Below are positions 1 through 37,122 of a stretch of DNA of 37,122 nucleotides, piece after piece. The first letter of the stretch is position 1. Every line of letters starts with the position of its first letter. The DNA is taken from positions 1 through 37,122 of IMG/VR virus record IMGVR_UViG_3300034106_000536, one strand, 5' to 3'. The position numbers and the translations under genes are program-made. The DNA comes from a virus. The notes beneath the pieces are model-generated. The model was not told the origin of the DNA. It did no database searches and saw only the letters and a program-made list of their open reading frames with translations.

Positions 1-1
1 A

Positions 2-736
2 AAAGAATTATCTAAAGAATTAAAATTATATCAATTTTTAATAAATGAAAAATATAATTCAGAAGTTAAAGCTGAAAAATTTATAGATACGATTTTAGAT
101 GCACGCAAACAATTGGATGAAAAGAAGCTTATAAAAGAAAAGTATAATTTAATTAAACAAATTAAAGAAACTTATGGTTTAGATGAGTTTATTAAATCTC
201 CAATTTCTAACTACAAAACATTAGCATCTATTTATAAAATATTTGAAGTAGTATCAACTAATGAACAATATGACCCAACTGATATTGTAAGTTCTAGATT
301 TACTATTGCTGAAAATATTATAAATTCATCTATTCAAAATAAAGAAGCTAGAATCAAAGATGCAGTTTTAGAAGAATATAAAAAACAGGATGAGGATTTG
401 AGAGCAATATCTTATAAGATGCTAGTAGAATCATTTAATAACAAATATAAAAATCTTACAGAAGAACAAAAACTTTTATTAAGAGAATATATAAATAATA
501 TTAATAACACTGGTAAATTGAATGAATATATTTCAACCGAAATTATTAAATTAATCAATGGGTTAAAGGAAGTTGGTTCTAAAATACCAGATAAAGTAAC
601 AAAAATCAAATTAGCGGAAACCATATCTAATATTAGAAAAATTAAATCGGTTAAAAAAATTAAGGAACAACATCTATCCGCAATGATGATGAGTTATGAA
701 TTATTAAAAGAATTAAAAAATAGTTTAAATAAATAA
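2..736 (+). CDS. Hypothetical helical protein, 5' end outside window
   Basis: The frame is open from base 2 to the TAA at 734-736, so the protein begins before the window; the visible part is 244 residues. It is Lys/Glu/Ile-rich and looks almost entirely alpha-helical, with no membrane segment or signal peptide. I do not recognise a named family. Its place upstream of the prohead-protease block suggests a head or head-assembly protein, which is inference from position only. A TTG at 113 could be mistaken for a start, but the reading frame continues upstream without a stop, so a partial gene is the better call. The next gene starts 3 nt downstream, so the two are probably co-transcribed. Confidence 0.75.
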   Translation, partial: KELSKELKLYQFLINEKYNSEVKAEKFIDTILDARKQLDEKKLIKEKYNLIKQIKETYGLDEFIKSPISNYKTLASIYKIFEVVSTNEQYDPTDIVSSRFTIAENIINSSIQNKEARIKDAVLEEYKKQDEDLRAISYKMLVESFNNKYKNLTEEQKLLLREYINNINNTGKLNEYISTEIIKLINGLKEVGSKIPDKVTKIKLAETISNIRKIKSVKKIKEQHLSAMMMSYELLKELKNSLNK

Positions 737-739
737 AAA

Positions 740-964
740 ATGTCAAATTATAGAACATATAACGCAAAATTAGTAACATCAGGTTCGGCTTCATTAATAG
801 ATAGAGTTTGGGGTGTATTACCTGTAAGTGGTGTGACTGGAACAATTACGTTAGAAGGTGGAACAACTATTTCATTAGCACATTTAACTGCAGGAGAACC
901 TTTTCCGTGTTACGTTAAAAGTATAGCAGTAACCAATGGTGGTTCTGTTTATGTATTAGCTTAA
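740..964 (+). CDS. Small beta-rich virion-type protein (hypothetical)
   Basis: This 74-residue protein is rich in Gly, Thr, Ser and Val. Alternating hydrophobic residues around 'GTITLEGGTTISLAHL' and 'YVKSIAVTNGGSVYVLA' suggest a small beta-sandwich. Small proteins of this style occur near head genes in many marine and environmental phages, where they are thought to be spike-base or decoration proteins; that link is a resemblance, not a demonstrated homology. The ATG at 740 follows an A-rich leader without a Shine-Dalgarno sequence, 3 nt after the previous stop. It lacks the ΦxE peptide at its start that several neighbours have, so it may not be an internal core protein. Confidence 0.7.
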   Translation: MSNYRTYNAKLVTSGSASLIDRVWGVLPVSGVTGTITLEGGTTISLAHLTAGEPFPCYVKSIAVTNGGSVYVLA

Positions 965-975
965 ACTAATTTAAA

Positions 976-2505
976 ATGTCAATTACAAATAATACTATAG
1001 TATCTAATAAAATCAAAGAAATGGTGTTGGCTGAATTACGTTCAGTTAAAGCTATTCAAACTGATTATTCAAAAGTAATTGATGCAATGGAAAAGCATTT
1101 GGAAGCATATAAAAAATCCAAAGGTACTCCCGCTGAAAAAGAACATATACAAAAATTAAAAACACTAACTACTCAAAAGAAGAAATTAGCAGATGAATTA
1201 AATGCTAAAGTTAGTGATATGTATAAAGATGCCGAATTAAAAGTAGATGAAATGAATACTACTGGTGGTGTTGAAGGATACAATACTCCATTTGCATTTA
1301 GCGGTAAAGATAGTGAAGAAAAGAAGGGAAAGAGACAAGCTGATTTGACTGGATATAGTGTAGTAAACGAAGAAACTCCATCTGAAATCATAAAGGATTT
1401 AGATAAGGTAAAAAACGATTTAATTAAAAAGGTAGATGTTCTAATTGCTAAAAAGAAAAAACTTTACTCTAATGTTGATATAGAATCACCAATGAGTGCA
1501 GATGAAAAGCAGTTAGATAAAGATATACAATCTATATTTTCACAAATTCAACAAATAATTCTTAAAAAAAGAACCTTAAAAGAATCTATAAACGAAGGTA
1601 AATACTATGTAAGCTACAACAGAGGTAGAGGACAGGGTAAAGATTTGGAAAAAGAATTTGACCCAAAAACCTTTAAAACAACTGGTAAGCCAATGGTATT
1701 TAGTTCATATAATGATGCTAAAAAATACGCTGAAAAAATGGAAAAGATGTTCCGTAATTCAATCGGTGGTTCAACGGCATATTGGGTATCGGATGAGAAA
1801 ATGAATAGAGTAGAAGAATCAGTAAACGAATCTGATTTGAAAGGATACCTCGTTGCAGATGTAGTAGATGATATTATCAAATCAATAGGTTCAAAATTTG
1901 TAAGTGGGCAAATTAAAGATGGTGGTAATAAGAATAAAGTTTATCTTAAACTAACAGATAAAAAATTTGGTAGTGGGGTAGTTAAAATCCTAAAATCAAG
2001 ATTTGGCATTGATTCTAAATATGATACAACATTCGGAAACATGCCATCAGTATCGTTTTGGGGCGATAAGGTAGTTAGTGAATCAGTAAATGAAGATAAA
2101 GTTTATATTGATTTTTTAAATAAGAAAAAAGGGTTCAAACAGGATAGGATTAAATTTAATTCTTATGAAGATGCCGTAAAATGGGCAAGAAAGAATTTTG
2201 AAAAGTTTAATCCAGATATGATTAAATATGAATCTATGAACGAAGCAATTCAAAACGCACCCGCAAAAAATGGAAAAGAATTAGCAGATTTCATATTAAG
2301 ACATTATGATTTTTATACCGATTATATTGATGATGGTGGACAGAGACGAAGAGCAATAAAAAGTAATGAAGGTACTATTGAATGGTTCGATTCACATCCT
2401 ATTGATTTGAAAAAGGAAGCACTTAAAATATTACAATCAAAGGTAGGTTCTTCTGGTAAATCACAAATACAAAGAGTTTTCGGTAAATCTACAATGGATA
2501 AATAA
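976..2505 (+). CDS. Probable head-interior polyprotein with repeated ΦNE cleavage-type linkers
   Basis: The product is 509 residues. Residues 1-200 are charged and helical, probably coiled coil. Beyond that, four short domains are separated by near-identical linkers: 'ESINE' (ends E207), 'ESVNE' (E285), 'ESVNE' (E373) and 'ESMNE' (E423); 'VVNE' at 129-132 may be a fifth. T4 prohead protease gp21 cuts after Glu in (I/L)-x-E, so these linkers look like sites for the gp21-like protease encoded 1.1 kb downstream. The segments 208-285 and 374-423 share a pattern of a YYVSY/VYIDF strand, then 'SSYNDAKKYAEK' or 'NSYEDAVKWARK', suggesting duplicated small domains. I infer a precursor cut into peptides inside the prohead, as happens to T4 internal proteins. 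The function of the pieces is unknown. Confidence 0.8.
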   Translation: MSITNNTIVSNKIKEMVLAELRSVKAIQTDYSKVIDAMEKHLEAYKKSKGTPAEKEHIQKLKTLTTQKKKLADELNAKVSDMYKDAELKVDEMNTTGGVEGYNTPFAFSGKDSEEKKGKRQADLTGYSVVNEETPSEIIKDLDKVKNDLIKKVDVLIAKKKKLYSNVDIESPMSADEKQLDKDIQSIFSQIQQIILKKRTLKESINEGKYYVSYNRGRGQGKDLEKEFDPKTFKTTGKPMVFSSYNDAKKYAEKMEKMFRNSIGGSTAYWVSDEKMNRVEESVNESDLKGYLVADVVDDIIKSIGSKFVSGQIKDGGNKNKVYLKLTDKKFGSGVVKILKSRFGIDSKYDTTFGNMPSVSFWGDKVVSESVNEDKVYIDFLNKKKGFKQDRIKFNSYEDAVKWARKNFEKFNPDMIKYESMNEAIQNAPAKNGKELADFILRHYDFYTDYIDDGGQRRRAIKSNEGTIEWFDSHPIDLKKEALKILQSKVGSSGKSQIQRVFGKSTMDK

Positions 2506-2553
2506 AATATATATATTTATACAGTAAAGAAGGCGTAATACAAAATAAAAGTA

Positions 2554-3156
2554 ATGAAACTACATCAACTAAAAGAGTTTGTTAAGCAAACAATTAGAGA
2601 GGAGCAAGATTATCAACAATTGTTTAAGCACATGTTAGATAAAACTGGTAAATCAATTGCAGATATGTCTGACGATGATAAGAAGAAATTCTTTAATGCC
2701 GTAGATACTGCTTATAAAGCAAAATCAGAAGGTAGATTAAGAGGATATAATGAAGCAGAACTAACTGCAGGACAAAAGAAAATTGATGTAGATAAGGATG
2801 GCGAAATTGAAGGTTCAGATTTAGCAGCATTAAGAGCTGGTAAAACAAACGAAGCGGGAGATGAAAGATTTGACTGGCCACCAGTTCTTGATAAATTCAA
2901 AGGAAAAGAAATAGACAAGTTGGAAGCCGATTATAAAGCATCACTTGCTAAAAGTGGTGCAATATTGGATAAACAACGCCAATTGATAAGAACTACACTT
3001 GGTAATAAATTTGAATTTCCGTGGGAAAATTATGATAAATGGCCAGCCAAACTTAAAGCAGAAGTAGAAAGATTAACTCAAGAATTAGAAAAGAGCCGTG
3101 CGAAACAACCTGAAATGTTTAAAAAACTTATGCAGGCAAGAGGTACTTGGAGATGA
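2554..3156 (+). CDS. Head-interior protein with EF-hand-type loop
   Basis: This is a 200-residue protein. Residues 1-16 ('MKLHQLKEFVKQTIRE') resemble a T4 capsid-targeting peptide that ends in a gp21-type site, I-R-E. Residues 22-50 form a helical segment ('MSDDDKKKFFNAVDTAYKA') of a style common in T4-like phage proteins. Around residue 75 the loop 'DVDKDGEIEGSD' has D at positions 1, 3, 5 and 12, G at 6 and I at 8, which fits a canonical EF-hand or dockerin calcium loop. The C-terminal third is helical and charged. An ATATTTATA box lies 32 nt before the start. The stop overlaps the next start (ATGA), indicating coupled translation. A role packaged in the head is inferred from the N-terminal peptide and the neighbours. 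Confidence 0.8.
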   Translation: MKLHQLKEFVKQTIREEQDYQQLFKHMLDKTGKSIADMSDDDKKKFFNAVDTAYKAKSEGRLRGYNEAELTAGQKKIDVDKDGEIEGSDLAALRAGKTNEAGDERFDWPPVLDKFKGKEIDKLEADYKASLAKSGAILDKQRQLIRTTLGNKFEFPWENYDKWPAKLKAEVERLTQELEKSRAKQPEMFKKLMQARGTWR

Positions 3157-3602
3157 TAAAGTTAAAATCCATATTAATTGAAGTAATGAAAAAAAAAAGT
3201 GTAAATGAAAATTTAGCTTTAGGAATACTTGCAACATTAAGTGGTATCCTTATTGGTAAAATTGCATTTTATTATATAGGAGAATTAGTAGAAAAAGGAA
3301 TTAAATACTTTAATGGTTCTAAAGAAACTGAAAAAGAAATATCAGGAATATTAGATAAATTAGAATCAAATAAAAAATTTATAAGTGATGTTACTGAATA
3401 TATTGAAAAGAATAACGGAATAAACGATGCAGCTGCAGATAAAATGGTTAAATCTGCGTATGTTCAATCTCTTATTAAAAAAGTAAATAACGATAATGTT
3501 GATAAAGCAGATTTAGAAAGTGGTTTAAAAAATATATTTTTGAAAGCTTGGTCTAACGATAAAGACACGGCAATTGAAAAAGTTAAAAAAGATATAAAAT
3601 AA
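3153..3602 (+). CDS. Small membrane-segment protein with protease-type N-terminal peptide
   Basis: I place the start at the ATG of the ATGA overlap with the previous stop rather than at the TTG six bases upstream, giving 149 residues. The N-terminus 'MIKLKSILIE' closely resembles that of the gene at 4462 ('MIRLKNLLKE'), and both end in a ΦxE site; a second site, 'SVNE', follows at about residues 16-19. Residues 20-45 ('LALGILATLSGILIGKIAFY') are hydrophobic enough for one transmembrane helix. The rest is helical, with many Lys and Asp. No family is recognised. A head-interior or injected protein is a reasonable guess from the peptide and the location next to the protease, but it is only inference. 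Confidence 0.72.
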   Translation: MIKLKSILIEVMKKKSVNENLALGILATLSGILIGKIAFYYIGELVEKGIKYFNGSKETEKEISGILDKLESNKKFISDVTEYIEKNNGINDAAADKMVKSAYVQSLIKKVNNDNVDKADLESGLKNIFLKAWSNDKDTAIEKVKKDIK

Positions 3603-3603
3603 G

Positions 3604-4194
3604 ATGAATAAAGGATTATTAATAGAAACCCATTTATTTGAAGCAAAACTTCAAAAAGAAGAAAATGGAACCTATTTGGTAAAGGGTATTCTGCAAAGAG
3701 CAGGTGCTGCTAACCAAAATGGTAGAAGATATCCTAAAGAAATATTAGAGAGAGAATGTCAAAAATACAAACAACTTATCAAAGAACGCAGAGCACTGGG
3801 TGAGTTGGACCATCCTGATTCTCCTGTTATCAACTTAAAGAATGTATCACATAACATTAGAGAAATTTATTGGGAAGGCGATGATGTATACGGTGTAGTA
3901 GAAATACTTTCAACTCCATCAGGAAACATTTTAAGAGAATTACTAAAGAACAATATCCGTTTAGGTATCTCATCTAGAGGTTTGGGTTCAGTAAAGGAAT
4001 TGAGAGATGGTACTGTAATGGTTCAGGAAGATTTTGAATTAGTAGGTTGGGATTTTGTATCAAACCCATCTACACATGGAGCATTTATGGCACCAATGAA
4101 CGAATCAAAGCAATGGGCAAAAGTTGCAGAAGAATGTGGTAAGTGGTGTAAACCACAAGATTTGATGAGAGAAATTATAATAGAATTAAACTAA
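3604..4194 (+). CDS. 21: Prohead core protease, T4 gp21-like (peptidase S77 type)
   Basis: This 196-residue protein matches the prohead protease family, serine peptidases with a herpesvirus-assemblin-like fold that degrade the scaffold and trim capsid proteins during head maturation. The visible landmarks are 'NQNGRRYPKEIL' (residues 37-48), the His motif 'LGELDHP' (His70) and the Ser motif 'RLGISSRGLG' (Ser123/Ser124). The ~55-residue spacing between them is as in T4 gp21, and the length is close to T4 gp21 (212). 'LIE' and 'LFE' near the N-terminus (residues 6-8 and 11-13) are possible self-cleavage sites. It begins 1 nt after the preceding stop. Its presence gives meaning to the ΦxE sites seen in at least six other products here, including the major capsid protein. 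Confidence 0.93.
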   Translation: MNKGLLIETHLFEAKLQKEENGTYLVKGILQRAGAANQNGRRYPKEILERECQKYKQLIKERRALGELDHPDSPVINLKNVSHNIREIYWEGDDVYGVVEILSTPSGNILRELLKNNIRLGISSRGLGSVKELRDGTVMVQEDFELVGWDFVSNPSTHGAFMAPMNESKQWAKVAEECGKWCKPQDLMREIIIELN

Positions 4195-4199
4195 CAAAT

Positions 4200-4460
4200 A
4201 TGAAACTAGTAAATTTAGTACCTGGAAAAGCAATTAACGATAAAGTAGTTAAAGAAGCATTGGATGATTTAGATACCAATTTACCAGTATCTATAGAAAG
4301 ATATTTGGATAAAATGGTAGCTCAAATTAAAGGAATGAGTCTTTCTCGTAAAAAAGAAATTCTTGTATTAGCAAAGGTAATCGATGCTATGGGAATTGAC
4401 AAACAAGAAATGATGAGATACGTTTCAAAAATTAAGAAAAACGATATATTAAAAAAATAA
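4200..4460 (+). CDS. Small helical hypothetical protein
   Basis: The product has 86 residues, predicted all helical, with a basic C-terminus. It starts 5 nt after the protease stop and ends 1 nt before the next gene, so it is part of the same head operon. Its position beside the protease and upstream of the scaffold resembles that of the small T4 prohead core genes (67, 68), but there is no sequence match I can defend. 'VVKEA' at residues 17-21 would be a possible ΦxE site. Confidence 0.7.
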   Translation: MKLVNLVPGKAINDKVVKEALDDLDTNLPVSIERYLDKMVAQIKGMSLSRKKEILVLAKVIDAMGIDKQEMMRYVSKIKKNDILKK

Positions 4461-4461
4461 T

Positions 4462-5097
4462 ATGATACGTTTAAAAAACTTACTCAAAGAATCGGAAGAG
4501 TTACAACAACTCCCAACCGAAATGAAAAAACATTTCTTGGAAATCATTTCTACCTATGGACAACATAGAGAAGGAATGAGTAGAAAATCTGATATCAGAC
4601 AAGTTGCAGAAACTTTGGGTGGTATCGCTGATGCTGCCCAAGAATATACATTAAGAGAGGGTGGTGATTGGTTTGATAGAGTTACTATTAAACGTAATAT
4701 GAGTGAGTTAAAAAAATTACAATCTGCATTTGAAAAAGAATCATTAGAAGCACGTGCACAGGAACAAAGGTTGGAAGCTCTATATGAAGATATGGGGAAT
4801 GTGTTGGGTAGATATTTTGAAATAGCTAATGTTTCAGAAAAAGTTATGAAAGAAAGATTGGGTAGAACTTCAATTCAAGAAGCTAAAAAATACGATATCG
4901 GTTCTGGATGGATGGGAAATGGTTTAACTATTTGGAATAGAGCCGAAGAACAATATGGTGATTATAAAATAATTGCTCATATTAGTAAGGATGGCACGTT
5001 AAGTATAAGAGATAAAAAATTACCAAATGATATCAAGCAAATGTTCCAAATGTGGGCAGATACTATGAAAAAGGGTGATAGGCCTGGAACATATTAA
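4462..5097 (+). CDS. Probable head-interior protein with cleavable N-terminal peptide and C-terminal domain
   Basis: This is a 211-residue protein. The N-terminus 'MIRLKNLLKESEELQQL' carries an L-K-E site and matches the start of the gene at 3153. Residues 15-135 are long helices, charged and possibly coiled coil. A second gp21-type site, 'TSIQEAKKYD' (I-Q-E followed by Ala), lies near residue 140. It is followed by a compact alpha/beta domain of about 70 residues beginning 'YDIGSGWMGNGLTIWNRAEE' and containing 'YKIIAHIS' and 'KLPNDIKQMF'. The I-x-E/A pattern is exactly the T4 preference, so release of the C-terminal domain in the prohead is plausible. No enzymatic motif is visible. It sits between the protease block and the ferritin-like gene. 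Confidence 0.78.
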   Translation: MIRLKNLLKESEELQQLPTEMKKHFLEIISTYGQHREGMSRKSDIRQVAETLGGIADAAQEYTLREGGDWFDRVTIKRNMSELKKLQSAFEKESLEARAQEQRLEALYEDMGNVLGRYFEIANVSEKVMKERLGRTSIQEAKKYDIGSGWMGNGLTIWNRAEEQYGDYKIIAHISKDGTLSIRDKKLPNDIKQMFQMWADTMKKGDRPGTY

Positions 5098-5104
5098 TTA
5101 AAAT

Positions 5105-5476
5105 ATGGAAGAATTAGCATCATTATTATTACAAAGTAGAACTCAAGCTCACTCATTTCATTTAGGTGTTAAAGGAATTGGTTCTCATTCTGCACATTTA
5201 GCATTAGGTGAATATTATGATTCAATAGGTGGATTAATTGATGGATTGGTAGAAACATATCAGGGAAAAGAAGGATTAATTCAAATTTCAGGAATTGGAA
5301 CTTTGGATAAAAATAATGATATTAAAAATATTATTAAATATTTCGATACATTATGTAATATGATAGCTAGATTAAGAGAGAATCCTAAATTAAAAGACAG
5401 TTGGATTCAAAATGATATTGATACTGTTGTATCTTTATTATATAAAACAAAATACAAGTTAGTAAATCATCAATAA
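5105..5476 (+). CDS. Ferritin-like/Dps-like helical phage protein (DUF5856-type)
   Basis: This 123-residue helical protein contains 'SRTQAHSFHLGVKGIGSHSA' (about residues 11-30), followed by 'LGEYYDSIGGLIDGLVETYQG'. The arrangement of His residues in one helix and Tyr-Asp/Asp-Glu in the next recalls Dps and other ferritin-like four-helix proteins, and a phage family of this appearance is catalogued as DUF5856. Whether it binds metal or oxidises iron cannot be judged from the sequence; the C-terminal half is less typical. It begins 7 nt after the previous stop and ends 5 nt before bS21. Possible roles are DNA or metal protection, or modulation of a host process; none is demonstrated. Confidence 0.6.
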   Translation: MEELASLLLQSRTQAHSFHLGVKGIGSHSAHLALGEYYDSIGGLIDGLVETYQGKEGLIQISGIGTLDKNNDIKNIIKYFDTLCNMIARLRENPKLKDSWIQNDIDTVVSLLYKTKYKLVNHQ

Positions 5477-5481
5477 TAATT

Positions 5482-5670
5482 ATGATTATAATTGATATTA
5501 AAAACGGTAATATAGAATCGGCTCTGAAACAATATAAGAAAAAAATTCAAAATATTAAACAAACAGAAGAGTTAAGAGAAAGACAAACATTTGTTAAACC
5601 ATCCGTTAAAAATAGGTTACAAAAAGAAAAATCTATAAGAAAAAATCAAAAAGATTTGGGGTTTCTTTAG
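5482..5670 (+). CDS. rpsU: Virus-encoded ribosomal protein bS21
   Basis: The 62-residue product matches bS21, a small basic protein of the 30S platform near the 16S rRNA 3' end. Signature parts are 'IESALKQYKKKI' (residues 11-22), 'ELRERQTFVKPSV' (30-42) and a basic tail. The 'LR.R..FVKPSV' form is the Bacteroidota style rather than the enterobacterial 'REFYEKP' form. Phage-encoded bS21 is known from environmental viruses, where incorporation into host ribosomes is the expected role. The start ATG follows 'caataataatt' and has no Shine-Dalgarno, unlike the rpsU genes reported in flavobacteria. It is the last gene of the head-interior operon; a terminator follows 33 nt later. It ends in TAG, which is uncommon in this window. 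Confidence 0.85.
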   Translation: MIIIDIKNGNIESALKQYKKKIQNIKQTEELRERQTFVKPSVKNRLQKEKSIRKNQKDLGFL

Positions 5671-5687
5671 TTTTCTAAAAAATTTAC

Positions 5688-5696
5688 ATATTTATC
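5688..5696 (+). promoter_or_regulatory. Degenerate ATATTTATA box (ATATTTATC)
   Basis: One mismatch to the 9-mer found in front of many genes here. It lies between the bS21 stop and the terminator at 5704, so any transcript from it would meet the terminator at once. It may be a relic or chance match. Confidence 0.25.
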
Positions 5697-5703
5697 CTCG
5701 AAT

Positions 5704-5727
5704 ATCCTATCTTATATAGGATTTTTT
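5704..5727 (+). terminator. Intrinsic terminator after bS21
   Basis: A perfect 7-bp stem, ATCCTAT/ATAGGAT (5704-5710 and 5716-5722), with loop CTTAT is followed by a run of T up to 5727. It separates the head-interior operon from the scaffold/capsid unit. The stem is AT-rich, so termination may be partial. Confidence 0.7.
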
Positions 5728-5806
5728 AATTCAAATGTAGTTGATTAATGAATACCCTTCTCTATAAGGTGTGACCGAACAATCAACATAATTCTATTGG
5801 AGTTTT

Positions 5807-5814
5807 TATAAATA
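5807..5814 (+). promoter_or_regulatory. T4-type late promoter box TATAAATA before the scaffold gene
   Basis: An exact TATAAATA, the T4 late -10 element read by gp55-like sigma factors, lies 28 nt upstream of the scaffold ATG in the 172-nt gap after the bS21 terminator. It is in the sense orientation at the expected distance, in front of the gp22/gp23 pair that must be made in the largest amounts. That this phage has a gp55-like factor is not shown in the window. Confidence 0.5.
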
Positions 5815-5842
5815 ACTTCACAATCAACACACAATAAAAAAA

Positions 5843-7195
5843 ATGGCAAATTCAAAATTATTGAAAGAAGCAATCGCTGATGCCAAAGCCGTTAAAGAAA
5901 CCGCTTTAGCAAACGCAAAACTTGCACTTGAAGAGGCATTTACTCCTAGACTTCAATCTATCTTATCTCAAAAGATGAGAGCAGAAGCTGAAGCAGAGGA
6001 TACAGATGCTGAAAAAGTGGATGAGGAATTGAGTTCAGATGGTATCGGTTCTAAATCAGACGCTGGATACCCTCAAACCCCTGGCGCAAACCCATCTTAC
6101 GATGCAACCACTGATTTATCGGTAGGTGTAAAGAAAGATAGTGGTAAGCCAGAAGCAGCTGGTACTGACTACAAAAAAGTAGCAGACATCAACGAAGAAG
6201 ATGATTATGACTTCGGTGGTGAAGAAGAAGACCCTAACGCAGCAGAAATCGCAGAATTAAAAGCGAGATTAGCAGAATTAGAAGGTGAAGAAGAAGAAGC
6301 CCCAATGGAAGCTGAATACGGTATGGATTCAGAAGAAGACCCAATGGAAGGTGAGTATGGTATGGATTCAGAAGAAGACCCAATGGAAGGTGAGTATGGT
6401 ATGGATTCAGAAGAAGATTCAGAAGATGCTATGGATTTAGAATCTATTATCAGAGAATTGGAATCACAATTAGGTGACGAAGAAGAAACAAACGAAGAAG
6501 AGCATGAAGAAGAAGACCCTAACGCAGCACAAATTGCAGAATTAAGAAGACAATTAGCTGAATTAGAAGGTAGTGAAGAAGAAGAACCAAAAACTGAATC
6601 TAAAAGATTAAGAGAATCACGTAGAAGATTGAAAGAAAATTTAGCAGATGGTTCTGAAGCAGGTACTGACAAAGGAGAAACTCCTAAAGTTGTTGTAACA
6701 AACGAAGCTGAAGAAGAAGATGATACACTAGATTTGGATGAAATTCTTCGTGAAATGGAAGCGGACATGGCAGGTGACAAAGAGAAAGTTGATGAAGAAG
6801 AAGATAAAGAAGAATTGAAAGCAGACTTAAACGAAGCTTACAAAACTATCAAATCTCTTCAAAAAACTATTAACGAAGTTAATCTTTTAAATGCGAAGCT
6901 TTTATTTGCAAACAAATTATTCAGAGCACACAACATGACTAACGAACAAAAAGTGAAAGTGATTGAAACTTTGGATAGAACAAAATCAGTTAGAGAGGTT
7001 AAATTGGTGTTCTCTACATTAGCAGAGAATTTCAAATATACAACATCTTCTAACAAATTAACTAAAAGAGCCATTTCAGAAGGTATCGCTAGTAAAGCAG
7101 TTAAATCTACAAAACCTGCACAAGCTAAAGCGGTAATTAATGAATCGGTTAATTTTGCTAACAGATTTAAGAAATTAGCAGGTATTATTAAATAA
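5843..7195 (+). CDS. 22: Prohead scaffold core protein, T4 gp22-like
   Basis: This highly acidic, helical 450-residue protein is longer than T4 gp22 (269). The C-terminal region ('LLNAKLLFANKLFRAHNMTN', then the EVK-containing stretch and 'NESVNFANRFKKLAGI' near the end) has the typical look of T4-type scaffold proteins. The middle is expanded by acidic repeats: two copies of a coiled-coil unit beginning 'DPNAA(E/Q)IAEL' and three tandem 13-residue units ('PMEGEYGMDSEED'). Many ΦxE sites ('LLKEA', 'ALEEA', 'VINES') fit its degradation by the prohead protease during maturation. It lies directly upstream of the capsid gene, as in T4. The leader is A-rich with no Shine-Dalgarno, and a T4-type late box lies 28 nt upstream. 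Confidence 0.9.
   Translation: MANSKLLKEAIADAKAVKETALANAKLALEEAFTPRLQSILSQKMRAEAEAEDTDAEKVDEELSSDGIGSKSDAGYPQTPGANPSYDATTDLSVGVKKDSGKPEAAGTDYKKVADINEEDDYDFGGEEEDPNAAEIAELKARLAELEGEEEEAPMEAEYGMDSEEDPMEGEYGMDSEEDPMEGEYGMDSEEDSEDAMDLESIIRELESQLGDEEETNEEEHEEEDPNAAQIAELRRQLAELEGSEEEEPKTESKRLRESRRRLKENLADGSEAGTDKGETPKVVVTNEAEEEDDTLDLDEILREMEADMAGDKEKVDEEEDKEELKADLNEAYKTIKSLQKTINEVNLLNAKLLFANKLFRAHNMTNEQKVKVIETLDRTKSVREVKLVFSTLAENFKYTTSSNKLTKRAISEGIASKAVKSTKPAQAKAVINESVNFANRFKKLAGIIK
6302..6418 (+). repeat. Three tandem 39-bp repeats in the scaffold gene
   Basis: The units are 6302-6340, 6341-6379 and 6380-6418. The second and third are identical except for the last base; the first differs at a few positions. 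Each encodes 13 residues (P-M-E-x-E-Y-G-M-D-S-E-E-D), so copy number can change without frameshift. They are in-frame and enlarge the acidic centre of the scaffold. Confidence 0.95.
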
Positions 7196-7223
7196 TTAAA
7201 TAACACAAACAAATTCATTCAAA

Positions 7224-8840
7224 ATGAACATTAAAAAATTAATGAGCGGCGCGAACCCACAGAGCGTGATGCTTGAGCAAACCAGAGGTTTGAAAGGCAA
7301 ATGGGAAAGAACAGGACTACTTGAAGGAGTAGGTTCTGAAACTACAAAGCATGGTATGGCAGTAATGTTAGAAAACCAAGCAAAGCAATTATTGGATGAG
7401 GCAACTCGTACTGGTACTTCTTCAGGTTCTGAAGAGTGGGCTGGTGTTGCTCTACCTTTGGTAAGAAGAATCTTCGGTTCTATTGCAGCGAAAGAATTCG
7501 TTTCAGTTCAACCAATGAACTTACCTTCAGGTCTTATCTTCTACATGGATTTCAAATATGGTACTAACCCAGCAGGTAATCCAAACTTTACTGGTTCTTC
7601 ATTATTCGGTAATGGTGGTACTTTTGGTAAAGATTCATTATCCCCAGCTGGTAACAAATTAGGTTCAACTCAAGCAGCTGAAGGTGGTTTGTATGGCGCA
7701 GGACGTTTTGGATACACAATCAACAATGCTACTGCAGAAATCACTTCAACATTCGCTTCAGCATCTTTAGCTGATATCGATTTTGATTTAACTTCGGGTT
7801 CAGTTTCTGCATCATTTGCAGGTAACACATTGAAGAAAATCATAGTTCCATTACCATCTGACGCAGATTTCAATGGTGTTAGAGCGTTCGAACCAACATT
7901 CTTAACTGGTTCAGCAGTAAATGGAATTTTCCCTCAATACACTACTAAAAACGGTTCAAATGTTGAATTCGTTGCAACTGTAACTGGTTTATCAAACTTG
8001 GCTACTGTTGGTGTATCGTTGGCATACCACAAACAACCTACTGATATCTCTCGTGGAGATTTCGAAGATAGAGGAACAGATTTGGCAATTCCAGAAATTG
8101 AATTGGAATTGAAATCAGAGCCTATCGTTGCTAAAACACGTAAGTTGAAAGCAATTTGGACTCCTGAATTGGCGCAAGATTTGAACGCATATCACTCTGT
8201 AGATGCAGAAGCTGAATTAACTCAAATGTTATCTGAATACATCTCTTTAGAGATTGATTTGGAAATCCTTGAGATGTTGCAGCAGAACGCATTCACAACT
8301 GAATATTGGTCAGCAAAAGTTGGATATGAGTGGAATGGTGCAGGATTCGCTATTGATTCTTCTGCGGCAGCAGCTTCAGCATACCAGAAGAACACTTGGT
8401 TCCAAACTTTGGGTATCAAATTACAAAAAGTATCTAACAAGATTCACCAATTGACTATGAGAGGTGGAGCAAACTTCGTTGTTGTTTCTCCAAACGTAGC
8501 TACAATTTTGGAATCTATGAACGGATTCTCTGCTAACCCAGGTAAAGATGCGTTAACTTTCGCAGCAGGTGTAACTAACATCGGACAAATCTCTAACAGA
8601 TACGATGTTTACAAAAACCCTTACATGACTGAAAACGTAATCTTGTTAGGTTTCAAAGGTTCTAACTTCTTCGAGACTGGAGCAGTTTACGCACCTTATG
8701 TACCATTGATTATGACTCCTTTAGTGTACGACCCAACCAACTTTACTCCACGTAGAGGTGTTATGACTCGTTACGCTAAAAAGATTGTAAGACCAGAATT
8801 CTATGGTAAAGTTTTAGTTGACGGTTTAGATACTCTTTAA
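7224..8840 (+). CDS. 23: Major capsid protein, T4 gp23-like
   Basis: The product has 538 residues, close to T4 gp23 (521), and belongs to the HK97-fold capsid class of T4-like phages. The N-terminal ~59 residues are helical and end at 'MLENQAKQLLDEATRTG'; L57-D58-E59 followed by Ala60 is a textbook gp21 site, as T4 gp23 is cut after residue 65. The conserved region 'WAGVALPLVRRIFGSIAAKE' follows directly, then 'VQPMNLPSGLIFYMDFKYG'. The C-terminal part contains 'SNFFETGAVYAPYVPLIMTP' and ends 'RPEFYGKVLVDGLDTL'. It starts 28 nt after the scaffold stop without its own promoter box, so it is probably read on the scaffold transcript. A strong terminator follows. Codon use is slightly more C-rich than in the fibre genes, as expected for a highly expressed gene. 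Confidence 0.96.
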   Translation: MNIKKLMSGANPQSVMLEQTRGLKGKWERTGLLEGVGSETTKHGMAVMLENQAKQLLDEATRTGTSSGSEEWAGVALPLVRRIFGSIAAKEFVSVQPMNLPSGLIFYMDFKYGTNPAGNPNFTGSSLFGNGGTFGKDSLSPAGNKLGSTQAAEGGLYGAGRFGYTINNATAEITSTFASASLADIDFDLTSGSVSASFAGNTLKKIIVPLPSDADFNGVRAFEPTFLTGSAVNGIFPQYTTKNGSNVEFVATVTGLSNLATVGVSLAYHKQPTDISRGDFEDRGTDLAIPEIELELKSEPIVAKTRKLKAIWTPELAQDLNAYHSVDAEAELTQMLSEYISLEIDLEILEMLQQNAFTTEYWSAKVGYEWNGAGFAIDSSAAAASAYQKNTWFQTLGIKLQKVSNKIHQLTMRGGANFVVVSPNVATILESMNGFSANPGKDALTFAAGVTNIGQISNRYDVYKNPYMTENVILLGFKGSNFFETGAVYAPYVPLIMTPLVYDPTNFTPRRGVMTRYAKKIVRPEFYGKVLVDGLDTL

Positions 8841-8864
8841 TATTTAGAGTTTTTAAATTAAATT

Positions 8865-8896
8865 AGAGGGAGCAGTGATGTTCCCTCTTTTTTTTT
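8865..8896 (+). terminator. Intrinsic terminator after the major capsid gene
   Basis: The stem AGAGGGA/TCCCTCT (8865-8871 and 8882-8888), with a 10-nt loop, is followed by a long T run to 8896. It is well placed 25 nt after the capsid stop. Confidence 0.88.
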
Positions 8897-8905
8897 ATAT
8901 TTATA
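8897..8905 (+). promoter_or_regulatory. ATATTTATA box before the head-fibre gene
   Basis: An exact 9-mer immediately after the capsid terminator, 35 nt before the ATG at 8941. The terminator-box-gene order supports a new transcription start. Confidence 0.5.
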
Positions 8906-8940
8906 TGAGTAATCATTTAATAACTAAAAAACATAAACAA

Positions 8941-9276
8941 ATGGCATACCCAGAAGAAAGATATTCAATAACGGAAACTGCAAAAGATTTACCAACATAT
9001 ACGGTAGAAAGTACGGACAAAATTTTAGCTAGACAAGCAGATGGTAAATTAGGATATATATTAGTATCCGATTTACAAGTAACATTGGATGGTGATGGGC
9101 TGGCAACCGATGCCTCTGTTACCTCATTGAGTGGTAGTATTGCAACTAAAATGGCAAATACTTCATTTGGATATGTTACTGGTAGTTTTGCAAATGATGG
9201 TGCTGCAGCATCGGCTGGCGTTCCAGTTGGTGGATTGTATCACACTACAGGTACGGTTAAAGTTAGATTAACATAG
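8941..9276 (+). CDS. Probable head fibre/decoration protein
   Basis: I start the gene at ATG 8941 ('MAYPEERYSITETAKDL'). Upstream in-frame ATGs lie within the capsid terminator and the promoter-like box, so the longer reading is unlikely. The 111-residue product has an N-terminal attachment-like part, then 'TSLSGSIATKMANTSFGYVT', and ends 'AGVPVGGLYHTTGTVKVRLT'. This A-G-V-x-x-G-G-L-Y ending is typical of small phage fibre and head-fibre proteins. Its position between the capsid protein and the neck genes, in its own transcription unit with box and terminator, suggests a capsid-attached fibre or decoration protein. It could instead be a neck whisker. Confidence 0.7.
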   Translation: MAYPEERYSITETAKDLPTYTVESTDKILARQADGKLGYILVSDLQVTLDGDGLATDASVTSLSGSIATKMANTSFGYVTGSFANDGAAASAGVPVGGLYHTTGTVKVRLT

Positions 9277-9296
9277 TTTTAATTTTATTAAAAATG

Positions 9297-9330
9297 AAAA
9301 AGAGATGATAGAAATGTTATCTCTTTTTTT
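9297..9330 (+). terminator. Intrinsic terminator after the head-fibre gene
   Basis: The stem AAAAGAGAT/ATCTCTTTT (9298-9306 and 9319-9327), with a 12-nt loop, is followed by T's to 9330, 20 nt after the TAG stop. Confidence 0.82.
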
Positions 9331-9336
9331 ATTCTT

Positions 9337-9345
9337 ATATTTATA
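9337..9345 (+). promoter_or_regulatory. ATATTTATA box before the neck operon
   Basis: An exact 9-mer just downstream of a terminator and 25 nt before the ATG at 9371. It is the only box before the run of neck and tail-completion genes up to 13032. Confidence 0.5.
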
Positions 9346-9370
9346 GTAGTAAACCTATAAATTTTAAGAA

Positions 9371-10579
9371 ATGTCTATAAACACATATTGGTCTGGCTCA
9401 ACGGCATCCGCATTTTTATCGGCATCTGCATCTGCGGAAGCAACTCCGTTTGGATTATATGATTCAGATGCAGAATTTAGAACCGATGCACCAAAAACGG
9501 CAGTTTGGGTTGCAAAGAGATTGGGGTATCCTATTGTAAATATTGAATTAGATAACCAACAAATATGGGCCTGTTTTGAAGAATCCGTTTCGGAATATTC
9601 TGCACAAATAAATCAATTCAATCTTCGTAATAATCTTGATATTCTAAAAGGACAGCCAAAAGGTAAGGTTTCAAATTATTCACAAACACTTGTAGACGGT
9701 TCATATTTACCAACAACAGTTCGTATGTCCCAACAATATGGTACATTAGCAGGAGTAGGTGGTTCAACTTCAATTAAAAAAGCATATATCAATTTAACTG
9801 CTGGACAACAGAAATACAACATAATGAGTTCATCTGTTGATGTGGAAACATCTGCATCGTTTTCTACACTATTTACAGGAAGTTCAACGGTGGATGTAAC
9901 TAGAGTGTATCACGAAGCAACTCCTGCTATTGCACGATTCTTTGACCCGTATTCGGTAGGAGCACAAGGTACTTTAAATTTAATAAGTGAATTAGGATTT
10001 GGAAACTTTTCACCTGCTGCACAATTCTTAATGATGCCTATTTACGAAGATGTGTTAAGAATGCAACAAATTGAATTAAATGACCATATTCGTAAATCGG
10101 CTCACACATTTAATATAGTAGATAATAAATTAGAAATATTTCCTGTACCTACCGATGGAACTGTTAGTAGAGTTTATTTTGAATACATAAGTAGAGATGA
10201 ATTTGAACATGATTCTCAAACTGTTCAAGCAGATTCACTTTCGGATTATTCAGATATTCCGTATGATTTTATTCAATACTCAAATATAAACGATGTTGGT
10301 AAACAATGGATTAGAAAATATACATTAGCACTTTCAAAAGAATTATTAGGAGCAATTAGAGAGAAATACTCAAATGTTCCGATACCTGATGGTGAAGTAT
10401 CACTGGATGGAGCAGCATTGAGAGCTGAAGCACAAGTGGAGAAGGATATGTTGATAACCCAATTAAGAGAAAATTTGGAAGAATTGAGTAGGAAAAATGT
10501 GATGGAAAATAAAGCACATGAATCAACACATCAGCAAGAAATGTTGAGAAAAGTTCCACTTAAAATATATGTAGGATAA
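9371..10579 (+). CDS. 13: Neck protein, T4 gp13-like
   Basis: This 402-residue protein is of the T4 neck class that joins the filled head to the tail. The C-terminal half carries the recognisable stretch 'KQWIRKYTLALSKELLGAIR' followed by 'KYSNVPIPDGEVSLDGAALR' and a helical end, as seen in gp13-like proteins of T4 relatives. The middle contains 'ELGFGNFSPAAQFLMMPIYE', and the preceding region is beta-rich. It is longer than T4 gp13 (309) because of an N-terminal Ser/Ala-rich extension and an insertion around residues 120-180. It is followed after 1 nt by the gp14-like gene, the same order as in T4. Confidence 0.82.
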   Translation: MSINTYWSGSTASAFLSASASAEATPFGLYDSDAEFRTDAPKTAVWVAKRLGYPIVNIELDNQQIWACFEESVSEYSAQINQFNLRNNLDILKGQPKGKVSNYSQTLVDGSYLPTTVRMSQQYGTLAGVGGSTSIKKAYINLTAGQQKYNIMSSSVDVETSASFSTLFTGSSTVDVTRVYHEATPAIARFFDPYSVGAQGTLNLISELGFGNFSPAAQFLMMPIYEDVLRMQQIELNDHIRKSAHTFNIVDNKLEIFPVPTDGTVSRVYFEYISRDEFEHDSQTVQADSLSDYSDIPYDFIQYSNINDVGKQWIRKYTLALSKELLGAIREKYSNVPIPDGEVSLDGAALRAEAQVEKDMLITQLRENLEELSRKNVMENKAHESTHQQEMLRKVPLKIYVG

Positions 10580-10580
10580 T

Positions 10581-11036
10581 ATGCCAAAGTTTTTATTAGG
10601 TAGAGATATTGATTTTTTCAAAAGTATAGCCAGAGAATTGGTTGATACTGTTATAGAAAATACTGTCGTTTTATATAAAATAAATTTAAATGAAACGAAG
10701 ATAAATATCTATGGTGAAGCATTAAATAAAACCTGGCACACTGGTGTAGAACTATACGCATTAATTGATAAAGAAGCACAATCAACTCAATATGAAGGAT
10801 TTGGGTCTGATACACTTCAAGATATAACATTTAAATTTGATAGAGGATTATTAGAAGAACGAAATATACATCCTGAAATAGGTGATGTTGTTTATTTTGA
10901 TAATCAATATTATGAAATTGGTAATGTAAATGAAGTGCAATTTATTGGTGGTTTACCTGCTAATACTTATAGTATAGTATGTTTTGCATTTTTAGTAAGT
11001 AAATCTAATCTTAATATTGAAAAGAGAATAACATAA
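10581..11036 (+). CDS. 14: Neck/head-closure protein, T4 gp14-like
   Basis: The 151-residue product begins 'MPKFLLGRDIDFFKSIAREL' and contains 'YGEALNKTW' and 'HPEIGDVVYFDNQYYEIGNV', the landmarks of gp14-like head-completion proteins in T4 relatives. It is shorter than T4 gp14 (256). In the family it binds gp13 to close the packaged head and form the tail docking site. It is packed tightly between the gp13-like and gp15-like genes (1 nt and 4 nt gaps), which supports the assignment. Confidence 0.75.
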   Translation: MPKFLLGRDIDFFKSIARELVDTVIENTVVLYKINLNETKINIYGEALNKTWHTGVELYALIDKEAQSTQYEGFGSDTLQDITFKFDRGLLEERNIHPEIGDVVYFDNQYYEIGNVNEVQFIGGLPANTYSIVCFAFLVSKSNLNIEKRIT

Positions 11037-11040
11037 AAAT

Positions 11041-12156
11041 ATGTCTACAAATCCATTAAGAAAACAGGAGAGAATTCTTCAAACTAAAAAGGAAAAAGGA
11101 GAATTAAGACAATCGGTATCTTTATTTGATATTGATTATGCTATGATGTCTTATTTGGAAGATACGGCATTACCTACATTAGATGATAATGGTAAGGCTT
11201 TAAAAATACCTGTCATATATGGAAACTCCGAACGATGGAATGGAGCAAGAAGACAGGGAGTTTACAGAGATGCAAATGGTAAGCTTCAATTACCAATTAT
11301 GATGATTCGTAGAACATCTATTGCTAAAGATGATACTATGCCAATGCAAAATCGGCATGTAACTTATCAAGGTATTACAAAATATTCTAAAGATAATAGA
11401 TATGATAGGTTTACACTATTGGGAAATAATTATAAACCAAAATACGAAATATATAAAATTCAAATGCCAGAATATGTAGAATTAAACTATGATTGCATGG
11501 TTTGGACTTCTTACATAGAACATTTAAATTCGGTGATAGAACAATTACAATATACTGGTACATATTGGGGTGATAAAAATGGATTTCAATTTAGAACAAG
11601 TTTAGGAGATTTTAATGTAATAAACGAAGTTGGGGATGGCACTGAAAGAGTTAATAGAATTGAATTTAGTTTATCAGTTAAAGCTCATTTACTTCCTGAA
11701 AAATTTGACGGAGAAGATACCACTAAAAAATCATTTTCTACGCAAAGAGTTGTGGTATCAACTGAAACGGATGTAACAAGTGGAACTGGTAGGTTAGAAG
11801 GTATATTAACTACACCATCACCATATTATGATAATAAAGATTTGATTGATTTTCTTTCTTTAAATAACAGTAAAATACAAAATCCAATAGTATCTAATAC
11901 CATTACATTCGGTGGGATAAAATTAATAAAAACTCCACCTACTTTAATATCAGTAGTTACTGGTGGTATAGTGGTTGGTGATAATACATACGATATTAAA
12001 GTTTATATAAATGGTACACGATATTACCATAATACACACTTTTCTATAAGTATAACATCATCATCTTTAACTATTAATTTTATTCAAGCAAATTTAGGAT
12101 TTGCAGTTGATAGTGGAGATGAAATTTCCATAACAGGTAAATTTATAAATGTGTAA
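11041..12156 (+). CDS. 15: Tail terminator/sheath stabiliser, T4 gp15-like
   Basis: This is a 371-residue protein. Residues 57-95 include 'IPVIYGNSERWNGARRQGVY' and 'RDANGKLQLPIMMIRRTS', the core signature of T4-like tail-sheath stabilisers, which cap the contractile tail and bind the neck. T4 gp15 has 272 residues. The extra length is a C-terminal beta domain (about 285-371, 'IKVYINGTRYYHNTHFSISI' to 'GDEISITGKF') that resembles the products of the next two genes. The final TAA shares its last A with the next ATG, so translation is probably coupled. Confidence 0.82.
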   Translation: MSTNPLRKQERILQTKKEKGELRQSVSLFDIDYAMMSYLEDTALPTLDDNGKALKIPVIYGNSERWNGARRQGVYRDANGKLQLPIMMIRRTSIAKDDTMPMQNRHVTYQGITKYSKDNRYDRFTLLGNNYKPKYEIYKIQMPEYVELNYDCMVWTSYIEHLNSVIEQLQYTGTYWGDKNGFQFRTSLGDFNVINEVGDGTERVNRIEFSLSVKAHLLPEKFDGEDTTKKSFSTQRVVVSTETDVTSGTGRLEGILTTPSPYYDNKDLIDFLSLNNSKIQNPIVSNTITFGGIKLIKTPPTLISVVTGGIVVGDNTYDIKVYINGTRYYHNTHFSISITSSSLTINFIQANLGFAVDSGDEISITGKFINV

Positions 12157-12485
12157 TGAAGAGAAGTCTTTTAGATATAACTCAAAAAATTAGTAGAAAA
12201 CCAGCTGATACCGAATTAACTCCAAAGGATTTAAATCACCCTACATATTCGATATGGGAAGCAAACGGTTGGAGGTTTGTTGAATTATTAAGAGAAATAG
12301 AATATAGAACAACGCAAGATAGATTGAGAGTAATAATTAACACTCAACATATATCGGCAGAAGATTATATAATAGAGGAAGGAAGTGAAGGATTGTTAAT
12401 CAAATTTATAAAAAATAATTTTGAATTTGGTTTGGATACTACTGATTATATTGAAATAACAGGTGATATAGAACGATATGCTTAA
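12156..12485 (+). CDS. Small tail-completion-region protein with beta domain
   Basis: The product has 109 residues. The first half is helical ('SIWEANGWRFVELLREIEYR'). The second half ('RLRVIINTQHISAEDYIIEE' to 'TTDYIEITGDIERY') follows the same strand pattern as the C-termini of both neighbours: V-x-I-N, then Y-x-I, then I-x-F, then D-x-I-x-I-x-G. It overlaps the preceding stop by 1 nt and the next gene by 8 nt. No named family is recognised. A minor structural component at the tail-head connection is inferred from context. Confidence 0.72.
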   Translation: MKRSLLDITQKISRKPADTELTPKDLNHPTYSIWEANGWRFVELLREIEYRTTQDRLRVIINTQHISAEDYIIEEGSEGLLIKFIKNNFEFGLDTTDYIEITGDIERYA

Positions 12486-13032
12486 TAGATTTAATTCAAA
12501 TGCGAAAAAATTAAATAGGATTATACCAAAAATAAATCCTAATAATTTAAATGATGATTTATACATCACAGGTAGTTTATTGAATATAGAAACACCGACT
12601 ACAAATAAATTTAATTCAAATTCTAAATCAAATCCAAATCCAACTAAATTAGTAAATAATAAAAATAAAATATCAGAATTTCATAATGAAATTTTACAAT
12701 TTAGTGGAAGAACGGTATCTAGAATAATTGATGCTTTTGATAATACTGGATTTGGAACTCTTACGATTTATAACGTAGCATTGGATTATGGAACTGAAGG
12801 AGCATCTCCTGAAAATTTTGAAATATTAGTTTATGGATTGCATTTACCAGGACATTACACTATTAAGGAAGTTGGAAATAATGTAGTAATTACATTATTA
12901 GATAATTATATAGATTATGATTCCATAACAGTAAATGATATATATGTTATAGGTAAATTGGTAGATATTCCAATTGCAACTGAAGATGGTTTTATCATAA
13001 CAACCGAAGATGGTTTAGACATAATAATATAA
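12478..13032 (+). CDS. Hypothetical structural protein with Asn-rich N-terminus and C-terminal beta domain
   Basis: This is a 184-residue protein. Residues 1-65 are Asn/Lys/Ser-rich and probably disordered ('FNSNSKSNPNPTKLVNNKNK'). Residues ~95-160 form a beta domain beginning 'YGTEGASPENFEILVYGLHL' with 'DYDSITVNDIYVIGKL' after it; such domains appear in structural proteins of T4-like environmental phages. The last residues repeat 'ATEDGF'/'TTEDGL', a short internal duplication. It overlaps the previous gene by 8 nt and lies 3 nt before the first fibre gene, marking the border between the tail-completion and fibre modules. Confidence 0.72.
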   Translation: MLNRFNSNAKKLNRIIPKINPNNLNDDLYITGSLLNIETPTTNKFNSNSKSNPNPTKLVNNKNKISEFHNEILQFSGRTVSRIIDAFDNTGFGTLTIYNVALDYGTEGASPENFEILVYGLHLPGHYTIKEVGNNVVITLLDNYIDYDSITVNDIYVIGKLVDIPIATEDGFIITTEDGLDIII

Positions 13033-13035
13033 TAA

Positions 13036-14832
13036 ATGGCAAACGTAAGAAAAAGGATATTAGAATTAACGGCATTAGAAAGTGCATCATTAAATACAAC
13101 AATAGTTGGTGTAGATGGTGGTATAACTTATAAAATAGAGTTGGATACCCTCGCAGATGCAGTTACTTCTAGAGTTAATATATTAGATAGAGACAGATTA
13201 GCATCTTTGGAATCGGTGACATCTTCGTTTGAAATCAAAGGTAGAAGTGTAATAAGTTCATCTGCACAAATAACTACATTAGGATTTATTAGTTCTTCTA
13301 CATCTATACCAGCTGGAACTATATCTTCATCTGCACAAATTACATTATTTGGATTTGTTAGTAGTTCAATTGATATAACTTCTTTAAATTCATTCACATC
13401 TTCGCAATCATCATTAAATACTGCATTCACAAACGGAATTACTGCAAGATTACAAACATCTTCGTTTAATGAATATACCTCATCGCAATCTACATCATCA
13501 TTAGTGGATAGATTAAACACAATTGAAAGTGTAAGTGGTAGTTGGATTACTGAAAGTGAAACGGGTTCATTTTTGACATCATTAAGTGGAGCAATAAGTT
13601 CTTCATCTCAATTAACATCATCATACGATACAAGATATACATTGAGTGGTAGTGTTCCAAATATACCAACGGGTTCATTTGCAACAACTGGTTCAAATAC
13701 TTTTATAGGTGAACAAATAATAAGTTCTTCTTTAATCGTAACTAATGAAATTAAAGGTATTGGAAATATATTTTTACAACCTGATGTTAATGATGCAAGA
13801 TATTTTCAAATTTATAATACTGCAGCACCTTCGGGTAATGATATTCACTTTAAAGGTAATACAGATTTCAACTACTTTGGTGACGATACCAATTACTTAA
13901 AAATAGATGATAGTGCACAAACAATAACAATTACCGGTGTTAATGGTGTATTTGTTAGTTCTTCATTAAATGTAACTGATTCAATCAATGGTACAATCAA
14001 CGCAACAAATGGTGTAATTAGTGGTTCATCACAATTGACATCTTCGTTTGATACAAGATATACATTGAGTGGTAGTGTTAGTGCAGTCCCATCTGGTACA
14101 ATAAGTGGTTCTTCACAATTGACATCATCATACGATGCAAGATATACTTTAAGTAGTTCATTTTCTTCAATATCATCATCATTTAATAGTAGATTTAATG
14201 GATTGGTAACTACTGGTTCAAACACATTTAGTGGGTCACAAATATTTAGTGGTTCAATGGTTGTTACATCAGGACAAATAATTGCATCTGCAATTACGAA
14301 CAATAGTTCATCACTATTCTTACAAAGTGGTAGTAATCTATATGTTCAAAATAATGGATTAGTAGAAATTACAGGTTCATTAAACGCAACATCTATAACG
14401 GGTTCAATAGCAGCAACCAATGGTGTAATAAGTGGTTCAACTCAATTGACAACTGCATTCCCATCAAAAACAACGGGAGCTTGGTCGGTACCAGCAGGAG
14501 CATCTACACAAAGTTTTACAGTTGAAGCTGGTGCTTCATATACAATGTGGGTAAATGGTAATATTCCAAATGGTATTATAACTTGGAACGCAACTGTAAC
14601 AACATCAAATACCAATGTTCCGGTAGTTGGTTCTCAATATGGTTGGTATTACACAGCAGGTAATGCATTAGTTTTAACTGCAATGCCTGACCAAATTATA
14701 GGTACAACTAATACTCTCATATCCTCTCCAACATCATACGCACCAAATACTTCAAATGTATTTAAGTTTGGTATCACAAATAATAGTGGGACAACCCAAA
14801 CAATTAATTACGGATATATAAAACTATCATAA
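13036..14832 (+). CDS. Tail-fibre-like protein with Ser-rich repeats
   Basis: The product has 598 residues. Residues 1-60 ('RKRILELTALESASLNTTIV') probably form the virion-attachment part. A long middle region is built from repeats of 'SGSSQLTSSYDTRYTLSGSV' and related Ser/Thr-rich units, typical of elongated trimeric fibres. The C-terminal ~120 residues form a compact beta domain starting 'GAWSVPAGASTQSFTVEAGA', with 'YTMWVNGNIPNGIITWNATV' and 'NTNVPVVGSQYGWYY', seen at the tips of fibre proteins in environmental T4-like phages. It could be a receptor-binding head or a structural cap. It starts 3 nt after the previous gene, so it is probably read from the 9337 box. Confidence 0.82.
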   Translation: MANVRKRILELTALESASLNTTIVGVDGGITYKIELDTLADAVTSRVNILDRDRLASLESVTSSFEIKGRSVISSSAQITTLGFISSSTSIPAGTISSSAQITLFGFVSSSIDITSLNSFTSSQSSLNTAFTNGITARLQTSSFNEYTSSQSTSSLVDRLNTIESVSGSWITESETGSFLTSLSGAISSSSQLTSSYDTRYTLSGSVPNIPTGSFATTGSNTFIGEQIISSSLIVTNEIKGIGNIFLQPDVNDARYFQIYNTAAPSGNDIHFKGNTDFNYFGDDTNYLKIDDSAQTITITGVNGVFVSSSLNVTDSINGTINATNGVISGSSQLTSSFDTRYTLSGSVSAVPSGTISGSSQLTSSYDARYTLSSSFSSISSSFNSRFNGLVTTGSNTFSGSQIFSGSMVVTSGQIIASAITNNSSSLFLQSGSNLYVQNNGLVEITGSLNATSITGSIAATNGVISGSTQLTTAFPSKTTGAWSVPAGASTQSFTVEAGASYTMWVNGNIPNGIITWNATVTTSNTNVPVVGSQYGWYYTAGNALVLTAMPDQIIGTTNTLISSPTSYAPNTSNVFKFGITNNSGTTQTINYGYIKLS

Positions 14833-14835
14833 GTT

Positions 14836-15522
14836 ATGCCAATAATATTTCAAAATGGATATACAATTACACCAAATCCATATATGTTGGTTACGGATGG
14901 ATTATTACTTCAATTGGATGCAAATAATTCAACAAGTTATCCTGGTAGTGGAACAACTGTTTATGATTTAACTAATTCGTATAACCATACATTGATTGGT
15001 GCTACATTTACTACATTAAGTGGAATAAAATGTTTTGATTGCACAACTGGAAATAATAGAGTTGATGTAAACGGAACAGGTCCAACTTTACCAACAACGG
15101 GATATACCTATATTACTTGGGCAAGATTGATAAATAATAATTCAGGATTTAGAACATTACTTTACACAAAAGGTACTCGTAAAATAACACCAATTACTAT
15201 TCCTAATGGAACAAGTACATTAGGATATTGGGCAACAGCATTCGTAAGTTCAGGATATGATGTCTCATCTTCGGTGGGTATTTGGACTCAATATACAGTA
15301 GTTGGGGATAATTCATCTCAAACATTCTACATAAATGATTCACAAGTGGGAAGTACAATCAATGAGGGTTCGGGTGGAAACACACATTGGGGAGTGGGTA
15401 ATAATGATATTGTTGCTCAACCTTTTGGACATGTTGCAAATCTTTATTTGTATAATAGAAAATTATCAATTGAGGAAATAACACAAAATTATAATGCAAT
15501 AAAACCGACTTACGGATTATAA
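14836..15522 (+). CDS. LamG/concanavalin-like carbohydrate-binding-type protein
   Basis: This 228-residue protein consists almost entirely of a LamG-like jelly-roll domain. The landmarks are 'DGLLLQLDANNSTSYPGSGT' near the start, 'YTYITWARL' in the centre, 'WTQYTVVGDNSSQTFYINDS' and the closing 'ANLYLYNRKLSIEEITQNYN'. Such domains in phage virions commonly bind surface polysaccharides. It has no N-terminal attachment motif of the 'KRRG' type, so it may bind another fibre, for example the product of the gene 3 nt upstream. A similar LamG domain forms the C-terminal part of the Hint-domain protein encoded at 28424. Confidence 0.8.
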   Translation: MPIIFQNGYTITPNPYMLVTDGLLLQLDANNSTSYPGSGTTVYDLTNSYNHTLIGATFTTLSGIKCFDCTTGNNRVDVNGTGPTLPTTGYTYITWARLINNNSGFRTLLYTKGTRKITPITIPNGTSTLGYWATAFVSSGYDVSSSVGIWTQYTVVGDNSSQTFYINDSQVGSTINEGSGGNTHWGVGNNDIVAQPFGHVANLYLYNRKLSIEEITQNYNAIKPTYGL

Positions 15523-15531
15523 GAATAAAAG

Positions 15532-15540
15532 ATATTTATA
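15532..15540 (+). promoter_or_regulatory. ATATTTATA box directly abutting a start codon
   Basis: An exact 9-mer ends only 4 nt before the ATG at 15545. If it acts as a -10-type element, the transcript would begin at or near the AUG (leaderless). Otherwise this copy argues that the motif has another function. Confidence 0.35.
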
Positions 15541-15544
15541 GGAT

Positions 15545-16060
15545 ATGGCAAACTTAATAAGATTAAAACAAATAGAAGGTAGTACAGAATTAGCAGCAGC
15601 GGTAACCGCTGGTAATGCCATTAGTCAATCTGGTGGTAGTTTTGCCGAAGCAGTAAATAACGCAGTATCTCAATCATTGGAATCATCGTTATCACAATCT
15701 ATTATAAATATTATAACAAATAATGTAGGAGCAACTTTACCAGCTGGGGTTGTATCGGGTTCATCTCAAATATACATTAGTGGAACAATTGGATATAGTG
15801 ATATAGCAACGGATATAGAAGTAGCAGTAATAAGTTCTTCTTTATCAGCATCGCAAGTTTTAATATCATCATCAATAAGTTCATCAATAGCAACTACATT
15901 GAGTGGAAGTTTATATTCTATAACAATATTAAGTTCATCAGTAAATACCAGATTAACTAATTTAGAATCATTCAGTTCTTCATTGGATAATGGATTTGCA
16001 ACTGATGCGGAGTTAACATTATCACAATCAAATATTAACATCGATATGGGTGAATGGTAA
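15545..16060 (+). CDS. Small fibre-like structural protein
   Basis: The 171-residue product starts 'MANLIRLKQIEGSTELAAAV', a fibre-type N-terminus, followed by Ser-rich coiled-coil-like repeats ('SSSISSSIATTLSGSLYSIT', 'VNTRLTNLESFSSSLDNGF'). It ends 'INIDMGEW', similar to the ends of two other fibre-like products downstream (VVDGGSF and SDAGEF). It lacks a receptor-binding-size C-terminal domain. It may be a short fibre, an adaptor, or a shortened copy from cassette recombination. Confidence 0.75.
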   Translation: MANLIRLKQIEGSTELAAAVTAGNAISQSGGSFAEAVNNAVSQSLESSLSQSIINIITNNVGATLPAGVVSGSSQIYISGTIGYSDIATDIEVAVISSSLSASQVLISSSISSSIATTLSGSLYSITILSSSVNTRLTNLESFSSSLDNGFATDAELTLSQSNINIDMGEW

Positions 16061-16105
16061 AAAAATAAATATAATATACCAAACGTACTATTCGTAAAAA
16101 AAAAC

Positions 16106-16114
16106 ATATTTATT
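16106..16114 (+). promoter_or_regulatory. Near-consensus ATATTTATT box before the large repeat fibre
   Basis: One mismatch from the 9-mer, 45 nt upstream of the ATG at 16160 in a 99-nt AT-rich gap. Placement matches the exact copies. Confidence 0.35.
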
Positions 16115-16159
16115 AAAGTATAATCGTAACTAAAACCAAAAAAGATTAACCAACGCAAT

Positions 16160-18712
16160 ATGGCACAAATAATTAAACACAGACGCGGTAGTTTAGAAGC
16201 CCTATCCGCCGTAACCTCATCACTTCAAAAAGGTGAATTGGTAATTGCTTCTGGCTCATCGAACTTATCGGTAACTAATGGAGCATCTATTGTATTCGCA
16301 GTTCCAGAAAATGGACAGGTGCAAGCGGTAAATAGATTTCTAGTAGGTAACGCGGCTCCAAATACATTTGCTGCCGGAACTTACAACGGATTAGTAAAAG
16401 GTGTTCCTTACTATGCAAGTGGTAGTTCTACTTTATATTTGTTGGGTGAAGGAGCCAATGATATTCCTGATTTAACAGGTAACATTAGTAACTTTAGTGC
16501 ATCAGTTTCTTCATCAATAAGTGCATTATCTGCATCAATTGGAGGTGGTTCAATTGGTACATCTGTAGCCGCATTAAATACTTTTAGTGGTTCACAATTA
16601 ACACAAAACGCTACATTAGCAACTTATACTGGTTCGGTTGATACACGATTTACTGAAATTGGAGTTGTTAGTGGTAGCTTAATAGCATCGGCATCAACTG
16701 CTAAAACAACAAATGATTCACAAGGAGTTTCGATAACAAACTTAAACTCATTTAGTTCTTCTGCATTAGTTAGATTAACAAATATTGAATCACACACTTC
16801 TTCAGCTGATATAAGATTTACTGAAATTGGAGTTGTAAGTGGAAGTTTAATAGCATCAGCATCGACAGCAAAAACTACAAACGATTCGCAGGGTGTTTCA
16901 ATAACAAACATAAACTCATTTAGTTCTTCAGTATTAACTCAATTAACTGAAATCGGCGTAGTTAGTGGTTCATTAATTGCATCAGCATCAACTGCTAAAA
17001 CTACAAACGATTCACAAGGTGTAAGTATTACAAATTTAAATACAACTTCTGCGAGTGTAAATACTTCGATTGCAGAATTAAATACATATTCATCTTCATT
17101 AAAGTCTGCAATTACAGTTGATGGACAAAATGTAACAATAGCCGGTAATTTTACCGTTTCTGGTACTCAAACTACTGTAAATTCTACAACCGTACAAATT
17201 GGTGATAACATCATCGAATTAAATGGTACTGGAGCAGCAAATGGTGGTTTATTAGTTAAAGACCCAACTGCACCTAATACGGCAAGTGGTTCTTTACTTT
17301 GGGATTCTACAAATGATTACTGGAAAGCAGGAGCAGTAGGAGCTGAATCTAAATTATTAAGAGCAGAAGGTGATAATGTTGTTACATCATCTGCACAAAT
17401 TACTATTTCCAATACAACTGGATTTGGTGATTTTAGTGGTTCTATTTCATCTTCAATTTCAGCTTTAAGTGCATCGGTGGGAAGCGGAGCTGGAATTTCA
17501 ATAACAAACTTAAACTCTTTTAGTTCTTCTGCATTAGTTAGATTATCGAACATCGAATCATTCAGTTCTTCAGCTGAAACTAGATTTACTGAAATTGGAG
17601 TTGTAAGTGGTTCATTAATATTATCTGCTTCAGCAGCTAAAACTACAAATGACTCGCAAGGAGTTTCTATCACAAACTTAAACTCTTTTAGTGGTTCACA
17701 ATTAACTCAAAATGGTACATTAGCAACTTACACTGCTTCAGTTGATACAAGATTAACTGAAATTGGTGTAGTTAGTGGAAGTTTAATTGCATCAGCATCA
17801 ACTGCTAAAACTACAAATGACTCACAAGGAGTTTCAATCACAAATTTAAATTCATTTAGTGGTTCACAATTAACTCAAAATGGTACATTAGGAAACTATA
17901 CTGGAAGTGTTGATACGAGGTTAACTGAAATTGGTGTAGTTAGTGGTTCGTTGATATTATCTGCATCAGCAGCTAAAACAACAAATGACTCACAAGGTGT
18001 ATCTATAACAAACTTAAACTCATTTAGTGCTAGTGTAAACACTTCTGTTACGGCGTTAAATAGTTCATCGGCATCACAACAAACATCTATTGATGCATTG
18101 AATAGTTATACCTCTTCTAATACTTCTACAAATGCTTTAAACGCATTTACTGCATCTGCAGAGCAAAGATTTACTGAAATTGGTGTAGTTAGTGGTTCAT
18201 TAATATTATCAGCATCAAATGCTGCAAGTAGATTAACTACATTAGAAGGTGCAGGTACAATACAAGGCGTAGGTACTTCTAATAACGTAACATTTGCAAA
18301 AGTAACAACGACTGGTGATGTAGTAGTAGGTGGTGATTTGGTGGTACAAGGTAACACCGTAACATTAAATACCGCAACATTAATAGTTGAAGATAAATTA
18401 ATAACATTAGCAAGTGGTTCAACTTCATCGGCAACCGCAGATGGTTCAGGATTCGAAGTAGCAGGAGCAGGTGCAAATTTCATATATCAACATTCAACAA
18501 CCGCATTTACTTCATCAGTAGCATTAATCGCACCTGCGGTTACCTCATCCTTTAATTTAGGTTCGGCAGCAGGAAGTTCTAAAAGAGTAGCATTCCGAAA
18601 CACAAATGGTAATTTGGATTTAGTTCCGACCGCAAGTGTAGCTGGAGATTTACTACAATGGGATGGTACTGATTTTGTAATGAGTAACGTAGTTGATGGT
18701 GGTTCATTCTAA
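16160..18712 (+). CDS. Large repeat-containing tail-fibre protein
   Basis: The product has 850 residues. The N-terminus 'MAQIIKHRRGSLEALSAVTS' is a virion-attachment type shared in outline with other fibres here. The shaft has seven copies of 'TEIGVVSGSLI', most followed by 'AKTTNDSQGVSITN', alternating with short spacers. At about residues 320-410 is a beta module ('ITVDGQNVTIAGNFTVSGTQ', then 'IGDNIIELNGTG' and 'SGSLLWDSTNDYWKAG') that recurs in the product of the gene at 20341. A related beta-module follows near the C-terminus ('GDVVVGGDLVVQGNTVTLNT'), and the protein ends 'VVDGGSF'. It probably forms a long trimeric fibre. A terminator follows directly, so expression can be set separately from the next fibres. 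Confidence 0.85.
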   Translation: MAQIIKHRRGSLEALSAVTSSLQKGELVIASGSSNLSVTNGASIVFAVPENGQVQAVNRFLVGNAAPNTFAAGTYNGLVKGVPYYASGSSTLYLLGEGANDIPDLTGNISNFSASVSSSISALSASIGGGSIGTSVAALNTFSGSQLTQNATLATYTGSVDTRFTEIGVVSGSLIASASTAKTTNDSQGVSITNLNSFSSSALVRLTNIESHTSSADIRFTEIGVVSGSLIASASTAKTTNDSQGVSITNINSFSSSVLTQLTEIGVVSGSLIASASTAKTTNDSQGVSITNLNTTSASVNTSIAELNTYSSSLKSAITVDGQNVTIAGNFTVSGTQTTVNSTTVQIGDNIIELNGTGAANGGLLVKDPTAPNTASGSLLWDSTNDYWKAGAVGAESKLLRAEGDNVVTSSAQITISNTTGFGDFSGSISSSISALSASVGSGAGISITNLNSFSSSALVRLSNIESFSSSAETRFTEIGVVSGSLILSASAAKTTNDSQGVSITNLNSFSGSQLTQNGTLATYTASVDTRLTEIGVVSGSLIASASTAKTTNDSQGVSITNLNSFSGSQLTQNGTLGNYTGSVDTRLTEIGVVSGSLILSASAAKTTNDSQGVSITNLNSFSASVNTSVTALNSSSASQQTSIDALNSYTSSNTSTNALNAFTASAEQRFTEIGVVSGSLILSASNAASRLTTLEGAGTIQGVGTSNNVTFAKVTTTGDVVVGGDLVVQGNTVTLNTATLIVEDKLITLASGSTSSATADGSGFEVAGAGANFIYQHSTTAFTSSVALIAPAVTSSFNLGSAAGSSKRVAFRNTNGNLDLVPTASVAGDLLQWDGTDFVMSNVVDGGSF
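16645..18230 (+). repeat. In-frame fibre-shaft repeats (TEIGVVSGSLI units)
   Basis: Seven diverged copies of a unit encoding 'TEIGVVSGSLI' lie in this stretch, six of them with 'AKTTNDSQGVSIT' attached. Spacing varies (about 30 to 150 codons) because other modules are inserted. The nucleotide identity between copies is high enough for recombination, while many third positions differ, so the copies are not all recent. One further copy of the 'AAKTTNDSQGVSITNLNS' part occurs in the gene at 23368. Confidence 0.85.
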
Positions 18713-18720
18713 ATAATAAT

Positions 18721-18746
18721 CCCCCTCCTAATGAGGGGGGTTTTTT
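18721..18746 (+). terminator. Intrinsic terminator after the large fibre gene
   Basis: The GC-rich stem CCCCCTC/GAGGGGG (18721-18727 and 18733-18739), with loop CTAAT, is followed by six T's. This is the strongest terminator in the window, 8 nt after the stop. Confidence 0.92.
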
Positions 18747-18779
18747 AAAATTATTAATGGACAAAAAACATCAAATATA

Positions 18780-19418
18780 ATGGCTCAAAAAATATTACAA
18801 AAACGGTCGCTGACATCAGGAAAAGTTCCTGATACTGGCTCTCTATTAGTAGGTGAGTTAGGTATAAACGTATATGATGGTAAGGTTTATTTACATAAAT
18901 CTGGTTCTTCACAATCAATTGAAACATTAGTTACTACCAATTCGATTACCACTGGTTCAATAACATTGACAGGAACAGGTTCATTTGGAGAAGCCAGTAT
19001 CACATTTGATGCAAATGTTGGACAAGATTTATATGTAACTAGAGATATCGTTGGAAATGGTGATATTGATATAGCAGGAGCAGTATCTGCATCTATTGTA
19101 TCGGCATCCGTATTCATAGGTAATGGTGGTGCATTAACTGGAATCACCGCATCAATGAGACCTGATGATTTTGATTTCAATTCAGAACCATTCGCAGGTA
19201 CAATCGGATATATACAAGGTAGTGGTTCTCTTTACAAAGTAGCAACTACTCCATCGGCAGTTGAATTCAGATACAACGAACAGGTAAGAGGAACTTTTAC
19301 AACTACAAATGGGTTTAGTGGTTCACTTTACGGAATTGGAGATGTATTAGCATTTAGTGGTTCAGTAGCTAATAGATTAGCAGCTTTAGAATCTGGTTCA
19401 GATGCGGGAGAATTTTAA
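18780..19418 (+). CDS. Short fibre-like structural protein, paralogue A
   Basis: This is a 212-residue protein. Residues 1-115 are clearly paralogous to those of the next gene: 'MAQKILQKRS', 'GKVPDTGSLLVGELGINVYD', 'TTGSITLTGTGSFGEASIT', then 'DLYVTRDIVGNGDIDI'. The rest is beta-rich and includes 'FAGTIGYIQGSGSLYKVATT'. It ends 'ALESGSDAGEF', a form shared with two upstream fibre-like proteins. No promoter box is visible in the 33 nt between the terminator and the start; read-through or an unrecognised start is required. It is probably a tail-fibre or baseplate-attached appendage. Confidence 0.78.
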   Translation: MAQKILQKRSLTSGKVPDTGSLLVGELGINVYDGKVYLHKSGSSQSIETLVTTNSITTGSITLTGTGSFGEASITFDANVGQDLYVTRDIVGNGDIDIAGAVSASIVSASVFIGNGGALTGITASMRPDDFDFNSEPFAGTIGYIQGSGSLYKVATTPSAVEFRYNEQVRGTFTTTNGFSGSLYGIGDVLAFSGSVANRLAALESGSDAGEF

Positions 19419-19437
19419 ACAATTATAAAAATATTAT

Positions 19438-19446
19438 ATATTTATA
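19438..19446 (+). promoter_or_regulatory. ATATTTATA box immediately before a terminator
   Basis: An exact 9-mer whose last A is also the first base of the hairpin stem of the terminator at 19446. Unlike other copies, it is separated from the next start by 63 nt and a terminator, so its output would be attenuated. Confidence 0.3.
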
Positions 19447-19476
19447 AAGGTACTATACATATAGTACCTTTTTTTT
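19446..19476 (+). terminator. Intrinsic terminator between the two paralogous fibre genes
   Basis: A perfect 11-bp stem, AAAGGTACTAT/ATAGTACCTTT (19446-19456 and 19461-19471), with loop ACAT, is followed by T's. Confidence 0.9.
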
Positions 19477-19509
19477 GTTACACAACTTAAAAATTTATAG
19501 ACCATATAT

Positions 19510-20310
19510 ATGGCACAAAGTATTATACTAAAGCGTTCATCGCTACCTGGAAAAGTACCCGATACGGGCTCATTAAATGTTGGTGAAATAGCAATAAATA
19601 CTTACGATGGTAAGTTGTTTATTAAGCGTTCGGGAAATTTAGATTCTGTTGAAGGAATTGTAGTAACGAATTCAACTACAACAGGTTCAATAACTCTAAC
19701 AAAAACTGGTTCCTTTGGAGAATTAGTAGTAACACAAGATGCCAATATTACTAGAGATTTATATGTAACAAATGATATTATAGGAGCAGGTGATATCGAC
19801 ATAAGTGGTGATATCACTGGTAGTTCCGCATTATTAAGTGGAAGTTTAATATTAAGTGGTTCCCAAACCATAACAAACAATTTAACCGTATTAGGTGAAG
19901 TAAATGCACGACAATTTAATATTAGTGTAATTTCATCATCTATAATTTTTCAAAGTGGTTCAACTAAATTTGGAGATACATCCGATGATATACATTCATT
20001 TACAGGTTCAGTTTCCGTAAGTGGTTCCTTATTAGTAAATGGAACAGAAGTAGGAGTAGCGCCTGGCCCAAATACATTTGATTTTAATTTAGACCCAGAA
20101 GCAGCAGGAACTGTAAACTTTATAGAGGATAGTACAGGAAATACACAAGCAATTGCTAGAACTGGTTCTTTTGATGTTTTAGTAAACGGAAATACTCATT
20201 TATCAGTTAGTTCATCTGCTATAAATGTAACAACAGGTAGTATAACTGCAAACTATATGCACTTGGCAAAATATATTTCAGAATCAGGTGATTTAGATTT
20301 TAATATTTAA
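19510..20310 (+). CDS. Short fibre-like structural protein, paralogue B
   Basis: The 266-residue product begins 'MAQSIILKRSSLPGKVPDTG' and stays alignable with paralogue A through 'DLYVTNDIIGAGDIDISG', so the two arose by tandem duplication. After residue ~115 they differ: this copy inserts 'SGSLILSGSQTITNNLTVLG' and a module with 'GSTKFGDTSDDIHSFTGSVS', which is also found in the genes at 23368 and 24960. The pattern of a conserved base with an exchanged tip is typical of phage fibre evolution. It lies after a terminator and has only a weak AATTTATA-like sequence before its start (19492-19499). Confidence 0.78.
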   Translation: MAQSIILKRSSLPGKVPDTGSLNVGEIAINTYDGKLFIKRSGNLDSVEGIVVTNSTTTGSITLTKTGSFGELVVTQDANITRDLYVTNDIIGAGDIDISGDITGSSALLSGSLILSGSQTITNNLTVLGEVNARQFNISVISSSIIFQSGSTKFGDTSDDIHSFTGSVSVSGSLLVNGTEVGVAPGPNTFDFNLDPEAAGTVNFIEDSTGNTQAIARTGSFDVLVNGNTHLSVSSSAINVTTGSITANYMHLAKYISESGDLDFNI

Positions 20311-20311
20311 G

Positions 20312-20320
20312 ATATTTATA
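20312..20320 (+). promoter_or_regulatory. ATATTTATA box before the 1003-residue fibre gene
   Basis: An exact 9-mer, 20 nt before the ATG at 20341 and one base after the preceding stop codon. Confidence 0.45.
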
Positions 20321-20340
20321 CAAAACAGAAATAACAATAA

Positions 20341-23300
20341 ATGGCAGCTATATTTCAAATAAGAAGAGGTGATACAAACATATCCATAACGGATGGTGAG
20401 TTATATTTACATAAGGGGAGTGGTTCTATTCAATTTGGTAGTGGTTCAAATAACCCAATTACATTATTACCATTAAACGTACCATCGTATGGTGATATTA
20501 ATTTAGTTGGTAATATATCCGCTTCTGGTGATGTAAGAGTTGGTGGAAATATCTATTTAGGTAATGCTTCCGCTGATAATATTTCTGCTTTAGGTCAATT
20601 TAATACTAATTTAGTTCCAAATGGAGCAATTGATGTTGGTACAATTTCCGCACCTTGGAGAAATGTATATGGAACATCTATAAGTGGTGCAATAGCTGCA
20701 ACAAATGGTGTTATATCAGGCTCATCCCAAATAGCAGCATCTTTACCACAAGGAGTAGTAAGTGGTTCATCGCAAATAATTGGAATATTAGGACCATTGA
20801 ATTCATTAACTGGTTCTTATGCAACAACTGGAAGTAATAATTTTAGAGGCAATCAAATTGTAACTGGTTCTTTAAATATCGTTGATGGTGAATTTAGTAT
20901 TTTAACTGGAAGTGGGCAATTAACAAGTTCTTTAACTTTTACTCATAACATAACTGCTCCAAATGATGGAAATGCTATTTTAGAATTAAGACATAATAAT
21001 GATTTATATAATGATGATATTGCAATAAAATTAAAAGCAGATTTTGCAGGTGCTTATATTGATTATGAAGAAGATACAGTACCTTATCCAATATTAAGTG
21101 TTCAAAGTTTTGCAAATAAAAACGTATATATCCATCAAGACACTCGATTATTACTTTCAAGTTTAAGGATAGATGAAAATCTTACGGTAACTGGTTCAGT
21201 GATTGGATTATCTGGATTCACAGGTTCATTTTCAGGTTCACTTCCAATACAAGATGGTAGATTGGATAATTTGGAAATAACTTCTGCTAGTGTTAAAACA
21301 TCAATAGCAGAATTAAACTCATATACATCATCTTTAAAAACCGCAATTACTGCAAGTGGTGCTGATATAACAATTAATGGTAATTTAACTGTAAAAGGAA
21401 CGACTACTCAAATCGATTCAACAACTCTTAATATTGGAGATAATATTATTGAATTAAATTATGGTGGTTCACAAACACTTTCCGGTATTTACACAAAAGA
21501 TGCAACAGGCACATTATCATCTGGTTCATTATTATGGAATTCAACAACTGATAAATGGATAGCAGGTGTAAGTGGTTCTGAATCAACAATTCTTTTAGCA
21601 GGTGGAGATAGTGTTATATCATCATCTTTACAACTAACAGATTTAAACGTATTTTCACAATCTACTAATACTAGATTAGGATTATTAGAAACATCCACTG
21701 GAAGTTTAAATACATTTACATCTTCTGCAAATACTAGATTAGAATTATTAGAAACTTCGACTGGAAGTTTAAATACTTTTAGTTCTTCAACTTTAGGTAG
21801 GTTAGATTTAATTGAAACTTCGACTGGAAGTTTGAATACATTTACATCTTCTGCAAATACTAGATTAAATTTAATTGAAACTTCGACTGGAAGTTTGAAT
21901 ACATTTACATCCTCCGCAAATGGCAGATTAGATTTAATTGAAACTTCGACTGGAAGTTTGAATACATTTACATCTTCTGCAAATGGTAGATTACTATCAT
22001 TAGAAACGGAAACAGGTAGTTTAGAAGGAAGATTTACTACATTAGCACAGGTAACTGGTTCGATTCACCAATTTACAGCATCTTTAAATTCATACACAAC
22101 TTCAACAGAAGTTAGATTAGATGATTTGGAATATACTGCATCTATTTCGATAGGAGCAGGTTTAGCAGCAGAATTTACTAAATTAAATCAATTTACTGCA
22201 TCTGCTCAAATTTCAATTGATAATTTGGAATCATTTACATCATCATTTAGTGAATCCGTATCTGCTTCCATAGCGGGTTTAGCATCGGCATCTGGATATA
22301 TTAATTATGTAACAAATAGTATAGAACAATTAACTGGAATTGAAGTGGCAGATTTTGATAGTAATGTAGCGGTAACATTTATAAATGGAACTTTAAAATT
22401 TATATTCGGAACTCCGGCAATACCAACATCAATAGCAACATCTTTAAGTGGATTTTTAGTTGATAGATTTAATAATGTAAATGATGCATATATTGTAAAT
22501 GGTACTTGGAGTAATCAAGGATATACATTAGTAAGTGCATCTTTATACGAAGGTTCTACCTTATTAACTGAAGTTGGTAGTGGAACATCATTATCATATA
22601 ACGCAACAACATCTGGTTCACACACATATAGATTGGAATATACTGCAAGTTCTCCATTAGATGGTACTTTATATAAAACTTCTACTACGGCTACTGGAAC
22701 AATTTCAAAATCAAATCCAGCATCTCCTACTATATCACCAACGGTAACGGTTCAATTAGGAGCTTCATCAAATCAAATCGAACAAGGTGCAACTGGTAGT
22801 ATCACATTTACATCATCATCTGCAAATCCTTCATTGGGTTGGAATTTGGTAAATACTACAACAAATGTTAGTACACCATACTTTGTGACAGGTTCTGCAA
22901 CGGGGTCTACTTCAATTAGTATAACGGCAACTGCAAACTATGAATCTCCAATTGGTGATAATATACCAGATTTAACAACCACATCTACGGCAACTACTAC
23001 ATATACAAAAATTAGAAGTTTAAGATATGGTGCAAGTACCGCAGAATCATTTACTGCAGGAGAATTGGAAAACATTGGAGCATGGGATACTACATTGGGT
23101 GGTACTATTGGTACTATTGTAAAAGGAACAACAACTGCAAGTGGACAATCGGTAACAATTAGTTGGACTGGAGATAAATACCATTATATAGTATTTAATA
23201 GTTCACTATCGAATTTGTCAAACATTACTACAAGCGGATTTGGTGTATTAGGACAATTTAGTGTAACAACAGTTGGACAATATAAAGTTTATAAAATAAA

Positions 23301-23352
23301 TACTTTGCAAGCAGGTGGTGCTGGAAGTAGTATAACATATACATTAACATAA
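20341..23352 (+). CDS. Very large tail-fibre protein with 21-residue shaft repeats
   Basis: At 1003 residues this is the longest complete protein in the window. The N-terminus 'MAAIFQIRRGDTNISITDGE' is an attachment-type 'RRG' start. Residues ~340-425 repeat the beta module of the 16160 gene ('GNLTVKGTTTQIDSTTLNIG', 'SGSLLWNSTTDKWIAG'). Residues 445-549 are five 21-residue repeats ('RLxLIETSTGSLNTFTSSAN'), heptad-like and probably a triple coiled coil. The C-terminal ~330 residues form several beta domains, including an Ig-like region ('VNGTWSNQGYTLVSASLYEG') and a last domain with 'SWTGDKYHYIVFNSSLSNLS', ending in 'SSITYTLT'. The C-terminal part is the likeliest receptor-contact region. No chaperone tail of the S74 kind is present. 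Confidence 0.84.
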   Translation: MAAIFQIRRGDTNISITDGELYLHKGSGSIQFGSGSNNPITLLPLNVPSYGDINLVGNISASGDVRVGGNIYLGNASADNISALGQFNTNLVPNGAIDVGTISAPWRNVYGTSISGAIAATNGVISGSSQIAASLPQGVVSGSSQIIGILGPLNSLTGSYATTGSNNFRGNQIVTGSLNIVDGEFSILTGSGQLTSSLTFTHNITAPNDGNAILELRHNNDLYNDDIAIKLKADFAGAYIDYEEDTVPYPILSVQSFANKNVYIHQDTRLLLSSLRIDENLTVTGSVIGLSGFTGSFSGSLPIQDGRLDNLEITSASVKTSIAELNSYTSSLKTAITASGADITINGNLTVKGTTTQIDSTTLNIGDNIIELNYGGSQTLSGIYTKDATGTLSSGSLLWNSTTDKWIAGVSGSESTILLAGGDSVISSSLQLTDLNVFSQSTNTRLGLLETSTGSLNTFTSSANTRLELLETSTGSLNTFSSSTLGRLDLIETSTGSLNTFTSSANTRLNLIETSTGSLNTFTSSANGRLDLIETSTGSLNTFTSSANGRLLSLETETGSLEGRFTTLAQVTGSIHQFTASLNSYTTSTEVRLDDLEYTASISIGAGLAAEFTKLNQFTASAQISIDNLESFTSSFSESVSASIAGLASASGYINYVTNSIEQLTGIEVADFDSNVAVTFINGTLKFIFGTPAIPTSIATSLSGFLVDRFNNVNDAYIVNGTWSNQGYTLVSASLYEGSTLLTEVGSGTSLSYNATTSGSHTYRLEYTASSPLDGTLYKTSTTATGTISKSNPASPTISPTVTVQLGASSNQIEQGATGSITFTSSSANPSLGWNLVNTTTNVSTPYFVTGSATGSTSISITATANYESPIGDNIPDLTTTSTATTTYTKIRSLRYGASTAESFTAGELENIGAWDTTLGGTIGTIVKGTTTASGQSVTISWTGDKYHYIVFNSSLSNLSNITTSGFGVLGQFSVTTVGQYKVYKINTLQAGGAGSSITYTLT
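21673..21987 (+). repeat. Five tandem 63-bp repeats in the fibre shaft
   Basis: The units start at 21673, 21736, 21799, 21862 and 21925, each encoding 21 residues of the form R-L-x-L-(L/I)-E-T-S-T-G-S-L-N-T-F-(T/S)-S-S. A degenerate sixth unit follows from 21988. Three of the copies are nearly identical in DNA, so unit gain or loss is easy and keeps frame. The 3 x 7 periodicity fits coiled coil. Confidence 0.93.
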
Positions 23353-23367
23353 AATAAAAAATAAGAA

Positions 23368-24909
23368 ATGGCAATTATATTACCTGGTGGATTTAACATA
23401 ACTAACAACGAACCCGTTGATGCTAGAATAACATTAGCGGACCAGACTGCCCGTTACGCTTTATCATCTGCTAATGTATATGAGGGGTTAATAGTTTTTC
23501 AGCAAGATAGTAATACAGTTTGGGTATTAACCGATACTGTAAATGTAGGAAATGAAAATGGTTGGACTCAACTACAAATAGGAAGTGTTAGTTCAAACCT
23601 TCCATCTGGTGTAGTTTCTGGTTCATCTCAATTAAGTGGAACTACTATTACAGATTTAACTATTATAAATTTAACAACTGTTAATCAAACCGCAAGTGTT
23701 TTATTTAGTAGTGGTTCTAATAAATTTGGTGATTTTAGTAATGATAACCATGAATTTACAGGTTCAGTTCAAATAAGTGGTTCAATTAATACAATAGGTG
23801 CATCAACTGCAACATCATTCAATGGTACAATAAACGCAACTAACGGAGTAATCTCTGGTTCATCTCAAATATTAGGTGGAAGTGGGTTAGTAAGTGGGTC
23901 ATCACAAGTAACTTTACAATCAACTACCGGATTTACTGCTTACGACACCGCATTAGCAACTATTACTGGTTCATTAATTAGTTCAGCATCAGCAGCTAAA
24001 ACTACAAATGACTCACAAGGAGTATCTATAACTAATTTAAACTCCGCAACTGCAAGTTTATTGATTGAAACGGCTAATTTGGAATCATTTACATCTTCAA
24101 TTAATACAACTATTAAATCAAAGTTGGATGCTGATGGTGTAATTTCTGGTTCATCTCAAATAACCGCAGGTTCTACTACAAACTTTGCAACCGATGTAAA
24201 AACTCAATTAAATTCAAATACGGTAGTATCTGGTTCTTCTCAAATTTCATTAAGTGGATTTAGTACAACTAACTTATCTGAAGGTACTAATTTATATTAT
24301 ACCGATGCTAGAGTTAAAACTAAATTAAATGCAGATGGTGTAGTATCTGGTTCGGCACAAATTAATGTTGCATCTACAACGGGTGATATTGCATTAGGGA
24401 CTAGAACATCTGGTAATTATGTTCAAACTATTGCAGGTAATACTACCAATGGTTTAACTGCTGCGGGTTCTGGATTGGAAAGTGCAGATGTAACATTGAC
24501 ATTGGCACAAAGTATAAAAACAGATGCGAATCCACAATTCAATTCATTGGGGATTGGAACCACCGCATCAACAACGGCTGGTGAAATTAGAGCAACGGGT
24601 GATATTACTGCATTTTACTCATCCGATATTAGATTAAAAGAAAATATCCAACCAATCCAAAACGCATTGGAAAAAGTTGAATCAATTAGTGGTAACACAT
24701 ACAATTGGAAAGAAGGATATGAAGAAATACATTCTCATAAAGGAAATGATGTTGGAGTAATAGCACAAGAAATTGAAGAAATCCTTCCACAAATTGTAAC
24801 AAATAGAGATAACGGATATAAAGCAGTTCAATATGAAAAAATAATTCCACTATTAATCGAAGCGATAAAAGAATTATCAGCAAGAGTTAATAGTTTGGAA
24901 AATAAATAA
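23368..24909 (+). CDS. Tail-fibre protein with S74 intramolecular chaperone
   Basis: This is a 513-residue protein. The N-terminal ~75 residues ('MAIILPGGFNITNNEPVDAR', 'NVYEGLIVFQQDSNTVWVLT') differ from the RRG type. The Ser-rich shaft shares a ~230-bp segment with the next fibre gene and one 'AAKTTNDSQGVSITN' module with the 16160 gene. The C-terminal 96 residues are a peptidase S74 domain: 'SSDIRLKENI' (S419-D420, K424), then 'GNDVGVIAQEIEEILPQIV' and a helical end. S74 domains fold the trimer and then cut themselves off next to the Ser of the S-D motif, leaving a stable fibre; release of about 95 residues is expected. The preceding gap is 15 nt with no promoter box, so it is co-transcribed with the 20341 gene. 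Confidence 0.88.
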   Translation: MAIILPGGFNITNNEPVDARITLADQTARYALSSANVYEGLIVFQQDSNTVWVLTDTVNVGNENGWTQLQIGSVSSNLPSGVVSGSSQLSGTTITDLTIINLTTVNQTASVLFSSGSNKFGDFSNDNHEFTGSVQISGSINTIGASTATSFNGTINATNGVISGSSQILGGSGLVSGSSQVTLQSTTGFTAYDTALATITGSLISSASAAKTTNDSQGVSITNLNSATASLLIETANLESFTSSINTTIKSKLDADGVISGSSQITAGSTTNFATDVKTQLNSNTVVSGSSQISLSGFSTTNLSEGTNLYYTDARVKTKLNADGVVSGSAQINVASTTGDIALGTRTSGNYVQTIAGNTTNGLTAAGSGLESADVTLTLAQSIKTDANPQFNSLGIGTTASTTAGEIRATGDITAFYSSDIRLKENIQPIQNALEKVESISGNTYNWKEGYEEIHSHKGNDVGVIAQEIEEILPQIVTNRDNGYKAVQYEKIIPLLIEAIKELSARVNSLENK

Positions 24910-24918
24910 ATATTTATA
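24910..24918 (+). promoter_or_regulatory. ATATTTATA box before the second S74 fibre gene
   Basis: An exact 9-mer that begins right after the preceding TAA, 41 nt before the ATG at 24960. Confidence 0.45.
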
Positions 24919-24959
24919 CACATAACATAATTAATCGTACTAAAAAAAAGGTAAACTAG

Positions 24960-27410
24960 ATGGCACTTAAATTTAGACGTGGGACAACCGCACAACAATC
25001 AGGTTCGTTAGCATTCGGAGAACCGTATGTAAACACAACATTAGGAACTTTATTAATTGGTGGTCCAAACGGAGACATTATATTAGGTTCATCTGGTACA
25101 GGTAGTACTGGAAATTTCGGAGCAATTTCAGGTTCAGGGTTAGATATTACCGGAAACGCAAATATTGCAGGTAATTTAACATTAGGTGGAGCTATCACAA
25201 TTGGTGATGCATCATCTGATACTGTAAATGTTGTAGCATCTTTGAGTTCATCTCTTATTCCACAAACTACAAACGCATTTGATTTAGGTTCTGCTACTAA
25301 ATTTTGGAGAGATTTATATATCTCAACAGGTTCAATCAAAATGGTTAATCCTGCAAATAATCAAGTAGTAACAACAATTAATGCAGTAGCAGGTGGTGGT
25401 ATTCAAATTGGTAATGTACAAATTACAACTGCATCAATTGCATTTGTGGATAATACTGGTGTAGTAACTCAAACAGTTGCACAATCATCATCTGTTGGTT
25501 CAACTAGTAATTATGCAGAAACATCTTCATTTAATGCATTTACATCATCTCAATTAACTCAAAATACTGCATTAGCAACTATTTCTGGTTCATTGATTTT
25601 AACTGCATCTGCAAATACAGTTTCAGTAGCAAACTTAAACACAACAACTGCAAGTTTATTAATTGAAACTGCTAATTTAGAATCATTTACATCTTCGATT
25701 AATACAACGATTAAAACTCAATTGGATTCAAATACAGTTGTTTCCGGTTCATCACAAATTGCATACGCGAGTATTAGTTCTATACCAGCAGGAATAGTAA
25801 GTGGAGCAGCACAAGTTACTCCATTATTACCAACGGGAACTATTAGTGGTTCTTCACAATTAAGTGGAACTAGTATTACAGATTTAACTATTATAAATTT
25901 AACAACTGTTAATCAAACGGCAAGTGTTGTATTTAGTAGCGGTTCTAACCGATTTGGTGATGCGGGGAATGATACACATTCATTTACAGGTTCAGTTCAA
26001 ATAAGTGGTTCACTTACAACAATAGGAGCATCAACTGCAACATCGTTTAATGGAGCAATAAATGCAACAAATGGTGTAGTAAGTGGTTCTTCGCAAGTAA
26101 TTGGTATATTGAGTTCTTTAAATACATATACTGGTTCAAATGATACAACTAATACTACACAAACAAGTAGATTAGACCAATTATCAACTGCAAGTGGAAG
26201 TGCAATTACAAGATTAACTGCATTAGAAGTTGAAACATCTAATTTAGAAACATTTACATCTTCTATTAATACTACAATTAAGACAAGATTAAATGCAGAA
26301 ACGGTTATAAGTGGTTCTTCACAGGTAGTAGGTTCTTCAATCACTACTAATACAGTGACAGTTGGTTCAACTGCAATTGCATTAGGTGGAACTGCAACAA
26401 CAATAGCAGGTTTAACTTCGGTTAGTTCAACTGGATTTACGGGAGCATTAACAGGTAACGCATCAACCGCAACTACATTAGCAACTGCAAGAACAATAAA
26501 CGGAACTTCATTTAATGGTTCTGCTGATATTACTATTCCAAATTTAGTATCTGGTTCATCACAAATTACCGCAGGTTCAACTACTGGATTTGCAACGGGT
26601 GTAAAAACTCAATTAGATGCAAATACGGTTGTTTCAGGTTCTGGACAAATTAACGTAGCATCTACAACGGGTGATATTGCATTAGGGACTAGAACATCTG
26701 GTAACTATGTAGCATCATTAGTAGCAGGAACTAACATTACTCTTTCTAATAATAGTGGTGAAGGTGCAACTCCAACAATTGGATTAACAAATAATACAAT
26801 TTCAGGTATCGCTTTAGGTTCTAATTTAGCAACCTTAACAATTGGTACGGGATTAAGTGGAACATCGTATAATGGTTCTACTGGAGTAACAATTGCAAAC
26901 ACAGGTGTAACTTCAAATGTTGCAGGTACAGGTGTAACGGTAAGTGGAGCAACTGGAGCAGTAACTATCTCAATCGGACAAGCAGTTGCAACATCTGATA
27001 ACGTAAGATTTAACTCTTTAGGTATAGGAATGGCTGCAACTGGAACTGCAGGTAGAATTGATGCAGCAAATGATATCGTTGCATTTTCATCTTCTGATAT
27101 TCGTTTCAAAGAAAACATCAAACCAATTGAAAACGCAATCGACAAAATCAGAAAGATTAGTGGTAACACATACGATTGGAAAGAAGAAAACAAAGTTGAG
27201 CACGGATATGAAGGAAACGATGTGGGTGTAATCGCACAAGAAATTGAAGCAGTATTACCTCAATTAGTTCAGACAAGAGAGAGTGGATTTAAGGCAGTTA
27301 AATACGATAAGTTAGTAGCATTACTAATCGAAGGTATTAAAGAACAACAATTACAAATAGAGCAATTAAGAATAGATTTAAATAATTGTACAAATAATAA
27401 AGGTTTATAA
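24960..27410 (+). CDS. Large tail-fibre protein with S74 intramolecular chaperone
   Basis: The product has 816 residues. The N-terminus 'MALKFRRGTTAQQSGSLAFG' is an RRG-type attachment domain, followed by 'LGTLLIGGPNGDIILGSSGT' and 'FDLGSATKFWRDLYISTGSI', the usual fibre base. The shaft is Ser/Thr/Ala-rich with modules shared with the preceding gene. The C-terminal 106 residues form an S74 domain with 'SSDIRFKENI' (S712-D713, K717) and 'GNDVGVIAQEIEAVLPQLV', ending in a short coiled coil with a single Cys ('LNNCTNNKGL'). Auto-cleavage beside S712 is expected from the family. The glycosyltransferase gene starts 3 nt downstream, so these two are almost certainly co-expressed. Confidence 0.9.
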   Translation: MALKFRRGTTAQQSGSLAFGEPYVNTTLGTLLIGGPNGDIILGSSGTGSTGNFGAISGSGLDITGNANIAGNLTLGGAITIGDASSDTVNVVASLSSSLIPQTTNAFDLGSATKFWRDLYISTGSIKMVNPANNQVVTTINAVAGGGIQIGNVQITTASIAFVDNTGVVTQTVAQSSSVGSTSNYAETSSFNAFTSSQLTQNTALATISGSLILTASANTVSVANLNTTTASLLIETANLESFTSSINTTIKTQLDSNTVVSGSSQIAYASISSIPAGIVSGAAQVTPLLPTGTISGSSQLSGTSITDLTIINLTTVNQTASVVFSSGSNRFGDAGNDTHSFTGSVQISGSLTTIGASTATSFNGAINATNGVVSGSSQVIGILSSLNTYTGSNDTTNTTQTSRLDQLSTASGSAITRLTALEVETSNLETFTSSINTTIKTRLNAETVISGSSQVVGSSITTNTVTVGSTAIALGGTATTIAGLTSVSSTGFTGALTGNASTATTLATARTINGTSFNGSADITIPNLVSGSSQITAGSTTGFATGVKTQLDANTVVSGSGQINVASTTGDIALGTRTSGNYVASLVAGTNITLSNNSGEGATPTIGLTNNTISGIALGSNLATLTIGTGLSGTSYNGSTGVTIANTGVTSNVAGTGVTVSGATGAVTISIGQAVATSDNVRFNSLGIGMAATGTAGRIDAANDIVAFSSSDIRFKENIKPIENAIDKIRKISGNTYDWKEENKVEHGYEGNDVGVIAQEIEAVLPQLVQTRESGFKAVKYDKLVALLIEGIKEQQLQIEQLRIDLNNCTNNKGL

Positions 27411-27413
27411 TTA

Positions 27414-28412
27414 ATGTATGATGTTTACTACACCACCGCTGGAGGTCCTTGGTTCAATAGCGGTGCTGATATGTGGGTAACCGAATGGATAAAAGAAGTG
27501 GCTCCTCATTTAGAAGTGAAGCCACTTCTTCTTTTCCATAGACATAGACCTAACAACTATGAAGAATTTCCAATTGATATTGACCACATTTGGGAAACAT
27601 CTGAAGATGAAATTATAAAACATTTAGAAGGTGCAAGACGGATACATATTCTTCATGGTCATTATACCCCAACTAGAGCTATTCATCAAAATTTGGAAAA
27701 GATTGATTCAATTATTTTCCATAATTTAACAAAAGTGTCTTTATTGGCACAAATGGAAAAAGATGAATATTTACATTGGTATGGTAATTGGGAATATGAA
27801 AGCGAATTAATTAATAAAATTAAAAATAAAGTTTGGGTAGGGTTATATCATTTTCCATATAAAACAGAAAATTTATATCACATCCCAAATGTTTATAAAT
27901 TTAAACAAAATAAAGAGCTTTCAGAATCTATTGAGATAGGATACGCCGCTAGAGTAGAAGGTAGAAAGAATGTTGAATATATGAATGGGTTAGGTGGATT
28001 TATTTCTACAAATTCAGAAACATTCAACAAATACTATAAAAAGAAATATGGATTCAAATTCGAAAAATCCAAAGTTTACAAATTTGATTATAAATTTAAA
28101 GAAAGGTTCTATGAACTTGATTGGGGAATCTCTCATTCTTGTTTTGAGCACGAACCCTTCGGATATGGTATATTTGAGGCAGTGGATTGGGGTAAACTTC
28201 CCATATTACATGAAGATTGGCATGTTCCACTTGATTACAAATACAAAGCGAATAATGCGGAAACATTTAAAAAAACCTACCAAATAATTTGTGAGGATAG
28301 TTACGAAACCCGTAAAACAGAATTCCAAAAACTTAAAAGTTGGATGATAAAACACTTTTCAAACAAAGAAGTATGGAAAGAAAAACTTTTAGATATTTAT
28401 AACGGAGAATAA
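27414..28412 (+). CDS. GT-B fold glycosyltransferase (GT4-like) in the fibre cassette
   Basis: This 332-residue protein lacks membrane segments and signal peptide, so it should act in the host cytoplasm. The N-terminal half contains a 'TTAGGPWFNSGADMWVTEW' start and a His-rich 'HILHGHYTPTRAIHQ', as expected for an acceptor-binding Rossmann domain. The C-terminal half has 'GYAARVEGRKN' (176-186) and the nucleotide-sugar signature 'HEPFGYGIFEAVDWGKLPIL' with the E-x7-E pair E247/E255, the hallmark of GT4-like retaining enzymes. It lies 3 nt after one fibre gene and 11 nt before the Hint-domain fibre gene. The acceptor is unknown; options are Ser/Thr-rich fibre shafts, host surface glycans or phage DNA. 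Location favours fibre modification, as inference only. Confidence 0.82.
   Translation: MYDVYYTTAGGPWFNSGADMWVTEWIKEVAPHLEVKPLLLFHRHRPNNYEEFPIDIDHIWETSEDEIIKHLEGARRIHILHGHYTPTRAIHQNLEKIDSIIFHNLTKVSLLAQMEKDEYLHWYGNWEYESELINKIKNKVWVGLYHFPYKTENLYHIPNVYKFKQNKELSESIEIGYAARVEGRKNVEYMNGLGGFISTNSETFNKYYKKKYGFKFEKSKVYKFDYKFKERFYELDWGISHSCFEHEPFGYGIFEAVDWGKLPILHEDWHVPLDYKYKANNAETFKKTYQIICEDSYETRKTEFQKLKSWMIKHFSNKEVWKEKLLDIYNGE
28393..28401 (+). promoter_or_regulatory. ATATTTATA box inside the 3' end of the glycosyltransferase gene
   Basis: An exact 9-mer in codons for Asp-Ile-Tyr near the gene's end, 22 nt before the ATG at 28424. It has the usual spacing although it overlaps coding sequence. Confidence 0.4.
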
Positions 28413-28423
28413 TACATACGAAT

Positions 28424-30151
28424 ATGCCAAGAACTAATTTATCATTAGGAAATTTATATAGAGCAGTTAGCGGGTCAGCCCGAACATCTCAAGCAGTTTC
28501 CATTGGTGGGCTATCTGGAGGAACATCTAATAGTTCATTTACCGCATTTGCAATAGATTCTGTAACCCCAAATTTACCAACTTTCACTTACATTGTAGAA
28601 AGTACAGAAGAAGCGGCAACATTTTCATTTGGAACTGCGGGTACACTGCATGGTACTAAAGTTGGTAACGTAGCAGCAAACTATTCAGTAACATTTAATA
28701 ATGGAAACTTTACAGTAGGTTCACCCACTTTAGGTGCATCTCCATCATTTCCAATAACTCCTGCATCAATCGCTCAATCAACATATTCAGAAGCATCTTC
28801 TGTATTATCTATGAAGTATGAAGATGGTTATAATTTAGCAGCAACTGGCTATAATTCAACATCTACAAAAACATTATACGCGGTAGATGTGTACAACACA
28901 ATTAACCAACCTGATTTCTGTTTATTATTTGGAACAAAAATAACTAAAGCGGATGGAACTATTGTAAATGTAGAAGACCTTTCGGTGGGTGATACTATTA
29001 AAGCATGGGTACCAGATGGTTTACCTGATGAAGACCAGGATTCAGAATCAGACCAAGTTGATTGGAGATTCTATATGTTAGAAAATCAATCTGGCTCATA
29101 TCAAGAAGTAAATGTAGCAGATATTGTCTTTAACTTTGCAAGTGGATATTATGATTTAAACAATGGTTTAATCAAATCAACTGGAACTCACCCTCTTTGG
29201 GTTTGGGATAGTGAAATTGAAAAATATCGTTTCAAAAATGTTGAAGATGTATTACCAGGTGATTTAGTAGTAACATACGATTCAGTGACAGGTTTAAATG
29301 AAATAGAAATTACTGATATTGAGGTAATAATTGAAGATGTTGAAATTGTAACACTTAATGTGGAAAATGCTGACGTTTATTTAGCAAACGGTATTGTATC
29401 TCATAACAAAGGAACTACTACACAACCACCAATTCCAGCTGCTGGATTAAGATTATATTTAGACCCATCCAAAGCATCATCTACAAACGGAACTGTTACA
29501 ACGGATTGGTTAGATTTAAGTGGATATAATACGGGTGTTAGACCTGCGGGTGTTGCAAACGCAGCTGGTATTACTGGTGATAACCCATCATATAATAACG
29601 GAGCAACAAGAAAAGATAAATATTTCGCAGGAAATGGTACAAACCAATTTTGGTACAAAGATACTACTACCAACATCAATGGGGGGTATTCTCAATTCAA
29701 TACTAATACTGGTACAATTCACGTATGGGTTAGACCTACAACAACATTGGGTGTAGCATCACGACATATTTTTGATTACGCTGGATTTTATGGTTTAGCA
29801 ATTGAATCATCTGATAGTTCTACTTTGAATAGAGTAAAATTCTATGGTAGTACATTAGGAAATAGTGCACAATTAACAACATCATTATCATCAAACGTAT
29901 GGTATATGATTTCTGCAACATTCCAACCATCGGGAACGGTGACAGTTTATGTAGATAAAACTTCAGTAGGAACATTTACTGCATCAGCATTTACGGCACC
30001 ATCATCTACTAACTTCTTAACAATTGGATGTAATAGTGGTAGAACAACATTCTGGAATGGACAAATCGGACCTGTATTATTCTACAACACATTGCAAAAC
30101 GCAACATCGGTAGGACAAGTATATGATTATTTTTCTCCAACATACAAATAG
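28424..30151 (+). CDS. Fibre-like protein: N-terminal domain, Hint (intein-like) domain, LamG domain
   Basis: The product has 575 residues in three parts. Residues 1-165 are a beta-rich structural domain ('MPRTNLSLGNLYRAVSGSAR'). Residues 166-328 are a Hint autoprocessing domain: Cys166 in 'CLLFGTKITKADGTI', 'DLSVGDTIKAW', the block-B T-x-x-H at 'STGTHPLWV' (T253, H256), 'VEDVLPGDLVVTY', and the end 'VYLANGIVSHN' (His327-Asn328). Residue 329 is Lys, not Cys/Ser/Thr. Residues 340-575 form a LamG-like jelly roll ('AAGLRLYLDPSKASS', 'TIHVWVRPTT', 'WNGQIGPVLFYN'). The family chemistry predicts cleavage at Cys166 and after Asn328. A complete splice is less likely without a +1 nucleophile. No endonuclease domain fits in 163 residues. 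It probably makes a self-processed receptor-binding fibre. Confidence 0.87.
   Translation: MPRTNLSLGNLYRAVSGSARTSQAVSIGGLSGGTSNSSFTAFAIDSVTPNLPTFTYIVESTEEAATFSFGTAGTLHGTKVGNVAANYSVTFNNGNFTVGSPTLGASPSFPITPASIAQSTYSEASSVLSMKYEDGYNLAATGYNSTSTKTLYAVDVYNTINQPDFCLLFGTKITKADGTIVNVEDLSVGDTIKAWVPDGLPDEDQDSESDQVDWRFYMLENQSGSYQEVNVADIVFNFASGYYDLNNGLIKSTGTHPLWVWDSEIEKYRFKNVEDVLPGDLVVTYDSVTGLNEIEITDIEVIIEDVEIVTLNVENADVYLANGIVSHNKGTTTQPPIPAAGLRLYLDPSKASSTNGTVTTDWLDLSGYNTGVRPAGVANAAGITGDNPSYNNGATRKDKYFAGNGTNQFWYKDTTTNINGGYSQFNTNTGTIHVWVRPTTTLGVASRHIFDYAGFYGLAIESSDSSTLNRVKFYGSTLGNSAQLTTSLSSNVWYMISATFQPSGTVTVYVDKTSVGTFTASAFTAPSSTNFLTIGCNSGRTTFWNGQIGPVLFYNTLQNATSVGQVYDYFSPTYK
28919..29407 (+). other. Hint/bacterial-intein-like domain coding segment
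   Basis: This segment runs from the codon for Cys166 to that for Asn328 of the fibre-like product. The N-terminal Cys, T-x-x-H block and C-terminal His-Asn are all present, so the active-site set for N-S acyl shift and Asn cyclisation looks intact. A strongly acidic insertion ('PDEDQDSESDQVDW') lies at residues 201-214, where larger inteins may carry other domains. The Lys at +1 fits the bacterial intein-like (BIL) class rather than classical inteins. Confidence 0.83.
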
Positions 30152-30178
30152 TAATTTGTTGTTTTGAAAATAATTTTA

Positions 30179-30187
30179 ATATTTATA
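30179..30187 (+). promoter_or_regulatory. ATATTTATA box before the tail sheath gene
   Basis: An exact 9-mer, 34 nt before the ATG at 30222 in the 70-nt gap after the fibre cassette. A TTTTG at 30162-30166 lies upstream and could contribute to recognition. Confidence 0.5.
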
Positions 30188-30221
30188 TTAAGATAATAAA
30201 AATTTTAAATTAGCATATAAA

Positions 30222-32456
30222 ATGGCAGACAAAATAGTATCACCAGGTGTATTTACTAAAGAAAACGACCTTTCATTCTTACAACAAGGGGTAGCAGATA
30301 TTGGTGCAGCATTTATTGGACCTTTTAAAGAAGGACCATTAGTACCTACAATCGTAAATTCACAAGCAGAATTTGAAAGACTATTTGGAGTAGCAGATGG
30401 TACATACCTCACTCCATTAGCAGTACAAAATTATTTAAGAGAAGCAGGAACTGCTACAATTTGTAGAGTTGGGGGTGTTGGTGGATATACCGAAACCGCT
30501 CCATTATTGTTAACCGCAACTTCAGGAGCAGTATCAGCATCATTAGGTATTCTATTCAATACATCAGGAAGTGCAAACGGAGGTTTTGCAGACGCACAAT
30601 TAACTTCTTCTAATGCAGGAGCAGGTGATTTCGTATTAAGAGGTAGTGGATTAAACGTATCTGCTTCTTTGGATGTAACCGATACAAACGATATTGAGGC
30701 AGTATTTGGAACATCTGCATTTGGTTCTAAAGACCCTTATGTGTATGGATTTTTCAAAAACTCATCTATAACATTTAATTCCAGTGCATCTTCTTCAGTA
30801 ACCGTATTGGGTGACCAACTCTTTACATTCGATGCACAAGAAGCATTAACACCAATGATTAACTCTCAATTAATCTCTGGTGATAGATATAACTTATTCC
30901 AATTCGAAACAATTGGTGCTGGAAACGCAGCAAATACTAAAGTTAAAATTGGTATCACTAATATTAAAGCAGCAGGTTCGGTAAGCGGTACTGATTATGG
31001 TACATTTACTGTAGTTGTGAGAGAGTTTGCTGATACAAATAAAAAGAAAGTAGTATTAGAAACTTATTCTAATGTAAATTTAGACCCAAATTCTCCTAAC
31101 TATATCAGTAGAGTAATTGGTGATAGAAAATTATCAATTGATGAATTAGGTAAAATTACTGAAAGCGGTGATTGGGTAAATAACTCAAAATATGTTAGAG
31201 TTGCAAACTTAAACACATCCGCTCCTGTACAAGCAGTACCATTCGGACACGCAGCATATACTTTGCCAGTATCTGCATCAGCAGCAGTTGGAGCATTGAT
31301 TCCATCTGTATCATTCCTAACTTCATCAGTAGCACAATATGGTGGTATAGATTTGGATAACAATACTGATAACGTAATTTACTTAAAGCCAATTCCGACA
31401 GGAGCAGGTGTAGGTTCTAACTCTGTATTTGGATTAGATGTGGCAAATGGTGGTACATTATCAGTAGGTTCTTCTTTAGCACAATTCGTTGTAGCATTCC
31501 AAGAAGGATTTGATGGTATGAACCCTGCAACTCCAATATTGACTGGAGCAGATATTTTGGCAGGTAATTCACAAGGATTTAATTTATCAACGGTAACTGC
31601 TAGTGGTTCTGTAGCATACGCTAAACATATCGCAGCATTATCAAATGTTGACGAGTTTGATATCAATATGGTAGTAACTCCTGGTGTTATTAGAAGATTA
31701 CACCCATCAGTAGCAACTTCAGTATTGGATATGGTTGAACAACGAAATGATTGTTTCTACATTTTAGATACAACTGCGTATAATGATTCAATTTCATTAG
31801 CAACCGCTCAAGCTTCGGCAATTGATTCAAATATGGTAGCAACTTACTATCCTTGGGTTAAGACTATTGATGTTAATACAAACAAACTAATCACAATCCC
31901 ACCATCAGTATTATTACCTGGCGTATTCGCAGCAAACGATAGAGTAGCAGCAGAATGGTTCGCACCAGCAGGTTTGAATAGAGGTGGTTTAGTAGGAGCA
32001 GTTAGTTTGTTGAACAGATTAACACAATCTGAAAAGGATGAACTATACGAAAACAAAGTAAACCCAATCGTTCAGTTCCCTGGACAAGGTATCGTAGTAT
32101 TCGGACAAAAAACATTGCAAGATAGACCATCTGCATTGGATAGAATCAACGTAAGAAGATTGTTGTTGACTGTTAGAAAGTTTATTGCATCTTCATCTAG
32201 ATATTTAGTGTTTGAACAAAATACTTCTGAAACTAGAAATCGATTCTTAAACATCGTTAATCCATATTTGGATAGTATCCAACAAAGACAAGGACTTTAC
32301 GCATTCAGAGTTGTAATGGATGATACTAACAACACACCTGATGTGATTGATAGAAACATATTAGCAGGAGCTATCTTCTTACAACCAACTAAAACTGCTG
32401 AATTCATTCAAATTGATTTCAACATTTTACCAACTGGAGCAAGTTTTAGCGGATAA
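30222..32456 (+). CDS. 18: Tail sheath protein, T4 gp18-like
   Basis: The product has 744 residues (T4 gp18: 659). The N-terminus 'MADKIVSPGVFTKENDLSFL' with 'AAFIGPFKEGPLVPTIVNSQ' and 'FERLFG' is the classical contractile-sheath start. The conserved C-terminal domain includes 'NVRRLLLTVRKFIASSSRYL' and 'FEQNTSETRNRFLNIVNPYL', followed by 'GAIFLQPTKTAEFIQIDFNI'. The central insert (about residues 90-270) is a variable surface region. The protein polymerises around the tail tube and contracts during injection. It is preceded by an ATATTTATA box and followed by another before the tube gene, so sheath and tube may be transcribed in separate but similar amounts. Confidence 0.96.
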   Translation: MADKIVSPGVFTKENDLSFLQQGVADIGAAFIGPFKEGPLVPTIVNSQAEFERLFGVADGTYLTPLAVQNYLREAGTATICRVGGVGGYTETAPLLLTATSGAVSASLGILFNTSGSANGGFADAQLTSSNAGAGDFVLRGSGLNVSASLDVTDTNDIEAVFGTSAFGSKDPYVYGFFKNSSITFNSSASSSVTVLGDQLFTFDAQEALTPMINSQLISGDRYNLFQFETIGAGNAANTKVKIGITNIKAAGSVSGTDYGTFTVVVREFADTNKKKVVLETYSNVNLDPNSPNYISRVIGDRKLSIDELGKITESGDWVNNSKYVRVANLNTSAPVQAVPFGHAAYTLPVSASAAVGALIPSVSFLTSSVAQYGGIDLDNNTDNVIYLKPIPTGAGVGSNSVFGLDVANGGTLSVGSSLAQFVVAFQEGFDGMNPATPILTGADILAGNSQGFNLSTVTASGSVAYAKHIAALSNVDEFDINMVVTPGVIRRLHPSVATSVLDMVEQRNDCFYILDTTAYNDSISLATAQASAIDSNMVATYYPWVKTIDVNTNKLITIPPSVLLPGVFAANDRVAAEWFAPAGLNRGGLVGAVSLLNRLTQSEKDELYENKVNPIVQFPGQGIVVFGQKTLQDRPSALDRINVRRLLLTVRKFIASSSRYLVFEQNTSETRNRFLNIVNPYLDSIQQRQGLYAFRVVMDDTNNTPDVIDRNILAGAIFLQPTKTAEFIQIDFNILPTGASFSG

Positions 32457-32468
32457 TTTTAAAAAACA

Positions 32469-32477
32469 ATATTTATA
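32469..32477 (+). promoter_or_regulatory. ATATTTATA box before the tail tube gene
   Basis: An exact 9-mer, 27 nt before the ATG at 32505. The 48-nt gap contains no hairpin terminator after the sheath gene. Confidence 0.5.
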
Positions 32478-32504
32478 AGTAATAAACATTAAATATATAC
32501 ACAA

Positions 32505-32993
32505 ATGCCAGAAATATTAGAGTTTGACAAGATGTTCTACAGAAATTTTGAACCCAAATTGGGGAATAGATTTATTATGGAAATCAATGGTATTGAATCA
32601 TACATCATCAAAACTGCAAGTAGACCAACATTTACTTCGGAAATAGTTGAATTAGACCATATCAACGTAAAGCGTAAGATAAAGGGAAAATCAACTTGGG
32701 ATGATATAACTATATCTCTTTATGACCCAATTGTTCCATCTGGAGCACAACAAGTTATGGAGTGGGTTAGAAGTTCACATGAATCATTGACAGGTAGAGA
32801 TGGGTATGCAGCTTTTTATAAGAAAGATATCAATTTCTTCTTATTAGGTCCAGTTGGTGATAAAGTAGAACAATGGACTCTTAAAGGAGCATTCATTACT
32901 TCGGCAAACTTTGGTGAATTGGATTGGGCTTCAAACGACCCACTATCGATAGAATTAACTTTAACTTATGATTACGCAATTCTTGAATACTAA
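32505..32993 (+). CDS. 19: Tail tube protein, T4 gp19-like
   Basis: The 162-residue product is the same size as T4 gp19 (163). The pattern 'NFEPKLGNRFIMEINGIESY' followed by 'KTASRPTFTSEIVELDHINV', 'WDDITISLYDPIVPSGAQQV' and the end 'DPLSIELTLTYDYAILEY' is typical of tube proteins of T4-like phages. Hexameric rings stack to form the DNA channel within the sheath. It is followed by a strong terminator, making a monocistronic unit suited to high expression. Confidence 0.95.
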   Translation: MPEILEFDKMFYRNFEPKLGNRFIMEINGIESYIIKTASRPTFTSEIVELDHINVKRKIKGKSTWDDITISLYDPIVPSGAQQVMEWVRSSHESLTGRDGYAAFYKKDINFFLLGPVGDKVEQWTLKGAFITSANFGELDWASNDPLSIELTLTYDYAILEY

Positions 32994-33020
32994 TCTTTAA
33001 TTGTAAACTTTAAAATAACT

Positions 33021-33053
33021 AAAATGGAGTGTAGAAATACATTCCATTTTTTT
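33021..33053 (+). terminator. Intrinsic terminator after the tail tube gene, GAAA tetraloop
   Basis: A 13-bp stem (33021-33033 with 33038-33050, including one G-T pair) is closed by a GAAA tetraloop and followed by T's. It lies 27 nt after the tube stop. Confidence 0.88.
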
Positions 33054-33081
33054 GTTTTATATATACTTATAATTAAACAAA

Positions 33082-33912
33082 ATGTTATTATTTATGGAAC
33101 AACAAAACGTAGAACAACAGGTTACTAGAGGATTAGGTGCAACGCCTTCTCATGAGCAAAAAAATTATCCATTCCCAACGGAGGTTATCAGTTTACCATC
33201 TAAAGGATTGTGTTATCCAGAATCATCCCCATTGGCTAAAGGAGAAATTACGATTAAATTAATGACGGCAAAGGAAGAGGATATCCTTACTTCTCCTAAT
33301 TTAGTTAAAAAAGGAATACATTTAGATAAACTTTTAGAATCAGTAGTAGTTGAACCTGGAGTAAATGTACATGATTTATTAATAGGTGATAAAAATGCTA
33401 TTTTGATATCATCCAGAGTGTTAGCGTTCGGACCTGAATATGAAGTTACAATTAATGACCCTAACGAAAATGAACCTGTAAAGGTAGTAGTAGATTTATT
33501 AAAAATTCAAATCAAAGAAATTGACGAAAGTTTACTATCAAGACATAATGAATATGATTATACGTTACCTATTTCTAAAACTCCTATAAAGTTTAGATTA
33601 TTAACACATGGTGATGAACTTGCAATAAATAAAGATATAGAAGCTTTACAAAAAACTACAAAGGGAAGTAATGAAATCACATCCAGATACAGAAGAATTA
33701 TTACAGAAGTAGATGGTAATAGGGATTTAGGATATATTAGTAACTTTGTTACAAATAGATTATTAGCAGGAGATTCCAAAACATTGAGAAAAGAGATTGG
33801 TAAAATTAGTCCAGATTTAGATTTAAAATTTGATTACGAATCACCTTTTACAGGAGAAAAGGAGGTTCTTCGTATCCCATTCGGGGTCGACTTTTTTTAC
33901 CCTTCCGAGTAA
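33082..33912 (+). CDS. 26: Tail assembly chaperone/baseplate hub-assembly protein, T4 gp26-like
   Basis: This is a 276-residue protein. The pattern 'FPTEVISLPSKGLCYPESSP', then 'ITIKLMTAKEEDILTSPNLV', 'VHDLLIGDKNAILISSRVLA' and 'FGPEYEV' matches the T4 gp26-type family (Pfam T4_baseplate), which in many contractile phages occupies the tail-assembly-chaperone slot between tube and tape measure. The ATG at 33082 follows an A-rich leader like other genes; an in-frame ATG at 33094 ('MEQQNVEQQ') is an alternative. The frame ends 'FGVDFFYPSE', just after a run of seven T's (33892-33898). A second conserved domain continues in the +1 frame, so part of the product may be extended by frameshift. Confidence 0.85.
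   Translation: MLLFMEQQNVEQQVTRGLGATPSHEQKNYPFPTEVISLPSKGLCYPESSPLAKGEITIKLMTAKEEDILTSPNLVKKGIHLDKLLESVVVEPGVNVHDLLIGDKNAILISSRVLAFGPEYEVTINDPNENEPVKVVVDLLKIQIKEIDESLLSRHNEYDYTLPISKTPIKFRLLTHGDELAINKDIEALQKTTKGSNEITSRYRRIITEVDGNRDLGYISNFVTNRLLAGDSKTLRKEIGKISPDLDLKFDYESPFTGEKEVLRIPFGVDFFYPSE
33892..33898 (+). other. Candidate +1 (or -2) frameshift site, T7 run
   Basis: The codons here read GAC TTT TTT TAC. A +1 slip of the Phe tRNA within the seven T's re-pairs perfectly and enters the frame that encodes '(T)LPSNYSIVLHQKLFQMVYY'. The zero-frame stop TAA lies 14 nt beyond the run. A GGAGG-containing purine stretch (33852-33865) upstream is one of the few Shine-Dalgarno-like sequences in the window. 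Polymerase slippage or a sequencing error in the homopolymer would look the same. Confidence 0.5.
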
Positions 33913-34123
33913 TTATTCCATAGTATTACATCAAAAACTATTTCAAATGGTTTATTATGCTAATGGTGGATTTAATTGGCATGATGTATATTTTATGCCC
34001 ATTAAATTACGGGAGTTCTATTGGAGAGAATTATTGAAAGCAAAAGAAAGTGAAAGTGAAGCAATGAATAAAGCTACAAGTAAATCTCAATCAAATAATT
34101 CTTCTAAAATAAGAAGAAGATGA
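33899..34123 (+). CDS. Second tail-assembly-chaperone domain in the +1 frame (gp51-like)
   Basis: From the slippage point this frame encodes about 74 residues. The part 'LHQKLFQMVYYANGGFNWHD' then 'VYFMPIKLREFYWRELLKAK' has the M-P-x-x-x-R-x-F-Y pattern typical of the second domain of phage tail-assembly chaperones, ending in a Ser/Lys-rich tail. The first ATG in this frame is at 33947, inside the conserved helix, and the only other start upstream is a TTG at 33830 without leader features. That makes entry by frameshift from the 33082 gene the better model. Independent start at 33947, 34 nt after the upstream stop, would give a 58-residue protein and cannot be excluded. The stop TGA overlaps the next ATATTTATA box. 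Confidence 0.62.
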   Translation, partial: TLPSNYSIVLHQKLFQMVYYANGGFNWHDVYFMPIKLREFYWRELLKAKESESEAMNKATSKSQSNNSSKIRRR

Positions 34124-34131
34124 TATTTATA
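34123..34131 (+). promoter_or_regulatory. ATATTTATA box before the small gene upstream of the tape measure
   Basis: An exact 9-mer whose first A is the last base of the preceding TGA, 23 nt before the ATG at 34155. Confidence 0.45.
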
Positions 34132-34154
34132 TAAGAATAAATAATAGAACTATC

Positions 34155-34412
34155 ATGTCTAAAAAAATAAAAATAACAGAAGCCGGTTTAATGGGATTTT
34201 TCAAAAGTTTTTTTCGAGCTAAATCCGATGGAAAAGAAAGTGAGTGGTTATCATCATTAAGAGATAAAAGTCCAGAACTTGCGGATATTTGGAAAGATTA
34301 TGATGATAAAATTTCTAAAAGTACTGATTGGAATAGGCACATGATGATGAAGTATGGAGGAGGAGATACTAAACATCTTGATGATTTTCAAAAAAAATAC
34401 GGTATAAAGTAA
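34155..34412 (+). CDS. Small hypothetical protein upstream of the tape measure
   Basis: This 85-residue charged protein begins 'MSKKIKITEAGLMGFFKSFF' and contains 'WLSSLRDKSPELADIWKDYD', giving amphipathic helices. The N-terminal 'GFFKSFFRAK' is mildly hydrophobic but too short and basic for a clear membrane segment. Its position between tail-assembly chaperones and tape measure suggests a tail-assembly role, but I know no function for this kind of protein. It has its own promoter-like box. Confidence 0.72.
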   Translation: MSKKIKITEAGLMGFFKSFFRAKSDGKESEWLSSLRDKSPELADIWKDYDDKISKSTDWNRHMMMKYGGGDTKHLDDFQKKYGIK

Positions 34413-34423
34413 TTTATATATTA

Positions 34424-37122
34424 AATGTCAACACCCAATCAGGACCAACAGGATAGATTAGCGTTACTTCGAGAAATCGAACTCGTTAATGCTCGTATTC
34501 TCGAAATGAATAGAGCTGCCGCTACTGCGTCTGGAGAAGAAAGGACAAATTTAGAAAGTAGAATAGCGCAGCACGAATTAATTCTCCGAGCAAATCGTGA
34601 AGAGTTGGCTGTTTTAAATTCTCTCAAAAAACTAACAAAGGAGAATTTAACAAATTTTGATTCCATAGATGATACATTATCTAGTATCGGAAATACACTC
34701 CAAAACAATTCCGCTTTACAAAACACATTTAATACTAAATTAGATGCTGCAAAAAATACATTAAGAAGTGTAGCAGCTGCAGTTGAATCAGGTACGTTTG
34801 ATGATAGACAACTAAAACATATCGATGCAGCGGGTAAAGCATACGCTGAAATGAATACTTCAATAGCAACTGCAGCTAGTAATTTACAAAATGGTAGAAT
34901 ATCACAACAAGAATATAATGAGATAGTAAAACAATCTGTAAAATCATTTGATGACCTATTATCTGCAATAGATACCAGTACTCAAGCGGGTAAAGATTTG
35001 GTAAAGACATTTATAGAGGGTAGGGCGGAAGTGGAATCCTTTGTAAACGCTGCAGAAAGAAGTACCGCAGCATTAGATACTATGAATGGAGCAATAGACC
35101 AATTAGGAAGTAGTGGTATTCCGTTGGCTAAAGAATTTAGTAATGCGTTAGGAGGGATTGTTAATGAGGGTAAATTGGGTAAAGCAGCATTGGCTGCATT
35201 AGGAGCAGCAGCTGGAAAATTGGCGTATGATTATTTTGGGGCTGGAACCAAAGCTAGTGTTAAATCAGCAAATGATGTAAAACAAGCTCAAATTGATGGT
35301 GCATTTGCTGTAGCTACAGCTCAAAATGAATTAGCATTTGCCGCAGAACAAGCCGCTTCGGATTTTGGCTTCCAATTACAAAGTATGGCTGCTCAATTTA
35401 ACGCAGCATCAAAAACCGCACTTTTTGGTAAAGGATTGGGTAGTGTAGGATACGCTGCATCTCAATTACAATTAGCAGGAATATCAGCGGAAACAATTGC
35501 AACCGCTACCGCTGCAGCATCGAAATCTGGTAGTGGTTCTACAAAATTAGCAGCCGATATGGCTATATTTTCTGAAAGAAGTGGTATATCGGTTGATAAT
35601 CTTGCAAACGTACAACAGGCATTTAAATTATTAGATGGGGTATCGGCTGGTACTGCATTAAATATGGCGGAAGGTACTAGAGCAATGGCAGAACAAGCTG
35701 GATTAAATGTTGGTGATATAATGAATGAAGTTGCATCTGCATCTGAAATGGCATTAAGTTATCAAATACAAAGTGGTAACGCATTAGCTAGACAAGTAGT
35801 TTATGCAAAATCATTAGGTGTTAGTTTCAATGAAGTAGCTAAAGCTGGGCAAGATATGGTGTTGAACTATAAAGATAGTATCAAAGCCGAAATGAGTTTA
35901 TCAGCGATGTTGGGTAAGAATGTAGATTTATCTCAAGTTAGAGCTAAATTTGCAAGTGGTGATACCGAAGGTGCATTGGAATCATTACGGGCTCAAGGAT
36001 TAGACCCTTCCCAAATGAATATGTTCCAACAACAACAATTGCAACAAGCAACTGGTGGAATGGATTTAAATACATTAAAAAAAATAGCAACTCCTGGATT
36101 CCAAGAAGGAGTTGGAACAGTGGGTACGTTGGAAGAAAAAAGTGCCAAAGCATCGAATGAGGCCTTTTTAGCATTAAAACAAAATTCAGCAGCTGCATTG
36201 GCAACTCAAGAAGCACTGATTTCTGGACAAAAAGCAGTTCAAGATGCTGCTTTATCTGCAATAAAAGATGTTACTCTTAAAAGTTCTGATGCATATAAGC
36301 AATATCTAACCGATTTGGCTCAATTGGATATAGAAAGAATGTTTAGCGAAAATTTAGGTGGAGCAATAGCTGCGGGTCTTGGAGGAATGCTTGGTAACTT
36401 TTTACCGGATATTTTTAAAAAGATGATGCCAGGTGGAGGTGGAACTGGCGGCGCCGGAGGTGGTGGAATTATGAAAAGTTTGACAGGTCCAATGTCAAAG
36501 GTGGCCAAAGTAGGTGGTAGCGCAGCAGGTGGATTACTTTCTGGTGGTATGGCTTTTATGGAGAAAAAAGAAGAAGGTGGTTCAACGGGTGAAGCAGCCG
36601 GTGCTGCTCTTTTACAAGGTGGATTAGCAGCAGGTGGAGCAGCATTGGGAGCTGCATTTGGTGGACCATTGGGTATGATGGTTGGTGGATTTTTGGGAGA
36701 TACGTTGGGTGGATGGATAAATGATTACGCACCAGGTGTATCTGAAAACTTTGGCAAATTGTGGGATAGTGTTGGTGAGAAATTTTCTGCCATAGGTGAT
36801 GCGTTCAGGCCTGTAATTGAGAATGTGGATAATTTTTTAAAATCAATTGGATTTGATGAAGGACTGGGGTCTATATTCTCAATGATGGCCGAATATGTTG
36901 GTACTACATTAATGCAACCTTTCACTGCTTTACTTTCTATATTTGGATTTTTATTTGATATAGTAGGTGCATTTGGTCAATTGTTAAGTGGAGATTTTCA
37001 AGGAGCGTGGGATACGTTGTCAAACGGATTTTTGGATATGCTATCTGGTATATTTTCTCCATTTAAAGATGCATTCACAATGCTTCATTTTGCATTTGCA
37101 ACATTTTGGAATGGTATAGCTG
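34424..37122 (+). CDS. Tail tape measure protein, 3' end outside window
   Basis: The frame is open from ATG 34424 to the window end, giving at least 899 residues. It starts 'MSTPNQDQQDRLALLREIEL', followed by ~200 residues of coiled-coil helix. An Ala/Gln/Ser-rich helical middle ('SGSGSTKLAADMAIFSERSG', 'NLANVQQAFKLLDGVSAGT') is typical of tape measures. At about residues 665-685 lies a Gly-rich linker ('MMPGGGGTGGAGGGGI'), then small-residue hydrophobic stretches ('GGLAAGGAALGAAFGGPLGM') of the kind that insert into membranes at injection. Aromatic hydrophobic segments continue to the end ('FTALLSIFGFLFDIVGAFG'). Location after tube and chaperones supports the call. Only 5 nt separate the start from a weak AATTTATA sequence at 34411-34418. 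Confidence 0.87.

Follow-up and report, generated by a model that had tools for sequence, protein, structure and literature searches.

The window, by which we mean the whole stretch of 37,122 nucleotides analysed here (a virus record of 37 kb), encodes a fibre-like protein in which a Hint domain is placed between an N-terminal domain and a LamG-like tip (Table 1). Fold and profile evidence, which we regard as decisive, indicates that this Hint domain is real, complete and bacterial intein-like (BIL), and its terminal His-Asn together with the lack of Cys, Ser or Thr at position +1 make it, judged from sequence and model, an A-type BIL. The sequence-only reading had described a complete Hint domain lying between two other domains, and inspection of the open reading frame (ORF) found all of the key residues it named where it had placed them.

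Table 1. Positions in the window of the Hint fibre-like gene, its domains and predicted active residues, and the partner gene.
Feature	Position	Strand	Remarks
Hint fibre-like protein	28424..30151	+	ORF of 575 aa; N-domain, Hint, LamG-like tip
N-domain	28424..28918	+	residues 1-165, ending VYNTINQPDF; no named family; from alignment
Hint domain	28919..29407	+	residues 166-328, C1 to HN; from AF2, Foldseek against PDB and profile against PDB
Cys166, Hint residue 1, predicted thioester	28919-28921 (TGT)	+	Cys in 92/92
Block B motif T253-G-T-H256	29180..29191	+	T253 ACT 29180-29182; H256 CAC 29189-29191
H327-N328, predicted Asn cyclisation site	29402..29407 (CATAAC)	+	both 92/92
+1 Lys329 and +2 Gly330	29408..29413	+	K329 AAA 29408-29410; both 92/92
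Linker and LamG/concanavalin A-like tip, swapped among phages	29414..30148	+	PF13385, 8.6e-15
GT4-like partner gene	27414..28412	+	332 aa; motif EPFGYGIFEAVDWGKLPIL; immediately upstream of Hint gene

The Hint-only AF2 model, computed with relatives added, had a pLDDT of 93.1 and a pTM of 0.87, and when it was compared with the PDB using Foldseek the 50 matches listed were all Hint-fold proteins, with Tetrahymena BIL2 first, followed by hedgehog, a Cryptococcus intein, the Clostridium thermocellum BIL and many inteins. The horseshoe fold proposed for residues 166-328 was thus supported by structure prediction. A profile of 70 Lys+1 Hints searched against the PDB matched the BIL domain 2lwy at 1.1e-26 and BIL2 at 5e-25, followed by inteins, starting near 1e-15, and by hedgehog (6e-7), and the best E-values of the other profile members against Hint models ranged from 1e-8 to 3e-25. 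The expected profile match to Hint and BIL models therefore held for the 70-sequence profile, but not for the window sequence alone, which stayed below the Pfam thresholds for Hint_2 (E 0.038, 14.8 bits against a cut-off of 28.4) and Intein_splicing (E 0.05, 13.8 bits against 35.8), so that routine annotation could miss the domain. A search of the window sequence for a PHROG annotation of the protein gave no significant match.

The C-terminal domain was matched by Pfam Laminin_G_3 (8.6e-15, residues 423-562), its strands beginning near residue 342 in the AF2 model; the full-length model has a LamG/lectin-type fold at the C-terminus and low confidence at residues 330-333. This full-length architecture was shared by 80 of the 80 best viral homologues. 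The gene has two S74-type fibre genes upstream and tail sheath and tail tube genes downstream, a head maturation protease and the major head protein being encoded in the region to its left, and it belongs to the structural gene region of a freshwater phage that is T4-like, with a contractile tail. The protein is probably a tail-fibre protein, its location in the virion being suggested by the gene order. The contigs carrying near-identical copies reached 145 kb, and those with other relatives 238 kb. Each of the neighbouring fibre-like proteins (23368-24909 and 24960-27410) carries a C-terminal Peptidase_S74 chaperone domain (about 1e-17), which would bring two different self-processing systems close together in the fibre region.

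Lysine was observed at +1 in all 92 aligned homologues (31-85% identical to the window), which rules out ordinary class 1 splicing via Cys, Ser or Thr, a route that had earlier been called disfavoured; Lys329-Gly330 is invariant and is not a degraded splice site. Counts of the +1 residue were taken from three samples, namely two pattern searches with +1 left free (viral contigs and GTDB) and a third set chosen by its GT neighbour, and a first pattern survey which demanded Lys-Gly was excluded. The distinct viral matches comprised 56 with Lys, 13 with Cys, 12 with Thr, two with Ser and one with Arg, while GTDB gave 42 Cys, 26 Lys, seven Ser, four Glu, three Ala, one Met and one Tyr. Hint domains from these +1-free searches fall into two sets, one with Cys, Ser or Thr, whose members look, as read from their flanks, mainly like inteins in enzymes, and one with Lys, whose viral members are largely proteins of structural appearance; seven of the GTDB Lys cases terminate exactly at that lysine. 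The excess survives clustering at 45% identity, since, of the clusters lacking Cys, Ser and Thr, Lys made up 13 of 18 in GTDB and four of five in the viral set. Where Hints had been picked solely by their GT neighbour, those downstream of the GT had Lys at +1 in 61 of 61 cases, four of these proteins containing a second HN within the tip. Other residues at +1 do occur: some remote phages have a further Hint protein upstream of the GT, with Val, Thr or Gly there, and phage NCTB and Erwinia phage Y3 have Ala or Thr. At 35% linkage the Hints join into a single family, so that conservation of the lysine may be due in part to common descent, but the Lys label has to change two or more times on the tree. 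In this tree, which is weakly resolved, the phage fibre Hints, that of the window among them, make up one supported group.

In Hint chemistry the Cys at residue 1 takes up the preceding carbonyl as a thioester and the terminal Asn cyclises. In the route that we infer for the phage protein, Cys166 would take the carbonyl of F165 into a thioester, cyclisation of Asn328 would free the Hint C-terminus, and an amine of Lys329 (the epsilon-amine directly, or the alpha-amine following C-terminal cleavage) would attack the thioester. The Hint would be lost, the N-domain anchor and LamG tip would become linked via a peptide or isopeptide bond, hydrolysis would yield a cleaved side product, and the Hint would in effect act as a fixed joint accepting different tips. 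Self-removal of an A-type BIL-like Hint with Lys329 as acceptor amine is the reading that we prefer, tentatively, at a little under an even chance. Tip ligation cannot account for Lys conservation in every case, since in some relatives HN is followed by no more than a few residues or by a single Lys, and the Arg found at +1 in one Hint is no amine nucleophile. Lys329 is favoured as the acceptor by the Lys-specific conservation taken with the published example of BIL2, which is reported to splice through an isopeptide at a Lys epsilon-NH2, the acceptor Lys not necessarily being at +1, and to conjugate its N-extein to other substrates (PMC8616854). Ligation by a BIL domain without a nucleophilic side chain is stated in the title of Aranko 2013, as cited in PMC7664689, and the alpha-amine would accordingly be an alternative acceptor.

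BIL domains mostly give cleaved products (PMC7664689), which weighs against ligation by Lys329 and leads to the main rival, namely that cleavage is the only outcome. Hydrolysis of the C166 thioester and cyclisation of Asn328 would then split N-domain, Hint and tip, and the tip would be released or held non-covalently, close to what the sequence-only reading had proposed. Every residue needed for cleavage is present, and domains of this type without a +1 nucleophile yield mainly such products (PMC7664689, PMC7765530). However, cleavage alone leaves the Lys-specific +1 unexplained, a conserved lectin tip would no longer have its evident use once severed from the anchor, and relatives that have no tip retain the same residues, and we consider this explanation somewhat doubtful. 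In these remote relatives the ORF stops 4-9 residues past His-Asn (e.g. HNKGSN-stop), and C1, the block B His, HN and K+1 are retained, for which reason tip release was rejected as a general function and the earlier suggestion that it is the purpose of the design is weakened. Nor was the design found to be uncommon, as had been supposed, since the same architecture occurs in hundreds of viral contigs.

Tips in the relatives were different LamG domains, fn3-like domains (a label that reflects our reading of the sequence) or others. Pairs were found in which the N-domain was 99%, the Hint 96% and the tip 42% identical, and the reverse was also found; identity in the swapped pairs breaks directly past the Hint and linker, indicating that tips recombine at this point. 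Sequence comparison thus identifies N-domain, Hint and Lys-Gly as the constant core, to which the tip is an add-on. Related Hints occur in several other phage structural-protein families. A tblastn search of isolated phages with the protein returned no convincing close relative, and nor did a search of GTDB genomes.

A Hint was carried by 174 of 175 N-domain ORFs, indicating that it is a permanent part of the protein rather than a sporadic selfish intein, and no Hint-free allele was found among the 175, barring one shortened reading frame. That frame, on contig 3300031951_008394, has an apparent internal deletion and frame shift, leaving a 188-aa N-domain ORF, and as it was seen in a single contig it was rejected as a Hint-free allele. 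An ordinary mobile intein was rejected on account of the +1 Lys, the want of a Hint-free allele and the absence of a homing endonuclease insertion from the window Hint, which measures 163 residues from C1 to Asn.

In the 92-sequence alignment C166, H256-P257, N322, H327, N328, K329 and G330 were all invariant, and T253 was Thr in 88 sequences and Asn in four. Identity of residues across so many sequences at 31-85% identity indicates that their conservation is not due to chance, and the codons for H256, H327, N328, K329 and G330 showed synonymous variation and never any other kind, indicating selection on the protein. Mean column identity is lower in the Hint (77%) than in the tip (90%), and against this background the fixed catalytic residues stand out. 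These observations bear on the proposal that the Hint is catalytically silent and serves as a structural spacer in an intact, assembled chain. Hint folds are compact beta domains and could form a rigid joint, but C1, the block B His, HN and the +1 Lys are invariant within the less conserved domain, and the first three are catalytic in known Hints and are not needed by the fold. A silent spacer is in our judgement improbable, and activity of the domain, all of the presumed chemistries being taken together, is very probable.

Of 144 distinct N-domain/Hint genes for which the upstream sequence was long enough, 143 had the GT-like gene immediately upstream. When the test was reversed, starting from a divergent GT-like copy, a Hint gene was adjoining in 76 of 77 loci, and in the remaining one the contig ends inside the Hint. 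The pairing is near-obligate across distant phages. A GT4-like EX7E-type motif is conserved in the partner family; one of 16 members matched PF00534, at a non-significant 0.066, and the partner protein had no significant match in Pfam or in the PDB. In some remote phages the GT-like gene lies between two Hint genes. Among isolate and assembled phage records the sole GT-like relative was in LR756508.1, a 484-kb uncultured phage, in which it adjoins a Hint protein that ends HNKH-stop and has an N-terminal region that is different by eye. Modification of this same fibre is the probable role of the GT-like protein.

The GT-like partner also enters into a hedgehog-like transfer, in which the N-domain thioester would be passed to an outside acceptor, either a sugar from the GT-like partner or an amine on an adjacent subunit of the virion, leaving the N-domain covalently anchored and the tip as an optional passenger. 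Such transfer would account for the tip-less relatives and for the constant partner, and the GT of LR756508.1, next to a Hint protein with an apparently different N-terminal region, is in keeping with it. To our knowledge no acceptor has been described. Conjugation of the BIL2 N-extein to other substrates (PMC8616854) also argues for it, but the GT family assignment is by motif only and pure transfer would not need Asn328 or Lys+1, and we regard this explanation as very improbable. Ligation through Lys329 can be extended to a wider proposal, of a distinct and widespread Lys+1 Hint class in phages and bacteria, with the +1 lysine as acceptor, an anchor joined by isopeptide to interchangeable tips in cis or on neighbouring subunits, and a near-obligate GT-like module that would modify the anchor or supply a sugar acceptor; taken as a whole we hold this to be unlikely.

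Of the known systems, the A-type BIL of Clostridium thermocellum (PDB 2lwy) shares with the phage domain the Hint fold (TMt 0.82, rmsd 2.5), the His-Asn end, the lack of Cys, Ser or Thr at +1 and a variable, non-enzyme host protein, whereas in the phage domain an invariant Lys-Gly begins at +1, the host protein is fibre-like with a tip that can be exchanged, and a GT-like gene is its fixed neighbour. The best Foldseek match of the Hint model, BIL2 of the Tetrahymena BUBL1 polyubiquitin locus (PDB 6y75, 6tmm), comes from a ciliate, is flanked by ubiquitin-like domains and is reported to form a Lys isopeptide. Class 1 mini-inteins (Ssp DnaB, Mtu RecA) are alike in fold, C1, block B TxxH and terminal His-Asn; unlike them, the phage Hint lacks a +1 Cys, Ser or Thr, its host protein is no conserved enzyme and no Hint-free allele was found. 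With the hedgehog Hog domain (PDB 1at0) it has the fold and the C1 thioester site in common, but a terminal His-Asn is present, the sterol-recognition region is lacking, and LamG, fn3-like or few residues follow.

Hint domains annotated in phage tail proteins are already known, the proteins of phage NCTB (BN7874_136) and Erwinia phage vB_EamM_Y3 (gp110) being labelled 'Putative phage tail protein, contains intein domain', and the top viral fold matches included 506-aa and 153-aa entries, lengths equal to those of NCTB proteins. These are likewise Hints within phage structural proteins, but the NCTB and Y3 proteins are collagen-like, have the Hint at the very C-terminus and had no GT-like neighbour within the annotated stretch examined. 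In phage NCTB (L514, 4517-7136) two Hint proteins and a collagen-like fibre protein are encoded by overlapping consecutive genes, and the small Hint protein ends HNKVD-stop and has a start without the usual C1 motif.

No description of the architecture, of the Lys+1 class or of the GT pairing was found in the open-access literature searched, an absence which is no proof of novelty. The phage protein would give BIL chemistry a further use, as a joint that processes itself and connects a fixed anchor to lectin-like tips that can be swapped; the design recurs in phages and could allow fibre parts to be joined, cut or transferred with no helper enzyme. It also raises the testable question of why Hints without Cys, Ser or Thr at +1 so often have Lys there. 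If the lysine is the acceptor, freshwater phages would encode hundreds of ATP-free isopeptide ligases, a matter for protein engineering as well as for the question of how binding tips become diverse in phages. The pairing with a GT-like gene, being constant, points to a virion-protein modification system of which the open-access literature searched gave no description.

Tandem Hint arrays were observed in six cases (Legionella, planctomycetes, Lentisphaerae and others), in which the linkers consist solely of Lys-Gly or Lys-Gly-Gly-Gly (VHN KG CFLP), and with linkers so short the +1 Lys of one domain nearly touches the next C1. Tandem Hints with Ala or Leu at +1 were found in a 773-aa ORF (about 197663-198055 on a contig of 201,940 bases), which shares this phage contig with a protein of the window family. 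Lys+1 Hints also lie at the C-terminus of three proteins which we take, by eye, to be lambda tail-protein-I-like, and at the N-terminus of five others which are presumably lambda J-like, with the junction HN|KGGGKGGGS.
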